Shown here: positions 1-64,000 of the stretch, one piece after another
Position numbering within the stretch: the first letter of the stretch is position 1
How the letters are laid out: each line of letters starts with the position of its first letter
NCBI RefSeq assembly: GCF_020594515.1
Contig: NZ_JAJCTH010000004.1
Location: forward strand, 1 to 64,000
Origin: Rhodoferax sp. U2-2l
GTDB taxonomy: Bacteria > Pseudomonadota > Gammaproteobacteria > Burkholderiales > Burkholderiaceae_C
DNA: 64,000 nt
Direction of reading: 5' to 3'
The notes under the pieces: model-generated
The model's input: the letters and a program-made list of their open reading frames with translations, nothing else
Database searches by the model: none
What the model was told of the DNA's origin: nothing
Made by a program: the position numbers and the translations under genes

Positions 1-222
1 CGGGCAATATGCACCATTGCTACACCGGTCTTTGCCTGTGCCACGCTCCACCTTGCCACATTTGCAACGCCCGCGCCACGTGTTTCTTCGGAACGATTTG
101 CGGCGCAGGCGGGCCGATTACTTCGCTAACCCCACATGGCCTACCCACAACGTCAGCACCTCAGCGAATGAACCCGGTATTCAACCCCGCCCAAGTCCGT
201 GCTCGGACCATCAAACCCGGCC
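1..222. other. Non-coding stretch at window edge
   Basis: No open frame here has a plausible start, coding-like codon use or a recognisable product. I see no strong hairpin, terminator or repeat. It lies downstream of the penicillin-binding protein gene, which reads leftwards into it, so it probably holds that gene's 3' untranslated region. Confidence 0.5.
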
Positions 223-2628
223 TTAACGCACCGCCTCATCGGGCACCACAGCCGGTGCGGGCACAGACACCGGTGCCACCGGCCCCAAGGTAGGCACGGC
301 GGTCGAGGCTGAAATGGGCGATACCGGCGCACTGGCGGGCAGCGTGACTTGCGACTCCACAAACTCGACCGGTTCACTGGCGGGCACAGCGGGCTCCGGC
401 GCCACCACCTCCTCGTCCGGGATGGGGGCGGGCTGACGCACCGGTTGTGGCACAGGTACGGGCTTGGGCGCCATCAGGCCTTGGGCCCAGTCACGCAAGC
501 CTTTGGCCAGCTGGCTGAAAAAGCCCTCGGGTGGTGCCTCGAAGCGCTCGCGTGGGTCGATCAGCTTGGTCCGCAGCGCCTGGGCGGTGACTTCACCAAC
601 GATCGGCAAGGCGCTGTGCGCGCCCTGGCCCCAGTAGTCGCTGCGCAGCGTGATGCGGCCATCGTTGAAGCCGACCCAGGCACCGGCCACCAGCTGCGGG
701 TGCATCAGGATGAACCAGCCGTCGGTGTTGTCCTGGGTGGTGCCGGTTTTGCCCGCCACATCGGCGCGGATGCCATAGCGGCTGCGGATAGCGACGCCGG
801 TGCCTTTGTCCACCACACCCCGCATGGCGTCGAGCAGCTGGTAGTTCACTTTGGCAGACAAGGCCCGCTGAGGCTGGGCCGGAGCGAACTCGGCCAGCAC
901 CTCACCCTGGCGGTTCTCGATGCGGGTCACCAGCATCGGCGCCAGGTACTGGCCGTCGTGCGCGATGCTGCTGTAGGCGCTGACCATTTCCTTCAAGCTC
1001 ACCGGGCTGGTGCCCAGGGCCAGCGCGGGCACCGCCTCCAGCGGGCTCTCGTTCACCCCCATGGCACGTGCCAGCCGGGCCACCCGCTCGGGGCCCACGG
1101 ACTGCATCAGCTGGGCGGTGATGGTGTTTTTGGAATAGGCCAGCGCATCGCGCAGACGCATGGGTTTGTCGCTGGGCGGGCCGCCGTCGCTGGGGCGCCA
1201 GACTTCACCACCGGGCAGCGGGATCTCCACCGCCTGGTCGATCAGCGTGTCGTCGGGACTCGCGCCCTGGTCGAAGGCGGCGCCGTAGACAAAGGGTTTG
1301 AAGGTGGAGCCGGGCTGGCGCCGTGCCTGTGACACATGGTCAAACGGCTCTTGCGCAAAGTCGCGGCTGCCCACCCAGGCGCGCACCTGCCCGTTGCGCG
1401 GGTCCAGCGCCAGGAAACCGGCCTGCAGCCGGGTTTTCTGCGCGCGCAGTTGGTCCATGAAGCTGCGGTCTTTCAGCAGCGCGTTCAGCACGTCGTCAGC
1501 GTTTTGGCCGGCCTCGACCGCTCGGCGGAATTCCGGTGTTTCGCGTACCAGGGTCTGGACCAGGGCGCTGTCGGGTCCCCAGGCCCGGCGCGGCTGCCAG
1601 GCGGCGTCGGCCAAATTTTGCAGATGGCGGCTTTGGCGCGCCAGCGCCTGGTTGGCCAGGGTCTGCAGGCGTGCGTCAATGGTGGTGTGCACCACCAGGC
1701 CGTCGGCATAGAGGTTGTAGTCGTGGTCGTCGGCCCAATCGATCAGCCATTTGCGCAGCTGCACCGCAAAGTGTGGCACCGGCCCGCTGTCTTCGACCTG
1801 GCGCTCAAAGTCAATGCGCAGCGGGCGTTTGCTCAGGCTGGTGTACTGCGCCGCCTCAAGCTGCCCGCGTTTGACCATCTGCGCCAGCACGGTGTTGCGA
1901 CGCTGCAGCGCCCGCTCGGGGTTGAGCACCGGGTTGTAGTAGCTGTTGCCCTTGAGCATGCCCACCAGCGTGGCGCTCTCCAGCACACTGAGCTGGTCGG
2001 CTGATTTGTCAAAGTAGGTGCGCGCCGCCATCTCGATGCCGTAGGCGTTGTAGAGAAAGGGCACGGTGTTGAGGTAGGTCTCCAGGATCTCGGGCTTGGT
2101 GTAGAGCGCCTCAATCTTGAACGCGGTGATGGCTTCCTTGAGTTTGCGTGTCAGCGTGGGCGCGCGGCCAATCTCCTGCGGAAACAGGTTGCGCGCCAGT
2201 TGCTGGGTCAGGGTTGAGCCGCCTTGCCGGTCACCCGAGAAGGTGTGCAACGCCGCTGAGGCGGTGCGCCGCCAGTCCAGCCCGAAGTGCTCATAAAAGC
2301 GGTGGTCTTCGGTGGCGATCAGCGCGTTGACCACCGAGGGCGACACGTCTTTGAGCGGCACCCAGACCCGGTTGGCCCATTTGAACTCGGTCAGCAACTT
2401 GCCGTCGCTCGACATCACCTGCGCGGGTAAATCGACCTTGGCCTTGCGGATGTCGCTGATGGCAGGTGTGAAAGGAATCAGCAGCAGGGTGTAGACCAGC
2501 AGCAGGGTTGGCAAAGCGGCCAGCGCCCAGAGCAGCTCGCGCCGGGTCGGGCGGCGCCAGCGCTGCAGAAACTCAATCAGAAAAGGGGGGAATCGGGAGG
2601 ATAAGGACACGCAGGAACCAAAGAGCAT
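223..2628 (-). CDS. Class A penicillin-binding protein (bifunctional peptidoglycan synthase)
   Basis: Inner-membrane enzyme that polymerises lipid II glycan strands and cross-links the peptides. From the start chosen here it has 801 residues: a membrane anchor near residues 30-55, a GT51 glycosyltransferase with TEDHRFYEHFGLD (catalytic Glu near 107) and GGSTLTQQLARNLF, then a transpeptidase with PGSTFKPF (catalytic Ser near 441), SKN near 499 and KTGT near 627. The tail is rich in Pro, Val and Ala. The frame stays open to a GTG at 2754, but that extension is the antisense of IS30 transposase remnants, so the ATG at 2628 is more likely. No strong ribosome-binding site is seen at either start. 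I do not assign PBP1A versus PBP1B. Confidence 0.9.
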   Translation of the reverse strand: MLFGSCVSLSSRFPPFLIEFLQRWRRPTRRELLWALAALPTLLLVYTLLLIPFTPAISDIRKAKVDLPAQVMSSDGKLLTEFKWANRVWVPLKDVSPSVVNALIATEDHRFYEHFGLDWRRTASAALHTFSGDRQGGSTLTQQLARNLFPQEIGRAPTLTRKLKEAITAFKIEALYTKPEILETYLNTVPFLYNAYGIEMAARTYFDKSADQLSVLESATLVGMLKGNSYYNPVLNPERALQRRNTVLAQMVKRGQLEAAQYTSLSKRPLRIDFERQVEDSGPVPHFAVQLRKWLIDWADDHDYNLYADGLVVHTTIDARLQTLANQALARQSRHLQNLADAAWQPRRAWGPDSALVQTLVRETPEFRRAVEAGQNADDVLNALLKDRSFMDQLRAQKTRLQAGFLALDPRNGQVRAWVGSRDFAQEPFDHVSQARRQPGSTFKPFVYGAAFDQGASPDDTLIDQAVEIPLPGGEVWRPSDGGPPSDKPMRLRDALAYSKNTITAQLMQSVGPERVARLARAMGVNESPLEAVPALALGTSPVSLKEMVSAYSSIAHDGQYLAPMLVTRIENRQGEVLAEFAPAQPQRALSAKVNYQLLDAMRGVVDKGTGVAIRSRYGIRADVAGKTGTTQDNTDGWFILMHPQLVAGAWVGFNDGRITLRSDYWGQGAHSALPIVGEVTAQALRTKLIDPRERFEAPPEGFFSQLAKGLRDWAQGLMAPKPVPVPQPVRQPAPIPDEEVVAPEPAVPASEPVEFVESQVTLPASAPVSPISASTAVPTLGPVAPVSVPAPAVVPDEAVR

Positions 2629-2734
2629 GGGTTGCCAGGGCAGCCGGATTATCCGCCTGCCCTCCATCGCCCCCACAGCACGCCGCATGACCCGGCACTT
2701 GGCGTGTACCCGCCCAAAGCTGATCGCAGGCAAC

Positions 2735-3040
2735 GCCCTGTTTGATGCCACCACCGCCTTGCTACGCCAGCACTGGTCGCCCCAACAAATCGCCTCCCAC
2801 CTGGCTCAACTGCATGCCACTGAGGCTGCCAAACGCGTCTCGCACGACACTATTTGGAACGTCTGCTGCGCCCAACTGCGCAAAGAGACCGTTGCTTGCC
2901 GGCGCATGGCACGCGCCAGGCACTGGCCTCGCACCAAGGGTGAGGACCGGCGTGGTCAGCCCGCAGACCTGCTGAGCATTCATGTGCGTCCACCCGACAT
3001 GGCGGACAGACAGTCCCCCGGTCACCGGGAGGGGGCCTGA
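2735..3040 (+). pseudogene. IS30-family transposase, N-terminal fragment
   Basis: About 100 residues of a transposase N-terminal region survive, including the QQIA helix and the DRRGQ/SIHVRPP segment. The DDE catalytic residues are missing. The frame runs open from 2627, but the part upstream of about 2735 does not resemble the family and overlaps the opposite-strand penicillin-binding protein start. It cannot encode an active enzyme. Confidence 0.72.
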
Positions 3041-3362
3041 TCTGTCACGCTATGCCCAGGAGCGGCCCGACGCATCGATCCAACAGACTCCCCCGTGTTG
3101 CACTTGGATTTGAAACCGCCAGGGCTCGAGGCCAAGATGGCTCAGATTCTGTGCCGCAATCTGGCGGAAGCCTTCCGACACCCGCCCATCGCTGGCAGCG
3201 GCTTGCCAGAACGTGACGGCGAGCGGGCGGCGCGTTCAGGCAGGCTGTGAAAACGCGCAAATGCCGCCGCGCGGCTGGCGTTCTTTGGGCGAGTCCACGC
3301 CGTGTGAGTACGCTGGCGCACTGAAGCACTCGACGCCATCAGCCACAATCGCGCGAGAAGCT
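2735..3362 (+). mobile_element. Decayed IS30-family insertion sequence remnant
   Basis: The translation of 2735-3040 aligns with the N-terminal half of IS30 transposases (HWSPQQIA, RVSHDTI, RTKGEDRRGQ, SIHVRPP, PGHREG). It hits a stop where the family normally reads GHWEGDLIKG, so a small indel broke the frame. A weaker match to the family's C-terminal region (R-x-LG-x-x-TP-x-E pattern) is seen in another frame at about 3249-3362. The catalytic core between them is not recognisable. No terminal inverted repeats or target duplication were identified. The remnant occupies the gap between the penicillin-binding protein gene and the AsmA-family gene. Confidence 0.7.
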
Positions 3363-3402
3363 GGACACTCCCGGAGCCAGTCACCTGGAAAGTCTGACGT
3401 GT

Positions 3403-5373
3403 ATGGTTTCACCCACCCCTTCGGTATGGCGCCGTTCTTGGCTGCGGGTCGGCGCTGGCCTGTTGGCGCTGGTGCTACTGGCGGTGCTGACCCTCGCGCT
3501 GGTGGGCTGGAACTGGCTGCGCGCGCCGGTGGAGCGTCTGGTCCTGGAAAAAACCGGCCGCGCGCTGGTGATCAGCGGTGACCTGAGCGTCGATTTTGGC
3601 TGGCCGGTGGTGCGCCTGCACGCGGCCGGCGTGCGCTTTGCCAACCCGGCCTGGGCGCAAGAACAACAGATGGTGACGGCTGAAGGCGTGGCGGTCAGTG
3701 TCGATCTGCCCGCGCTGCTGCAGCGCACCGTGGCCTTCACCGAAGTGCGCCTGGACCAGGCCGCCATTTTTCTGGAACAGGCGACCGACGGGCGCAAAAG
3801 CTGGCTGCTGGACCTCAACCAGCAGGACGAAACCGCACGCATCCACATCGGGCGCGTGACACTGAGCCAAGGAACGCTGGGGTATGACGATGTGCGCCAA
3901 AAAACCAGCATCCGCGCCCAACTCTCCACGACCGCTGGTGTGGACACGGGCCCAACCGGGCTGGATCTGACTTTCTCAGCCACCGGCCAGTTCAAAGGCC
4001 TGCCGGTCAAGGCGCAGGGCAGCGGTGGGCCGGTGCTGGCGCTGCGTGACACCAGCCAGCCGTATCCGCTCAAACTGAGCGCCAGCGTCGGCCCGACCCG
4101 CGTGGAGGTGGACGGCACCCTCACCGGCTTGCTGGCGTTGTCGGCGGTGGACATGCAGATGGCGCTGCGCGGCGGCAGCCTGGAGCAGCTCTACCCGCTG
4201 CTGGGCATCGCTTTTCCGGCGACGCGGGCCTACACCGCCGAAGGACGTTTGATCCACACGGACCAGCGCTGGCGTTTTGAGCAATTTGCCGGTCGCATTG
4301 GCGCCAGCGACATCGCCGGGTTCGTCCAGGTGGAAACCGGTGGCAAGCGGCCCGCCTTGCGCGCCGACCTGACCGCCAAAGTGCTGGCACTGGACGATCT
4401 GGGCCCGCTGATCGGCGCCCGCACCGGCAGTGTCACCCGGGCGGTGGCCGACCCGCTGGCCAAACGCCGGGTGTTGCCCGACTTGCCGTTCAACGCGGCG
4501 CGCTGGAACTCGGTCGATGCCGAGGTACAGCTCACCGCCAAGACCCTGCGCCGCGCCCAAGCCCTGCCGCTGGAAGACCTCACGGCGCACGTGAGTCTGC
4601 GCGATTCGGTGCTGACGCTGGACCCGCTCAACTTTGGCCTGGCGGGCGGTGAGCTGCAGACCCGCATCACGCTCGATGGCCGCAAAACGCCGATCCAGGC
4701 GACGGTGCAGCTGCGGGCGCGCAAGCTGTTGCTGTCCAAACTGTTCCCCACGGTGGACCTGACCCAGGCCAGCATCGGCCAGATGAACGGCGAGTTCAGT
4801 CTGACCGGCAGCGGCAACTCGGTGGGCAAGATGCTGGCCAGTGCCGACGGCAAGGTTGCTCTGGTGGTGGCGGGCGGCCAGATCAGCCGGCTGATGATGG
4901 AAAAAGCCGGCCTGCATCTGTGGGAAATCCTGCAGCTCAACCTGACCGGCGACAAGCTGGTGAAACTGCGTTGCGCGGTGGCCGACTTCAACGTCAAAGC
5001 CGGCACCATGCAGACCGAGGCACTGGTGTTCGACACCCAGATCACCACGCTGCTGGGCACCGGCAGCATCAACCTTGCGCGAGAAACGCTGGACCTGACG
5101 CTGACCCCCAAAACCAAGGCCACCAGCCCGGTCGCCTTGCGCAGCCCGATCTACATTCGCGGCAGCTTTGCCCAACCCCAGGTCAGCATCGACACCGGCC
5201 GGGTGGCAGCGCGTGCCGTTGGCGCCGTGGCGCTGGGCCTGGTCAACCCGCTGCTGGCCTTGTTGCCGCTGATCGACGCGGGCCCCGGTCAGGACAGCGA
5301 TTGCGGCCAGTTGGTGCGCGACGCCCGGGTCGGGCCGCGCGCATCGGGCAATCCAGCCAAAGCTCAGAAGTAG
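3403..5373 (+). CDS. AsmA-family protein
   Basis: 656 residues with a short cytoplasmic N-terminus and one membrane helix near residues 13-35, followed by a long repetitive beta-rich periplasmic region with the usual AsmA opening: a Leu-rich anchor, then a 'GRALVISGDLSVDFGWPVV' type segment. The C-terminal half has the AsmA pattern of Leu/Thr-rich strands and a final region of the type S-P-x-x-I-R-G-S-F-A-x-P. Family members are placed in envelope lipid homeostasis or transport between membranes; the exact cargo is unknown. The gene is monocistronic as far as can be seen, with the IS30 relic upstream and a transporter gene 97 bases downstream. Confidence 0.85.
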   Translation: MVSPTPSVWRRSWLRVGAGLLALVLLAVLTLALVGWNWLRAPVERLVLEKTGRALVISGDLSVDFGWPVVRLHAAGVRFANPAWAQEQQMVTAEGVAVSVDLPALLQRTVAFTEVRLDQAAIFLEQATDGRKSWLLDLNQQDETARIHIGRVTLSQGTLGYDDVRQKTSIRAQLSTTAGVDTGPTGLDLTFSATGQFKGLPVKAQGSGGPVLALRDTSQPYPLKLSASVGPTRVEVDGTLTGLLALSAVDMQMALRGGSLEQLYPLLGIAFPATRAYTAEGRLIHTDQRWRFEQFAGRIGASDIAGFVQVETGGKRPALRADLTAKVLALDDLGPLIGARTGSVTRAVADPLAKRRVLPDLPFNAARWNSVDAEVQLTAKTLRRAQALPLEDLTAHVSLRDSVLTLDPLNFGLAGGELQTRITLDGRKTPIQATVQLRARKLLLSKLFPTVDLTQASIGQMNGEFSLTGSGNSVGKMLASADGKVALVVAGGQISRLMMEKAGLHLWEILQLNLTGDKLVKLRCAVADFNVKAGTMQTEALVFDTQITTLLGTGSINLARETLDLTLTPKTKATSPVALRSPIYIRGSFAQPQVSIDTGRVAARAVGAVALGLVNPLLALLPLIDAGPGQDSDCGQLVRDARVGPRASGNPAKAQK

Positions 5374-5470
5374 CCGCCAAGCGCTGACGCTGCGTGACTC
5401 TTGTCACCGTCGTTTTGATACCCGGGCAAGTACCATGATTTCCAGCGTTTTTCACTGGAGATGAGTGACC

Positions 5471-6475
5471 ATGAGCACCCCCGCCGCACCTGCTGCCGCA
5501 TCCGCCAATGCCCCCACCGCCGCACACGGCCATCTGGAACACCTGCCGGTGTCGATGTTTTCGATCGTCATGGGGCTGGCCGGCACCACCATCGCACTGG
5601 AAAAGGCCGAGCAGTTATGGGGCTGGTCGGTGTCTCCCAGTGCGGTGTTGCTGGCCGTGACCGCGCTGGTGTTTGCCGCCATCAGCCTGGCTTACCTGGC
5701 CAAGTTCGTGCTGCACCGCCAGCATGTGGTGGCCGAGTTCAACCATCCGATTCGGCTGAGCTTTTTCCCGGCCATGTCGATTGGTTTGCTGCTGCTGGCC
5801 ATAGCCGTCATGCGCCACGCGCCCGGTGTGTCGCTGGTTTTGTGGGCCGTGGGCGCTGCGGCGCAACTGCTGTTCACGCTGGCCGTCCTGTCGGCCTGGA
5901 TGCACCACGACAAGTTTCAGGTGCAGCACAGCAACCCGGCCTGGTTCATCCCGATTGTGGGCAACATCCTGGTGCCGGTGGCCGGGGTGCCGCTGGGTTA
6001 TCAGGAGGTGTCGTGGTTCTCCTTCAGCGTCGGGCTGATGATGTGGACACCGCTGCTGGCGGTGCTGTTGAACCGGTTCTTCTTTCACCCGATGCTGCCT
6101 GCCAAACTGCTGCCCACGCTGTTCATCCTGATCGCGCCACCCGCGGTGGGTTGTCTCTCCTGGGTCAAGCTGCACAACGGGGTGGTGGATGATGTGGCGC
6201 GTATCCTGTATTACTTTGGCCTGTTCATCACCTTGCTGCTGCTGTCGCAGGCCAGGCACTTCTGGAAGCTGGCCTTTGCCCTGCCGTGGTGGGCCTACAC
6301 CTTCCCCGTGGCGGCCATGACCCTGGCCACCTCTGTCATGCTGGAGCAGGTCGGCGGCGGCTTTTTTGCCGCGCTGTTTGTTGTGCTGTTGACGGCGCTG
6401 GTGCTGCTGGTGACGCTGATCAGTGTTCGCACCGTGATCGCCATGCAACGCGACCAGATTTGCGTGCCCGAATAA
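5471..6475 (+). CDS. SLAC1/TDT (TehA-type) family membrane transporter
   Basis: 334 residues with about ten hydrophobic helices and very short loops, typical of the TehA/SLAC1 anion channel and C4-dicarboxylate (TDT) fold. The opening segment, with SMFSIVMGLAGT shortly after a low-complexity Ala/Thr-rich N-terminus, fits the first transmembrane helix of the family. The ATG at 5471 has GGAG ten bases upstream; an in-frame GTG at 5465 is too close to that site. Substrate cannot be inferred; relatives move chloride, nitrate, tellurite or malate. Neighbours give no pathway clue. Confidence 0.82.
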   Translation: MSTPAAPAAASANAPTAAHGHLEHLPVSMFSIVMGLAGTTIALEKAEQLWGWSVSPSAVLLAVTALVFAAISLAYLAKFVLHRQHVVAEFNHPIRLSFFPAMSIGLLLLAIAVMRHAPGVSLVLWAVGAAAQLLFTLAVLSAWMHHDKFQVQHSNPAWFIPIVGNILVPVAGVPLGYQEVSWFSFSVGLMMWTPLLAVLLNRFFFHPMLPAKLLPTLFILIAPPAVGCLSWVKLHNGVVDDVARILYYFGLFITLLLLSQARHFWKLAFALPWWAYTFPVAAMTLATSVMLEQVGGGFFAALFVVLLTALVLLVTLISVRTVIAMQRDQICVPE

Positions 6476-6676
6476 GGCCACTGTGCCGCCGTCGCCAGCC
6501 CCGGTGGCGTCATCAATCGTGACAGTTGCCTGCCGCTGATGGATAGAAGCGGGGCTTATCGCGCCTGAAAGCAGCCGCCAAAACCTACCTGATGGGCGCC
6601 TAAGTCAATAGAATTGAAAGTTGCCTGCGGTAGCGACGCAGCGACAGGGTGTAGTGAAACCATGAAGGGCCAACAC

Positions 6677-7987
6677 ATGACAGACTTTGACGAATCCTCG
6701 TTCGGCTCACGCAACGAGCGTGACCCCCGACTTGTCAGCCACTTGACACGCAACACCTTCGCCATGGTACTGGCGGGCGGGCGCGGCAGCCGCCTGCGCG
6801 AACTGACCGACTGGCGCTCCAAACCCGCGGTGCCCTTTGGCGGCAAGTTCCGCATCATCGATTTCACCCTGTCCAACTGTGTCAATTCGGGCGTGCGCCG
6901 CGTGGGTGTGGCCACCCAGTACAAATCACAAAGCCTGATCCGGCATCTGCAGCTGGGCTGGAGTTTTCTGGATGGCCGCCTGGGCGAGTTCATCGAGATC
7001 ATGCCCGCACAGCAGCAAGTGGATGAGTCCCATTGGTACCAGGGCACGGCGGACGCGGTGTTCCAGAACCTGCGCGAAATCCGCCACGCCAACCCGGAAT
7101 ATGTGCTGATCCTCTCGGGCGACCACATCTACCGCATGGACTACGGCCGCCTGCTGTTGGGCCACGTCGAGAGCAAGGCCGACATGACCGTGGCCTGTAT
7201 CGAGGTGCCCCTCAAGGACGCCAGCGAATTTGGTGTGATGGCGGTCAACGACGAGGGTCGCGTGGTGGAGTTCCAGGAAAAACCTGCCAACCCGCCGCCC
7301 ATGCCTGGCAACCCGGACATGGCGCTGGCCAGCATGGGGGTGTATGTGTTCAACGCCCGCTTCCTGTTCGAGCAGCTCAACCGCGACGCCGACGACCCCA
7401 AGTCCAACCACGATTTCGGCAAGAACATCATCCCGCACTGCGTCAAGCGCTACCGCACCTTTGCGCAAAACTTCTCCGAGAGTTGTGTGCAAGAGCCCGG
7501 CAAACCGCCGTATTGGCGCGATGTGGGCACGCTGGACGCCTATTGGTCCGCCAACATGGACCTGGTGGAAGTCACCCCCGACCTGAACCTGTACGACGAG
7601 AACTGGCCCATCTGGACCTGGCAAGAGCAGCGCCCGCCGGCCAAGTTTGTGTTTGATGACGAAACCCGGCGCGGCAGCGCGGTGGACTCCACCGTGTCAG
7701 GCGGCTGCATCATCAGCGGGGCCACGGTGCGCCACTCGATGCTGTTCTCAGGGGTGCACGTGCACAGTTACTCGCTGGTGGAAGACTCGGTGGTCCTGCC
7801 CAATGTGCAAATTGACCGCCACTGCATCGTCAAGAAATGTATTCTGGACCGGGGCTGCCACCTGCCCGAAGGCACCCAGATTGGCGTCGACCACGAGGCG
7901 GACCGCAAGCGCTTTCACGTGACTGAGACCGGCATCACGCTGGTCACACCCGCCATGTTGGGCCAACTGAAAGACACCATCCGCTGA
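6677..7987 (+). CDS. glgC: Glucose-1-phosphate adenylyltransferase
   Basis: Makes ADP-glucose from ATP and glucose-1-phosphate, the committed step of bacterial glycogen synthesis. The 436-residue protein has the nucleotide-binding signature [10 protein letters not shown] at 31-40, [15 protein letters not shown] after it, [10 protein letters not shown] in the catalytic centre, and a C-terminal left-handed beta-helix. Length matches the family. In-frame starts exist at 6614 (TTG), 6662 and 6677; the last is preceded by GAAGGG at good spacing. No other glg genes are in this window, so the partner synthase and branching enzyme must be elsewhere. Confidence 0.95.
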
Positions 7988-8034
7988 CACCCACCAAGAG
8001 ACCAGCGCCCAACTGGCGCGGGTCCAGCCCAATG

Positions 8035-8069
8035 AAAAAAGGCCCGACTGCCATGCAGCCGGGCCTTTT
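8035..8069. terminator. Bidirectional intrinsic terminator between glgC and gapA
   Basis: An A-run is followed by ggcccg (8041-8046), a short spacer, cgggcc (8060-8065) and a T-run. The hairpin sits exactly between two convergent genes, so it can end transcription from both sides. Confidence 0.88.
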
Positions 8070-8087
8070 GATTGGGTGTGACCCGAA

Positions 8088-9173
<1,086 letters not shown>

Positions 9174-9303
9174 CTATTTTACCGATCACCAGCACGGCTG
9201 GGAACATGCGGGTAACACGCCCGCCTGACGCGCACCCGACAGCACCGGCGGGCCAGGCCGTGGGCTATGCTTGCGGCCCCGCCAGCAACCACAAGCCCCT
9301 GCC

Positions 9304-10425
9304 ATGAGCCTGCTTTTTTCGCCCTTGCATCTGCCCTCGCCACGCGGTGGCCTCACCCTGCCCAACCGTCTGGTGGTGGCGCCGATGTGCCAGTACCAGG
9401 CCGTCAAGGGTTGCGCCACCGACTGGCACCTGATGCATTGGGGCAACCTGCTCAACAGCGGCGCGGCGATGTTCACCATCGAAGCCACCGCCGTGCTGCC
9501 AGAAGGCCGCATCACCCCGGCGTGCCTGGGGTTATGGGACGACAGCACCGAGGCCGCGCTGGCCGACCACCTGCAGCGCGCCCGCGCGCTGGCGCCCCAC
9601 ACCGCGGTGTGCATCCAGCTGGCCCACGCCGGGCGCAAGGCGTCGAGTGCCGTGCCTTGGCAGGGCGGGCAACTGCTGTCACCGGAACAAGGTGGCTGGC
9701 CCACCGTGGCGCCCTCTGCCTTGCCCCATTCACCTACCGAGGCAGCACCGACCGAGATCAGCGCGGCTGAGCTGGTGCGCATCCGCGAGGCATTTGTGAC
9801 TGCCGCGCAGCGCGCCCAGCGCATCGGCATGGACGCGATTGAACTGCACGGTGCCCATGGCTATTTGTTGCACCAGTTTCTGTCGCCGCTGGCGAACCAG
9901 CGCAGCGATGCGTATGGCGGCTCGTTGGAGAACCGCATCCGTTTTCCACTGGAAGTGTTCCAGGCGGTGCGCGCGGCCTACGACGGCGTGTTGGGTCTGC
10001 GCCTGTCGGCCTCTGACTGGGTGGACGGCGGCTGGGACTTATCCCAAAGTGAAGCCTTCTGCCAGCAACTCAAGGCGGCGGGCTGCGACTTCATCCACGT
10101 CTCGTCGGGCGGTGTTTCACCCTTGCAAAAAATCACGCTGGGGGCAGGCTACCAGGTACCGTTGGCCAAAAGTGTTCGCGCCAGCAGCGGCATGGTGACC
10201 ACCGCTGTGGGCTTGATCACCGAACCGGCCCAGGCCGAAGCCGTTCTGCAAGCCGGTGACGCCGATCTGGTGGCGCTGGCGCGGGCCTTCTTGTACGAGC
10301 CGCGCTGGGGCTGGCATGCGGCAGCCGCACTAGGCGGTACGGTGGCGGCCTTCCCGTCGTATTGGCGCTGCCTGCCACGCGCAGCGCAGGCGGTGTTTGG
10401 CCAAGTATCGGTGGGTATGCGCTAA
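9304..10425 (+). CDS. NADH:flavin oxidoreductase, Old Yellow Enzyme family (YqjM/NamA-like)
   Basis: FMN-dependent ene-reductase that reduces activated C=C bonds with NAD(P)H. The 373-residue TIM-barrel protein shows PMCQYQ with Cys29 (equivalent to the redox-tuning Cys of YqjM), QLAHAGRKAS at 105-114, HGAHGYLLHQFLSPL from 182 with the paired substrate-binding His residues, and NQRSDAYGGSLENR. These place it in the thermophilic-like (YqjM) class rather than the classical OYE class. Physiological substrate is unknown; it may act in detoxification. Confidence 0.9.
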   Translation: MSLLFSPLHLPSPRGGLTLPNRLVVAPMCQYQAVKGCATDWHLMHWGNLLNSGAAMFTIEATAVLPEGRITPACLGLWDDSTEAALADHLQRARALAPHTAVCIQLAHAGRKASSAVPWQGGQLLSPEQGGWPTVAPSALPHSPTEAAPTEISAAELVRIREAFVTAAQRAQRIGMDAIELHGAHGYLLHQFLSPLANQRSDAYGGSLENRIRFPLEVFQAVRAAYDGVLGLRLSASDWVDGGWDLSQSEAFCQQLKAAGCDFIHVSSGGVSPLQKITLGAGYQVPLAKSVRASSGMVTTAVGLITEPAQAEAVLQAGDADLVALARAFLYEPRWGWHAAAALGGTVAAFPSYWRCLPRAAQAVFGQVSVGMR

Positions 10426-10454
10426 CTGTTTGAGCGCGTGGGGTCGTCGCGGCC

Positions 10455-10472
10455 CTGTCACAAAAGTTTCAT
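10455..10472 (+). promoter_or_regulatory. PHO-box-like PhoB site upstream of phoX
   Basis: ctgtcacaaaagtttcat agrees with the enterobacterial PHO-box consensus (CTGTCAT, 4-nt spacer, CTGTCAT) at about 15 of 18 positions, with the two heptamers in the correct 11-base register. It lies 53 bases before the phoX start. Gene content (an alkaline phosphatase) independently predicts PhoB control. Confidence 0.72.
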
Positions 10473-10524
10473 GCTGGGCGGGAACACTCGCTGGGTTATT
10501 CCATCAACCTACGAGGCCCCGACC

Positions 10525-12750
10525 GTGAACCAACCAACCCTGCGCCCCAACGACCTCTTCAACGAAGAAGACTCCAACACCTCCAGCAACCCGCACATTG
10601 ATGCGGTGGTCAGGGCCCGGCTGAGCCGTCGCAGCATGTTGCTCAGTGGTGTGGGTGCTGCCGGTGGTGCCCTGTTGGGTGGTCTGGGTTTGAGCGGCTG
10701 CGCCACCTCGGCCACCGCAGGTGCCGGTGCCGCCAGTGCCATGGGCCTGTCTGCGCCCCTGAGCACCCTGGGTTTTGCCGCTGTGGGCAAAAGCCTGATG
10801 GATACCGTGACCGTGGCCGACGGCTACCAGACCCAGGTGCTCTATGCGCTGGGCGACCCGCTCACCGCCAGCACACCCGCTTACAAGAACGACGGCACCG
10901 ACACCGACTTTGACAAACGCGCCGGTGACCACCATGACGGCATGGAATGGTTTGGCCTGGATGCCAATGGCAAGCCTTCTGCCTCCAGCACCCAACGCGC
11001 GTTGTTGGCCATCAACCATGAGGCCACCACCGACGAAAAACTCAGCTCCTTCTTCCTGCACGCCAACGGCGGCACCTCCAAGCTGCCGCGTCCGGCCAGC
11101 GAGGTGGACAAAGAGTTGGCCATCCACGGTGTCTCGGTGGTGGAAATCGAAGCCAAGGGCAACCAGTGGGCGTACAAGGCGGGCTCCCCGTTTAACCGCC
11201 GCGTCACCACCATGACCGAAGTCCTGGTCCACGGCCCGGCCAAGGGCAGTGGCCATCTGGTTACCAAGTTCAGCCCGGACGGCACCCGCGCGCGCGGCAC
11301 GCTCAACAACTGCGGCACCGGCAAAACGCCCTGGAACACCTTTGTGTCGGGTGAAGAAAACTGGTCTGGTTACTTTTATCGTGATGCCAAGGACGACGAC
11401 CGCCGTGGCAAGAAAAACCCGCAAGTGTTGGGTCTGGACCGTTATGGCCGCAAAGCCGGCGCTGCCAGCCGCCATGGCTGGGAGAGCGCGGGCGCGGGCG
11501 ACAGCTATGTGCGCTGGAACAACGGCGCACTGGCGTCTGACGCCAAAAGCGACTACCGCAACGAGATGAACACCTTTGGTTATGTGGTGGAAATGGACGC
11601 CTACAACCCCCAATTGGCGGTGCGCAAGCGTACCGGCTTGGGCCGTTTTGCCCATGAAAGTGTGAGTTTTGCCAAACCCGTCCCCGGCCAGCCGATCGTG
11701 GCCTACATGGGTGACGACTCGCGCGGTGAATACATGTACAAGTTTGTATCAACCGCCAAATGGGATGCCGCCGACGCCCACAGCGCCAACCCGCTGGACG
11801 TGGGTGACAAATACCTGGACAAAGGCACCTTGTACGCGGCCAGTTTCAAGGCAGACGGCACCGGCCAATGGCTGGAGCTGTCGATGGCCAACCCGATTGT
11901 GGCGGCCAACCCTGACTTTGCCTTCAAGTCCGATGCTGACATTGCCATCTTCACCCGCCTGGCCGCCGATGCAGTCAACGCCACCAAGATGGATCGCCCG
12001 GAATGGGGTGGTGTGAACCCACGCACCGGTGACTTCTACATGACGCTGACCAACAACAGCAACCGCACGGTGGACGGTGAGATGGGTGTGGACGCGGCCA
12101 ACCCGCGCACCTACACCGACCTCAAAGCGGGCAAAGAGCAAAAAGGCAATGTCAACGGCCACATCATCCGCGTGGCGCAAGCCAACCCGGCGGACACCCA
12201 ATTCACCTGGGACATCTACCTGTTTGCCTCGGAAGCCGACGCCGACAAGACCCGTGTCAACCTGTCGAACCTGACCGATGACAACGAACTGTCGGCACCC
12301 GATGGCCTGGTGTTCAGCCCGTCCACCGGTGTGTGCTGGATCCAGACCGACGACGGCGCGATGACCGACAAAACCAACTGCATGTTGCTGGCGGCCATTC
12401 CCGGCAAGGTCGGTGACGGCAGCAGCAAAACGCTGACCTACAAACGCGAGGACGGCAGCGAAAAACAGGTCAGCACCCCGATGGGCAAGGCGCAGTCGGC
12501 TGACATTCTCAAACGTTTTCTGGTGGGCCCGGTCAACTGCGAGATCACCGGTCTGTGTGAGTCACCCGACGGTCGTGCGATGTTCATCAACATCCAGCAC
12601 CCCGGTGAACTCACCCCGATGGCCGACATTGGCAACCCTGCCAAGTACACCAGCCACTGGCCTGCCAACGCAGGCTACGGCGCCGGTCAGCGCCCCCGCT
12701 CCGCCACCATCGTCATCACCAAAAAAGACGGTGGTGTGATCGGTAGCTGA
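10525..12750 (+). CDS. phoX: PhoX-family alkaline phosphatase (DUF839), Tat-exported
   Basis: Periplasmic Ca/Fe-dependent phosphomonoesterase that releases phosphate from organic esters. From the GTG at 10525 it has 741 residues. The N-terminus carries a twin-arginine signal SRRSMLL at 34-40, followed by an Ala/Gly-rich helix and a Cys at 59 in LSGCAT that could be a lipobox. The body has PhoX family features (NHEATT, SGEENWSGYF, RFAHES, PDGLVFSPSTG). An in-frame ATG at 10471 falls inside the PHO-box-like site, so it is unlikely to be used. The acyltransferase gene starts 14 bases downstream, which implies one operon under phosphate control. Confidence 0.9.
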   Translation: MNQPTLRPNDLFNEEDSNTSSNPHIDAVVRARLSRRSMLLSGVGAAGGALLGGLGLSGCATSATAGAGAASAMGLSAPLSTLGFAAVGKSLMDTVTVADGYQTQVLYALGDPLTASTPAYKNDGTDTDFDKRAGDHHDGMEWFGLDANGKPSASSTQRALLAINHEATTDEKLSSFFLHANGGTSKLPRPASEVDKELAIHGVSVVEIEAKGNQWAYKAGSPFNRRVTTMTEVLVHGPAKGSGHLVTKFSPDGTRARGTLNNCGTGKTPWNTFVSGEENWSGYFYRDAKDDDRRGKKNPQVLGLDRYGRKAGAASRHGWESAGAGDSYVRWNNGALASDAKSDYRNEMNTFGYVVEMDAYNPQLAVRKRTGLGRFAHESVSFAKPVPGQPIVAYMGDDSRGEYMYKFVSTAKWDAADAHSANPLDVGDKYLDKGTLYAASFKADGTGQWLELSMANPIVAANPDFAFKSDADIAIFTRLAADAVNATKMDRPEWGGVNPRTGDFYMTLTNNSNRTVDGEMGVDAANPRTYTDLKAGKEQKGNVNGHIIRVAQANPADTQFTWDIYLFASEADADKTRVNLSNLTDDNELSAPDGLVFSPSTGVCWIQTDDGAMTDKTNCMLLAAIPGKVGDGSSKTLTYKREDGSEKQVSTPMGKAQSADILKRFLVGPVNCEITGLCESPDGRAMFINIQHPGELTPMADIGNPAKYTSHWPANAGYGAGQRPRSATIVITKKDGGVIGS

Positions 12751-12764
12751 GGCGAGCGGCCTCC

Positions 12765-13514
12765 ATGCTGATGCGCCAGCAGCTGTTGGCCAGCTGGCGC
12801 CTGCTGCGGCTGGGCGGCCACCTGATCGGTGGTCTGGCCACGCTGCGCTGGCGCTTTCCGGGCTGGTCCGCCGCCCGGCAACAAGAGGAAATTCAGGCCT
12901 GGGCCCTTGCTGCGCTTGGGCTTTTAGCTATTGATTTAAAAGTATCTGGCGCGCCGCCCGCAACAGGCCCGGCACTGCGGGTGTCCAACCATGTGTCGTG
13001 GCTGGACATTCTGGTGCTGCAGGCCACCAGCCCGAGCCGCTTTGTCGCCAAGGCCGAGGTGCGCCAGTGGCCGCTGATGGGGCGGCTGGCGGCCAAGGCT
13101 GGCACACTGTTCATCAGCCGCGAGTCACCCCGTGACGCACTGCGTGTGGTGCACCAGATGGCCGAGCATCTCCAAGCCGGTGAGGTGTTGACCATCTTCC
13201 CGGAGGGCACCACCAGCAACGGGCAGCAGGTGCTGCCGTTTCACGCGAATTTGTTCCAGGCGGCGGTGTCTGCCAAGGCGCCAGTGCAGGCGCTGGCGCT
13301 GCAGTTTGTGGAGCGTGCCAGTGGCCAGGTCAGCCTGGCACCCATCTACGTTGACGAAGACACGCTGTTGCAGTCGATGTGGCGCACGGTGCGCCATCCG
13401 GGTTTGCAGGCAGAGGTGCGGCTGGGTCCGGTGCAGTCACCTTTGGGGCGGGACCGCAGGGCGCTCGCCCAGGACACCCGCGCCGCTGTGGACAGCCTGC
13501 GTTGTTTGGTGTGA
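12765..13514 (+). CDS. olsA: Lysophospholipid acyltransferase family protein, probable OlsA
   Basis: Membrane-bound O-acyltransferase of the PlsC fold, 249 residues. It has NHVSWLD (HX4D catalytic motif, His76/Asp81) and FPEGTTSNG near 145-153. The family includes 1-acylglycerol-3-phosphate acyltransferase (PlsC) and OlsA, which acylates lyso-ornithine lipid. I favour OlsA because the convergent next gene is an OlsB-type N-acyltransferase, and because the gene follows phoX by 14 bases, behind a PHO-box-like site. Ornithine lipids are known phosphate-free membrane substitutes. Sequence alone cannot exclude PlsC activity. A short AT-rich patch near codon 55 is the only compositional oddity. Confidence 0.78.
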   Translation: MLMRQQLLASWRLLRLGGHLIGGLATLRWRFPGWSAARQQEEIQAWALAALGLLAIDLKVSGAPPATGPALRVSNHVSWLDILVLQATSPSRFVAKAEVRQWPLMGRLAAKAGTLFISRESPRDALRVVHQMAEHLQAGEVLTIFPEGTTSNGQQVLPFHANLFQAAVSAKAPVQALALQFVERASGQVSLAPIYVDEDTLLQSMWRTVRHPGLQAEVRLGPVQSPLGRDRRALAQDTRAAVDSLRCLV

Positions 13515-13572
13515 GCTGAGCGCGCACCAGCGGCGAGGGGCGCCTGAACGCGGCGCCCCGTCAACCAGAGAC

Positions 13573-14418
13573 TCAGTTACCCAGAAAGTGTTTGCGGTAA
13601 CGCGCAGGCAGGTCGTGGATGCGCATCAACATCGGCAAGTCGGCGGTGTTGAAGTCCGGGTCCCAGGCCGGGGCACCCAGCACCTTGGCGCCCAGGCGCA
13701 AGTAACCTTTGATCAGCGCCGGTGGCTCCACCTGCAGGCTGGCATCGAGCTGCTCCACTGGCAGGGGAAGGCGCGGGCGCACATGGAACTCGATGGGTGC
13801 CATGTGGGTGGCCTGGAGCTGGCGCCAGATGCTGGCCGCCACATCACCACTGACCACACCGTTGTGCAACATCGGGATGCTGGCGCAACCGACCATGGTG
13901 TCGAGCTGGTTGCGCACCATGAACTCGGCCAGCGCGCCCCACAGTGCCATGATCACACCGCCGTGGCGGTGCTCCGGGTGCACACAGCTGCGGCCCAGCT
14001 CGACCATGCGTTCGCGCAAGCTGCGCAGGCGCACCAGGTCAAACTCGGTGTCGCTGTAGGTGCTGCCAATGCGTTTGGCCTGCGCCGGGGTGAGCACGCG
14101 GTAGGTGCCAATCACCTCTTGCGTGGCCTCGTCGCGCACCAACAGGTGTTCGCAATACGGGTCAAAAATGTCCACGTCGTGGCCGGGCACGGTGGTGCTC
14201 AGGCGGGCACCCATTTCCTCGGCAAATACGCGGTACCTCAGGCGCTGCGCCTGGCGGACTTCATCCGTGTGGCGCGCCCACGATACCTGCAGACCGCCGC
14301 GCTCAGGGCTTGCCACGACGCGCGACGCGTCAGGCTGACAAAGCTCAGGTCGATGAAGTGACCCCCTGGGCAACGAGACCGGGGAAAAAGCAAATGTGGG
14401 GTTGGGTAGTTCTCTCAT
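13573..14418 (-). CDS. olsB: Hemolysin/OlsB-type GNAT N-acyltransferase
   Basis: 281 residues of the acetyltransferase-5 (OlsB, autoinducer synthase-like) family. Supporting segments are RLRYRVFAEEMGA, DPYCEHLLV, GTYRVL, ELGRSCVHPEHR and GCASIPMLHNGV. OlsB joins a 3-hydroxyacyl chain from acyl carrier protein to the alpha-amino group of ornithine, giving lyso-ornithine lipid. The ATG at 14418 has AAGGAG seven bases before it; the ATG at 14424 is too close to that site. Upstream codons in the same frame are not protein-like. The gene faces phoX-olsA tail to tail and has PHO-type tandem units in its promoter region. Confidence 0.8.
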   Translation of the reverse strand: MRELPNPTFAFSPVSLPRGSLHRPELCQPDASRVVASPERGGLQVSWARHTDEVRQAQRLRYRVFAEEMGARLSTTVPGHDVDIFDPYCEHLLVRDEATQEVIGTYRVLTPAQAKRIGSTYSDTEFDLVRLRSLRERMVELGRSCVHPEHRHGGVIMALWGALAEFMVRNQLDTMVGCASIPMLHNGVVSGDVAASIWRQLQATHMAPIEFHVRPRLPLPVEQLDASLQVEPPALIKGYLRLGAKVLGAPAWDPDFNTADLPMLMRIHDLPARYRKHFLGN

Positions 14419-14455
14419 GGTCATGCTCCTTGGTTTGCCATGGATGGTGCGGGTG

Positions 14456-14499
14456 CGGGGTGACGCTTTGATGGCGATTTGATGACATCGCCGTGACAG
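14456..14499 (-). promoter_or_regulatory. Tandem PHO-box-type repeats upstream of olsB
   Basis: Read on the minus strand, four consecutive 11-base units occur: CTGTCACGGCG, ATGTCATCAAA, TCGCCATCAAA and GCGTCACCCCG. The first two match the PHO heptamer at 6/7 each in exact 11-base register; the third and fourth are weaker. The block ends 37 bases before the olsB start and lies about 100 bases from the divergent sigma factor gene. Confidence 0.72.
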
Positions 14500-14600
14500 G
14501 GCAGCCCAGCCATCTGCTGACCAGGCTGGCCCTGCTGCCAACGCGCCGCCAGCGCCTCCCGTATAGTGCGGCCCGTTGTTGACAACCCGAAGAAAGCCCG

Positions 14601-15170
14601 TTGAACACCTCCCACGCCACCGATACACCGCCGCGCTTTGACTGCGTGGTGAAGGCCTGGCGTGCCCATGAGGCCGAGTTGCTCGCCTACCTGTCACGCC
14701 AGTTGCAGGACCACAGCCTCGCGCAGGACGTGCTGCAAGAGGTGTTTCTGAAATCCATGCGTGCTGGCCAGGGCTTTTGCCGTCTGGACAACCCGCGCGC
14801 CTGGCTGTTCCAAGTGGCCCGCACCACGCTGGTGGACCACACCCGCTTAGCCAAACCCTGGGTGGACTTGCCCGACGACTTGGTGGCACCGGTGGCCGAG
14901 CCGCGCCCGGCGGTCGACGCGCTGAATGCCTGCTTGGGCCGAAACCTGGCACGTCTGGACGAGGCTGATCGCGCCGTCATTGAGGCCTGCGACCTGCACA
15001 GCCAGACGGTGCGTGACTTTGCACAAACCCACGGCTTGAGCCTGAGCGCTGCCAAGTCCCGCCTGCTGCGCGCTCGCCAGCGCCTGCGCCAGCACTTGGT
15101 CGCGCACTGCGGCGTGCAGTTTGACGAGCACGGGCAAGTGTGCTGCCACGTTGCCATGGAGGCCACATGA
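14601..15170 (+). CDS. ECF sigma factor, SigZ-like
   Basis: 189-residue RNA polymerase sigma-70 family protein with region 2 (DVLQEVFLKSM, NPRAWLFQVARTTLVDHTR) and region 4 (AVIEACDLHSQTVRDFAQ, LSLSAAKSRLLRARQRL). The C-terminal stretch CGVQFDEHGQVCCHV resembles the Cys-containing tail of SigZ-type factors and could sense metal or redox state. It starts at TTG 14601; no in-frame ATG fits the region 2 start. Its stop overlaps the start of the cation exporter gene by four bases (ATGA), so the two are translationally coupled. No anti-sigma gene is nearby. Confidence 0.85.
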   Translation: MNTSHATDTPPRFDCVVKAWRAHEAELLAYLSRQLQDHSLAQDVLQEVFLKSMRAGQGFCRLDNPRAWLFQVARTTLVDHTRLAKPWVDLPDDLVAPVAEPRPAVDALNACLGRNLARLDEADRAVIEACDLHSQTVRDFAQTHGLSLSAAKSRLLRARQRLRQHLVAHCGVQFDEHGQVCCHVAMEAT

Positions 15171-16123
15171 GTACCCACCACGATCATGATCATGGCCACA
15201 GCCATAGCCACGACCACCACCACGGACACAGCCATGCGCCGGCCAACTTCAACCGCGCTTTTGCGATTGGCATCGGGCTCAACACGGTGTTTGTGGGCAT
15301 CGAGGCGTTTTACGGCTGGCAGATCGACTCGCTGGCGCTACTGGCCGATGCCGGGCACAACCTGAGCGACGTGGCCGGGTTACTGCTGGCCTGGGGCGGC
15401 GCGCTGGCGGGCAAGCGCCGACCGGATGCGCGGCACACCTACGGCTTCAAACGCGCCTCCATCCTGGCGGCCTTCATCAACGCAATGTTGCTGCTGCTGG
15501 CCATGGGCTCGCTGAGCTGGGAGGCGCTGCAGCGTCTGCAGTCCCCCGAACCCACCCAGGGCTGGACCATGATGGCGGTGGCGGGTGTCGGCATCGTCAT
15601 CAACACCGCCACGGCGCTGCTGTTCATGCGCGGCAGCCAGGACGACATCAACATCCGAGGCGCGTTTTTGCACATGGCCGCCGACGCGCTGGTGTCGCTG
15701 GGCGTGGTGCTGGGCGGCGCGCTGTACCTGTGGCAGGGCTGGGCCTGGATCGACCCGGTGATGAGCCTGCTGATTGCGCTGGTGATTGTGCTGGGCACCT
15801 GGAGCTTGCTGCGCCAGTCGGTGCACCTGCTGTTTGACGGCGTGCCCGACTCGGTGGACGTGGCCGCGGTGCGCCAGCGGCTGCTGGGCCTGGGGGGCGT
15901 GGCCGAGGTGCATGACCTGCATGTGTGGGCCATGGGCACCTCCGACATTGCGCTGACGGCGCACCTGGTGCTGACCGACCCGGCAGCCGACAGCGGCGCG
16001 CTGCTGCACCTGGCGGAACATGAATTGCATGAACACTTCGAGATCCGCCACGTCACGCTGCAACTGGAGTCACCCGGCTACGCGCTGAACTGTGCGCTGC
16101 GCGAGGGCGCGGCCTGCCAGTAA
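15167..16123 (+). CDS. Cation diffusion facilitator, Zn/Co/Cd efflux type (CzcD/ZitB-like)
   Basis: Proton-coupled inner-membrane exporter of divalent metals, 318 residues with six predicted helices. The first 24 residues are extremely His/Asp-rich and probably bind metal. The transport site is formed by DAGHNLSD at 61-68 in helix 2 and HMAADALVSLG in helix 5, the HxxxD pairs of the ZnT class. The C-terminal cytoplasmic domain contains VHDLHVWAMG. Translation is coupled to the upstream sigma factor gene, suggesting that the factor controls or senses metal efflux. Confidence 0.93.
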   Translation: MSTHHDHDHGHSHSHDHHHGHSHAPANFNRAFAIGIGLNTVFVGIEAFYGWQIDSLALLADAGHNLSDVAGLLLAWGGALAGKRRPDARHTYGFKRASILAAFINAMLLLLAMGSLSWEALQRLQSPEPTQGWTMMAVAGVGIVINTATALLFMRGSQDDINIRGAFLHMAADALVSLGVVLGGALYLWQGWAWIDPVMSLLIALVIVLGTWSLLRQSVHLLFDGVPDSVDVAAVRQRLLGLGGVAEVHDLHVWAMGTSDIALTAHLVLTDPAADSGALLHLAEHELHEHFEIRHVTLQLESPGYALNCALREGAACQ

Positions 16124-16201
16124 GTTCAAGGCGCTGACGGGATGGCAGTCATTGTCCAAGGCGGGCCTTTCCCGTGGCGGTCATGGCGGACGCAAGGCGC
16201 C

Positions 16202-16268
16202 TGCCCCGGGCTCGATCCGGGGCAACCCATGAACACTGGAGGCATCGATCCCGGGCCAAGCCCGGGAT
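16202..16268. repeat. Pair of GC-rich palindromes (dispersed-repeat-like)
   Basis: Two perfect hairpins lie 23 bases apart: tgccccgg/ccggggca (16202-16209 and 16217-16224) and atcccggg/cccgggat (16248-16255 and 16261-16268). They lie between the CDF exporter and permease genes. No T-run follows either, so they are not ordinary terminators. The second resembles short intergenic palindromes that recur in many proteobacterial genomes. Confidence 0.6.
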
Positions 16269-16348
16269 GACCGTTAACTGCACCCGGTATTTTGAGGGCA
16301 CCTAGCCCCAGGCTGAATCCTTTTGGGCATTGGCGCGTCTTCACGGGT

Positions 16349-17395
16349 ATGACCGCCCTCACAAACTCACTTGCCACCCTGCCCAAGCGCCAGCCGCTGG
16401 CTTTTCTGATCTTCGCCGCCGCGCTCTGGCTGGGCCTGTACCAGCTGTTGCTGCCGCTGTCTGAAGCGGCCGTGGCCGCGCTGCCGGTGGCGCGCGACAG
16501 CCACCTGGGCGGCGCGTTGCAATTCTTCATTTACGACACGCCCAAGGTGCTGATGCTGCTGACCGGCGTGGTGTTTGTCATGGGCATGGTCAACAGCTAC
16601 TTCACCCCCGAGCGCACCCGCGCGCTGCTGGCCGGGCGCAGTGAAGGTGTGGCCAACGTGATGGCCGCCAGTTTGGGCATCGTCACGCCGTTTTGCAGCT
16701 GCTCGGCGGTGCCACTGTTCATTGGTTTTGTGCAGGCGGGTGTGCCGTTGGGCGTGACGTTTTCGTTCCTGATCTCGGCACCCATGGTCAACGAGGTGGC
16801 GCTTACCCTGCTGTTTGGCCTGTTTGGTTGGCAAGTGGCGCTGCTGTACCTGGGCCTGGGTTTGAGCGTGGCGATTGTGGCGGGCTGGACCATTGGCCGC
16901 TTGAAGATGGAAGCGCATCTGGAAGACTGGGTGCGCGACATGCCCAAAACCTCGGCGCAGTTTGAGGACGGCGGCATGACGCTGGCGGATCGTCTGGACG
17001 GCGGGTTTGCCGCCGTGCGCCAGATTGTCGGCAAGGTCTGGCCCTACATCCTGGCCGGTATCGCCATTGGCGCGGGCATCCACGGCTATGTGCCGCAGGA
17101 TTTCATGGCCAGTTTCATGGGCAAGGACGCCTGGTGGAGCGTGCCGCTGGCGGTGCTGATGGGTGTGCCGATGTACACCAACGCGGCGGGCATCATCCCC
17201 ATCGTGCAGGCACTGCTGGCCAAGGGCGCAGCACTGGGCACGGTGCTGGCGTTCATGATGAGTGTGATCGCGCTCTCGTTGCCCGAGATGATCATCCTGC
17301 GCAAGGTGCTGAAACTGCGGCTGATCGCCACCTTTGTCGGCGTGGTGGCCAGCGGCATCCTGATCGTGGGTTTTGTGTTCAATGCGGTGCTCTGA
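16349..17395 (+). CDS. YraQ/ArsP-type permease (DUF318)
   Basis: 348-residue membrane protein with eight or more helices. It has the family's hallmark FCSCSAVPLFIGF in the first half, ISAPMVNEVALT, and the repeated MGVPMYTNAAGIIP in the second half, which suggests two related halves. Members export organoarsenicals (ArsP) or have unknown substrates. A thioredoxin-like gene follows 35 bases later, a pairing seen for this permease class. The start at 16349 was chosen over 16292 because the extra N-terminus is not hydrophobic or family-like. Confidence 0.85.
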   Translation: MTALTNSLATLPKRQPLAFLIFAAALWLGLYQLLLPLSEAAVAALPVARDSHLGGALQFFIYDTPKVLMLLTGVVFVMGMVNSYFTPERTRALLAGRSEGVANVMAASLGIVTPFCSCSAVPLFIGFVQAGVPLGVTFSFLISAPMVNEVALTLLFGLFGWQVALLYLGLGLSVAIVAGWTIGRLKMEAHLEDWVRDMPKTSAQFEDGGMTLADRLDGGFAAVRQIVGKVWPYILAGIAIGAGIHGYVPQDFMASFMGKDAWWSVPLAVLMGVPMYTNAAGIIPIVQALLAKGAALGTVLAFMMSVIALSLPEMIILRKVLKLRLIATFVGVVASGILIVGFVFNAVL

Positions 17396-17430
17396 ATCGC
17401 TGATTTCTCCCATTCTTGAAAGGAAAAACC

Positions 17431-17664
17431 ATGGACATCCAAGTACTCGGCACCGGCTGTGCCAACTGCAAAGCCACCCTTGCCCTGATCGATGAGGTGG
17501 CCCAAGCCAAAGGCGTGGCCATCACACTCGGCAAGGTCGAGGACATCAAGCAGATCATCGGTTACGGTGTGATGAGCACCCCCGGCGTGGTGATTGACGG
17601 CAAAGTGGTGCACGCCGGTGGTGTGCCCAGTCGCGACAAGGTGATGCGCTGGTTGGCGTCCTGA
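17431..17664 (+). CDS. Small thioredoxin-like redox-active disulfide protein
   Basis: 77 residues with a thioredoxin-fold beta-alpha-beta core and the active-site pair GTGCANCK (CxxC) at 8-15, then a cis-Pro segment STPGVVIDG. This fits the 'redox-active disulfide protein 2' family. The ATG at 17431 is preceded by AAAGGA. Being co-directional with the permease suggests it supplies electrons to, or removes a thiol adduct from, the permease substrate. Partner proteins are not shown by sequence. Confidence 0.88.
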   Translation: MDIQVLGTGCANCKATLALIDEVAQAKGVAITLGKVEDIKQIIGYGVMSTPGVVIDGKVVHAGGVPSRDKVMRWLAS

Positions 17665-17705
17665 GCCTCGGCTGGCCTGGCTGGGACGTGTGATCTGGCG
17701 GCTGT

Positions 17706-19322
17706 CTAGGCCAGGGCCGGGCGGCGCGGGCCGCTGAGCGCCAGGCTGCCCGCCACAGGTTCCCGCAGCGGGTCGGCATCGCCCAGTTTGAAGGCGCCCA
17801 CCATTTGCACCAGGTCCATGGCCTGGGTTTTGAGGCTGCTGGCCGCTGCGGCCATTTGCTCGACCAAGGCCGCGTTCTGCTGGGTGGCTTGGTCCATGTG
17901 GGTGACCGCTTCGCCGACCTGGGCCACCCCCAAAGACTGTTCGGTGCTGGCGGCACTGATCTCACCCATGATGTCGGTCACCCGTTTGATGCTGTTGACC
18001 ACCTCGGTCATGGTTTCCCCAGCCTGGTCCACCAGAACGCTGCCTTGACCGACGCGTTCCACACTGGCGTTGATCAGTTGCTTGATTTCCTTGGCCGCCT
18101 CGGCACTGCGCCCGGCCAGGGATCGCACCTCGGAGGCCACCACGGCAAAACCCCGACCTTGCTCCCCGGCACGGGCCGCTTCCACCGCCGCGTTGAGCGC
18201 CAGGATGTTGGTCTGGAACGCAATGCCGTCAATGACGCTGATGATGTCGGCAATTTTGTGGGACGACTCGTTGATGCCTTTCATGGTCTGCACCACCTGG
18301 CCGACCACGTCGCCACCTTGTTGCGCCACCGCAGACGCACTCATGGCCAGCTGGTTGGCGGTGCGCGCCGATTCGGCATTCTGTTTGACGGTGGCGCCCA
18401 GTTCTTCCATGCTGGCCGAGGTCTGTTCCAGGGCGCTGGCTTGTTGTTCGGTGCGGGCCGACAGGTCGTGGTTGGCTTCGGCAATCTGGGAACTGGCTGT
18501 GGCCACACCTTCGGAGCCGCTGCGGACGTGACTGACCACCTTGACCAGATTGGCCTGCATCAAGGCCAGGGCATCAAGCAGCTCACCCACCTCATCACGG
18601 CTGGCGTGCAGGATGCGGGCGGTGAGGTCGCCACTGGCTGTGGTCTGGGCAAACGCCACCGCTTCACCGATGGGGCGGGTGACGGAGCGGGTGATCACCA
18701 CCGCCAACACACCCGCCAGCAGCAGCGCAGCCAAGGTGGCGACCGCAATGACGATGGACGTGGTGCGATTGGCCTGGGTGGCGGCTTGGATGTCCGCTTT
18801 GGACATGTCCACCTGCAGCGCCATCAGCTTCTCCAGGGGTCCAAAAAATTGGGGCGCCAGCGGACTGACTTTTGATTTGTAGATGGTGAGGGCATCCTCG
18901 AGTTTCCCCTCAGCCAGGGCCTGTTTGGCCGGGTTCAGCCCGTCGTTGCGAAAGGCGGCCATGGCAGGTTCAACCTCGGCGACCAAGACCTTTTCTTGCG
19001 GGGACAGGTTGGTGGCGAGAAAGGCTTTCCAGTCCTGGTCCATGAGGTCGAAATTCTTGTCCATCTCGGACACACGTTTGACAATGTTGGCAGGCTCCGG
19101 GTTCAACAACATGTCCATCACCAGGGTGCGGTTGCGGATGGCCAGGTATTGCACCGCGCTCATGTTGTTCATGGGAACAAGACTGTCGTTGTACATGTCG
19201 ACCGTTCCGTCGAACGTCTTGCCAATACCCGCCCACCCTGCATAGGCAATACCCAGAAGAAGAAGCACCAGGGTCAGGAAGGCGCCGGAAAGACGGGCAC
19301 CGATTTTGAAATTGTTAAGCAT
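17706..19322 (-). CDS. Methyl-accepting chemotaxis protein
   Basis: 538-residue transmembrane chemoreceptor. Membrane helices lie near residues 10-30 and 190-212 and flank a four-helix-bundle type periplasmic sensor. A HAMP domain follows to about 265, then a long cytoplasmic coiled-coil signalling domain. Its tip, [19 protein letters not shown] and the segment after it, is nearly invariant in the family and binds CheA/CheW. There is no C-terminal NWETF-type CheR tether. No che genes are adjacent, so it is an orphan receptor here. Ligand is unknown. Confidence 0.93.
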
Positions 19323-19556
19323 GATGGTTTTCTCTCAAGACATAGAGCCACAGGTGACCAGGTGCAGCACGTGCGCGTCTTGCGGGCAGTCGGCCAGGCC
19401 GGGCGGCACAGTCTGCCATCACCTGAAGCCGCGGATATTACAGGCAGGTTCAATATGGCACATCTGGATGCCCATGGGCGTCGGTAGAACGAAGGCGGCA
19501 TGCGGCCGACTTGGTGGTGACACGGCATCGTCACGCCACAAACGTAAACTCCTGGT

Positions 19557-21050
19557 ATGAACAACGGCACATTCCTGGCAGCCATTGACCTGGGCTCCAA
19601 CAGCTTTCGGCTGGAAATCGGGCGTTTTGACCACGGGCAGATCCAGCGGGTGGACTACCTGAAGGAGACCGTGCGCCTGGGCAACGGTTTTGACGAGGAA
19701 CGCAACCTGTCGGTCGAAGCCATGACCCGCGGCTGGGATTGCCTGGCGCGGTTTGCCGAGCGGCTGGCGGGCTTTGGCCCGGACCAGGTGCGCGCCGTGG
19801 CCACCCAGACCCTGCGCGAAGCCAAAAACCGCGACGACTTTCTGAAGCGTGGCCGCGAGGTGCTGGGCTTTCCGATTGACGTGATTGCCGGCACCGAAGA
19901 AGCGCGCCTGATCTACCAGGGCGTGGCGCACTTTCTGCCGCAAAGCGCCGAGCGCCGCCTGGTGATCGACATCGGCGGGCGCTCCACCGAACTGGTGCTG
20001 GGCCATGACCTGGACGCCACGCAAACCGCCTCATACCGGGTGGGCAGCGTCACCTGGTCGATGAAATACTTTCCCAAGGGTGAATTCACCGAACAGGCCT
20101 TGTTTCGCGCCGAAGTGGCCGCCCAAGCGGTGCTGGATGAAGCGCTTGCCAGCTACGCGCCCCACCAGTGGGACACGGCCTACGGTGCTTCTGGCACGAT
20201 CGGCGCGGTAGCCGACATTCTGGCGCTGGCGGGCTGGGGCAGTGGTCAGATCACCCGCGAGGGGCTGGACTGGCTGGTCAAATGCCTGTTGCGTGCGGGC
20301 AGCGTTTACCAGGTGCAACTGGAGGGGCTGAAAGAGGACCGCCGCGCGGTGATCGGCGGCGGCGTGAGTGTGCTGCGCGGGCTGATGGACCTGCTGCAGA
20401 TCGACACCCTGCAAGTGGCGCAAGGCGCGCTGCGCCACGGCGTGCTGCAGGAGATGCTGACGCGCGACGCCCACGCCACCGACGCGCGCGACACCTCGGT
20501 GCAGCGCTTGGCCCTCAAATTTGCCGTGGACGCTGGCCAGGCAACCCGGGTCAGCCGGGTGGCGACCCGCCTGCTGGCGCAGGTGTTGCCAGACGACGCG
20601 CCAGACGCCCACGTGCTGCAGCGCAAGCTGCGCTGGGCGGCGGCGCTGCACGAAGTGGGCATGGCCATCTCGAACAGCGACTACCACAAACACGGCGCCT
20701 ACATTCTGGAAAACGCCGATACGGTGGGGTTCAGCCTGCCCGAGTTGCATCGCCTGGGCCTGCTGGTGCTGGGCCACCGTGGCAAGCTGCGCAAGCTGGA
20801 GGCCGACTTTGAAGAGTCCGGCTTTGTGATGCTGCTGCTGGCCATGCGCCTGGCTGTCATCCTGTGCCACGCCCGCCAAGACCCGCAAGACGAGCGCGTG
20901 ACGCTGGCCTACGCGGCCAAACGCCAGCGCTTCACCCTCACTGTGGATGAGGTCTGGGCCTCGGACTACCCGCAGTCAACCCACTTGCTGCGCCAGGAAA
21001 GTCTGGCCTGGCAGAAGATGCCCTGGAGTTTGGAAATGGTGGTGAACTGA
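19557..21050 (+). CDS. ppx: Exopolyphosphatase, Ppx/GppA family
   Basis: Hydrolyses terminal phosphates of polyphosphate (GppA relatives act on pppGpp). The 497-residue protein has an ASKHA ATPase-like fold with AIDLGSNSFRLE near residue 9, IDIGGRSTELV near 140, and a C-terminal HD-type helical domain (LHEVGMAI, HGAYILENAD, GHRGKLRKLE). It ends six bases from the stop of convergent sixA. Its closeness to ppk supports exopolyphosphatase rather than GppA. Confidence 0.9.
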   Translation: MNNGTFLAAIDLGSNSFRLEIGRFDHGQIQRVDYLKETVRLGNGFDEERNLSVEAMTRGWDCLARFAERLAGFGPDQVRAVATQTLREAKNRDDFLKRGREVLGFPIDVIAGTEEARLIYQGVAHFLPQSAERRLVIDIGGRSTELVLGHDLDATQTASYRVGSVTWSMKYFPKGEFTEQALFRAEVAAQAVLDEALASYAPHQWDTAYGASGTIGAVADILALAGWGSGQITREGLDWLVKCLLRAGSVYQVQLEGLKEDRRAVIGGGVSVLRGLMDLLQIDTLQVAQGALRHGVLQEMLTRDAHATDARDTSVQRLALKFAVDAGQATRVSRVATRLLAQVLPDDAPDAHVLQRKLRWAAALHEVGMAISNSDYHKHGAYILENADTVGFSLPELHRLGLLVLGHRGKLRKLEADFEESGFVMLLLAMRLAVILCHARQDPQDERVTLAYAAKRQRFTLTVDEVWASDYPQSTHLLRQESLAWQKMPWSLEMVVN

Positions 21051-21056
21051 GCTGCC

Positions 21057-21533
21057 TCAGATCAGCTCCGGGCTGATCACGGAGACCAGGTGCACGCGTA
21101 GCTCTTGCTCGCGCTGGCGACTGCGCAGCCACCAGACGGCACCTTTGCGGATGTCACACGCGGCCTCATCCACACCCAACAGGCGCGCGGCGATCTGGCC
21201 CAGCATCGGCTGATGGCCCACCAGCAACACCGCGCCTTTGTGCGGCGGGCCGTTTTCAGCGGTCCATTGAATGAAAGCCAAAGCTTCATCGGCATTGGAC
21301 TGCGGCGCTAGCTCGTCGCGGAACTTGAACTTGCGCCCCAGCGCACGCGCGGTCTGCTCGGCCCGCCGCGCCGGGCTGACCAGCACCCGGGTGCTCTCGG
21401 GCAGCTGGCGGTCCAGCCACTTGGCCACGCGGGCCGCCTGGCCCTCGCCCTTGTGGGTGAGAGCGCGCGACAGGTCATCACAGCCGGGCTCGGCGTCAAA
21501 CGCCTGGGCGTGTCGCCAAAGGATCAAATCCAT
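21057..21533 (-). CDS. sixA: SixA-type phosphohistidine phosphatase
   Basis: 158-residue single-domain member of the histidine phosphatase superfamily, with the nucleophile motif RHAQ near residue 7, SPARRAEQTA, and the second catalytic His in VGHQPML. E. coli SixA dephosphorylates phosphohistidines, notably on the nitrogen phosphotransferase protein NPr. It starts 20 bases after the ppk stop, so the two are probably cotranscribed. The link with polyphosphate kinase, itself a phosphohistidine enzyme, is suggestive but unproven. Confidence 0.87.
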   Translation of the reverse strand: MDLILWRHAQAFDAEPGCDDLSRALTHKGEGQAARVAKWLDRQLPESTRVLVSPARRAEQTARALGRKFKFRDELAPQSNADEALAFIQWTAENGPPHKGAVLLVGHQPMLGQIAARLLGVDEAACDIRKGAVWWLRSRQREQELRVHLVSVISPELI

Positions 21534-21553
21534 AGCTTGTCGTCCTTATGCCA

Positions 21554-23716
21554 TCAGGGCTTGGCTGAATAAAGGGCCATCAACCTGGCCTGCGCACCGA
21601 CCGCTGCTTTGGGCTTGGCCGGACTGCGGGGCGGTGTCACTTGGTGGTAGCTGCCATCGGGCGCCATCGTCCAGGCATCGACGTGGTCAGCCAGGTACAT
21701 CGTCAGACACTCGCTGATGATGCGCTGGCGCAAGGCTGCGTCTTCCACCGGCCAGGCCAGCTCCACGCGGCGCAACATGTTGCGGTTCATCCAGTCAGCA
21801 CTCGACAGGTACAAGGTTTCCTCGGCGCCGGTCTGGAAGTAGAACACCCGGGAGTGCTCCAGAAACCGGCCGATGATGCTGCGCACCCGGACGTGCTCGG
21901 TGAAACCCGGCCGCTGTGCCGGCAGCATGCAGGCGCCACGCACGATCAGGTCCACCTCGACACCGGCTTGCGAAGCCCGCGCCAGCGCCTCCATCAGCTT
22001 CTCGTCGGTCAGGCTGTTCATCTTCAGGATGATGCGGCCCGACACGCCGCTGGCCGCGGCCTTGGCGACCTGGTCCACCCGGTCGATCAGGCTGCGCTGC
22101 AGGTGAAACGGCGCCAGGATCAGCTTGTTGAGCTTGGGGATGCGGCTCTGGTTGGCCAGCAGGCCAAACACCGTTTCCATGTCGGCGGTGAGTTTGGGAT
22201 TGGCCGTGAGGTAACTCAGGTCGGTGTAGAGCCGCGCAGTTTTGGGGTTGTAGTTGCCGGTGGACAGGTGCGCGTAGCGGACGATGTTGCGGCCCTCGCG
22301 GCGCGACACCAGCAGCATCTTGGCGTGGGTTTTCAGACCGACGATGCCGTACACCACCTGGGCGCCGATGTATTCAAGCTTTTCCGCCCAGTTGATGTTG
22401 GCTTCTTCGTCAAAGCGCGCTTTGAGCTCCACCACCACGGTGACCTCTTTGCCGCGCTGCACCGCCTGGCGCAGCAGCTCCATCAGCACCGAGTCCGAGC
22501 CGGTGCGGTAAATGGTCTGCTTGATGGCCAGCACATCGGGGTCGTAAACCGCCTCACGCAAAAAGGCCAACACGCCGTCAAAACTCTCGTAGGGCTGGTG
22601 GATCAACACATCGCCCTCGGCCAGGCGCTCGAAGATGGTGGTGTTGGGTGGCAGCTGGCTCGGGTAGCTGGCCTCGTACCGCGGCCACAACCACTTGGGT
22701 TGGTCGATCAGGTCAATCAGCTGGTTCAGACGCACCAGGTTCACCGGGCCATGCACCCGGTACAGGGCGGAGGCGGGCAGCTCAAACTGGCGCAGCAGCA
22801 GGTCCGACAGGTGCTCGACACAGCCCGCCGACACTTCCAGGCGCACCGCCTGGCCGTAATTGCGGTGCACCAGGCCCTGGCGCAACGCGGTGCGCAGGTT
22901 TTTCACATCTTCCTCGTCCACCGACAGATCGGAGTGGCGGGTGACGCGGAACTGCGAAAAATTGCCCACCGTGCGGCCTGGAAACAGTTCTTTCAGGTGG
23001 GTGCGGATCACGCTGGAAATCGACACAAACAGCGTGCGTTTTCCGGACAACTTTTCCGGCAGGCGGATGAAACGCGGCAGGCTGCGCGGCACCTTGACGA
23101 TGGCGATCTCGTTCTCGCGCCCGAACGCATCGTGGCCCGACAGCCGCACGATGAAATTGAGCGACTTGTTGGCCACCTGCGGGAACGGGTGCGACGGGTC
23201 CAGCCCCACGGGCAGCAGCAGCGGACGCACCTCGCGCTCAAAAAACGACTTCACCCAGCGGTGCTGCGCCAGCGTGCGCTCGCCATGCGGCACGATGCGC
23301 ACGCCTTCTTTGGCCAGGGCCGGGATCAGCACATCGTTGTACAGCGCGTATTGCTCTTCGACCAGTGCGTGGGCCGCACGGCTCAGCGACTCCTGCGCTT
23401 GCGCATCGATGGCGTTGAGGTCAGCCTTGGGTTTGGCCAGGCTGGTGTAGAGCGCGGCGCGCACCTCAAAAAACTCGTCCAGATTGGACGACACGATGGT
23501 CAGGTAGCGCAGGCGCTCCAGCAGCGGTACATCGGTCTTTTTCGCCCAGTGCAGCACCCGCGCGTTGAAGGCCAGCAGGCTCACATCGCGGTCAATCCAG
23601 GACGTGTCAACGGGTGCGGGCGCAGGCGCCGCCTTGGGCCGGGCTTTGCGTTTGACGGGTGCGGCGATGGCAGCGGGCACGGGCGGTGCCTCGGGGGTGG
23701 GAGCGGTGTCGGTCAT
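21554..23716 (-). CDS. ppk: Polyphosphate kinase 1
   Basis: Reversibly polymerises the gamma phosphate of ATP into polyphosphate. 720 residues from the ATG at 23716: an N-terminal domain (SLLAFNARVLHWA, SNLDEFFEVR), a middle domain (DPSHPFPQVANKSLN), and two C-terminal domains carrying the autophosphorylated His in GLKTHAKMLL and a second His in YAHLSTGNYNPKTA. The first 40 residues are Ala/Pro/Lys-rich and poorly conserved. The frame is open further to 23947, but that extension is not family-like. A candidate PHO box lies 42 bases upstream. Confidence 0.95.
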   Translation of the reverse strand: MTDTAPTPEAPPVPAAIAAPVKRKARPKAAPAPAPVDTSWIDRDVSLLAFNARVLHWAKKTDVPLLERLRYLTIVSSNLDEFFEVRAALYTSLAKPKADLNAIDAQAQESLSRAAHALVEEQYALYNDVLIPALAKEGVRIVPHGERTLAQHRWVKSFFEREVRPLLLPVGLDPSHPFPQVANKSLNFIVRLSGHDAFGRENEIAIVKVPRSLPRFIRLPEKLSGKRTLFVSISSVIRTHLKELFPGRTVGNFSQFRVTRHSDLSVDEEDVKNLRTALRQGLVHRNYGQAVRLEVSAGCVEHLSDLLLRQFELPASALYRVHGPVNLVRLNQLIDLIDQPKWLWPRYEASYPSQLPPNTTIFERLAEGDVLIHQPYESFDGVLAFLREAVYDPDVLAIKQTIYRTGSDSVLMELLRQAVQRGKEVTVVVELKARFDEEANINWAEKLEYIGAQVVYGIVGLKTHAKMLLVSRREGRNIVRYAHLSTGNYNPKTARLYTDLSYLTANPKLTADMETVFGLLANQSRIPKLNKLILAPFHLQRSLIDRVDQVAKAAASGVSGRIILKMNSLTDEKLMEALARASQAGVEVDLIVRGACMLPAQRPGFTEHVRVRSIIGRFLEHSRVFYFQTGAEETLYLSSADWMNRNMLRRVELAWPVEDAALRQRIISECLTMYLADHVDAWTMAPDGSYHQVTPPRSPAKPKAAVGAQARLMALYSAKP

Positions 23717-23757
23717 GCGGGCCTGGTTCGGTGATCCACGAAGTGTGACGGTTCGGT

Positions 23758-23775
23758 ATGTCATTTTGATGACAA
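23758..23775 (-). promoter_or_regulatory. Candidate PHO box upstream of ppk
   Basis: The minus strand reads TTGTCATCAAAATGACAT: heptamers TTGTCAT (6/7 to consensus) and ATGACAT (5/7) with a 4-base spacer. It also forms a near-perfect inverted repeat (TGTCAT...ATGACA), so another dimeric regulator is possible. Confidence 0.5.
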
Positions 23776-24064
23776 AACTGTGGCGTTGGCAACCGGGCAG
23801 GCGAATCACGCCCGCCCAGCAAACGCCGGGCGACATGTCACGCTGCATTGCGGCACACCTTTGCCAAACGGCAGGACCAGAAAACACGACGGGGGAATCC
23901 CCGCATCGACCAGTTTTGCACGGGTACACAAGCCTCAGCCCCGCCAAATTTCAGCAACAACAAGCGTTCATGGTTGAGGGATTGGCCACGATCCTGGCAC
24001 TGCGATGGTGGCCAGAGCAGCGCACCCTCACACATCGGCGACTTGGATCGCTTGAAAGCGCCCA
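23776..24064. other. Intergenic region between ppk and the PEP-CTERM gene
   Basis: Apart from the PHO-box-like site at one end and the terminator at the other, I see no gene here. Short frames on both strands lack a ribosome-binding site and family resemblance. Confidence 0.5.
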
Positions 24065-24093
24065 CAAAAAAAGGCCCCGAAGGGCCTTCTTTT
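24065..24093 (-). terminator. Intrinsic terminator after the PEP-CTERM gene
   Basis: On the minus strand aaggccc, a four-base loop and gggcctt (24071-24088) are followed by a run of T residues. It begins about 20 bases after the stop codon of the PEP-CTERM gene. Confidence 0.88.
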
Positions 24094-24111
24094 GTCGGTC
24101 GCAGGGTTCGC

Positions 24112-24963
24112 TTACATCTTGCGACGACGAGCCGCAGCTGCCAAGCCCAGCAAACCCAGCGCCATCAGCGCCAAAGAACCGGGTTCGGGCACGTCATTGG
24201 CTTGCGCGGCTGGAGCGACTGCATTGGCCAGGACAGAAACATTGTCGATGCCGGCACCGCTGTTCCAGGGATTGCTGCAGTTCCTGCCCGACGAGCATGT
24301 GGCGCTCTCATCCAGGGAGAACGTGATCCTGTACAAACCGTCCGCCACATTGGCGTACGAGAACGATTCATTCGTATTGGAAGTGAGCACATCCGTCATG
24401 CCAGAGGCCGCATTGGAGATCCGGGACCAGCCACTGTCTACCCACGAAAAGACAGCGAACAGGGCGTCGCCGCCGGCACTTCTTGCATTCTGAGAATTGA
24501 GTGCCCAGTCAAAAGAAACCACGAGATCGGAGAATCCGGACGCTGTATCCAGCGTGAACTCCTGGTAGATGGCATGGATGCCGCCAGCTGTTTCTCCGCC
24601 CACCACACCACTTCTGTCACCCAGCACCGCAAAGGCGTTGGTGGATGTCACAACGGTCTCGGTACGTGGGAACAAACAACTTCCAAACACGACCATTCCG
24701 CAAGTCTTGGTTTTGGTCGAGGTGGGTGTGCCGAAGAAATCGTTGAACCCACCGTTTTCAGCGCTGGATGTATTAATGGCATCGGTATTCAGGCGCGCAC
24801 CGGCCGTGCCAACAGTTGTCCAGGAAGCCATCGATGCACTGGTCGCCGTTCCGAAGCTGCCATTGGTGATCATCTCTACGGGCGCTGCAGCAGCGGGCAA
24901 GGCGAGCCCCAGAGTGGCAGCAGTGAGCGCTACCAGGCGTGATGTTGAGTTGGAGATTTTCAT
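24112..24963 (-). CDS. PEP-CTERM sorting domain protein, exported
   Basis: 283 residues: a signal peptide (positively charged start, then LVALTAATLGLALPAAAAP), a Ser/Thr-rich secreted body of mostly beta type, and a C-terminal sorting signal made of VPEPGSLALMAL, a short hydrophobic helix and the RRRKM basic tail. Such proteins are cut and anchored by exosortase EpsH/XrtA and tend to be associated with exopolysaccharide. No exosortase or polysaccharide genes are in the window. The mature domain has two Cys pairs and no recognised enzyme motif. It is more AT-rich than its neighbours. The start at 24963 gives a normal signal peptide. Confidence 0.85.
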   Translation of the reverse strand: MKISNSTSRLVALTAATLGLALPAAAAPVEMITNGSFGTATSASMASWTTVGTAGARLNTDAINTSSAENGGFNDFFGTPTSTKTKTCGMVVFGSCLFPRTETVVTSTNAFAVLGDRSGVVGGETAGGIHAIYQEFTLDTASGFSDLVVSFDWALNSQNARSAGGDALFAVFSWVDSGWSRISNAASGMTDVLTSNTNESFSYANVADGLYRITFSLDESATCSSGRNCSNPWNSGAGIDNVSVLANAVAPAAQANDVPEPGSLALMALGLLGLAAAARRRKM

Positions 24964-25032
24964 GGCGATTTCGATCAGCTTGATTGTTGGACTATGACAC
25001 CCAAAGCCGGGTGATACATCCACAAAAGCATG

Positions 25033-25096
25033 ATACGTGCCAATACGTATTGAACCGATTTATACCTTATAAATCATATAGTTAAATTTAATCTCC
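25033..25096 (-). promoter_or_regulatory. AT-rich promoter region with ATACGT repeats and palindrome
   Basis: A perfect 12-base palindrome, caatacgtattg (25041-25052), forms part of a direct repeat atacgt-N4-atacgt starting at 25033. Next to it is a strongly AT-rich tract with several TATAAT-like hexamers on the minus strand. This is the likely promoter and operator of the PEP-CTERM gene; the LuxR-type gene 140 bases away is a candidate regulator. Confidence 0.45.
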
Positions 25097-25233
25097 AGCA
25101 CGCATCCGCTGAGCGCTTGCAGCGCATGCCACTTGTTGTCAACGCCAGCAACACGGCCATTTAGCCGTGTGGGCGATCACTGATCTGCCCACAGTCAGCA
25201 CACCGCACAGGCCGTGCAGGGCCTGGTCTGGCA

Positions 25234-26112
25234 TCAAGACGGCGAATGCTGGCGCAGAAAATTGATCAGATCTTGCTGGCGGCGCATGCCGGTGGCCTGA
25301 AACAGGGCGGCCAGGTGGTCGCGGGCGGTGCGCCGGGTGATGCCCATCTTGTCGGCCGCCTCATCCAGGCTATGAAAGGTGAGCAGCAGCCCGGCCAGTT
25401 CGCGCTGACGCGGTGACAGCAGGCGGCGCTCCGGCCAGTACGTGCCGGATGCGCCCGCTGTGACGGCCTGGCCGGGGCGCGCCCTGGCCGCCGCGCTGAC
25501 CAGCACAAATGGCGAGCGATCCGGTTGCTCCACGCGCCGCAAACCCACCTCCACCAAATCGTCATTCAAGTGCAGCACGGTCTGCGCCGTGGGACCAGGG
25601 CGCACTTCAGGGGGCACCAAAACCGCAAAGCCCGTGACAAAGCGCGACTGCAGTGCACGGTCACTGGCACACAGCTGACCGGCGTCCAGTTTGAACCAAC
25701 GCGGATGCTTAAGTTCTGCCGCCCCGGCGGCGTTGGCATGCAACAGATGCCGGTTGACATCACACAACCACGCCGCCACCGGCAAGGCATCCAGCGCAGC
25801 GAGGTAGGTGTCCTGCAAGTAACAACGCACCGTGTGAAGCCCGTGTTCAGACGCCCCGTTGACGGGTATCACGGGGTAAGCACCCTTGCGCAAGACGCCG
25901 TCGTGGGGATGGCATCGCCGGTCCGCCCCCGGACTACAGCGTGCCGACTCGGTATTGCCCGGCGGCTGGACAGATGCCGCGCGTGCAGGAGGTCGATCAG
26001 CGTCACCCACAAATTCGTTCAACGCCTGCCAGGCCGCCCGCCAGCGCTGGGGGTCACTCACAGCGGCGTGGAGTTCGGCGGTCAAGTCATGCAAACGGGG
26101 GTTGGGCAGCAT
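25234..26112 (-). CDS. LuxR-family transcriptional regulator
   Basis: 292 residues. The last 65 form a GerE/LuxR helix-turn-helix (LLSPRQRELAGLLL, SLDEAADKMGITRRTARDHL, ALFQATGMRRQQDLI). The first 220 residues are a poorly conserved sensor region, with a middle part (ALDALPVAAWLCDVNRHLLHAN) reminiscent of a PAS-like fold. There is no receiver domain Asp pocket or autoinducer-binding signature. The gene is oriented like the PEP-CTERM gene and sits upstream of it with about 270 bases between. DNA target and ligand are unknown. Confidence 0.8.
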   Translation of the reverse strand: MLPNPRLHDLTAELHAAVSDPQRWRAAWQALNEFVGDADRPPARAASVQPPGNTESARCSPGADRRCHPHDGVLRKGAYPVIPVNGASEHGLHTVRCYLQDTYLAALDALPVAAWLCDVNRHLLHANAAGAAELKHPRWFKLDAGQLCASDRALQSRFVTGFAVLVPPEVRPGPTAQTVLHLNDDLVEVGLRRVEQPDRSPFVLVSAAARARPGQAVTAGASGTYWPERRLLSPRQRELAGLLLTFHSLDEAADKMGITRRTARDHLAALFQATGMRRQQDLINFLRQHSPS

Positions 26113-26298
26113 ACGGTGGATGTTTTTTTGAAAAATGCGTGTGCCAGTTTAGTCTGGCCGTTTACCCGGATTTCTTGGCCTGTCAACCGCCCCACGCCCC
26201 GGCGGGCTGCGCCCGGAGCTGCAAGGCCAAGGGCTTGAGCGGACCTGGAAAATTTTCACACCATTTTTTGTCACACCACCCTGTCAACGATCCGCACC

Positions 26299-27258
26299 AT
26301 GAAGTTGCGTCCATGCACCTGTGTTTGGGTTTTGTTGGGGGCACTGGCTGGGCTGGCGTCACCGCTGGCTGCGGCAGAGCCTCCGAGCTTGGAGATCATT
26401 GATGCGAAACACATCACGGGTATCCAACGTGTCGCCGTGGCATCGTTCGTGGTGCAGTACGTGGTGGCGCAGGAGGCCACCTCCAAGGGCGGCGCCAGTT
26501 CCGGCATCGACTTCACGGCGCAGCTGTAGCGTGGTCGCCTGCAGGAAACGACGGAAGCGATCTACCAGCAGTTCATTCAAAACGCGCAAGCCGCTGGCCT
26601 GGCGGTGGTCGCGCCGCAAGCGCTGGCCGAGTTGCCGTCGTTCAAGAAGATGGTGGAACTCAGCGCCCCCACACCGCGCGACGAAAGCACCTGGAGCCGT
26701 GGCAAGGGTGGCGGCTACAACAGTGTGATGATGACCCCGAAAGGCTTGCCGCTGGTTTTGCACGGCGACTTTGACCACCTGATGGACGGCTGGTCGTCGG
26801 TGGGGGACCCGACCCTCTCGTTTGCCGGCCGACTTAACTTGTACACAACCAACTGGGCCTATTACGACAAGGATGTGCAAAAGGACCTGGGCGCGGCCAC
26901 CTTGCATGTGCGCCTGTTTGTGCCGCTGGCCGTCACCAGCACCAACACCTGGATGGCTGCCAACTGGCAACGCGACCGCTCCACCACCACCGCCGCGCTG
27001 CGCATTGGCGAGCGACTCAGCCGCTTGTCCGTGGGCCACAACGGCGGCATTGCCAAAATCACCTTGAAGACGTCGCTCTTCATGGATGGGGTGATTGGCG
27101 AAAGCAACACGCCGAAACCCGGGCCGACACTGACGGGTTTTCTGTTTGGCACGACGGACAACTCGGCCAGTTTTTCCCTGAACGTGGACAGCTATTTCAA
27201 AGAGGTGCCCGCCGCTGCCGCCAGCGTGCTGGCCGAGTTCATCCGGCCGCTGCGTTGA
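26299..27258 (+). pseudogene. Secreted protein of unknown function, interrupted by an in-frame TAG
   Basis: One continuous reading frame of 320 codons starts with an ATG and a signal peptide (VWVLLGALAGLASPLAAAEP) and ends at 27258, but has a TAG at 26527-26529 (codon 77). Both sides look coding and fit one protein: the upstream part is a beta-strand-rich start, and the downstream part includes a segment with GDFDHLMDGW and a C-terminal LAEFIRPL. A CAG to TAG change is the simplest explanation. A GTG at 26605 could restart translation but lacks a good ribosome-binding site and would lose the signal peptide. I do not recognise the family. Confidence 0.65.
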
Positions 27259-27375
27259 GGCCGTCAACCGCTGTGCGTTGGGGCAACAGCGGCGATGAAA
27301 AAGGTGTTCACGCACCGCTTGGCCGATGCCGCCAGGGTGAAGGCACCGCCCGATGGCCTTGACAAGCCGCCCTGG

Positions 27376-27936
27376 CTAGTTGGCAACAGGTGCCGGGTAG
27401 CTCACCCGCAGCACCTCAATCTCATCCACCCGGTCAGGCATGACCAGCTTCAACACATCGCCTTCAAACGCTTTGAGCAGGGTGCGGGCGATGGGGGAGA
27501 TCCAGCTCACTTCACCCGCAGCGCTGTTGGCTTCGTCAATGCCGACGATCTTGACGCTGCGCTCCACGCCCGCGTCGTCCACATAGGTCACGGTGGCGCC
27601 AAAAAAGATCTGCGTGTGCCCATGGTGCAGCGCGGGGTCGGCCACCACGGCGATCTCCAGGCGTTTGATCAGGAAGCGGATGCGCCGGTCGATCTCGCGC
27701 AGGCGCTTTTTGCCGTACAGGTAGTCGCCGTTCTCGGAGCGGTCGCCGTTGCTGGCGGCCCAATGCACCGCATCAACGATTTTCGGGCGCTCCACCTCCA
27801 CCAGTTCTTTCAGCTCGGCGCGCAGCGTGGCAAAGCCGTGCGGGGTGATGTAGTTTTTGCCGCCAGCGGGCAGCGGCGGCAGTTGCAGCTCGTCGTCATC
27901 GTCGTTGTCAGACTCTTTGGTGAATGCCTTGCTCAT
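27376..27936 (-). CDS. greB: Transcription elongation factor GreB
   Basis: Stimulates cleavage of backtracked RNA in the polymerase secondary channel. 186 residues with the N-terminal coiled coil (ITPHGFATLRAELKELVEVE, SENGDYLYGKKRLREIDRR) and a C-terminal FKBP-like domain (FFGATVTYVDD, VSWISPIARTLLKAF). SENGDYLYGKK, with the acidic loop, is diagnostic of GreB over GreA. About 25 extra N-terminal residues with an Asp run precede the usual start. The gene is transcribed divergently from the CIA30-like gene, 57 bases apart. Confidence 0.93.
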   Translation of the reverse strand: MSKAFTKESDNDDDDELQLPPLPAGGKNYITPHGFATLRAELKELVEVERPKIVDAVHWAASNGDRSENGDYLYGKKRLREIDRRIRFLIKRLEIAVVADPALHHGHTQIFFGATVTYVDDAGVERSVKIVGIDEANSAAGEVSWISPIARTLLKAFEGDVLKLVMPDRVDEIEVLRVSYPAPVAN

Positions 27937-27993
27937 GGTGTGTTGCTGCCCTGCTTGATGGATGGCCCGGAATGCGCCCACAATGTGCGCATC

Positions 27994-28488
27994 ATGACCC
28001 ACGTTCTCCATCTCGATACTGTAGCTGCCTGCGCGCTGTGGCAACCGATCAACGACCAGGTGATGGGGGGCCTGTCCAGCAGTGGCTTTCGGCTGGACGC
28101 GGCGGGTTGGGCGGTGTTTGAGGGCACCGTGTCGCTGCAGAACAACGAGGGCTTTGCCTCGGTGCGCGCCAACACCCGTGCGCTGGCCCGCGCCGGTGCG
28201 GCGGGTTACCTGCTGCATGTGCTGGGTGATGGCAAGCGCTACAAATTCAACCTGCGTACCGACGACGCGCTGGATGGCCTGACGTACCAGGCCAGTTTTC
28301 AGCCGCCAGCGGGGGTGTGGACCGACATCACCGTGCTGGTGGCAGGCATGACCCCCACCTACCGCGGGCAGCTGGTGCCGCGTGCGCCGCGGCTGCAGCC
28401 CGAGCGCATCCGGCAGGTGGGCTGGATGATTGCCCATGGGCAAGCGGGTCCGTTTGCGCTGGGTATCCGATCGGTGACGGTGTTTTGA
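27994..28488 (+). CDS. CIA30 (NDUFAF1)-like family protein
   Basis: 164 residues matching the bacterial CIA30 family, named after a mitochondrial complex I assembly factor. Typical signals are NDQVMGGLSSSGF near the start, FEGTVSLQNNEGFASVR, GDGKRYKFNLRTDD and a closing IRQVGWMIAH-x9-FALGIRSV. The fold is a galactose-binding-like beta jelly roll. The function in bacteria is not established. The longer open frame to 27295 overlaps greB on the other strand and is not coding-like, so the ATG at 27994 is used. Confidence 0.82.
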   Translation: MTHVLHLDTVAACALWQPINDQVMGGLSSSGFRLDAAGWAVFEGTVSLQNNEGFASVRANTRALARAGAAGYLLHVLGDGKRYKFNLRTDDALDGLTYQASFQPPAGVWTDITVLVAGMTPTYRGQLVPRAPRLQPERIRQVGWMIAHGQAGPFALGIRSVTVF

Positions 28489-28569
28489 CGTTCGCGCGGC
28501 GTTAGTCGAAGCCGACGCGATCGGCACCACCACGGTTGCGCAGCTCTGGCGGGCCATCAGGCAGCAAAC

Positions 28570-29594
28570 TCACACCAGTTTTTTCAGCAACTCGGCTTTC
28601 TTGGCGTCAAATTCTGCCTGCGTCAGAATGCCTTTGGCTTGGAGCTCACCGAGTTTCTCCAGCGTGGCCATCACATCCTCAGGTCTCACACCCACCGCCG
28701 CTGCCACCGGCGCCGGGTTGCTCAGACCCTGCAGCCCGGCGGACAAGTTCTGCGCCAGTACCTGGCCCAGGGCCACGCCAGCGCCCAGGCCCATGGCGTC
28801 GCCGGCCATGCTGCCGCCACCGCCGCCTGCTGCACCTTCGGCGAATTTGGGGATGGCCTGCGCCGTCTGGTATTGCATGAACTGGGCCATGTCCTTGCCG
28901 ACCATGCCCATGCCGATCTTCTGGTCCAGCACCATTTGCAGCTCTTCGGGCAGCGAGACGTTTTGTACCGTCATGCCTTCGAGCTGGAGGCCGATCTTCT
29001 CGAACTCGGGCGCCAGTTGGTGCGTCAGGGCCTGGGCAAAACTGAGCTGGTTGGCCGCCAGGTCCAGAAAGGCGATGCCGCTGCTGGCCACCGCGTTGCT
29101 GATGTTTTGCAGCACCAGGCCGCGCAACTGGCCGTCAATGTCTTGCGTGGTGTAACGCTCGCGCGTGCCCGAGATTTCGGTGTGGAACAACTTGGGGTCA
29201 ACCACGCGGAAACTGTAGTTGCCAAACGCGCGCAGGCGCACCGCGCCAAAGTCGGCATCACGCAGGGTGATGGGCTGCGGCGTGCCCCATTTCTGATCCA
29301 CCTGCTGGCGGGTGCTGAAAAAGTACACATCGCTCTTGAAGGGCGATTCAAACAGCTTGTCCCAATTCTTCAGGTAAGTGAGCACCGGCAGCGTCTGGGT
29401 GGTGAGCTTGTAGGTGCCGGGGCCCAACACGTCGGCGGCTTGGCCTTCGTTGACAAACAGCGCCATTTGCGATTCGCGCCGTTCTGGATTTCCATGTCCG
29501 CCATCGGGAAGCGCCAGGCCAGGGTGCCGTCGTCACCTTCGGTCCACTGAATGATGTCAATGAACTGTTTTCTGATGAAGTCCATGAGTGCCAT
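28570..29594 (-). pseudogene. SPFH/virion-core-like protein with N-terminal frameshift
   Basis: The original gene probably began at the ATG at 29594, which has a good AGGAG site and encodes MALMDFIRKQFIDIIQW. It changes frame near 29471-29480. The rest (28570-29466) reads ALFVNEGQAADVLGPGTY, FESPFKSDVYFF and an SPFH-like domain, then a Gly-rich linker and a C-terminal short oligomerisation segment (LEKLGELQAKGILTQAEFD). Relatives have about five residues between MEIQNGA and ESQMALFVNEG that are absent here. A deletion of 16 bases between gcgcgaa repeats would explain both loss and frameshift. A second ATG at 29466 could give a protein lacking 43 residues, so partial function is possible. Confidence 0.72.
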
Positions 29595-29787
29595 GTGTGC
29601 TCCTGAGGTGCTGTTGCAGCGGGATGATACACAGCGCTTGTGGCCCGGGCAGGCGCTTTGGGGGCAACACGCCACCTTATCACTTCTGTTGGCGACACAT
29701 GCCAACGCGGCCACAAACACGTGTGGACTGACCGGTGCTTTTGCACCCGGCCACCACCTGACCAACCATTCGCCCTACGCTGCGCGG

Positions 29788-30600
29788 ATGAGCACCCGCC
29801 CACCCGAAGAACCGCCTGCGCCTTATGTGCCGCCCCCGTCCGAGGCGCCGCCCAAGGAGATCGTGCCGCTGGCCTGGTCAGCACCAGCGCGCTGGTTGCG
29901 CCTGGGCTGGCGTGACCTGGCGGCGCAGCCGGGCATCAGCCTGTTTTACGGCGCAGCCTTCTGGGCCATGGCGCTGGCACTGACCGCGGTGTTTCGGACC
30001 AACCCCGAATACACCATGACGCTGGTATCGGGCTGCCTGCTGGTCGGGCCGTTTCTGGCGCTGGGCCTGTACGACGCCAGCCGCCGGCGCGAGCAGGGGC
30101 TGCCACCCGACTTTGTGGCCTCGCTGACCTGTTGGAGGCATCACCTGCGCAGCTTGAGCCTGCTGGTGGGGGTGTTGATCGTGCTGGAATTGTTGTGGGG
30201 CCGCGCCTCGCTGGTGGTGATTGCAGTGTTTTTTACCACCGGCATGCCGTCGTCAGTGGGCATTGCGCAAGCGGTGTTGAACCCGCAAAACCTGGAATTC
30301 TTGATGGCCTACCTGATGGTGGGCGGCGTGTTTGCCACACTGGTGTTCGCCACCTCGGTGGTGTCGATCCCGATGATTCTGGACCGCGATACCGATGCAA
30401 TTTCTGCCGGAATCACCAGCATCGAGGTGGTGCTCAACAACACCGGGGTGATGTTGTGGTGGGCCGCGCTGATCGTGGTGCTGACGGTGGTGGCGCTGCT
30501 TTTGCCGTGGTCGCTGGGCCTGTTGCTGGTGGGGCCGTTGCTGGGGCATGGCAGCTGGCACGCGTACCGGGGCGCGGTGCGCTGGCTGCCGGTCAGTTGA
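29788..30600 (+). CDS. DUF2189-family integral membrane protein
   Basis: 270 residues with a Pro-rich cytoplasmic N-terminus (35 residues) and about six membrane helices. The pattern of WLRLGWRDLAAQPGISLFYG, LALGLYDASRRREQG and SIPMILDRDTDAISA fits DUF2189, a proteobacterial membrane family sometimes annotated as cytochrome c oxidase subunit I-like but lacking heme ligands. The start at 29788 was chosen because the preceding codons overlap the 5' part of the SPFH gene on the other strand. No functional evidence from the neighbours. Confidence 0.78.
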   Translation: MSTRPPEEPPAPYVPPPSEAPPKEIVPLAWSAPARWLRLGWRDLAAQPGISLFYGAAFWAMALALTAVFRTNPEYTMTLVSGCLLVGPFLALGLYDASRRREQGLPPDFVASLTCWRHHLRSLSLLVGVLIVLELLWGRASLVVIAVFFTTGMPSSVGIAQAVLNPQNLEFLMAYLMVGGVFATLVFATSVVSIPMILDRDTDAISAGITSIEVVLNNTGVMLWWAALIVVLTVVALLLPWSLGLLLVGPLLGHGSWHAYRGAVRWLPVS

Positions 30601-30666
30601 GCTGGGCTATGCTCGGCAGGGCCTGAGCGTGGTCACGCTGGGGCCTTGTTTCACCTGCCTACACCG

Positions 30667-31494
30667 ATGTCCTTGTCCACGTCTGATCCCCATCCCAACG
30701 ATGTTCCCACGGCCCCAGCCATGCTGCTGGCCGCTGGCCGGGGCGAACGCATGCGCCCGCTCACCGACACCTGCCCCAAGCCGCTATTGAGCGTGCAGGG
30801 CAAACCGCTGATGCAATGGCATCTGGAGGCGCTGCTGCGCGGCGGTTGCCAGCGGGCGGTTATCAACACCGCCTGGCTGGAGGACGTGATCGTTCAGCGG
30901 TTTGGGGATCGTTTTGGCCCCCAGCCATTGGCGGTTGAGGGTGAGCAGCGCTTTCATTCGGCGTCTTTGGCGTTGGTGTATTCGATGGAAGGGCGTGACT
31001 TTGGCGCGGCGCTGGAGACCGCGGGCGGCATTTGCCGGGCGCTGCCGCAGCTGTTGCCAGCGCAGGACGACCGTGCGGGTGACGTGTTCTGGGTGCTGGC
31101 CGCCGATGTGTTCACACCCGGTTTCACCTTCACCCAGGCGGCGGTGGCGCGTTTTGTGGCCAGCGGCCAGCTCGCGCACCTGTGGCTGGTGCCCAACCCG
31201 GCGCACAACCCGCGCGGCGACTTTGGCCTGGACGCGGCGAGCGGGCTGGCGCTGAATCTGCCCAAAGACGATCCGCAACCGCGCTACACCTATTCCACCA
31301 TCGGTCTGTACCACCGCACCCTGTTTGCGCCACCGTGGTGCGCCATCCCAAGCGGCAACCCGCAAGGTCTGACAGCGGCACTGGCGCCACTGCTGCGCGC
31401 CGCCATGGACCAGGGCCGGGTCAGCGCCGAGCTGTATGAAGGCCCCTGGACCGATGTTGGTACACCCGAGCGGCTGGCGCAGCTCCATGCCTGA
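30667..31494 (+). CDS. murU: N-acetylmuramate-1-phosphate uridylyltransferase MurU
   Basis: Nucleotidyltransferase that converts MurNAc-1-phosphate and UTP into UDP-MurNAc in muropeptide recycling. 275 residues with MLLAAGRGERMRPLTDTCPK near the N-terminus (the sugar nucleotidyltransferase signature), KPLMQWHLE, and the C-terminal EGPWTDVGTPERLA. The closest alternative is a glucose-1-phosphate nucleotidylyltransferase. MurU is favoured because amgK, the kinase that supplies its substrate, is also in the window, although 13 kb away. The ATG at 30721 is an equally possible start; the family usually begins there. Confidence 0.82.
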   Translation: MSLSTSDPHPNDVPTAPAMLLAAGRGERMRPLTDTCPKPLLSVQGKPLMQWHLEALLRGGCQRAVINTAWLEDVIVQRFGDRFGPQPLAVEGEQRFHSASLALVYSMEGRDFGAALETAGGICRALPQLLPAQDDRAGDVFWVLAADVFTPGFTFTQAAVARFVASGQLAHLWLVPNPAHNPRGDFGLDAASGLALNLPKDDPQPRYTYSTIGLYHRTLFAPPWCAIPSGNPQGLTAALAPLLRAAMDQGRVSAELYEGPWTDVGTPERLAQLHA

Positions 31495-31604
31495 AAATCA
31501 ACCCGCTGCGCCTTGCGCAGGGGCGGTCAGCAGCACAATGCTGGCTTTTGAACATCCTCTGCATCCAGGCCAACACGCTTGCATCCATTCACAGACAAAC
31601 AGCC

Positions 31605-32993
31605 ATGAGTACCCCATCTGCCCTCTACGCCCAACGCCGCGCCGCACTCGCCAAAACCATCGGCCCAGGCGGCATCGCCATCCTGCCCACCGCGCCCGAG
31701 CAGCAACGCAACCGTGACAGCGACTTCCTGTTCCGCCACGACAGTTATTTTTATTACCTGAGCGGCTTCACCGAGCCCAAGGCCTGGCTGGTGATCACCG
31801 GCGACGGCAAAACCACCCTCTTTTGCCAGCCCAAAGACCTGGAACGCGAGATCTGGGACGGGTACCGCCTGGGCCCTGAGGCGGCGCTGACGGCCCTGGG
31901 TGTCGATGCCGCGTTTTCCATAGCCGAACTGGACAAACAGTTGCCCGCCTTGCTGGACGGCAAAGACTCCGTCTGGTACCCGTTTGCCACCCACGCCGGT
32001 CTGGAGTCACGTGTGGACGGCTGGCTGGGCACACTGCGCGCGCGGGTGCGTTACGGCACCTTGTGCCCGCAGCAGCAGCGTGACCTGTGTGGCCCGCTGG
32101 ATGAAATGCGCCTGATCAAGGACGCGTTTGAGCAGGACGTGATGCGCCGCGCCGCGCAGATCAGCGCAGGGGCCCACGTGCGCGCGATGCAGTTGAGCGC
32201 CCGCATGCTGCGCGCCGGGCAGGAGGTGCGCGAATACCACCTGGACGCCGAGCTGCTGCACGAATTCCGCCGCCACGGCTCGCAATACCCGGCCTATGGC
32301 TCCATCGTCGCCGCCGGGGCCAATGCCTGCGTGCTGCACTACCGCGCCGACGCGGGCCTGGTGCAGAGTGGTGACCTGGTGCTGATCGACGCGGGTTGCG
32401 AGCTGGACGGTTATGCGTCAGACATCACTCGCACCTTCCCGGCCAACGGCCAATTCACCGGCCCGCAAAAAACCCTGTACGAATTGGTACTGGCGTCCCA
32501 AGAAGCCGCCATTGCCGCCACCAAGGCCGGTGCCCGCTTCACCGACCCGCACGACGCCACCGTCAAGGTGCTCGCGCAGGGCATGCTGGACGTGGGTCTG
32601 CTCGACAAAAACACCGTCGGCACGCTGGACGATGTGATCGAAAAACGCGCCTACTTCCCCTTCTACATGCACCGCACCGGCCACTGGCTGGGCATGGACG
32701 TGCACGACTGCGGCGCCTACACCGAACCCAGCGAGATCGGTCAGACCAGCGAACGCAAAGACGCACTCACTGGTGAAGTCATCAAGAACCGCCCGGCGCG
32801 CATCTTGCGCAGCGGCATGGTGTTGACGATTGAGCCGGGCATCTACGTGCGCCCGGCGCCCGGCGTGCCCGAGCACTTTCACAACATCGGCATCCGCATC
32901 GAAGACGACGCCATCGTGACCAACACCGGCTGTGAGCTGATCACGCGCGGTGTGCCGGTGAGCGTGGCCGAGATTGAAGCGCTGATGCGATAA
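31605..32993 (+). CDS. pepP: Xaa-Pro aminopeptidase (aminopeptidase P)
   Basis: Removes an N-terminal residue preceding Pro. The 462-residue protein has an N-terminal creatinase-like domain (DSDFLFRHDSYFYYLSGF) and a C-terminal pita-bread metallopeptidase domain. Its five dinuclear Mn ligands are visible: two Asp in IDAGCELDGYASDITRTF, His in HRTGHWLGMDVHDCG, Glu in LTIEPGIYV and Glu in GIRIEDD. Length is close to E. coli PepP (441). In ubiquinone-producing proteobacteria this gene often neighbours ubi genes; here it follows murU. Confidence 0.93.
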   Translation: MSTPSALYAQRRAALAKTIGPGGIAILPTAPEQQRNRDSDFLFRHDSYFYYLSGFTEPKAWLVITGDGKTTLFCQPKDLEREIWDGYRLGPEAALTALGVDAAFSIAELDKQLPALLDGKDSVWYPFATHAGLESRVDGWLGTLRARVRYGTLCPQQQRDLCGPLDEMRLIKDAFEQDVMRRAAQISAGAHVRAMQLSARMLRAGQEVREYHLDAELLHEFRRHGSQYPAYGSIVAAGANACVLHYRADAGLVQSGDLVLIDAGCELDGYASDITRTFPANGQFTGPQKTLYELVLASQEAAIAATKAGARFTDPHDATVKVLAQGMLDVGLLDKNTVGTLDDVIEKRAYFPFYMHRTGHWLGMDVHDCGAYTEPSEIGQTSERKDALTGEVIKNRPARILRSGMVLTIEPGIYVRPAPGVPEHFHNIGIRIEDDAIVTNTGCELITRGVPVSVAEIEALMR

Positions 32994-33064
32994 GCACCCG
33001 GCCAGCCGCACCGCCACGGTTTAGCCACCCGGGGCGGCGTTTCCCTACCAAGCCCATCCCTACC

Positions 33065-34438
33065 ATGTCACAGTCTGCACCCCACGGCACCCCTGCCCAG
33101 CGGCCAACACCCGAGCAAATCAACGCGTTTTTCACCCAGCATGGTGTGACCGATGTGGAGTGCATCTTTGCCGATATCTCCGGCTTCCCGCGTGGCAAGC
33201 TGATGCCTGCCGGGCGGTTTGCCGAAGGGGCCGAGCTGCGCATCTGCCAGGCAATTCCGATGCAGGCGGTGACTGGCGAGTATTCGTACAACCCGGTGTT
33301 CCCCGACAGTGACCCCGACGTGCGCCTGGTGCCCGACTACGCCACCCTCACGCTGGCACCCTGGGCCAGCCAGCCGCGCGCCGTGGTCGTGCATGACTGT
33401 GTGGAACTGAGCGGTGAGCTGTGCACCTTTGCGCCGCGCAGCACCCTTCAACGTGTGCTGGCCGACTACACCGCGCTGGGCTTGACGCCCGTGGTGGCGC
33501 CAGAGATCGAGTTTTACCTGACCGCTGCCAACGCCGACCCGGCACAGCCGCTGGCGCCACCCACCGTGCGCGGTGGCCGGACCGAGGTGGGCCAAAGCGC
33601 CTTCAGCCTGAACATGCTCAACGAGCTGGCCCCCTTCTGGGACGAGTTCCGCGCCGCGCTGGTCACCCTGCACATCGACGCCGACACCTGGATCCATGAG
33701 GTCGGCCCGACGCAGTACGAGATCAACCTGATGCACGGCAACGCGGTCGCGGTGGCCGACCAGGCGTTTCTATTCAAGTACGCCGCACGCGAAATCGCCC
33801 TGAAACATGGCCTGAACGCCGTCTTCATGGCCAAACCCATCGCGGGCAGCGCGGGCAGTTCGATGCATTTGCACACCAGTCTGGTGGATGCGCACGGTGC
33901 CAACGTGTTCAGCCTGCCCGATGGCGCCGAGAGCCCCTTGTTTGGCCAGTTCATCGCCGGACTGCAAACCTATGGCCCGGAACTGATGCTGATGTTGGCG
34001 CCCAACGTGAATTCGTTCCGGCGCTACGTGGCGGGCAGCCAGGCGCCCACCAACATGGCCTGGGGGTATGACAACCGCACGACCGGTCTGCGCATTCCGG
34101 CCAGCCACCCAGCGGCGCGGCGGGTGGAAAACCGCATCGCCGGGGCCGATGCCAACCCGTACCTGGCCATCGCCGCCACGCTGGCGGCCGGGTTGGCGGG
34201 CATCCGCGAACAATTGCAGCCCTCCAGACCGTTGGCCAGCAACGGCTACGACGAGGCCCATGGCCTGCCGCGCAACCTGGAACTTGCCCTGGCAAACATG
34301 CAGCACAGCACACTTGCCAGACAGGTGTTTGGTGATGACTTTGTGACCGGGTATTGCGCCGTCAAAGCCATGGAGAACAACCATTACCTGAATGAAGTCA
34401 GCGCCTGGGAGCGGCGCTTTTTGCTGCCACAGGTGTAA
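33065..34438 (+). CDS. Glutamine synthetase-family ligase, gamma-glutamylputrescine synthetase-like (PuuA)
   Basis: 457 residues with GS catalytic features: EIEFYL near 145, YEINLMHG, the nucleotide-binding segment KPIAGSAGSSMHLH, NSFRRYVAGSQAP and R-x-ENRIAGADANPYLA. It lacks the C-terminal adenylylation Tyr loop of housekeeping GlnA and starts with a family-III-like VTDVECIFADISGFPRGK. This is the pattern of PuuA/GlnA3-type enzymes, which join glutamate to putrescine or another amine. No puu genes are adjacent, so the acceptor amine is uncertain. It begins 71 bases after pepP. Confidence 0.83.
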   Translation: MSQSAPHGTPAQRPTPEQINAFFTQHGVTDVECIFADISGFPRGKLMPAGRFAEGAELRICQAIPMQAVTGEYSYNPVFPDSDPDVRLVPDYATLTLAPWASQPRAVVVHDCVELSGELCTFAPRSTLQRVLADYTALGLTPVVAPEIEFYLTAANADPAQPLAPPTVRGGRTEVGQSAFSLNMLNELAPFWDEFRAALVTLHIDADTWIHEVGPTQYEINLMHGNAVAVADQAFLFKYAAREIALKHGLNAVFMAKPIAGSAGSSMHLHTSLVDAHGANVFSLPDGAESPLFGQFIAGLQTYGPELMLMLAPNVNSFRRYVAGSQAPTNMAWGYDNRTTGLRIPASHPAARRVENRIAGADANPYLAIAATLAAGLAGIREQLQPSRPLASNGYDEAHGLPRNLELALANMQHSTLARQVFGDDFVTGYCAVKAMENNHYLNEVSAWERRFLLPQV

Positions 34439-34552
34439 CCACGGCTGGGCACTTTGGGGGAATTTGTGCTTCATGCCAGGCTGATTCAGCCAGCGTGTTG
34501 AGACGTTACGTCTACTTACAAGCGGCCCCAACCCCCACCCTAGAATGCGCGC

Positions 34553-35020
34553 ATGAACACACTAACACGCTCGTTGGCCACCTTTTTGACCGTCGCCGTG
34601 CTGTCCAGCACCGCCGCGGCAACGGATGTGGGCGTCTCTGTCAACATCTCCCAACCTGGGTTTTATGGCCGCATCGACATTGGCCGGGCACCGCAACCCG
34701 TGTTGATTTACACCCAGCCGGTGATCATTGAACATCGGGCGATGCCGGTCATGCGCCAACCGATTTACCTGCGGGTGCCGCCGGGGCACGAAAAAAACTG
34801 GGCCAAACATTGCCGCAAATACAGCGCCTGCGGCCAGCCGGTGTACTTCGTGCAGGACAGCTGGTACCGTGAGGTGTATGCGCCGCGTTACTACGGTGAG
34901 CCGCCATACCGTGGCGAGCCGCCACGTCGGGCAGATCAGCGGGAAGATCGCCGTGATGACCGCCGTGACAACGGCCGCCATGGCCACAAGAAAGACAAAG
35001 AGAATCGCGGCAACAACTGA
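34553..35020 (+). CDS. Small secreted hypothetical protein with charged tail
   Basis: 155 residues: signal peptide (LATFLTVAVLSSTAAA), a central segment with alternating beta strands and Tyr/Pro-rich turns (GFYGRIDIGRAPQPVLIY, QPIYLRVPPGHEKNW, two Cys in KHCRKYSACGQPV), then a tail dominated by Arg, Asp and Lys. Small periplasmic proteins of this layout are widespread in Comamonadaceae and have no established function. The two Cys could form a disulfide. The ATG at 34553 is well placed, but no strong ribosome-binding site is visible. Confidence 0.75.
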   Translation: MNTLTRSLATFLTVAVLSSTAAATDVGVSVNISQPGFYGRIDIGRAPQPVLIYTQPVIIEHRAMPVMRQPIYLRVPPGHEKNWAKHCRKYSACGQPVYFVQDSWYREVYAPRYYGEPPYRGEPPRRADQREDRRDDRRDNGRHGHKKDKENRGNN

Positions 35021-35059
35021 TCAGCGGGTCGCTGGCACCGCGGCTGGCGGTGCTGCCGG

Positions 35060-36040
35060 CTACAGCGTGCCGGTGAGCTTGAAACGCTCGGTGGCTGCCA
35101 CCAAGGCGCTGGCAATGCCGGGCTCCGATGCGGCGTGCCCGGCGTCATCGACAATCTGGTAACTGGCATTTGGCCAGGCTTGGCGCAATTGCCAGGCCGT
35201 GCGGGGTGGGCACACCACGTCGTAGCGGCCCTGGATGATGACCGCCGGCAGATGCGCAATGCGCGCCATGCCGTCGATCAACTGGCCTTCTGACAAAAAC
35301 ATTTTGTTACTAAAGTAATGGGCCCCCAGGCGCCCGACGCCCAGCGCGACACACGCCGTGCTGAACATTCTGGCCACTTCCGGGCGAGGCAGCAAATGCA
35401 GGCAATTGGCTTCGTAACGGCTCCAGGCTTGTGCTGCACGCAAGCTCACCACCGGATCGTCACCAAACAGGCGTTTCATGTAAGCCTCCAGCAGGTCGCC
35501 GCGCTCTTCCTCGGGGATCTGGCTGACAAACTTGGCATGTTCGTCCGGGAAAAACAGCGGCATGCCCTGTAGAAACCAGTCGATCTCGGCCTGTGTGCCC
35601 AAAAAAATGCCGCGCAAAATGAACCCGGTGCAGCGCTGCGGGTGCGCCTGCCCGTAAGCCAAGGCCAGCGTGGAACCCCAGGAGCCGCCAAAAATAAGCC
35701 AGTCTTCAATGCCCATCATCTCGCGCAGGCGCTCGATGTCGTCAATCAGCAGCTGGGTGCTGTTCTGACGCGCTTCACCCAGTGGGGTGGATTGGCCCGA
35801 ACCGCGCTGGTCAAACAACACGATGCGGTAGTGGGACGGGTCAAAAAACTGGCGGTGGCTGGGTGCCGTGCCAGCCCCCGGGCCACCATGCAAAAACAGC
35901 ACCGGCACACCCTGCGGGTTGCCGCTTTCTTCCCAATACAGCGTGTGCAAGTCGTCCACCTCCAGCCGACCACTGCGGTAGGGCTTCAGGGGCGGGAAGA
36001 TGCCACTGGGAACGTAGGAGTCAATCTTGTTATCGCGCAC
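35060..36040 (-). CDS. pip: Proline iminopeptidase
   Basis: Alpha/beta-hydrolase that removes N-terminal Pro. It has the oxyanion motif FLHGGPGAG, catalytic Ser in FGGSWGSTLALAY, Asp in IIQGRYDVVCPP and His in DDAGHAASEP. The frame is open to a TTG at 36121 (353 residues), but no ATG precedes the conserved region. I chose the GTG at 36040, which gives 326 residues, close to the family norm. Neither start has a clear Shine-Dalgarno site, so the exact start is uncertain. The neighbouring secreted-protein gene runs convergently, its stop 39 bases away. Confidence 0.9.
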   Translation of the reverse strand: MRDNKIDSYVPSGIFPPLKPYRSGRLEVDDLHTLYWEESGNPQGVPVLFLHGGPGAGTAPSHRQFFDPSHYRIVLFDQRGSGQSTPLGEARQNSTQLLIDDIERLREMMGIEDWLIFGGSWGSTLALAYGQAHPQRCTGFILRGIFLGTQAEIDWFLQGMPLFFPDEHAKFVSQIPEEERGDLLEAYMKRLFGDDPVVSLRAAQAWSRYEANCLHLLPRPEVARMFSTACVALGVGRLGAHYFSNKMFLSEGQLIDGMARIAHLPAVIIQGRYDVVCPPRTAWQLRQAWPNASYQIVDDAGHAASEPGIASALVAATERFKLTGTL

Positions 36041-36337
36041 TTGGTGTGTCTGGTTGGTTTGAAAAGTGAGGTTGTCTGTTGGGAATCCAACACTTGCCCC
36101 GATTGTCGTGGACTTCGCCAAAAAAATGAAACACCGCTGTTACAGCGGACAGGGTGTGGCAAGCCCTCGCCCGGTGGGCCAACGACCGATCACACCGCCC
36201 ATCCGTGTTGCAGACGGATGCACTTGCGTGACCGGTGGGGTGGCCTCGGGACCATGGACGCGCGGGCCTACAATTTGTGCCCTTTCACCTCATCAAGCGT
36301 GCCGCTCCAAGCCGCGTGATGGCCGACGGAGATCTGC

Positions 36338-38641
36338 ATGCCCCACAACTCGCCCGAAGAAAAGCGTGTCCAACTGCGCCGTGCTGCGCTTGACTACCAC
36401 CAGTTGCCCACGCCCGGCAAGATCGCCATCGCTGCCACCAAACAGCTCACCAACCAGCACGACCTGGCGCTGGCCTATTCCCCCGGCGTGGCCGCACCCT
36501 GCGAAGAAATCGTCAAGGACCCCAACAACGTTTTTAAGTACACCAGCCGCGGCAACCTGGTGGCGGTGATCACCAATGGCACGGCGGTGCTGGGTCTGGG
36601 TGACATTGGCCCGCTGGCGGCCAAGCCGGTGATGGAAGGCAAGGGCGTGCTGTTCAAGAAGTTCGCTGGCATCGACGTGTTTGACATCGAAATCAACGAA
36701 AAACACGACCTCGACAAGCTGGTCGACATCATCGCGTCGCTGGAGCCGACTTTTGGAGGCATCAATCTGGAAGACATCAAGGCGCCCGACTGCTTCTATG
36801 TCGAGCGCAAGCTGCGCGAGCGTATGAAGATCCCGGTGTTCCACGATGACCAGCACGGCACCGCGATCTGCGTTGGTGCGGCGATTCTGAACGGACTCAA
36901 AGTGGCGGGCAAAGACCCGGCGCAGGTCAAACTGGTCACCTCAGGCGCAGGTGCCGCCGCACTGGCCTGTCTGGGGCTGCTGGTCAAGTTGGGTATTGCG
37001 CGTGAGAACATCTATGTCACCGACTTGGCGGGTGTGGTGTATCAAGGCCGCACCGAGCTGATGGACGACGACAAGGCCTTTTTTGCACAAAACACAGCGG
37101 CCCGCACCTTGGGTGAGGTGATTGAAGGCGCCGATGTGTTTCTGGGCTTGTCCGCTGGCGGCGTGCTCAAAGCCGACATGGTGCGCAAGATGGCGGCACG
37201 CCCGCTGGTGTTTGCGCTGGCCAACCCAACGCCCGAAATCCTGCCCGAAGAGGTGAAAGCGGTGCGGGATGACGCCATCATCGCCACCGGCCGCTCCGAT
37301 TACCCCAACCAGGTCAACAACGTCCTGTGTTTCCCGTACATCTTCCGCGGCACACTCGATGCGGGTGCCTCCACCATCACCATCGAGATGGAAATTGCGG
37401 CGGTACACGCGATTGCCGAACTCGCGCAGGCCGAGCAAAGTGAGGTGGTGGCCGCCGCTTATGCCGGCGAAAAGCTCGCTTTTGGCCCCGAATACCTGAT
37501 TCCCAAACCGTTTGACCACCGGTTGATGATGAAAATCGCCCCGGCAGTCGCCCAGGCGGCGTTTGACAGCGGCGTGGCCACGCGCCCGATCCAGGACATG
37601 GCGGCCTACCGCCAGCAGCTGCAAAGTTTTGTGTATGCCTCGGGCACGGTGATGAAACCCATCTTCACCGCCGCCAAAAAGGGCCTCAAAAAACGTGTGG
37701 TCTATTCCGAGGGCGAGGACGAACGCGTGCTGCGGGCCTGCCAGATCGTGGTGGACGAAGGCCTGGCGCTGCCGACCCTGATCGGTCGCCCGGCCATGAT
37801 TGCACAGCGCATCGAGAAATTTGGCCTGCGCCTGCGTGAAGGAACTGATTACGCCGTGGTCAATGTGGAAAGAGACCACCGTTACCGTGATTTCTGGCAA
37901 ACCTACCACCGCATGACCGAGCGCAAGGGGGTGACCGAACAGATGGCCAAGATCGACATGCGCCGCCGTTTGAGCCTGATTGCGTGCATGTTGTTACACA
38001 AAGGCGACGTGGACGGCATGATTTGCGGCACCTGGGGCAGTTTGTCCTTGCATCTGCAGTTCATTGACCAGGTGCTGGGCAAACGTGTTGGCGTGAACAC
38101 CTACGCCTGCATGAACGGCCTGCTGCTGCCAGACCGCCAGATCTTTCTGGTCGACACCCACATCAACTACGACCCCAGCGCGGCCCAACTGGCTGAAATC
38201 ACCACCATGGCGGCCGAGGAAATGAAGCGTTTTGGCATCACCCCTAAAGCAGCCTTGTTGTCGCACTCTAATTTTGGGAGCAGCAACCAGCCCACGGCCG
38301 TCAAAATGCGTGACACACTGGATTTGTTGCGCGCCAACACCCCGTGGCTCGATGTGGACGGTGAAATGCATGGTGATCTGGCCCTGGACGGCAAGTCGCG
38401 TGCGTCCTTGATGCCCAACAGCACATTGACAGGTGATGCCAACCTGCTGGTGTTGCCCAATCTGGACGCCGCCAATATCTCCTACAACCTGCTGAAAACC
38501 GCCGCGGGTGGCAACATCGCCATTGGGCCCGTGTTGCTGGGTGCCGCCAAACCGGTGCATGTGTTGACCCCCAGCACCACCGTGCGGCGCATCGTCAACA
38601 TGACCGCGCTGACCGTGGCGGACGCCAACGTCGTCCGTTAG
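36338..38641 (+). CDS. maeB: NADP-dependent malic enzyme with C-terminal phosphotransacetylase-like domain
   Basis: Oxidatively decarboxylates malate to pyruvate, giving NADPH. 767 residues. The N-terminal half has the malic enzyme signatures ([60 protein letters not shown]) and an NADP-binding Rossmann domain. From about residue 440 a phosphate acetyltransferase-like domain follows ([35 protein letters not shown]); in E. coli MaeB this domain mediates allosteric control by acetyl-CoA. Length matches MaeB (759). Monocistronic. Confidence 0.95.
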
Positions 38642-38803
38642 CGACTGGAGCACAAAAGTGGGTTGAGCACCTGAACGGCGCCTCAATCCCACACGGCTGT
38701 TGCCTATTGTTTGAGCAATAGCTTGCATTTTTCTTGCAAATCGCGGACACTCGCGTCCTTACAGATTCGGGTTTACCCGGGGGTTGAGAAGGAAAGCCAG
38801 TAC

Positions 38804-39196
38804 ATGTCGCGATTTAAAAACTTTAAGTTGGTGCTCACTGGCTTATTTTTAACCGCGGTATTGGCGATCAGCCCGGCGCAAGCCAGGGCACCCGCGCCGA
38901 CCGATATCCAGGCCACCATCCGGGTGACTGAATTGCCCCGACAGGGTGAACGAATCTACGCCCTGATCCATCAGGGCGGTCCGTTTGCAAGTGAAAAAGA
39001 TGGCACGGTGTTCGGCAATCGGGAGCGGTTGCTGCCACTTTACAAGCGGGGGTTTTATCGGGAATACACCGTCCCGACCCCAGGTCTGAGACACCGGGGA
39101 ACCCGGCGAATTGTGTGCGGCGGGCCGCCTACCAAGCCCGACGTTTGTTACTACACCGCCGACCACTATGCGAGTTTTCGCAAGATCGTGCCGTGA
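38804..39196 (+). CDS. Secreted guanyl-specific ribonuclease, barnase family
   Basis: 130 residues with a signal peptide at 8-28 and a compact RNase domain. FYREYTVPTPG, RGTRRIVC and YYTADHYASFRKI contain the expected catalytic Glu87, Arg101 and His121, equivalent to barnase Glu73, Arg87 and His102. Two Cys (105, 115) in an insertion could form a disulfide after export. The start has GAAGGA upstream. The 5' half is visibly poorer in GC than its neighbours. The barstar gene follows 33 bases later. Function is likely extracellular RNA degradation or an antagonistic toxin; there is no evidence that decides between them. Confidence 0.87.
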   Translation: MSRFKNFKLVLTGLFLTAVLAISPAQARAPAPTDIQATIRVTELPRQGERIYALIHQGGPFASEKDGTVFGNRERLLPLYKRGFYREYTVPTPGLRHRGTRRIVCGGPPTKPDVCYYTADHYASFRKIVP

Positions 39197-39229
39197 AGCT
39201 GAATTGTTACTTTGAACAGAAGAGAGAAG

Positions 39230-39679
39230 ATGAATATGTTACTTGACCAGGCAGCCCTCAAGCCATCGGCCGCGCTAGCCGATGTGCCCCTGCGAGGTGT
39301 GCGTCCCAACATTGTCCAGTCGATCCGGGCGTTTCGTGTGCCGGACCTCCAGGCCGCAGCGCAGGGATTAGGCCATCATTTTCTGTACGCCAACCTGGCC
39401 AGCGCCCAAAGCAAACAGGATGTGCTGGACCTGATCAGCCAGCAGTTCATGCTGACCGTTCAAGTTGGAAAGAATTTTGACTCTTTGTACGACAGTATGA
39501 CCGACCCGGTGCACAAGTCGGGCCCGCAGCCCGGCTTCATCGCGGTGCTGGAGCACATTCCTGCCAACGCCAAGTTTGACAAGGAAGCGCGCGAGCAACT
39601 GCTGGACATCTTCCGCGACACCGCTGACTATTGGGGGGACCGAAAGATACCCTTCAGGTGCTTCTATTCTTTTCTGTAG
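39230..39679 (+). CDS. Barstar-family ribonuclease inhibitor
   Basis: 149-residue cytoplasmic protein. A nonconserved lead of about 45 residues is followed by the barstar domain: a parallel beta/alpha fold with GKNFDSLYDSMTD at 80-92, which provides the acidic residues that plug the RNase active site, and PFRCFYSFL at the C-terminus. It has no signal peptide, fitting its role in protecting the producer before secretion of the upstream barnase-like enzyme. The ATG at 39230 is chosen; one at 39236 is equally plausible. Confidence 0.87.
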   Translation: MNMLLDQAALKPSAALADVPLRGVRPNIVQSIRAFRVPDLQAAAQGLGHHFLYANLASAQSKQDVLDLISQQFMLTVQVGKNFDSLYDSMTDPVHKSGPQPGFIAVLEHIPANAKFDKEAREQLLDIFRDTADYWGDRKIPFRCFYSFL

Positions 39680-39879
39680 CCCGTTCTGCACACACTAGCC
39701 AAGCAGACCGGGCCAACGAGGCTAACAGCAACAACGGCGCCGCCCTCCCGGGTGGAGAGGCCATTGAAGTTCACACCGAAACCGGCGAGAAGATGCCCAC
39801 TGACAAGTTGTTGGACATTTCGCCCCAGGCGTTGCGCATGAGCAGCCCTTTCAACGCCGGGTATTGGATGGCCAGCTAA
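39631..39879 (+). pseudogene. Unrecognised coding-like fragment after barstar
   Basis: This frame overlaps the barstar 3' end and continues to a TAA at 39879. From about 39709 codon third positions are GC-rich as in real genes, ending in KLLDISPQALRMSSPFNAG and a short tail. It has no ribosome-binding site and I do not recognise the sequence. It may be the 3' remnant of a gene displaced when the barnase-barstar pair arrived, or simply noncoding. Confidence 0.25.
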
Positions 39880-39900
39880 GGTGCAGGCGCGTCCTCTCCC

Positions 39901-39929
39901 AAAAAAGCCCGCCGCTGCGGGCTTTTTTT
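39901..39929. terminator. Bidirectional intrinsic terminator, barstar region/ksgA
   Basis: A-run, gcccgc (39907-39912), a four-base loop, gcgggc (39917-39922), then a run of seven T. It sits between converging genes, directly after the ksgA stop codon on the minus strand. Confidence 0.9.
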
Positions 39930-39933
39930 CGTC

Positions 39934-40701
39934 TCAACGTTGACCGACTGACAGCGCCAGGGCGATGTACTCGTCCACCGGCACCTCTTCGGCGCGGCGC
40001 TGCACATTGAACTCGCCCGCATAGTTCTTGCCTTGCAGCCATTGGCCCAAGGTATGGCGCAGCAGTTTGCGGCGCTGGCTGAACGCTACTTGCACCAACT
40101 CACTGAGCAGGTCCACGTTCACTGCCGCCGGGTTGTCACGCGGCACCATGCGCACCACGGCGCTGTCGACACGCGGGGGTGGCTCGAAACTCTCTGGCGG
40201 CACCAGCAACACGTTCTCCATGGCGTAGCGCCACTGCAGCATGACGCTCAGGCGCCCATAAGCCGCCGTGGCCGGGCGCGCCACCATGCGGTCGATCACC
40301 TCTTTTTGCAGCATGAAATGCTGGTCTTCAATGACCGCGACATGCTGCAGCAGATGAAACAGGATCGGCGTGGAGATGTTGTAAGGCAGGTTGCCGACCA
40401 CTCTGATTTTTGAAGCAGACAGCCCTTGCGCCACCTCCGCAAAGTCCACTTTGAGCACATCGGATTCGATCACCTTGAGCTGGCCGTGGGCGCGCAGGCG
40501 CTGGGCCAGGTCACGGTCCAGCTCAATCACCGTGAGGGTGCCGAGCCGCTCCACCAGCGGCTGCGTCAGCGCCGCCAGGCCGGGCCCGATCTCGACCATG
40601 GCCTGGCCGGGTTTCGGGTTGATCGCCTCCACGATGGCATCGATGATGCCGCCGTCAGTCAGGAAATGCTGACCAAACCGCTTGCGCGCAATGTGTTTCA
40701 T
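39934..40701 (-). CDS. ksgA: 16S rRNA dimethyladenosine transferase
   Basis: RsmA/KsgA dimethylates A1518 and A1519 of 16S rRNA late in small-subunit assembly, using S-adenosylmethionine. 255 residues with [10 protein letters not shown] at the N-terminus, the SAM-binding [10 protein letters not shown] near 38 and the catalytic NLPYNIS. It is the last gene of the lptD-surA-ksgA order, a conserved proteobacterial arrangement, starting 31 bases after the surA stop. The shared terminator lies just beyond. Confidence 0.96.
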
Positions 40702-40732
40702 AGGTGATGGGGCCGCGGCGCCGGGTCAGGCT

Positions 40733-42088
40733 TCAAAGCGGCGGTTCTCGCAGTTCGACATAGGCGCGGGCGCGCACGTCCTGCGCCCAGGTCAGGTAGG
40801 CCTCGTCGAGTTTTTTCTCGCGCAGCATGGCACGCACCGCCTCTCGCTGCTGCTCGGGTGTCAGGCTGGCCTTGCGGCGCTCCAGCAATTGGATCAGGTG
40901 CAGACCAAAACGCGACAGCAGCGGGTCACTCACCTCGCCGGGTGCGAGGCGGTTCATGGTGGCCTCGAACTCAGGCACAAACATGCCCGGGCTGGCCCAG
41001 CCCAGGTCACCCCCTTGCGCGGCGCTCCCGTCTTGCGAGTTGTCGCGGGCCAGGGTGGCAAAGTCCGCCTGGTTGGCCACCACCTGCTTTTTGAACTCGG
41101 TCAACTTGCGCCGGGCCTCGGCTTCGCTGAGCTTCGCACCGGGCACCAGCAAAATATGCCGGGCGCGGCTTTGCGTGACCGCCAGGGTGGGCAGGCCAGG
41201 GCGAACTTTCTCCACCACTTTCAAGATGTGAAAACCGGCCGGCGAGCGCACCAGTTCAGCCACGTCACCGACCGACAGCGCCGTGGTGGCCTGCACAAAC
41301 AGCTCCGGGTAACGGGTGGTGCTGCGCAGGCCCAGCTGGCCGCCGCTGCCCAGATCGGTGGCATCCGAAAACTCACGCACCAGCGCGGCAAAGTCATCCC
41401 CTTTGCGGGCGCGTTCCAGCGCGCGCTGGGCGCGCAGCTTGAGCGCGTCCACCTGCTGCTCGGAGGCACTTTCAGGCACGGCCACCAGAATCTGTGCCAG
41501 GTTGATCTGGGTGTCACCGGTGGTATCCAGGGCTTGTTGTTCCCGCAAAAATTGGTCAATGTCCTGCTCACTCACCCGCACCCGGCCTTCGACATCGCGC
41601 TCACGCAGGCGCTGCAACAGGATCTGGTCACTCAACTGGGCGCGAAACTGGCTCACCGACATGCCATCGCGCACGACGCGCCGCCGCAGCTCGGCCACGT
41701 CAAACTGGTTTTGCACCGCAATGGTTTGTTCGGCCTGGTCGATGGCGGACTCTTCCACCCGCAAACCGGTGTCGCGCGCCAATTGCAACTGGGCCTTGCG
41801 GTTGATCAGGCCCTCCAGCACCGCGGGCAGCAGCTCCCGGGCGTCGGGCGGCGCGCGGCGCTGCTGCACCAGTTGCTGGTACTCGCGTTGCGCCTCACGC
41901 CGCACCTCCATGTTGGTGACCGGCTCCGAGTTCACCACCGCCACGATGTAGTCGGCCTGCGTCGATGCAGGTGCGACCGGCGGCGCCAACACCGGCGCGG
42001 CGGGCACGCGCAAACCCTGCGCATGGACTTGCCAGCTGGCAGCGAGCGCCAGCACGGTCATGGTGAAAGTTCTCAGGCGATGGGTCAT
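40733..42088 (-). CDS. surA: Periplasmic chaperone and peptidyl-prolyl isomerase SurA
   Basis: Outer-membrane protein folding factor. 451 residues: signal peptide (TFTMTVLALAASWQVHAQ), an N-terminal chaperone domain (DYIVAVVNSEPVTN onward), and two parvulin domains near residues 190-290 and 300-400, the second with the conserved RHILLVPG and GGDLGWASPGMFVPEFE. It begins six bases after lptD ends, so the two are one operon; SurA is needed to fold LptD. Start at 42088 versus 42061 is uncertain. Confidence 0.95.
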   Translation of the reverse strand: MTHRLRTFTMTVLALAASWQVHAQGLRVPAAPVLAPPVAPASTQADYIVAVVNSEPVTNMEVRREAQREYQQLVQQRRAPPDARELLPAVLEGLINRKAQLQLARDTGLRVEESAIDQAEQTIAVQNQFDVAELRRRVVRDGMSVSQFRAQLSDQILLQRLRERDVEGRVRVSEQDIDQFLREQQALDTTGDTQINLAQILVAVPESASEQQVDALKLRAQRALERARKGDDFAALVREFSDATDLGSGGQLGLRSTTRYPELFVQATTALSVGDVAELVRSPAGFHILKVVEKVRPGLPTLAVTQSRARHILLVPGAKLSEAEARRKLTEFKKQVVANQADFATLARDNSQDGSAAQGGDLGWASPGMFVPEFEATMNRLAPGEVSDPLLSRFGLHLIQLLERRKASLTPEQQREAVRAMLREKKLDEAYLTWAQDVRARAYVELREPPL

Positions 42089-42094
42089 GGTGGG

Positions 42095-44515
42095 TCAATC
42101 GTAATTACTGAAACGGCTGGGATCTTCCGCAGGCGGACGCAAGATCTGGTAGCCGGGAACATTGTCTCTGAGGGTCTTGAGCGGGTTCACCCCCAGGCGC
42201 GAGAAGCCGACCAGCTCCAGCTGGAACATGATGCTTTGGGTGGCGCTGGCGGTGCTGGTTTGCACGCGCTCCAGCACAATGCGCCCCAGCCAGCAGCCCG
42301 CGTCGTATTCAAAGCCCAGCACGGTGTTGACCATCTGGGCCTCGTTGAGGCTGTAGTTCAGGCGCCCGACGCTGTACCAGCGGCCCGCGCCCGGGTCCAT
42401 GGCGTCTTGGCTGCGACCCCGCCACAGGTCGCTCAGTGGCCATTGCCAGCCCAGGTCGATCTGCTCGCTGCTGTCTCGCTGGAAACGGTAGGCCGCCGTC
42501 ACGGTGCGGTAGCTGCCTGGCCGGTAACTGGCGCCCAGCGTGGAGCGCACCGTGCGCGAAATGTCGGGGTTGTACTGGACAGTGCCGTTGACGTTCCATT
42601 GCGGATGCCAGTTGACCGAGCCGCCCAGCAACACGTCGCTGATGCGGTCGGTTAACGGAGCACCACCAGGCAGGGTCACCCGCTGGTCGTCAAACAGCAC
42701 CCGCTGGGCGACACCAAAACGCGCGGCTTCGGCGCCGGTGTCGGGGTCCAGCAGGCGGCTGGTCACACCCAGGGTGACCAAGTGGCTGTCGGAGATGCGG
42801 TCATGGCCAACGAAGGCGTTTTCGGTGTAGACGGTGGAGATGTTGAAATCGTTGGCGCCCGAGTCGTAATTGGGCAGCGAGTTCTGGTCGCGGTAGGGTG
42901 TGTGCACGTAAAACGCGCGGGGTTCCAGCGTCTGGCTCAGATTGCGGCCAAAAAACTGGGTGTCGCGTTCAAACACCAGGCCACCGTCCAGGCTGAAGGT
43001 GGGCACCACACGGCTGACTTGGGTGGCACCGTTGCGCAACGGCGCATCAAACTGGTACTGGGTGGCGTGCAGCTGCAACTTGGGGGTGATGAAGCCCTCG
43101 GGCGCACGCCAGGTGCGGCTCGCCTGCAGCATGGAAAACATCCGCTGGCCATTGACCTGATTGGTCAGTGCGCTATCCGAATGAAACTGGGTGTAGTCCA
43201 CATCGGCCGACAGGTTCAGTCCCGCCTCGGAGGTGCTGGCGTAACGCGTGGCAATTTGCGGCATGCGGTCATAGGGTGGCACGATCGGCGCGGTCGGGTC
43301 TTGCAGGGTTTGCCACTTGAGCGTGCGCACCATGCTGCTGAACGGGCCATTGGTCCAGGACAGCTGGGCATCGTTGGCCAGCAGGCGCTGGGTGAGCAGG
43401 GTGTTGGCAGCAAACAACGCGGTGTCGGTCGCGGACAGCTGTGTGACCGATCCGCCAGCGCGGGAGAAATCGCGCCAGTAGTTGTCGTCACTGACGCGGT
43501 TCAGGCTCAGGTTCAGGGCGAAGCCGTTGTCGGTCCAGCCGCTGTCGATGCTGCCTTGATGGGTGGCATTCACGCTCCAGCGATCGGCGTCGCGCAATTT
43601 GTCGGACGACATCCAATCCAACTGTGTGGTGCCCGAGTAATCAGGCTCCAGGTAGCGGAACTCGGCGCCCAGGTTCAGCCCGCGTTTGCTCATCAGCGTG
43701 GGGGTGAAGGTGGCATCCCGGTTGGGCGCGATGTTCCAGTAATAGGGCACCGCCACTTCAACCCCATTGACGTTGTCCAGCCCCAGGGTGGGTGGCAGCA
43801 CGCCGGACTTGCGCTGCCCGCTGAGTGGGAAGCTGAGGTACGGAATCGGCAGCAGCGGCACGCCCTGGAAGCTGAGCAAGGCGCCCTCGGCGGTGCCGAC
43901 GTCTTCGGCATTGTCCATGCTGAGCTGGGTGGCTTTCAAAATCCAGGCGGGCATCCAGTCCGGGCCGCCCTGGCGCTTGCAGGTGGTGAAGGTGGCGTTG
44001 TGGATGACGGCGCGCTGCTCGTCCAGAAAATCCACCCGGTCGGCCTGGCCATGGGCATCGTTTTTCAGGAAATGGTAGGTGGGCTGGTTGAAAAAACCTT
44101 CAAACGCATCCACCCGCAGCTCCAGCAGCGGGCCTTCATAGACGTTGCCCGCGCGGTTCACCCGCACCTGGCCGGTGGCACGGGCGAGGTCGGTGGACTG
44201 GTTGTACTCGAGCCGGTTGGCGCGAACCACCATGTCACCCTTGCGCAACATGGCGTGGCCCTGCACCACGGTTTCCAGGTCGGTGCGGCCGGTGATGGTG
44301 TCACCCGAGACAAAAATGGGCAGCACACTGCGGGTGAGCGGGCTGATGGATTCCTCCAGCATCTGGCTGTTGCGCAACTGCAGCAGCTCCGGCGTTGCCG
44401 CCCCCTGCGCCAAGGCCAGCGCGGGCGCCAGCAGACCCGACGTCAACGTCAGGCGCAGCCCCGGCCACCGGACAGGCACCGCCCCAACCAGAAGGTCAAG
44501 CTTCAAGAAAACCAT
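42095..44515 (-). CDS. lptD: LPS-assembly protein LptD
   Basis: Outer-membrane beta-barrel that inserts lipopolysaccharide together with LptE. 806 residues: a signal peptide, the periplasmic OstA beta-jellyroll (VVQGHAMLRKGDMVVRANRL), LptD family segments (PYYWNIAPNRDATFTPTLM, GAEFRYL), and a large C-terminal barrel. It has Cys in TTCKRQGG and one in the C-terminal YDAGCWLGRI, rather than the paired C-terminal Cys of E. coli LptD, so its disulfide scheme may differ. amgK is transcribed divergently 73 bases away. Confidence 0.95.
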   Translation of the reverse strand: MVFLKLDLLVGAVPVRWPGLRLTLTSGLLAPALALAQGAATPELLQLRNSQMLEESISPLTRSVLPIFVSGDTITGRTDLETVVQGHAMLRKGDMVVRANRLEYNQSTDLARATGQVRVNRAGNVYEGPLLELRVDAFEGFFNQPTYHFLKNDAHGQADRVDFLDEQRAVIHNATFTTCKRQGGPDWMPAWILKATQLSMDNAEDVGTAEGALLSFQGVPLLPIPYLSFPLSGQRKSGVLPPTLGLDNVNGVEVAVPYYWNIAPNRDATFTPTLMSKRGLNLGAEFRYLEPDYSGTTQLDWMSSDKLRDADRWSVNATHQGSIDSGWTDNGFALNLSLNRVSDDNYWRDFSRAGGSVTQLSATDTALFAANTLLTQRLLANDAQLSWTNGPFSSMVRTLKWQTLQDPTAPIVPPYDRMPQIATRYASTSEAGLNLSADVDYTQFHSDSALTNQVNGQRMFSMLQASRTWRAPEGFITPKLQLHATQYQFDAPLRNGATQVSRVVPTFSLDGGLVFERDTQFFGRNLSQTLEPRAFYVHTPYRDQNSLPNYDSGANDFNISTVYTENAFVGHDRISDSHLVTLGVTSRLLDPDTGAEAARFGVAQRVLFDDQRVTLPGGAPLTDRISDVLLGGSVNWHPQWNVNGTVQYNPDISRTVRSTLGASYRPGSYRTVTAAYRFQRDSSEQIDLGWQWPLSDLWRGRSQDAMDPGAGRWYSVGRLNYSLNEAQMVNTVLGFEYDAGCWLGRIVLERVQTSTASATQSIMFQLELVGFSRLGVNPLKTLRDNVPGYQILRPPAEDPSRFSNYD

Positions 44516-44588
44516 GGAACGCAGGCAAGGTGGGCCATCAAAGCAGGGTGGTGGGCAGGCTAAATCGGGTCAGTAGAATTGATTATCC

Positions 44589-45695
44589 ATGAGCGACGCC
44601 CTCCCCCTCCAAACCCCCGCCCCCGGCAGCCTGTCTGCAGCCCACCCCATTCTCTGGGCCGACCCCCAACGCGGCCAGCGGTTTACCCAGTGGCTGGCAG
44701 CCACCGCTGCGGCGCAAGGCCTGCAAGCCGACAGCCTGCGGCTGGCCAGCGCAGATGCCAGCTTCCGGCGCTATTTCCGCATCGATGCCGCCGCTGGCAG
44801 CCGCATCATCATGGACGCACCACCCGACCGTGAAAACTGCCAACCGTTCGTGAAAGTGGCGCAACTGATGCACAGTGCGGGTCTGCACGCCCCCGAGGTG
44901 CTGGCCTGGGATGAGCCCAACGGCTTCATGCTGCTGACCGACCTGGGCGGCCAGACCATGATGCAGGTAATCGACAAAACCAACCCGCAAGCCAACCTGC
45001 CGCTGTATCTGCAGGCGGTGGACGCGCTGATCACCTGGCAACTGGCATCCAAGCCGGATGTGCTGCCGCCCTACGACGAAGCCCTGTTGCGCCGTGAGTT
45101 GGAACTGTTCCCCGACTGGTACCTGGTGCAGCACAAGGGCCTGGTCATCGATGACGCCATGCGTTTCACGCTGGACAACACGTTCGAACAGATCATCGCC
45201 ACCAACCTGGCGCAGCCCAGCGTGTTTGTGCACCGAGATTTCATGCCAAGAAATCTGATGGCGCCCACCGTTCCAGGTGCGCCGTTGGGTTTGCTGGATT
45301 TTCAAGACGCGGTGTACGGCCCCATCACCTACGACATTGCCAGCCTGATGCGGGACGCCTTCCTAAGCTGGGACGAAGATTTTTGCCTGGACGTGACCGT
45401 TCGCTACTGGGACAAAGCGCGCAAAGCAGGCTTGCCGGTGGGCGACGACTTTGGCGAGTTTTACCGCGGTGTGGAGTGGATGGGCCTGCAGCGCCACCTG
45501 AAAGTGGCCGGTATTTTTGCCCGCCTGACACTGCGCGACGGCAAACCGCAGTACCTGGCCGACACCCCGCGCTTTATCCACTACATCCGCAGCACCTGCG
45601 CGCGTTACCGCGAACTCAAACCGCTGCTGCGCCTGGTGGACAAGGCCGAAGGCATCGTGGAGCCTGATATTTTTGGCTTCGGGCGACAGGCCTGA
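44589..45695 (+). CDS. amgK: N-acetylmuramate/N-acetylglucosamine kinase AmgK
   Basis: 368-residue aminoglycoside phosphotransferase-fold kinase that phosphorylates MurNAc (and GlcNAc) at the anomeric position. It shows DASFRRYFRI near 60, the kinase loop FVHRDFMPRNLM and the metal-binding LLDFQDAVYGPITYDIASLM. AmgK-MurU recycling bypasses de novo UDP-MurNAc synthesis; in pseudomonads this kinase also lies next to lptD. The partner murU is in the same window at 30.7 kb. Confidence 0.9.
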   Translation: MSDALPLQTPAPGSLSAAHPILWADPQRGQRFTQWLAATAAAQGLQADSLRLASADASFRRYFRIDAAAGSRIIMDAPPDRENCQPFVKVAQLMHSAGLHAPEVLAWDEPNGFMLLTDLGGQTMMQVIDKTNPQANLPLYLQAVDALITWQLASKPDVLPPYDEALLRRELELFPDWYLVQHKGLVIDDAMRFTLDNTFEQIIATNLAQPSVFVHRDFMPRNLMAPTVPGAPLGLLDFQDAVYGPITYDIASLMRDAFLSWDEDFCLDVTVRYWDKARKAGLPVGDDFGEFYRGVEWMGLQRHLKVAGIFARLTLRDGKPQYLADTPRFIHYIRSTCARYRELKPLLRLVDKAEGIVEPDIFGFGRQA

Positions 45696-45766
45696 GCTGA
45701 CCGGCCCAGGGCGTCAACCCTCACACCCCCCAGCGGTGACACCCGCGCATTGCCCAACCCTTCACC

Positions 45767-46531
45767 ATGCCCCGTTTCTACTGCCCAACCCCGCTGGCCC
45801 CCGGTGCCCTGCTGGACCTGCCCGCCGGCGCGGCGCGCCATGTGCAGGTGCTACGCCTGCAGCCGGGTGAACCCATCACGCTGTTCAATGGAGAGACTTC
45901 GGGCGAATTCAACGCCACCGTCACCCAGATGGGCCGCAGCAACGTGCAGGTGTTGGTGGGCGACTTTGTTGCGACCCAGCGCGAACCGGCCTTGCGCGTG
46001 GCTCTGGCCGTGGGCATGCCCGCCAATGACCGCATGGACTGGCTGGTGGAAAAAGCCACCGAGCTGGGCGTGGCCAGCATCCAGCCCCTGATGACCGAGC
46101 GCAGCGTGTTGCGCCTGAGCGGCGAGCGTGCTGAGAAAAAGGTGGCGCACTGGCACAGTGTGGCCGTGGCCGCGTGTGAACAATGCGGCGGCAACCGGGT
46201 GCCGCTGATTCACCCGGTGATGACCTTGACGCTTTGGCTCAATAACTGGCGTGCCGGCGGTATCGATGCGCCGACGGGCTTGTTGCTGTCCCTGCGCGAA
46301 GATGCTCAAGGCGTGCGCCAGGCGGTGAGCCAAACCACCCTCACAACGCCCGGTCAAGCCGCCATCAACCGGCCCGTCACCTTCCTGTCCGGCCCCGAGG
46401 GCGGCTTGAGCCCGGTCGAAGAGGACGCTGCCTTGGCGGCAGGCTTTCAGCCCGTCACGCTGGGCCCGCGGGTGTTGCGCGCCGAAACCGCCGCGCTGGC
46501 GGCTTTGACGGCGCTGCTGGTGCCGCTGTAA
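45767..46531 (+). CDS. rsmE: 16S rRNA (uracil(1498)-N3)-methyltransferase
   Basis: Methylates U1498 of 16S rRNA. The 254-residue SPOUT-fold enzyme has an N-terminal PUA-like domain (HVQVLRLQPGEPITLFNG), DWLVEKATELGV, the knot motif FLSGPEGGLSPVEE and the C-terminal LGPRVLRAETAALA that binds SAM. Length matches RsmE. It follows amgK at 71 bases, but the two genes are functionally unrelated. Confidence 0.95.
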   Translation: MPRFYCPTPLAPGALLDLPAGAARHVQVLRLQPGEPITLFNGETSGEFNATVTQMGRSNVQVLVGDFVATQREPALRVALAVGMPANDRMDWLVEKATELGVASIQPLMTERSVLRLSGERAEKKVAHWHSVAVAACEQCGGNRVPLIHPVMTLTLWLNNWRAGGIDAPTGLLLSLREDAQGVRQAVSQTTLTTPGQAAINRPVTFLSGPEGGLSPVEEDAALAAGFQPVTLGPRVLRAETAALAALTALLVPL

Positions 46532-46579
46532 CGGCTGGTGGTCGCATCTGCACCCAGATCGCGACCCGACCGAGAAGCA

Positions 46580-47485
46580 TCAGGCGCGCAGCCGCGGCTC
46601 CACAATCCCCTGCGCACCCGGCCTGAACATCAGCAACCGACCGGCGTGCGGGTCGGTCTCCAGGTCCTTCTCGCCCCGGCACAACGAGGTCACCAGCATG
46701 GTTTGGCCATCGGTGCCGCCAAACGAACACATGGTCGGTTTTTGCATCGGCGTCAAAATTTTGCGGTCCAGCTTGCCTTGCGGGGTGAACCGCATGATGC
46801 AACCTTCATCCAGACCACAAATCCAGTAACACCCATCGGTGTCGATGGCAGCCCCATCCGGGCGCCCCACCTCGGTGCGCAGGTCGACAAACGGGCGTTG
46901 GTTGCTGGGCATACCTGTGTGGATGTCATAGTCAAACTGCCAGAGCATGCGCACATCGCGGTGGGTGTCGGAGCAGTACATGGTTTTACCGTCCGGGCTG
47001 AAAGCTGAGCCGTTCGGAATCACAAAGCCGCCAAAGTCAGACGCCATCAGGCCGTCCTGGCGGGTGTAGCGAAACCAGCGCCCAGCCGGATCACCGAGTG
47101 AAATGTCCATCACCATGGTGGACACCCAGAGCCGCCCCTGCCGGTCACAACGGCCATCGTTGAAACGCATGCCGGTTTTGGGGTGGGTGATGGCGGCCAA
47201 GCGGGTTATGCGGGCGGCGTCACCCTCACCGAGGTCCACATCAAAAATGCCGGTCTCACAGCTGCACACCAGGCCACCGTCGGGGCGCAGCACCATGCTG
47301 CCGATTTTTTCGGTCACCGACCAGTGGCGGGGCTGGCCGGTGGCCGGGTCCAGACGGAAGGCTTTGCCCGCCTGGTCGATCCACAGCCAGCACGCCGCGT
47401 TGGCATCCCAGACCGGGCTTTCACCCACGGCGTTACGCACCTCGGGGCAGATCAGGGTGTCAGCACCCAGGGTTGTTAAGTTCAT
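46580..47485 (-). CDS. SMP-30/gluconolactonase family sugar lactonase
   Basis: 301-residue six-bladed beta-propeller. It has an N-terminal Glu in NAVGESPVW (metal ligand), RFNDGRCDRQGRLWVSTM with the conserved Asn/Asp, NGSAFSPDG and the metal ligand Asp in GRPDGAAIDTDG. It hydrolyses aldonolactones to aldonic acids. As the last gene of an operon with dgoK and dgoA, it is likely to open galactonolactone or a related lactone. It starts 27 bases after tctA. Confidence 0.87.
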   Translation of the reverse strand: MNLTTLGADTLICPEVRNAVGESPVWDANAACWLWIDQAGKAFRLDPATGQPRHWSVTEKIGSMVLRPDGGLVCSCETGIFDVDLGEGDAARITRLAAITHPKTGMRFNDGRCDRQGRLWVSTMVMDISLGDPAGRWFRYTRQDGLMASDFGGFVIPNGSAFSPDGKTMYCSDTHRDVRMLWQFDYDIHTGMPSNQRPFVDLRTEVGRPDGAAIDTDGCYWICGLDEGCIMRFTPQGKLDRKILTPMQKPTMCSFGGTDGQTMLVTSLCRGEKDLETDPHAGRLLMFRPGAQGIVEPRLRA

Positions 47486-47512
47486 CTCGTTGACCTTTGC
47501 AAAGTGGGGGTG

Positions 47513-49027
47513 TCAGGCCGCAGGGGCACTGGCCAGACGGCTGAGCCGACGTTTCTGCTGGTACCTGCGAAACACCGGGAAGAACAGCGACAGCAGGGCG
47601 ATCACCAGGAAGGTGGCGGTGATCGGGCGGGTGTACAAAAAGTCATAACTGCCGTTGGAGAGCGACAGGGCGCGGCGGAAGTTGGCCTCGGCCATCGGTC
47701 CCATGATCAGCGCCAGCACGATGGGCGACGGCGGGAAGTCCCACTTCTCCATGAAGTAGCCCAGCAGCCCGGCCGCCAGCATGATGCCGATGTCGAACAT
47801 GCTGTTGTTGATGGCGTAGGTGCCCACCACACACAGCGCCAGAATGGTCGGTGTGAGGATCGACTTGGGCATCTGCAAAATTTTGCCGATGAAACGCAGC
47901 GAGCCCAAACCAATCACCAACATGGCCAGGTAACAGAACAACATGCCGGCAAACAGCGTGAAGACCAGACCACTGTGGTCCTTGAACAGCAGCGGCCCCG
48001 GTTGCAAACCTTGCAGCGTGAGCGCACCCAGCATGACCGCGGTGGTGGCATCCCCCGGAATGCCCAGCGTCAGCATCGGCAACATGGCGCCACCGGTACA
48101 GCCATTGGCACCGGATTCGCAGGCGGCCACACCCGCCAACTCACCCTTGCCAAAGTTCTCGGGGGTCTTGCTGAAGCGCTTGGCTTCGTTGTAGGCCACA
48201 TAGGCCGCAATGTCGGCACCGGCACCCGGAATGGAGCCGATGAAAATCCCCAGTCCGGCTGAACGCAGAATGGTGAAGATCAAGCCCTTGAACACCGACC
48301 AGGGCGGAATGATGCGGCCCAGCTCGGCGGCTTTTTTCTTGACGATGTCGCTGGTTTCCATCTGCTTGAACGCTTCAGCGGCGGCAAACAGGCCAATCAT
48401 CACCGGGATGAACGGCACACTCATCAGTTCAACAAAGCCGCCGGTGAACCGCGGAAAACCGCCCATCGGGTCCAGCCCGATGGTGGAGATCAGCAGGCCG
48501 ACAAAACCGGCAATCAGGCCCTTGATCAAGGATTTGCCCGAAATGCTGGCGATGATGCTCAAGCCAAACACGGCCAGCGCAAAGGTTTCAGACGCGCTGA
48601 ACTCCAGCGCCACGCCCGCCAGCAGCGGGGCCATGAACACCAGCACGATGATGCTCAACGTGCCGCCCAGGAACGAGGAGATGGTGGCCGTGCCCAAGGC
48701 AATGCCGGCCATGCCCTTTTTGGTCAGCGCAAAACCATCCATCGCGGTGGCCGCCGCTGCCGGGGTACCGGGAATTTTGAGCAGGATGGCGGTAATCGAC
48801 CCGCCATAGACGCCGCCGAAATACACCCCGGAGATCATCAGCAGACCCGAAACGGGGTCCATGCCAAAGGTGAAGGGCAGCAAAATCGCCACCCCCATGG
48901 TCGCGGTCAGCCCCGGCATGGCACCGATGATGATCCCCACGGTCACGCCGATCACCGCCAGCAGCAGCGCCAGAGGCTGTTGCGCCAAGGCGGCAAACCC
49001 GTTCAAAAGCAAATTCAGTTCTTGCAT
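47513..49027 (-). CDS. tctA: Tripartite tricarboxylate transporter, large permease subunit TctA
   Basis: 504-residue membrane subunit with about twelve helices. GIIIGAMPGLTATMGVAILL and the repeated PGIPGxxATAxxxG (LKIPGTPAAAATAMDG, LGIPGDATTAVMLG) are diagnostic. It works with TctB and the periplasmic binding protein TctC to take up carboxylates with sodium or protons. Its operon with dgoK, dgoA and a lactonase suggests an aldonic acid substrate rather than citrate. Confidence 0.93.
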   Translation of the reverse strand: MQELNLLLNGFAALAQQPLALLLAVIGVTVGIIIGAMPGLTATMGVAILLPFTFGMDPVSGLLMISGVYFGGVYGGSITAILLKIPGTPAAAATAMDGFALTKKGMAGIALGTATISSFLGGTLSIIVLVFMAPLLAGVALEFSASETFALAVFGLSIIASISGKSLIKGLIAGFVGLLISTIGLDPMGGFPRFTGGFVELMSVPFIPVMIGLFAAAEAFKQMETSDIVKKKAAELGRIIPPWSVFKGLIFTILRSAGLGIFIGSIPGAGADIAAYVAYNEAKRFSKTPENFGKGELAGVAACESGANGCTGGAMLPMLTLGIPGDATTAVMLGALTLQGLQPGPLLFKDHSGLVFTLFAGMLFCYLAMLVIGLGSLRFIGKILQMPKSILTPTILALCVVGTYAINNSMFDIGIMLAAGLLGYFMEKWDFPPSPIVLALIMGPMAEANFRRALSLSNGSYDFLYTRPITATFLVIALLSLFFPVFRRYQQKRRLSRLASAPAA

Positions 49028-49054
49028 GGCATGTCTCCAACGATGGGGTTCTAT

Positions 49055-49576
49055 TTATTCAAACAGGCTGCCGATCGGCAAAGGCACATTCAGCCCGACC
49101 GAAAAGGTGACATACAGGACGGCAGCGATCGAGATCGCCAGGACAGGGTTCCAGGCCTTGTGCCGCATGCCCATCAGCCACATCAGAAAAGACAGGTAGC
49201 TGGCGGTGACCAGGCCATAACCCAGGTAGGGCATGGCGGCCAGGCAGATCACCGAACTGACAACGCCAAAAAAGGTTTTGCGGTAACTGCGGACTTCCAC
49301 GTTGACCACCTGGCCCTCAGGCACCGCCTGCGGCTTGGGCCGACCCTGCAACCAATGGCGGGCGACCAGCATCGCACACAGCACCAGCAGCGCACCGGCA
49401 TAAATTTGCGGAAACCGGGCCGAGCCGATGTCCGTGGTCAGGCCGGTGGTCGGGAACTTGCGCGAAAAAAATATCGCAGCAACAGCCACCGTCGACACAA
49501 TGGCGGCGATCACGATGTCCATGTTCCACCGGCCGGATGTCGGCTCGGTCGGGCTGGATGTTTGGGATGTAGTCAT
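49055..49576 (-). CDS. tctB: Tripartite tricarboxylate transporter, small subunit TctB
   Basis: 173 residues with four predicted helices and the weakly conserved TctB layout (DIVIAAIVSTVAVAAIFF, DIGSARFPQIYAGALL, LPIGSLFE at the end). The ATG at 49576 has GAGGG upstream at good spacing; the open frame beyond it is not protein-like. It ends 27 bases before tctA begins. Confidence 0.87.
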   Translation of the reverse strand: MTTSQTSSPTEPTSGRWNMDIVIAAIVSTVAVAAIFFSRKFPTTGLTTDIGSARFPQIYAGALLVLCAMLVARHWLQGRPKPQAVPEGQVVNVEVRSYRKTFFGVVSSVICLAAMPYLGYGLVTASYLSFLMWLMGMRHKAWNPVLAISIAAVLYVTFSVGLNVPLPIGSLFE

Positions 49577-49617
49577 GTTATTACCCTCACGAATTGGCAG
49601 CACAACCCCGGCCGGTT

Positions 49618-49632
49618 CGGGCAACGAGCCCG
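49618..49632 (-). other. Intercistronic hairpin between tctC and tctB
   Basis: cgggc-aacga-gcccg forms a short GC-rich hairpin in the 123-base gap. There is no T-run, so it is not a full terminator. Hairpins at this place often stabilise the upstream binding-protein mRNA, giving more binding protein than permease. Confidence 0.35.
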
Positions 49633-49699
49633 CCGGAGAGCGCTGGCTGACTTGGCTATGTTGTCTGATCCGCCCGCTGTCACCGGGCAGCATCAGGTG

Positions 49700-50668
49700 T
49701 TACCTGGCGATACCAAGTTTGGTCATCAGGGTTTTGAAAAACAGGTTGTCCTTGTCGATGGCCGTTTTGAAGGCGGCGCCATCCAGGTAGGCGTGGGTCA
49801 GGTTCATCTTGGCCAGCTGCTCCTTGAAGACCGGATCGTCCACGGTCTTCTTGGCGGCGGCGCGCAACACATCCTGGACATCTTGCGGGGTCTTCTTGGG
49901 AACCACAATACCGCGCCAAGTCAGGATGCTCAGGTCCACACCCTTTTCCTTCAGGGTGGGCACCTTGTCAAACGCGGGCTGACGCTGGTCAGCCATGACG
50001 GCCAAAATCTTGATCTTGCCAGCGGTGACATGGCCGACCACTTCAGCCGGGCTGACCGTGACGGCTTCAATGTGATTGCCCAGCAAGGCCGTGACCGCAG
50101 GGTTGGCACCGTCGTACGGAATGTGGTTGAACTTGGCGCCAGTCTTTTCAGCCAGGGCTTCAGCCGCCAGGTGCCAGATGGCACCGGTGCCTGAGTTGCC
50201 GATGCGCACCTTGCCCGGGTTGGCCTTGGCGTAGGCAATGAACTCTTCATAGGTGTTCCACGGCGCGCTGGCGTTGACCGAAATCGCCGATGGCTCGGCG
50301 TTCAGACGGGCAATGGGCGTGAAGTCGTCAGCCGTGAACTGCACCAGGCCCATGTGCGGCAGCATGGCCAGTTCCACCGTGCCAGTCCCAATTTTGTAGC
50401 CATCAGGGCGCGCCATCGCGATTTCAGACAGACCCACCGCGCCGCCACCGCCGGTCTTGTTGACCACACCGATGGCCTTGGGCAGGTATTTTTTGGCGGT
50501 GTCGACAAAGGCGCGAGTGACCAGATCGGTGCCGCCGCCGGCAGCGTAAGGCACCACCACTTCGATCGGTTTGGTCGGGTAGTCGGCTGCGTGCACCGCG
50601 GCACCGAGCAAAAGGGTCGAGGCGCACACCGCCGTCAACAAACGCGCTATCACTGTTTTCGATTTCAT
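49700..50668 (-). CDS. tctC: Tripartite tricarboxylate transporter substrate-binding protein (TctC/Bug family)
   Basis: 322 residues with a signal peptide (LLTAVCASTLLLGAAVHA) and the Bug-family two-lobed fold: YPTKPIEVVVPYAAGGGTDL at the start, NKTGGGGAVGLSEIA, NSGTGAIWHLAAEAL and HIPYDGANPAVTALLG. Bug proteins bind carboxylic acids. The ATG at 50668 (second of two adjacent ATGs) has AGGAG six bases before it. It is the receptor for the tctBA permease that follows. Confidence 0.93.
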   Translation of the reverse strand: MKSKTVIARLLTAVCASTLLLGAAVHAADYPTKPIEVVVPYAAGGGTDLVTRAFVDTAKKYLPKAIGVVNKTGGGGAVGLSEIAMARPDGYKIGTGTVELAMLPHMGLVQFTADDFTPIARLNAEPSAISVNASAPWNTYEEFIAYAKANPGKVRIGNSGTGAIWHLAAEALAEKTGAKFNHIPYDGANPAVTALLGNHIEAVTVSPAEVVGHVTAGKIKILAVMADQRQPAFDKVPTLKEKGVDLSILTWRGIVVPKKTPQDVQDVLRAAAKKTVDDPVFKEQLAKMNLTHAYLDGAAFKTAIDKDNLFFKTLMTKLGIAR

Positions 50669-50755
50669 CATTGCTCCTGATCTTGAAAAGATATTGACTG
50701 TTGTTGAAAAAAACCACTCAAACATGAGATTCCCGGCGCGATCGTCAGGAACTCT

Positions 50756-51403
50756 TTATGCCACGCACTGCGCCTTCCACGCAGCCACAAAGCATTCGGC
50801 TTGCCTGGACAACTGTGCCAGCGACACTCCAGGCGAATACAAGGCAGAGCCCAGGCCAAAACCACTGGCACCCGTGGCGAGGAAGGGCGCCATGGTGTCT
50901 GGCGTGATGCCACCCACCGGAAACAGACGTGTGCCCTTGGGCAAAATGGGTCGCATCGCTTTCATGATGGCAGGCGACACCAGCTCGGCCGGGAACAGCT
51001 TCAGCGCATTGGCACCAGCCTTCAGCGCGGCAAACGCCTCGGTCGGTGTGACGATGCCGGGCATGCAAATCAGTCCCAGGGCCTTGGCGGCACTGATCAC
51101 GCTGGTGTCGGCGTGCGGCATCACCACCAGCTCACCACCGATGGCTTGGAGGCGGGACACATCCGACGCCTCAAGCACCGTCCCGGCGCCCACCAGCGCA
51201 TCGTCGGGCAGGCACTGGCGAATGCGCGCGATGCTGGTGAACGGGTCCGGTGAATTCAACGGGACTTCAATCAGACGAAAGCCCGCCTGGTACAGGGTTT
51301 GGGCCACCGGTTCGGCCTCGGTCGGGGTCAGCCCGCGAAGAATGGCCACCAGGGGCAAGTGCTGCAGCGCAGTCTCAAATCGGGTGTGAATGGGGTTGGT
51401 CAT
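50756..51403 (-). CDS. dgoA: 2-dehydro-3-deoxy-6-phosphogalactonate aldolase
   Basis: Cleaves KDPGal to pyruvate and glyceraldehyde-3-phosphate. The 215-residue class I TIM-barrel aldolase has FRLIEVPLNSP with catalytic Glu46 and NALKLFPAE with Schiff-base Lys135, plus VGAGTVLEASDV. The LNSP motif after the Glu is typical of the KDPGal rather than the KDPG branch. It follows dgoK by nine bases, which supports the galactonate assignment. Confidence 0.9.
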   Translation of the reverse strand: MTNPIHTRFETALQHLPLVAILRGLTPTEAEPVAQTLYQAGFRLIEVPLNSPDPFTSIARIRQCLPDDALVGAGTVLEASDVSRLQAIGGELVVMPHADTSVISAAKALGLICMPGIVTPTEAFAALKAGANALKLFPAELVSPAIMKAMRPILPKGTRLFPVGGITPDTMAPFLATGASGFGLGSALYSPGVSLAQLSRQAECFVAAWKAQCVA

Positions 51404-51412
51404 CGTGTGTTC

Positions 51413-52414
51413 TCAGTTGATTTCAGTCAGGGGTTGGCGGATCAGTCCCAGCGCTTTGGCGAACTCCCAGAGACCGCGCGGCGCCGGGTTGTCCAGAATG
51501 CCGGCCACCGTCACGCCCAAGGCCGCAAAAGCCTTCGCATACCGCTGGCACAACGACACTTCACCAATCAGCAACAGCGGCCCTTGCGCCTGCAAGGTGG
51601 TCGACGATTTCGCCAGGCCGGACACCAGTTCGTGGCCAATCAGCAACCCCGAGAGGTAACTCTTGAGCAGGTGCTGCGGCAAGCGTTGGCTCAGCCCGAG
51701 GGTCCGGGCGGCAAAAATCTGGTGCGTGAAGTCACCGGGCTGGCTATCGCGCGCAGCCATCAAGCCTTGCAGGAAGGCGGCTTCGGTGGCCCCGGCATCG
51801 GCGCCGGCCTCATCGGTCATCAACCGGCCCAGGATCGAATGTTTGACCAGCACCGAGAAAATTTCACCGGTCATGTAACTGGTGAAGTGGGTGATCCGCC
51901 CGTCTGTGATCTGCACCCATTTGGAATGGGTACCGGGCAGCACCAGGGTGGCGCGCTCGGCCAGCGCCGGGTTTTCGGCCAGGGCGCCGGCAATCTGGAT
52001 TTCTTCGCCCCGGATCACATCCGGGGCCATGCCCACGTCATCCAGCAACACACCAGGCGCAATCACCACATCCACACCGGCCCCGCTGGGCACCCGCACG
52101 CTGTGGGCAGCCAGTGACCCGACGTCCGCCGGGCAGCGCACATACGGCGCTTCTTTCCAGCCCTGGATGCTGCCGACCATGCCACCGGCCACCACAGGCA
52201 GGTGGGGCCAACTCGCCAGCCAGTCACCGGCAATGTCGGCAAAGGCTTTCTCAAAACCCGCTGCACCCGGCAAGGGCAGCGCTTGCAGCCCCTGGGCGGT
52301 GCTGCGGGTTTGCAGCACCTGGCCGCCTTCACCCAATAAAAAGGCGCGCAAACTCGACGTTCCCCAATCCAGCGCCAGCAGCTCAGGGGTGCTGCTTGTG
52401 GTGATGTCATTCAT
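51413..52414 (-). CDS. dgoK: 2-dehydro-3-deoxygalactonokinase
   Basis: Phosphorylates KDGal at C6. 333 residues with ALDWGTSSLRAFL near the N-terminus (phosphate 1 loop of the kinase family), GMVGSIQGWKEAPYVRCP, LPGTHSKWV, and a C-terminal LLIGEVSLCQRYA. The ATG at 52414 overlaps the iclR stop (ATGA), so translation is coupled. GGAG is present 11 bases upstream. Confidence 0.93.
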   Translation of the reverse strand: MNDITTSSTPELLALDWGTSSLRAFLLGEGGQVLQTRSTAQGLQALPLPGAAGFEKAFADIAGDWLASWPHLPVVAGGMVGSIQGWKEAPYVRCPADVGSLAAHSVRVPSGAGVDVVIAPGVLLDDVGMAPDVIRGEEIQIAGALAENPALAERATLVLPGTHSKWVQITDGRITHFTSYMTGEIFSVLVKHSILGRLMTDEAGADAGATEAAFLQGLMAARDSQPGDFTHQIFAARTLGLSQRLPQHLLKSYLSGLLIGHELVSGLAKSSTTLQAQGPLLLIGEVSLCQRYAKAFAALGVTVAGILDNPAPRGLWEFAKALGLIRQPLTEIN

Positions 52415-53244
52415 GACGGTTTTTTCTCCAGTCCTAACTTTTCGGATATGTGTTGTGTCACGGCCAGTACCGTGGGCCCCAAGGCCAACAGCCTTTCTTT
52501 GGGGATGTAGGGCACCGCACTGGCCACGCTGACAGCAGCCACCACTGCACCGCTGATGTCGCGAATCGGCGCGGCCACGCAGCGGATGCCAAGTTCGTTT
52601 TCTTCCAGATCCAGCACCCAGCCCTGGGCCCGGTAGTGCTGCATGTCGGCCAGGTATTGCTGCCACGGCGGCAGCAGGACAGGTTCACCCGCCTTGACCT
52701 TCTCGGCCACTGCTTCGTCATAGAGGGGTTTCCAGGCTTCTGGCGCCAAGCCCAGCATCAGCGCCTTGCCCACGCCGGTGGAGGCCAGCGGCATGCGGTG
52801 ACCCACCCGCGAGCGCATTTCCAGCCCTTTGGTGCCGGCAATCTTGTCCAGATAAAACACCCGGTTTTCCTCCCGGGTGCCCAGATGCACGGTGTCACCG
52901 GTCTGGGCTGCCAACCCTTCCAGATAGGGTCGCGCCAAGGCGCCCAGCGGCCGCTGCTCGCTGGCCTTGGCACCCAGATAGATCAACCGGAAACCCAGTG
53001 AATAGCCGCCATACGGCACATGGTGCAGATAGCCCTCGGCCACCAGACTGTTGAGCATGCGGTGGGTGGTGCTGCGCGGTGTGCCCAGGTGCGCCGCGAT
53101 GCCTTTGACATCCGAGATGCCCTGCGCCACACATTCAAGCAAAGCCAGCCCGCGCAACAGCGTCTGGGTTCCGGTCGCTTTTTGCGGGTCTTTCTCTTCG
53201 GTCGACAGCAAGGGTTTGGCTGGATTGTTCAAAGGGCACTTCAA
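52411..53244 (-). CDS. IclR-family transcriptional regulator
   Basis: 277 residues: an N-terminal winged helix (LECVAQGISDVKGIAAHLG, RSTTHRMLNSLVAEGYL) and a C-terminal GAF-like effector domain (STGVGKALML, LGIRCVAAPIRDISGAVVAAVSV). It is the first gene of the sugar-acid operon and most likely controls it in response to the substrate or an intermediate. No in-frame ATG precedes the conserved region; TTG at 53244 is used as start and is weakly supported. Operator-like repeats lie just upstream. Confidence 0.9.
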   Translation of the reverse strand: MKCPLNNPAKPLLSTEEKDPQKATGTQTLLRGLALLECVAQGISDVKGIAAHLGTPRSTTHRMLNSLVAEGYLHHVPYGGYSLGFRLIYLGAKASEQRPLGALARPYLEGLAAQTGDTVHLGTREENRVFYLDKIAGTKGLEMRSRVGHRMPLASTGVGKALMLGLAPEAWKPLYDEAVAEKVKAGEPVLLPPWQQYLADMQHYRAQGWVLDLEENELGIRCVAAPIRDISGAVVAAVSVASAVPYIPKERLLALGPTVLAVTQHISEKLGLEKKPS

Positions 53245-53254
53245 CTTCGTCTCA

Positions 53255-53328
53255 ACTATTTGTCGGGTTGACCAAATAGTAGGATTTAAGTACTATTGTG
53301 TCAAATAGTTTTTTAGTGTCCATATAGT
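53255..53328. promoter_or_regulatory. Operator-like repeats between iclR and the SDR gene
   Basis: ACTATTTG-N10-CAAATAGT (53255-53262 and 53273-53280) is a perfect inverted repeat. A second CAAATAGT (53302-53309) has ACTATTG before it, and a degenerate CATATAGT lies at 53321-53328. The AT-rich block is between divergent genes, so one regulator could control both. Binding by the adjacent IclR protein is the natural inference. Confidence 0.65.
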
Positions 53329-53390
53329 GAGACATCAAGCACTAAATCTTGCCACACGGTCAGCCACTTTTCATCACAAGGAGAAAGAAA

Positions 53391-54167
53391 ATGTTCAATG
53401 ACTTGAAAGACAAACGCGTGTTGATCACCGGGTCAACGGCCGGCATCGGGCTGGCAGCCGCGCAGTCTTTTGCGCGATATGGCGCCAAGATCGGCATCAC
53501 CGGACAGACGTTGCCCGACGATCTGCCGCAAACACTGGAGGCACTGCGGCAGCTTGGCGCCGAGGCCGAATTTTTTCAGGGTAACCTGTGCAACACCCAG
53601 GCCTGCCAGCAGTTGATCGAGCAATTTGTGGCCCGCTTCGGCGGCATTGATGTGGTGATCAACAACGTCGGCGGCTTGGTGGGCCGCAAGCAGATCGGTG
53701 ACATTGACGACGAATTTTTTGACCGGGTGTTTGACCTGAATGCTCGCTCGGCGCACATGGTCACCAAATACGCCATGCCACACCTGAAGGCCTCGGCACA
53801 GGCCAGCGGCACCACCGCGTCAGTGATTCTGGTGGGCTCGTTTGCCAGTTACATGGGCGGTGGGCCGGGCGCGTCGCTGTATGCCGCTGCCAAGGCCTGG
53901 ATCCACACCATCCAGAAAAACTGGGTCTCGTCTTACACCAAGGACGGCGTGCGTTTCAACGTGGTGTCACCGGGTACCGTGGACACCGCGTTCCATGCCG
54001 ACAAAAACGACGCCGTGCGCGCCCAGATCAACGCCACCATTCCGATGGGCCGCTTTGCCACCGCACAAGAGGTGGCGCCCGCCTTCCTGTTCCTGGCGTC
54101 GCATGCCTGCAGCGGCTACATCACCGGTCAGGTGATCAACGTCAACGGCGGTCAGTACATGCCCTGA
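53391..54167 (+). CDS. Short-chain dehydrogenase/reductase, sugar-type
   Basis: 258 residues with classical SDR features: TGSTAGIG at 13-20, NNVGG at 91-95, catalytic Ser150, Tyr164 and Lys168 (YAAAK), PGTVDT and a C-terminal INVNGGQYMP. The ATG at 53391 has AAGGAG. It is divergent from the sugar-acid operon and shares the operator region, so it probably oxidises the parent sugar (for example galactose) to its lactone, which the SMP-30-type enzyme then opens. Substrate is not shown by sequence. Confidence 0.88.
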   Translation: MFNDLKDKRVLITGSTAGIGLAAAQSFARYGAKIGITGQTLPDDLPQTLEALRQLGAEAEFFQGNLCNTQACQQLIEQFVARFGGIDVVINNVGGLVGRKQIGDIDDEFFDRVFDLNARSAHMVTKYAMPHLKASAQASGTTASVILVGSFASYMGGGPGASLYAAAKAWIHTIQKNWVSSYTKDGVRFNVVSPGTVDTAFHADKNDAVRAQINATIPMGRFATAQEVAPAFLFLASHACSGYITGQVINVNGGQYMP

Positions 54168-54270
54168 TGTTGGCTCGTGCGGCGGCTTGAGGAGACACAT
54201 GCGCGTTGGACACTTGACAACGTGCATCGTTTCCGGGTGCTGCATGCATCGTTGGGGGCTGGTAGGTGAT

Positions 54271-54378
54271 GACCGATGAGACTGGGGCGAATGCTTCCGC
54301 GGCTGTCCCCCGGTTTGGGACGACGCCCCAAACCTCCTCCTTGATGCCGCTGCACCATTCACCCCAGTCTCATCGGTC
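54271..54378 (-). repeat. Structured hairpin element, copy A
   Basis: Outer arms 54271-54293 and 54356-54378 pair at 22 of 23 positions, and the remaining pair becomes G-U if the minus strand is transcribed. Reading the minus strand, the inside holds GCAGCGGCATCAAGGAGGA, a variable hairpin (ggtttgggg/cccaaacc type) and GGGGGACAGCCGCGG; the GCGGC of the first box can pair with the GCCGC of the second. Copy B, 56 bases away in the opposite orientation, has the same boxes but different stems. Confidence 0.75.
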
Positions 54379-54434
54379 GCCAGCGCTGTAGGTAAACCAA
54401 CAATGAATTCCTCACGCTTCGCACTTTGTTGGCT

Positions 54435-54530
54435 GACTCAGGACGGCGTGGCATTCAGCGCAGCGGCATCAAGGAGGAGCCCGCAGGGCGGGGGACAGCC
54501 GCGGAGCTGAGTGCCGCGTCGTCCTGAGTC
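54435..54530 (+). repeat. Structured hairpin element, copy B
   Basis: Outer arms 54435-54458 and 54507-54530 pair over all 24 positions in RNA read from the plus strand, 21 Watson-Crick and 3 G-U. Inside are GCAGCGGCATCAAGGAGGA, a short hairpin gccc-gca-gggc type, and GGGGGACAGCCGCGG, exactly the boxes of copy A. The outer and inner stems share almost no sequence with those of copy A. No T-run follows, so it is not a plain terminator. Confidence 0.75.
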
Positions 54531-54683
54531 CGGGCGTACCCGGATCCCCAGAGCTTCACCCGCGTGCAAGCTGGAAAACAGCCATTCCAACGTGACCACC
54601 TTTGAAATCATGGATGGCATATCAAGCCCGCCATGACAGCGAAACCATCGGGCTGTGCCCCCAAAATCACCCGAAAGTCTCTC

Positions 54684-54723
54684 GAATAAATTTTTATAAA
54701 TCAATCACTTAAGGTGATCGATT
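54684..54723 (-). terminator. Probable terminator of the iron-type alcohol dehydrogenase gene
   Basis: On the minus strand a ten-base-pair stem with one G-T pair (54714-54723 with 54699-54708) and a five-base loop is followed by an AT-rich tract (ttataaaaatttatt). It begins 11 bases after the stop codon of the dehydrogenase gene. Confidence 0.55.
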
Positions 54724-54733
54724 TGCGCGTTTT

Positions 54734-56083
54734 CTAAGTGCCCTTCTTCTCCCGGGCAGCCACACGACCGCGCTGCGCCTTCTTGGCGACCACCCGCCTG
54801 CGCGCTGCTTTTTCGGTTGTCACTGGACTGTCCGCATCCACCCCGCCCAGAGGCTCATGCGGCAGCACCAGCCGGATCACCCCCTCGCATTCAGCTTGCG
54901 ACAGATACACCGGCACCGGGTAATTGGTCATCGCCTCGTGGCAGGCGGCGCGGGCCAGGGCGGGGATATCTTCCTCACGCAGCGCGGCCAGCGTGGTGGG
55001 AATGCCCAGGCGGGTGTTCATGGCGTCGATGGCATCCAGGAACTTGGACGCCAGCACGGCATCAGACTCGGTCTTTTTGCCGACCTTGGAGCGCAGCGCC
55101 AGCTGAGCCAGCTGCGGCTCAATGGCCGGGCGCATGAACCGCAACACATGCGGCAGCAGGATGGCGTTGGCCAGGCCGTGCGGCGTGTGGTAGCGCCCAC
55201 CCAACTGGTGCGCGATGGCGTGCACATAGCCCACATTGGCGCGGGTGAAGGCCTGACCGGCGTAGTTGGCGGCCAGTGCCATCTTCTCGCGCGCTGCCAG
55301 GTCCTGGCCGTTGGCGTAAGCCACGGGCAGCGCCTCAAAAATCATGCCCACGGCCGACAGCGCCATGCGGTCGGTGAACGCCGTGCGCCAGTGGCCAATA
55401 TAGGCCTCGATGGCGTGGGTGAGCGCGTCCATGCCGGTGGCTGCGGTGATGTCAGGTGGCAGGCCCAGCATCAGGTTGGGGTCGAGCGCGGCCATGCGCG
55501 GCACGATGCGGGTGTCGGCAATCACCAGTTTGCGCTGGGTGTCGGGGTCCGAGATGACGGCGGCCACGGTCACCTCGGAGCCGGTACCGGCGGTGGTGGG
55601 CACGGCGTAAATGGGTGCGGGTGTGCGCAAGCCCTTGAAGTAGCCCGCCAGTTGCGCCGGGTGTTTGTTGTTGGCCGCGGCCAGGGCAATGGCCTTGGCC
55701 GCATCCATCGCCGAGCCGCCGCCAAAAGCGATGACGGCATCACAGCCCTTGCGCTTGAACAGCGCCACACCTTGCTCGATCAGTGCCACCGGCGCATCGG
55801 GCAGCATCTTGTCAAACACCACATACGCCGTGCCGCCCGCCTTGAGCGCCGCCAGCAGCGGCGCCATCAGCCCCAGCTTGGCCACCACCGGGTCGGTCAC
55901 CACCAAGACCCGGGTGTGATCAAAGTCACAGATGGCCTGACCCAGCCGGGCGCTGGCGCCCGGGCCGACGAGCATCGTGGGTTGGGGAATGGGCAGCAGC
56001 CGGGTGGCCACCCCCACGGCACGCATCACCGCTGTCAAACCCACGGAACGCACTGTTCCCGACAGCAAATTGGTCAACATCAT
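54734..56083 (-). CDS. Iron-containing alcohol dehydrogenase with basic C-terminal tail
   Basis: 449 residues. The group III ADH core has VLVVTDPVVAKLGL, AFGGGSAMDAAKAIAL, PTTAGTGSEVT and the metal ligands in GMDALTHAIEAYIG and HAIAHQLGGRYHTPHGLAN. The last 28 residues (TTEKAARRRVVAKKAQRG onward) are an Ala/Arg/Lys-rich tail absent from most family members. The protein on the opposite strand has a comparable tail. It likely interconverts an aldehyde and an alcohol with NAD(P); with an acyl-ACP-reductase-like neighbour, a fatty aldehyde is a reasonable guess. Confidence 0.88.
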   Translation of the reverse strand: MMLTNLLSGTVRSVGLTAVMRAVGVATRLLPIPQPTMLVGPGASARLGQAICDFDHTRVLVVTDPVVAKLGLMAPLLAALKAGGTAYVVFDKMLPDAPVALIEQGVALFKRKGCDAVIAFGGGSAMDAAKAIALAAANNKHPAQLAGYFKGLRTPAPIYAVPTTAGTGSEVTVAAVISDPDTQRKLVIADTRIVPRMAALDPNLMLGLPPDITAATGMDALTHAIEAYIGHWRTAFTDRMALSAVGMIFEALPVAYANGQDLAAREKMALAANYAGQAFTRANVGYVHAIAHQLGGRYHTPHGLANAILLPHVLRFMRPAIEPQLAQLALRSKVGKKTESDAVLASKFLDAIDAMNTRLGIPTTLAALREEDIPALARAACHEAMTNYPVPVYLSQAECEGVIRLVLPHEPLGGVDADSPVTTEKAARRRVVAKKAQRGRVAAREKKGT

Positions 56084-56204
56084 GAGCTTCCTTCTTCCTA
56101 AAATTCATGGCCGACTTAACCCGTCGCCAGCTGCCATGATGCATCGCGTAACGGCATTGTTGTAGTTGCATCTCTCCAAACCAACTGTCGTGAAAAAGGT
56201 GCCC

Positions 56205-58355
56205 ATGAAAACAGTGATCGGTATCAGCCTGGGGGCCAGTTCCCAGAATTTTGAGTTCAACACCACCTTTCTGGGTGAGCCGTTACACGTCAAGCGCCTG
56301 GGCACCGATGGCAGCCTGGCCAAGGCCACCAAACTCCTCAAGAGCTGGGACAAGCGCGCCGACGCCATCGGCCTGGGGGTGTTGAAAGACAGCTACAAGG
56401 CCGGCAGCCACCGCTTCATCGAGAAAGACAGCGCCAAGCTCAAATCGGTGGCGGTCAAGGCGCCGGTCACCATGGGCGGCCCGCTGGGTGACATCTTGCA
56501 GGAATGGGCGCTGCGCCATGCCCAGGTGGCGCTGGGCAACTATTTCAACAACGCGCGGGTGCTGTTTTTCTCGGGCCTGAAAAACTACAAGCTGGCCATG
56601 AGCATGGCCGAGTACACCGACAACCTGAGTTTTGCCGATCCGCTCAACCAGCTGGCGGTACCCAAGCTGTTGACCAGCCTGCAGGCGCTACAGCTGTACG
56701 CCAGCGGCGCTCACTACGTGAAAGACTGGTCACTGCCGGCGGCCCTGTCGAGTGGCCCGGTGAAGGAGTGGACGCGCTTTTTGCTACGCAAAGCCATGCA
56801 AAAAGCCAGCGTCATCGTGGCACCGGTGCATGAGCTCGATGAATTTGGCCTGGAAGAACTGGCCGGCAAAACCATCATCACCTCCACCGTGAGTGATGAG
56901 CGCATGGCCCAACTGCAGGCCAAAGGGGTGCACCTGGTGATCGACGGTGCGCCGGTGATGCACGGCCACAGCCTGGGGCCGGATTTGCTTGACGCCATGA
57001 TCTGCGCCGCCACCGGCAAGGCCCCCGACGAGATTCTTGAGGACGATTACCTGGAAATCATCACCAGCCTGCAACTGGCCCCGCGCCTGGTCTACCCGAA
57101 CGGTTTCAAGCGGGTGAACCGCTTTGCGTTTGTGATTCACCCGCTGTCGCAAGAGTATTTCAAGAAGATCAAACCCATTGATCTGCTGTCCCAGGTGTCG
57201 CCCCCGGTGATGATGAATTCGCTGGAAAAGATCATGGCCTACGCGCCGCCGTTTGTGTATTCCCACGTCAGCGGCATCCAATCGCCCACCGGTGTGGAGG
57301 CCGAGGGCTGGTTGATCTCGGTGGGTGGCACGCCCAAGGAGATCATGCGCCACAGCCCCGAGTTCACCTACCGCCGCCTGCTGGACGCCGCCGCCATGGC
57401 GCAACGGCTGGGCGCGCAGATCATGGGGCTGGGTGCGTTCACCAAAGTGGTGGGCGATGCGGGGGTGACGGTAGCCAAACGCTCGCCGCTGCCCATCACC
57501 ACCGGCAACAGTTACAGCGCCTCGGGCGCACTGTGGGCTGCGCACGACGCCCTGCTGCGGCTCCAGTTGCTGCCCAAACCCAACGGCAAGCAGCGTGTCA
57601 AGTTCAAGGCGATGGTGGTGGGTGCCACCGGCGCGATTGGTTCGGTGTGCGCGCGCCTGATCGCCAAGGTGGCCACCGAGGTCTACCTGGTGTCGCCTGA
57701 AACCGCCAAGCTGCTGGCGCTGAAAGAATCCATCCTGAAGGAGACCCCCGACGCCAGCCTGTTTTTGTCAGCCCGTGCCGACAAGGACATCGCCGACATG
57801 GACATGATCGTCACCGCCACCTCGGGCGCGGGCAAGAAGGTGCTCGACATCATGAAGGTGAAGCCCGGCTGCGTCATCACCGACGTGGCGCGCCCGCTGG
57901 ACCTGCCCGCCAGCGAGGTGGCCAAACGCCCGGATGTGCTGGTGATCGAGTCGGGTGAGATCCAGCTGCCTGGTGAACACATCCAGATGAAAAACATCGG
58001 CCTGCCCAAAGGCGTGGCCTACGCCTGCCTGGCCGAAACGATTGTGCTGGCGCTGGAAGGCCGCTTCGAGAACTTCACCGTGGGCCGCGCCATTGAGTGG
58101 GAAAAAGTGCGCGAGATTTACAAGCTGGGCCTCAAACACGGCATGCAGCTGGCCGCCATCAGCGGTGTGAACGGGCCGTTCAGCGACGACGACATTGCCC
58201 AGGTGCGCGCGCTGGCCCTGGCCGCGCGGGCACAAACCAAAACCGGCGCGCGCACCCGCAACCGAACCAAAGTCACCCCAACGCCTCCCCCCGAGGTCAA
58301 GAAACGCACCCGCGCCCCGAGAAAGCCCGCCCTAGATGCCACATCGCCAATTTGA
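56205..58355 (+). CDS. Large two-part dehydrogenase with C-terminal acyl-ACP reductase-like domain
   Basis: 716 residues from an ATG with AAGGTG upstream. The C-terminal half (about 345-640) resembles fatty-aldehyde-forming acyl-ACP reductases: MGLGAFTKVVGDAGVTVAKR, PITTGNSYSASGALWAAHDA, the dinucleotide-binding VVGATGAIGSVCARLI, and TSGAGKKVLDIMKVKPGCVI. The N-terminal 250 residues, starting with GISLGASSQNFEFNTTFLG, are not familiar to me and may be a regulatory or second enzymatic domain. The last 40 residues are Arg/Lys/Pro/Thr-rich, like the tail of the divergent dehydrogenase. The UbiB gene overlaps its 3' end by 20 bases. Confidence 0.72.
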   Translation: MKTVIGISLGASSQNFEFNTTFLGEPLHVKRLGTDGSLAKATKLLKSWDKRADAIGLGVLKDSYKAGSHRFIEKDSAKLKSVAVKAPVTMGGPLGDILQEWALRHAQVALGNYFNNARVLFFSGLKNYKLAMSMAEYTDNLSFADPLNQLAVPKLLTSLQALQLYASGAHYVKDWSLPAALSSGPVKEWTRFLLRKAMQKASVIVAPVHELDEFGLEELAGKTIITSTVSDERMAQLQAKGVHLVIDGAPVMHGHSLGPDLLDAMICAATGKAPDEILEDDYLEIITSLQLAPRLVYPNGFKRVNRFAFVIHPLSQEYFKKIKPIDLLSQVSPPVMMNSLEKIMAYAPPFVYSHVSGIQSPTGVEAEGWLISVGGTPKEIMRHSPEFTYRRLLDAAAMAQRLGAQIMGLGAFTKVVGDAGVTVAKRSPLPITTGNSYSASGALWAAHDALLRLQLLPKPNGKQRVKFKAMVVGATGAIGSVCARLIAKVATEVYLVSPETAKLLALKESILKETPDASLFLSARADKDIADMDMIVTATSGAGKKVLDIMKVKPGCVITDVARPLDLPASEVAKRPDVLVIESGEIQLPGEHIQMKNIGLPKGVAYACLAETIVLALEGRFENFTVGRAIEWEKVREIYKLGLKHGMQLAAISGVNGPFSDDDIAQVRALALAARAQTKTGARTRNRTKVTPTPPPEVKKRTRAPRKPALDATSPI

Positions 58356-59658
58356 ATCCAAAGGTGTTGCCGTTCCCAGCGGCCGTTTGTCGCGGCTGGC
58401 GCGGTTTGGCGGCATGGCCGGGGGCATTGTCGGGGGCATGTTGCTGGACGGCGCCAAACAGCTGGCCCAGGGCAAACGCCCCAGCGTGAGTGACCTGCTG
58501 CTCACGCCCGCCAACGCCCTCAAGGTCACCCACCAGTTGGCGCAGTTGCGCGGCGCGGCCATGAAGGTGGGGCAACTGATGTCGATGGACGCGGGCGAGA
58601 TGCTGCCGCCCGAGATGGCCGAGATTCTGGGCCGCCTGCGATCGGACGCACAACACATGCCGCGCAGCCAGCTGCAGGCGGCGCTCAACGCCCATTGGGG
58701 TGTCGGCTGGCCCGCGCGTTTTGCCGAGTTTTCTTATCAGCCGGTGGCGGCCGCCTCCATCGGCCAGGTGCACCGCGCCCAAACCAAGGACGGGCGCGAC
58801 CTGGCCATCAAGATCCAGTACCCCGGCGTGCGCCACAGCATCGACAGCGATGTGAACAACGTGGCCTCACTCATGCGCCTGTCCGGCGTGTTGCCCAAAA
58901 CACTGAACATTGCGCCGATGCTGGCCGAGGCCAAGCGCGAGCTGCACCAGGAGGCCAACTACCAACAGGAAGGCCAGTACCTGAAACGCTTTGCTGAACT
59001 GCTGGCCGACGCCCCCGAGTTTCTGGTGCCCAAGTTACATGCCGACCTGACCACCCAGAGTGTGCTGGCCATGGACTATGTGGAGGGTGTGCCGGTGGAG
59101 TCGCTGGTGGACGCGCCCCAAGCTGAGCGTGACCGGCTCATGACGCTGCTGGTGGGCCTGTTGTTTCGCGAGCTGTTCGAGTTCCGCCTGATGCAGACCG
59201 ACCCCAACTTTGCCAACTACCGCTACAGCCCCAGCACGCGCCAACTGGTGCTGCTGGACTTTGGCGCCACGCGCGAGTTTCCGCCCGAGATGCCGCCGCA
59301 ATACCGCCGCCTGATGAACGTGGGCCTGGCCAGTGACCGGGCTGGTGCACGCCAAGCCATGATTGACATCGGCTTCTTCACCGAGGCCACGCCCGAGCAC
59401 TACCAGAACGCGGTGATGGACATGTTTGAGCTGTCGCTGGAGCCGCTGCGCGAGGACGTGCCGTTTGACTTTGGCGACACCGACATCGCGCTGCGCCTGC
59501 GCGACGGCGGTATGGCGATTGGCCAGGAGCGCAGCTTCTGGCACATCCCGCCGATGGACACGTTGTTCTTGCAGCGCAAGTTTGGCGGCATCTACATGCT
59601 GGCCAGCCGCCTCAAAGCACGGGTGAATGTGCGCGCGCTGATGCAGCCTTACCTTTAA
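58336..59658 (+). CDS. ABC1/UbiB/AarF-family atypical kinase
   Basis: 440 residues with the family hallmarks: KVGQ at 77-80 in the N-terminal KxGQ helix, the Ala-rich loop AAASIGQVH at 138-146, IKIQYPGV near 158, ANYQQEGQYL, MDYVEGVPVESL, QTDPNFANYRY and LLDFGATREF (metal-binding Asp). Members support isoprenoid-quinone or lipid metabolism by a chaperone-like ATPase function. It overlaps the upstream reductase gene, so they are translationally coupled; this argues for a lipid-related role beside the reductase rather than the housekeeping UbiB. Its stop overlaps that of hyi. Confidence 0.9.
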   Translation: MPHRQFESKGVAVPSGRLSRLARFGGMAGGIVGGMLLDGAKQLAQGKRPSVSDLLLTPANALKVTHQLAQLRGAAMKVGQLMSMDAGEMLPPEMAEILGRLRSDAQHMPRSQLQAALNAHWGVGWPARFAEFSYQPVAAASIGQVHRAQTKDGRDLAIKIQYPGVRHSIDSDVNNVASLMRLSGVLPKTLNIAPMLAEAKRELHQEANYQQEGQYLKRFAELLADAPEFLVPKLHADLTTQSVLAMDYVEGVPVESLVDAPQAERDRLMTLLVGLLFRELFEFRLMQTDPNFANYRYSPSTRQLVLLDFGATREFPPEMPPQYRRLMNVGLASDRAGARQAMIDIGFFTEATPEHYQNAVMDMFELSLEPLREDVPFDFGDTDIALRLRDGGMAIGQERSFWHIPPMDTLFLQRKFGGIYMLASRLKARVNVRALMQPYL

Positions 59659-60500
59659 CCTAAAACAGTGTCTGTCAGGCCGGGCCGCGACCCGGCATCC
59701 ATGGCTTTGGACGGCATGAATGACGGATTGAGCGCCTGCAGCCAGCCCAAACCGGCTTCGGTCTGGGTGGCAGGGTGGTATTCGCAGCCAATCCAGCCGG
59801 TGTAGCCGATGGCGTCCAGGTGCTTGAACAAAAAGTGGAAATTGATCTCGCCAGTGCCCGGTTCGTGGCGGCCCGGGTTGTCACCCAGCTGCATGTGGCC
59901 GATGCGCGGCAGGTACTGCGTCATCGTCGCGGCCAGTTCGCCCTGCATGCGCTGGGCATGGTAAATGTCGTACTGCAACAAGGCGTTGTCGGCACCCACC
60001 TCGTCCAGAATGGCCATGGCCTGGGCCGGGCGGTTCACATAAAACCCCGGCATGTCATAGCAGTTGATGGGCTCCAACAGCAGGTTCAGCCCGGCGGCCT
60101 GGAACTCGGCAGCGGCGTAACGCAGGTTGGCCACCAGCGTCTGGTGCAGCAGCGCATCCTCGACACCAGCAGGCGCCTTGCCCGCCATGCAGTGGATCTG
60201 GCGCACCCCCAGCGCCTCGGCGTAGCGGATGCCGTGTGCCACCGCTGCGCGAAAGTCGTCGGTGCGCCCCGGCAGACAAGCCAGGCCGCGTTCACCGGCC
60301 TCCCAGTGGCCGCCGGGCAGGTTGAACAACACCAGTTGCAGGCCGCAGTCGTCCAGCCGCGCCTTGAGTTCGGCCGCCGGCCAGGGGTAGGGAAACAAAA
60401 ACTCCACCGCGGTAAATCCGGCGCGCGCGGCACGCTCGAAGCGCTCCAGAAACGGCACCTCGGTGAATAAAAACGTCAGATTGGCGGCAAAGCGGGGCAT
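59655..60500 (-). CDS. hyi: Hydroxypyruvate isomerase family protein
   Basis: 281-residue TIM barrel of the xylose isomerase-like/Hyi class. AANLTFLFTEVPFLERFERA, AGFTAVEFLFPYPW, LLEPINCYDMPGFYV, QYDIYHAQRMQGEL and WIGCEYHPATQTEAGLGWL contain the conserved Glu, Asp, His and Glu metal and catalytic residues. It interconverts hydroxypyruvate and tartronate semialdehyde, but some relatives (OtnI) act on four-carbon sugars. No glyoxylate carboligase or reductase genes adjoin it. Its stop overlaps that of the convergent UbiB-family gene by four bases. Confidence 0.88.
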   Translation of the reverse strand: MPRFAANLTFLFTEVPFLERFERAARAGFTAVEFLFPYPWPAAELKARLDDCGLQLVLFNLPGGHWEAGERGLACLPGRTDDFRAAVAHGIRYAEALGVRQIHCMAGKAPAGVEDALLHQTLVANLRYAAAEFQAAGLNLLLEPINCYDMPGFYVNRPAQAMAILDEVGADNALLQYDIYHAQRMQGELAATMTQYLPRIGHMQLGDNPGRHEPGTGEINFHFLFKHLDAIGYTGWIGCEYHPATQTEAGLGWLQALNPSFMPSKAMDAGSRPGLTDTVLG

Positions 60501-60615
60501 GGTGATCTCCTGGGCGCCGAGGGTAACGGATGTCGGATGGGCGGCTGGCGTCCTGCGGCGGTCAGGTCATGGCCCGCCATGACAACAACGTGTCAGCTTT
60601 GGGGTGGGTTTGCTG

Positions 60616-63474
60616 TCATGCAGGTGAGCGCTCCGCCAGCGTGCCCAGCCATGCCGCCAACCAGTCGTGGTGGTGTTGTGGCCGGTGAAAGTGGTAACCC
60701 TGAAACCGGGTGCAGCCCCGGCTTTTGAGGAATTCAAATTGCGCCGCCGTCTCCACGCCTTCAGCCACCACATTCAGATGCAGGTGGCGCGACATGGCCA
60801 GAATGGTCTCGACCAGCGCCACATCGTTCGGGTCGTCGGGCACGTCCTGGACAAAACTCTTGTCGATCTTGAGCTCGTAGAGCGGCAGGCGCTTCAGGTA
60901 CGACAGCGACGAATAACCGGTGCCAAAGTCGTCGATCGAGAAGCGGATGCCCAAATCCGCCAGCTCGGCCATGCGGCCCATGGTCTCGGTCAGGTGCTCC
61001 ACCAGCAGGCCTTCGGTGATCTCCAAGGTCAGGTGCGTCGGGTCGGCGCCGGTGGTGCTGAGGATGTCGCGGATGCGGGCCACAAAGTTGGCTTGCGCAA
61101 ACTGCAGCGGGCTGACATTGACGGCGATGTGCAGGCTGTGCCCGCGCGCGTCCAGCCGGGCAATCACCGCGCAGGCCTGCTGCAGCACCCAGTCACCCAG
61201 CGGCAGGATCAGGCGCGACGCTTCGGCCAGCGGGATGAAGGTGGCCGGTGCCACCAGCCCGCGGGTGGGGTGGCGCCAGCGCACCAGCGCCTCGGCACCT
61301 GTCACCCGGCCCTGGGCGTCCACCTGCGACTGCAGGTGCAGCTCAAACGCCTGCTGCGCCACGGCTTCACGCAACTCTTGCTCCAGCGCGTAACGCTGGG
61401 TCACGCTGTGCTGCATGTCGGCCTGGAAGAACGAGATCGCGTTGCGGCCACTTTCCTTGGCGCGGTACATGGCGATGTCGGCCTCGCGCATCAGGTCATC
61501 CACCGACTCGTCACCTTTGGGGAACAAGGTGACGCCCATGCTGGCCGCGGTGTGGTAGCTGGTGCCGTCGATGAGCATCGGGGCCTCGAGTGCCAGGCGG
61601 ATCTTGTCGGCCACGGCGCGCGCCAACGTGGCGGCGCCGTCGGCCTCCGCCCCCAGCGCGGGCAGCAGCACCACAAATTCGTCGCCCCCCAGGCGGGCCA
61701 CGGTGTCTTCCTGGCGCAGGTAAAACTGCAGGCGGCTGGCCACTTCTTTCAGCACGGCATCGCCCAGTGCGTGGCCATACACGTCGTTGATCTGTTTGAA
61801 ATGGTCCAGATCCACAAACATCAGCGCGCCAAACCGTTGGCAGCGCCGCGCTGCCGCCGTGGCCTGGTTGAGCCGGTCCTGGAACAGCGCCCGGTTGGGC
61901 AGGCCGGAGAGCGCGTCGTGGTAGGCCAGATGCTTCACCTGGGCCTCGGCCTGCTTGACCTGGGTGAGGTCCAGACAGTGCCCGATATACCCCAGAAACC
62001 GGCCCGCGCTGTCAAAACGCGGGCTGCCCTGGTCCAGAATCCAGCGGTGCTCGCCACTAGCGTGGCGCAGGCGGTATTCCATGGCGAACGATTCGCGCGC
62101 GTCAAACGCAGCCACATAGGTGGCCATACAGCGTGCCAGTTCCTGCGGATGCACCCCTTCCAACCAGCCGTCGCCCAGCTCCTGCGCCAGCGTGCGGCCG
62201 GTGAAGCGCAGCCACACGCTGTTGAAATAGTCACACTTCTTGTCCAACCCGGCGGTCCAGATCAGCGCCTGGCCGTTGTCGGCCAGGCTGCGAAAATGTT
62301 GCTCGCTGTCGGCCAGCGCGCGGCGCATGCGGTAGGACTCGGTGACGTCCTGAAACACCAGCACCACGCCTTCAATGACACCGTGGGCGTTGCGGATGGG
62401 TGCGGCCGAGTCGGCCACGTCACGCCGGGTGCCGTCGCGCGCCACCAGCACCGTGTGGTTGGCCAGGCCCAGCACCGTGCCCTCCAGCAGCACCCGTTTC
62501 ACCGGGATCTCGGCAGGCAGGCCGGTAAGGGCGCTCTCGATCACAAACACATCGGAGATCGCCAGCCCGCGCGCCTGCGCCAGCGTCCAGCCGGTGAAAC
62601 GCTCGGCGGCCGGATTCATCAGCGTGATGCGGGCCCGGGTGTCGGTGGCAATCAGCCCGTCACCAATCGACTGCAGGGTGGTAGCCATGCGCTGCTCACT
62701 GGTCACCAGCGCCTGCTGGGCGTCTTCGATGGCTTGGGCCATGGCGTTGAAGTCTCGCGCCAGCATGGCAATCTCCTGCGGGCCCTGCACGGCGGCACGG
62801 CTGCCCAGTTGCCCCTGTTGCAGCCGCCCGGCGGCGTCGGCCAGGGTTTGCAGTGGCCGGCTCACAAAGCGGTGCAACAGCGCGCCCACCGCCAGCAGCA
62901 CCAGCAGGGCGGTGATCAGGCCGGGCAGGCGCAACAGCAGGGCGCTGTAGCGGGCCTCGACCCAGGCGTCGTGCAGGTCCATCTGGAGGAACACCGCGCC
63001 TCGGCGCAAGCTGCGCACCTCGTTGCTGGCGGCAGGCAGCTCAAATGGCTGCAGGCCAGTGATGCGCAGGCCATCGTCCGAACTACGCAGCTGCGGCAAG
63101 CGCCCGCCAAGCACTTGCAGCCGCCAGACGTCGTCAAATTCGGGCAGCACGGTTCTGGCGGGCAGGCCGGTCCAGGCCTTGCGCTGCGACATCACCACCT
63201 GGCCCTGTTCGTCCAGAATCAGCGCCACCGCCACACGCGGGTCGGCGCTGAGCTGGCCCAGGTCAGACGCCACCAGCGTGGGGCTGGTCTGCAGGCCCTG
63301 CTCGGCCATGCGCGCCAGATGCGAAACCTGTTCCAGCAGGTCCTGGCGCGCCGTCTGTTTCAGGCTGTCCTGGCGGGTGCTCAGGCTGTTCCAGGTGGCC
63401 ATGGTGGTGAAGATCAGCAGCACCACCGCCAAGCCCAGGGGCAGCGACCATTTCAGACTCGGGGGGCGGGGCAT
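60616..63474 (-). CDS. Membrane sensor with PAS-PAS-GGDEF-EAL domains (c-di-GMP enzyme)
   Basis: 952 residues: membrane helices near 8-28 and 180-200 flank a periplasmic sensor of about 150 residues, then a HAMP-like linker, two PAS domains (about 265-380 and 390-505), GGDEF (about 515-680) and EAL (about 690-945). GGDEF has an intact GGDEF signature and EAL has EAL and DDFGTGYSSL intact, so both synthesis and breakdown of c-di-GMP are possible. The last EAL motif reads QGYHFHRPQ. It begins 12 bases after the upstream binding-protein gene, so a shared sensor role is likely. Confidence 0.95.
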   Translation of the reverse strand: MPRPPSLKWSLPLGLAVVLLIFTTMATWNSLSTRQDSLKQTARQDLLEQVSHLARMAEQGLQTSPTLVASDLGQLSADPRVAVALILDEQGQVVMSQRKAWTGLPARTVLPEFDDVWRLQVLGGRLPQLRSSDDGLRITGLQPFELPAASNEVRSLRRGAVFLQMDLHDAWVEARYSALLLRLPGLITALLVLLAVGALLHRFVSRPLQTLADAAGRLQQGQLGSRAAVQGPQEIAMLARDFNAMAQAIEDAQQALVTSEQRMATTLQSIGDGLIATDTRARITLMNPAAERFTGWTLAQARGLAISDVFVIESALTGLPAEIPVKRVLLEGTVLGLANHTVLVARDGTRRDVADSAAPIRNAHGVIEGVVLVFQDVTESYRMRRALADSEQHFRSLADNGQALIWTAGLDKKCDYFNSVWLRFTGRTLAQELGDGWLEGVHPQELARCMATYVAAFDARESFAMEYRLRHASGEHRWILDQGSPRFDSAGRFLGYIGHCLDLTQVKQAEAQVKHLAYHDALSGLPNRALFQDRLNQATAAARRCQRFGALMFVDLDHFKQINDVYGHALGDAVLKEVASRLQFYLRQEDTVARLGGDEFVVLLPALGAEADGAATLARAVADKIRLALEAPMLIDGTSYHTAASMGVTLFPKGDESVDDLMREADIAMYRAKESGRNAISFFQADMQHSVTQRYALEQELREAVAQQAFELHLQSQVDAQGRVTGAEALVRWRHPTRGLVAPATFIPLAEASRLILPLGDWVLQQACAVIARLDARGHSLHIAVNVSPLQFAQANFVARIRDILSTTGADPTHLTLEITEGLLVEHLTETMGRMAELADLGIRFSIDDFGTGYSSLSYLKRLPLYELKIDKSFVQDVPDDPNDVALVETILAMSRHLHLNVVAEGVETAAQFEFLKSRGCTRFQGYHFHRPQHHHDWLAAWLGTLAERSPA

Positions 63475-63486
63475 CGGGTTCTCCAG

Positions 63487-64000
63487 TCAGGCAGCGGGTA
63501 AATACCGGGCATCGGTCAGCGTGTCCAGGCGGGGGCGGGTGGTGAGCAGACGCGAGCGCAGCATCAGGTCAGCCACCCCCTGCGCCATCGGGCGCAAGCC
63601 GGGCGACGTGCCCCCCAGCAAGCGGTGGTTGTCGGCCAGGGTCATCATGTGCACCCCTTGCAGGGCGGCCAGCAACTCGCCCGCACTGATGCCCAGGGCT
63701 GGCGACATCAGCTCAGCGCTTTGTTGGGGTGACTTCTGCAACCGCTCCAGCGCCTGGAAATACCCGGCCAGCAGTTGCCTGAACTGCCCTGGCGAGTCCG
63801 CCAGGGCCTGTGAACGGGCGGCCAGCACGTCCACAATGACGCCCGGAAAACGGCGGCTGTCCAACAGCCGCACCGCCCCCAGCCGGGCCAGCTGCGTGGC
63901 AAACGGCTCAAAACTGACCACCGCATCGACGTCGCCACTGGCATAACTGCTGACCTGCGGCGCCCCGGCCAGCGGCACCTTGACCACGTCTTGCGGGCGC
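63487..64000 (-). CDS. Periplasmic substrate-binding protein, ABC/NMT1-like (partial)
   Basis: The C-terminal part is present; the 5' end lies beyond the window. The visible residues include SSYASGDVDAVVSFEPFA and ARLGAVRLLDSRRFPGVIVD, typical of aliphatic sulfonate/nitrate/thiamine-precursor binding proteins (SsuA/NrtA/NMT1). No permease or ATPase gene follows; a c-di-GMP sensor gene lies 12 bases downstream. The ligand cannot be named. Confidence 0.72.
   Translation of the reverse strand, partial: RPQDVVKVPLAGAPQVSSYASGDVDAVVSFEPFATQLARLGAVRLLDSRRFPGVIVDVLAARSQALADSPGQFRQLLAGYFQALERLQKSPQQSAELMSPALGISAGELLAALQGVHMMTLADNHRLLGGTSPGLRPMAQGVADLMLRSRLLTTRPRLDTLTDARYLPAA

Follow-up and report, generated by a model that had tools for sequence, protein, structure and literature searches.

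A divergent hairpin pair in Rhodoferax sp. U2-2l, probably two copies of a dispersed family of elements selected as a folded strand

The window, by which we mean the whole 64,000-nucleotide stretch of Rhodoferax sp. U2-2l DNA that was analysed, holds a gene-free gap of 566 bases between neighbouring ORFs (54168-54733), as the first-pass annotation had stated; small mechanically called ORFs overlap it. The gap is bounded by a plus-strand ORF that ends at 54167 and a minus-strand ORF that ends at 54734, and these ORFs look like a short-chain dehydrogenase and an iron-type alcohol dehydrogenase. A consensus scan found no promoter-like or terminator-like site in the gap. It contains two hairpins, A and B, in divergent orientation (Table 1), separated by a spacer of about the length that is usual for the hairpin family (median of 50 bases between model ends). 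The two copies had been described as sharing two internal boxes exactly, and this is correct: box 1, GCAGCGGCATCAAGGAGGA, and box 2, GGGGGACAGCCGCGG, are identical in A and B.

Table 1. Positions of the two hairpins and their parts in the window.
Feature	Position	Strand	Description
Hairpin A	54271..54378	- (sense = minus)	25-position outer stem P1, GCA/GGA loop, P2, purine boxes, terminal hairpin P3
Hairpin B	54435..54530	+ (sense = plus)	Architecture as in A
Spacer of the divergent pair A/B	54379..54434	.	56 bases
Box 1 of A	54335..54353	-	GCA, 5′ arm of P2, ATC and purine strand AAGGAGGA
Box 2 of A	54297..54311	-	Purine strand GGGGGACA, 3′ arm of P2 and start of GGA
Box 1 of B	54460..54478	+	
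Box 2 of B	54490..54504	+	
P1 5′ arm of A	54354..54378	-	3′ arm 54271-54295; sequence variable, pairing kept across the family
P1 5′ arm of B	54435..54459	+	3′ arm 54506-54530
P3 terminal hairpin of A	54312..54334	-	
P3 terminal hairpin of B	54479..54489	+	

Folded as RNA, the sense strands of A and B reach -73.4 and -69.2 kcal/mol (z = -9.4 and -9.3), and none of 200 shuffles folds as well. The opposite strands reach -63.8 kcal/mol (z = -10.2) for A and -57.7 kcal/mol (z = -7.6) for B; by z, the opposite strand of A is equally extreme, and B's is less extreme. DNA parameters likewise favour the sense strands (-42.0 versus -34.5 and -38.2 versus -30.2). All imperfect pairs are G-U in the sense strand, as had been proposed: three G-U mispairs and no A-C are seen in the outer stem of B, and one G-U and no A-C in the 23-bp stem of A. 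The outer stems of the two copies are indeed paired and different in sequence. However, the description of them as non-homologous does not hold, since 10 of 25 positions are identical on each arm; they are diverged relatives rather than unrelated sequences. Across 107 thinned long-type copies, several positions of the outer stem are conserved; position -20, for instance, is G in 95% and position -21 in 85%.

A model (R1), built from 34 sequences that include A, scores hairpin A at 101.1 bits and hairpin B, which was outside the building set, at 89.4 bits. Further copies of the boxes, which the first-pass annotation had proposed to look for, are present in the window's genome and in many relatives. 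R1 has 45 matches in the window's genome, which form 11 divergent pairs and 23 singles, with 8 sense and 11 antisense (both tallies counted by hand). Box 1 with up to three mismatches has 38 matches in this genome and its reversed control none; several of the three-mismatch matches sit in coding-like DNA without box 2 and look like chance. The core AAGGAGGA(N4-34)GGGGACA has 39 matches there. In a sample of 150 genomes of the GTDB family, 68 have exact matches to this core; the reversed core gives 8 matches in 7 of the 150 (counted by hand). Among the matches listed, named contigs belong to Rhodoferax, Variovorax, Hydrogenophaga, Ramlibacter, Acidovorax and others, to Oxalobacteraceae and Sulfurisoma, and to the Xanthomonadaceae Stenotrophomonas, Xanthomonas, Luteimonas, Lysobacter and Thermomonas; no Bordetella or other Alcaligenaceae is named among them (119 stretches, several from unnamed Burkholderiales). 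Within the class, the exact pattern was found in 5 of 369 genomes: two from the window's family, two from family f14, and one from family f27 (G232), whose two matches were counted by pattern without a stem check. A class-wide model search in which the best 10 candidates per genome were scored gave at least 4 of 369 genomes. A plasmid collection yielded partial matches in three Variovorax plasmid records, and a phage collection yielded no matches to the hairpins. Two contigs titled Bacillus subtilis SK7B5 (L171 and L215) carry hairpins whose stems resemble those at Stenotrophomonas loci L135 and L207, and a labelling error or contamination of the record is likely. We read hairpins A and B as members of a family of short dispersed elements that are probably non-autonomous.

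To describe the family we collected 238 distinct pattern matches in 230 loci, 213 of which have the outer stem. Many of the 25 without it are records from unrelated phyla; these are chance matches, and some of the others are real copies in which one arm has been replaced or has degenerated. The stemmed copies divide into 128 of a long type, 49 of a short type that lacks P2, and 36 others. Pairing in the long-type outer stem is 87-100% over 23 positions, then 75% and 69%, falling to 39%. Proceeding inward, a long-type copy has a GNA/GNA loop, a 5-bp P2, three bases, the purine strand AAGGAGGA, a variable P3 hairpin and the second purine strand CGGGGGACA; P2 is GCGAA/TTCGC, GCGGC/GCCGC, or contains tandem G.A as GCGAA/TGAGC. 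Each copy is a three-helix rod. Model matches are mostly 88-110 nt long, the short subtype being about 90 nt, and the unit amounts to a hairpin of about 90-110 nt together with some 10-20 flanking bases (flanks judged by eye). The outer stems of the window's genome fall into classes of 15, 8, 6, 4 and 2 copies, with 10 unclassed, and similar stems occur at unrelated loci.

Some copies depart from this plan. An insert of 18-19 bases (GGACTTGGGGTTTTGCC) lies in the 5′ side of P2, with the outer stem still paired, in copies such as L016(-), L095(-), L157(+), L262(+) and L314(-). At L145(+) and L209(+) the 5′ arm is replaced by a common sequence, CCGTTGCTTGAC..GGGAAGTCCCTGTAA, and the 3′ half is intact; these two are chimeric or re-joined elements. 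A second dispersed sequence (like GGGTGATGYGACCGGGCTTYGGGGTGAAAGGCGCGCGCC, on either strand) was noticed by eye beside L092, L094, L316 and L318, on contigs C13, C17, C8 and C5 of the window's genome.

The first-pass annotation had named covariation over many copies as a check on its reading, and such covariation is present. In an alignment of 34 diverse long-type copies, 36 of 38 pairs show two-sided changes and 89.6% of cells pair; the covariation score is 0.742, compared with 0.199 after shuffling and at most 0.133 for slid partners. The imperfect pairs are strongly asymmetric. Over the 213 stemmed copies, with a scoring that treats G-U and A-C alike, there are 411 G-U and 40 A-C mispairs. 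The excess is retained on thinning (340 versus 32 in 167 copies; 71 versus 17 in 41 copies, the harshest thinning), and at the inner outer-stem positions of 59 thinned copies the counts are 102 versus 23 (p = 4.6e-13), with 45 hairpins having more G-U, 5 more A-C and 9 ties. These counts bear on the idea that the palindromes are maintained neutrally, by arm-to-arm copying in replication and with no selection on a folded strand. Such copying would likewise yield stems that stay paired yet drift; however, with drift and no selection on one particular strand, G-U and A-C should be equally frequent, and neutral copying would leave changes in the internal loop, described below, unexplained. We therefore regard neutral maintenance as very improbable.

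The internal boxes were compared in 312 model-found copies (8 of 320 distinct matches could not be placed), 56 of which have non-exact boxes, relatives from the same genome included; placement was poor in four insert-bearing copies and a few cut-off ones. Box conservation as such is partly built in, because most copies were found with exact core patterns, and the informative copies are those in which a box has changed. The 5′ strand reads AAGGGGGA in 17 copies, and in 16 of them the facing GGRGG has a central A, a swap of A.G to G.A; the exception, L195, has G/G. Similarly, AAGAAGGA or AGGAAGGA, which have A at the second G, occur in 6 copies, and in 5 of these a T stands opposite, a swap of G.G to A-U; the exception is L294, where no T faces the A. 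By hand tally the first swap is represented in 13 genomes or contigs, family f14 among them, and the second in 5. In three copies both purine strands are one base longer (GGAAGG facing GGAGGG). Counter-cases with A at the 3′ centre and no 5′ G are L312, L214 and L086.

In view of these covarying swaps, the conserved boxes are most simply read as the two facing strands of one purine-rich motif and not as free single-stranded sequence. A free Shine-Dalgarno-like bait (AAGGAGG) is disfavoured because the box covaries with its facing strand. The occurrence of GG-R-GG on both strands suggests a G-quadruplex core, but facing pairs fit the G.G to A-U swap better. Covariation of the stems, the excess of G-U over A-C and the covarying purine boxes together strongly support selection on a single-stranded fold with one sense. 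The first-pass annotation had gone further and proposed selection on RNA structure. Selection on a folded strand of one sense stands; RNA as such does not follow, in view of the random orientation to genes (see below), the lack of promoter-like and terminator-like sites in the window's gap and the mobile-DNA behaviour of the family. Very similar traces would be expected of a folded ssDNA intermediate.

We next examined the genes around the copies, called with our own codon-score script. Among 179 groups of hairpins, 168 lie in intergenic gaps, 10 overlap an ORF call and one could not be placed. Pairs occupy 51 co-directional, 20 convergent and 6 divergent gaps; for singles the numbers are 52, 26 and 5, and for mixed groups 2, 4 and 2. 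Divergent, promoter-bearing gaps are thus rare among pairs and singles (11 of 160), compared with 72 of 335 gaps overall, a figure that includes gaps with elements; the comparison subtracts these only approximately. Singles in co-directional gaps are oriented at random with respect to the genes (22 sense, 30 antisense). REP-like elements spread over gaps in a like manner. This distribution and the random orientation are hard to reconcile with a cis-acting mRNA element, and an mRNA leader or 3′-UTR element was rejected for lack of an orientation preference.

The arrangement of copies was assessed over the loci searched with the model (325 matches, 320 distinct). There are 101 adjacent pairs, of which 93 are divergent, 4 convergent and 4 in the same direction (spacings 52-100), with a median spacing of 50; 123 matches are unpaired. 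By eye, the spacers between paired hairpins show a weak GAATNCC...GYTGGC leader. Hairpin B recurs by itself at several loci of congeners with about 78-98% identity over roughly 60-120 bp, for example 98% over 97 bp in G153. A search with the flanks covered six of the eight prepared blocks, all but L315 and L329. Between hisA and hisF the window's genome has a single hairpin, where in three relatives (G203, G153 and G151) the genes abut or are a few bases apart. Between ureB and ureC it has a hairpin pair, which is absent from G153, G203, G172 and G151; G154 carries a single hairpin there that corresponds to the right-hand one of the window's genome. No clear target duplication was seen by eye in the alignments of occupied and empty sites at two loci. 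At the window locus itself, the two neighbouring genes are separated by about 0.4 Mb in G203 and fall on separate contigs in G153. In two other relatives, hisA-hisF carries inserted small genes that by eye resemble nucleotidyltransferase/HEPN pairs (L357, G172:C9, and L358, G154:C264).

An in-gene example is provided by mpl, in which a short-type hairpin is translated in frame (QVKEEPA.RAGDTE) in four genomes (L064/L416 in G125, L072 in G040, L127 and L178). All eight fetched mpl loci were covered in this comparison; an earlier alignment had caught three (G133, G081 and G125). The stretch SARL...EADEYD is 46-61 residues long in the four genomes with the hairpin and 17-21 in seven others, including the window's genome, a contrast that is not a rate because the four positives came from pattern matches. 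The occupied and empty sites and the mpl insertion fit gain of the hairpin, and we infer this direction of change; loss in the relatives is the alternative. Hairpins also recur between the same putative carboxylase subunit genes in several genera (L079, L096, L129, L131, L154, L367 and L368), as a pair in G154 and as a single in the window's genome and G172. Copies at the same place in several genera, as at this locus and in mpl, could mean selected retention instead of mobility.

The first-pass annotation had set aside REP/BIME-type palindromes as the main alternative. They are the closest working analogy, and it is membership in that class that fails, by tag, size and the link to a RAYT. As described in the parts of PMC3733652 and PMC8266576 that bear on them, REP, BIME and REPIN elements resemble the present hairpins in being short, dispersed, intergenic and non-autonomous, often arranged as inverted dimers, with a strand-specific fold that has irregular internal positions; most adjacent pairs here are likewise divergent. 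In contrast, REPs are 20-40 bp long and carry a terminal GTAG or CGTC tag (PMC3733652, PMC8266576, same parts), whereas the hairpins here are about three times longer, at about 90-110 nt, with three helices, a covarying purine zipper, very variable stems, no tag and no linked RAYT. In 107 thinned long-type copies the positions beyond the stem base reach at most 0.44 bits each, and no conserved tetranucleotide stands there. No transposase linked to the hairpins was found. The one Y1 transposase match of the window's genome (L111) has no hairpin core within 1.5 kb on either side, and across the 150 genomes hairpins are present in 14 of 38 without Y1 and 54 of 112 with it (p = 0.26; split counted by hand). 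RAYT/Y1 mobilisation was rejected for lack of an association in these data, and a true GTAG- or CGTC-tagged REP/BIME moved by a RAYT, which would account for the dispersed intergenic copies, the inverted dimers and the strand-specific hairpin, is improbable. A gene carried beside the hairpins was also sought, by clustering 784 ORFs within 2.5 kb at the model-match loci; by eye, none of the 25 largest clusters looks like a transposase and most resemble ordinary orthologous neighbours.

Other known repeats were compared by description. Rickettsia palindromic elements, as outlined in part of PMC10969869, are also palindromic and inserted in frame in a coding gene, as in mpl here; they differ in being about 150 bp long, in ten families and in Rickettsia. 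The NEMIS/Correia and ERIC MITEs named there are miniature dispersed inverted-repeat elements like ours, and NEMIS provides RNase III substrates according to a title cited in PMC10969869. A closer candidate is the 'Beta-proteobacterial repeat element' (BRE) of Hot et al. 2011, with which we give the family a roughly even chance of being identical. NEMIS/Correia and ERIC elements have terminal inverted repeats and IS-like ends.

In the portions of PMC3110155 that describe it, the BRE is about 90 bp long (75-91), lies usually in intergenic regions and sometimes inside coding sequences, is listed in Rhodoferax, Polaromonas, Acidovorax, Delftia and Bordetella, and was found via a region predicted as structured RNA; its copy coordinates include B. 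pertussis 2208359-2208448 (NC_002929). It thus resembles our hairpins in size (our short subtype), host taxa, Comamonadaceae being common to both, structured region and the combination of intergenic and in-gene copies (here mpl), which are shared traits and not proof. However, its multi-copy loci are reported there as tandem, with no or few bases between copies, where ours are mostly divergent, and no Bordetella or other Alcaligenaceae record is named among our listed matches. A literature search on BRE, the box letters and REP or MITE in these genera yielded nothing beyond BRE that is recognisable as this element; a review cites the Polaromonas JS666 genome paper for MITEs, and that paper may contain an earlier description of it.

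The BRE comparison also bears on the proposal that the hairpin is a functional RNA, either a small RNA or a structured UTR domain, whose genes are multicopy and whose purine zipper would be the site for a protein or ligand. Should BRE and the hairpins be one family, the bprJ transcripts of about 80 and 200 nt seen by Northern (excerpts of PMC3110155) and the change of bprJ in an RNase III mutant (excerpts of PMC8386462) would speak for this proposal, as do the tolerance of G-U almost like a full pair, the non-canonical covariation as in RNA motifs, and the sense strands folding best in kcal/mol, though they do so with DNA parameters as well. Against it stand the random orientation to genes, the scan of the window's gap and the lack of an Rfam match in the sequence scanned. 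The last agrees with the first-pass annotation, which could not assign the hairpins to any known RNA family: with Rfam 15, 3001 bases of the window gave three sub-threshold matches (E 0.04-0.44), and 14 loci (105382 bases) gave none at the gathering score. The GGA motifs suggested a CsrA sponge, but this version is rejected, as the 99.99%-complete genome lacks a match to CsrA (PF02599, which matches in 3 of 14 control genomes). Overall, a functional RNA is a doubtful explanation.

Our preferred reading, to which we give a probability of roughly 0.6, is that A and B are mobile, non-autonomous hairpins of a REP/BIME-like kind, under selection as a folded single strand of either RNA or ssDNA. It overlaps with the readings of RNA as the working form and of identity with BRE. 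The selected entity would be the fold of one strand, with a 25-position stem, a GNA/GNA 3x3 loop, a short P2 (Watson-Crick or tandem G.A) and a variable terminal hairpin, within which the facing strands AAGGAGGA and CGGGGGACA would pair non-canonically. A trans-acting factor would recognise the purine-zipper shape on the folded sense strand, either as ssDNA, during replication or transposition, or as RNA, and the unit would then be copied or moved; the constant length of the stem and the constant spacing would set where cleavage or joining takes place. The element would have spread in this way into intergenic sites and occasionally into a gene in frame, often as a head-to-head pair about 50 bp apart. 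What was observed are the copies and their fold, the covariation and strand asymmetry, the pair geometry, and the occupied and empty sites; the recognition in trans, the moving enzyme and the choice between DNA and RNA as the working strand are inferred. A narrower proposal is more tentative: a SINE-like or guide-like mobile family, spreading as head-to-head pairs, whose folded strand, plausibly RNA, is built round a non-canonical motif of facing GGRGG strands, possibly two-layered and G-quadruplex-like, that would serve as the recognition shape for the trans-acting factor.

If the preferred reading is right, many environmental Burkholderiales and some Xanthomonadaceae carry a structured mobile element, in up to tens of copies, that matched no Rfam family in the sequence scanned. 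The family makes it possible to test whether dispersed bacterial palindromes are selected as RNA or as ssDNA, and what moves repeats that have no linked RAYT. For the purine-purine motif it offers a clean covariation record. And if BRE is the same family, it may explain the Bordetella repeat and structured small RNA reported in 2011, to which that paper assigned no function.
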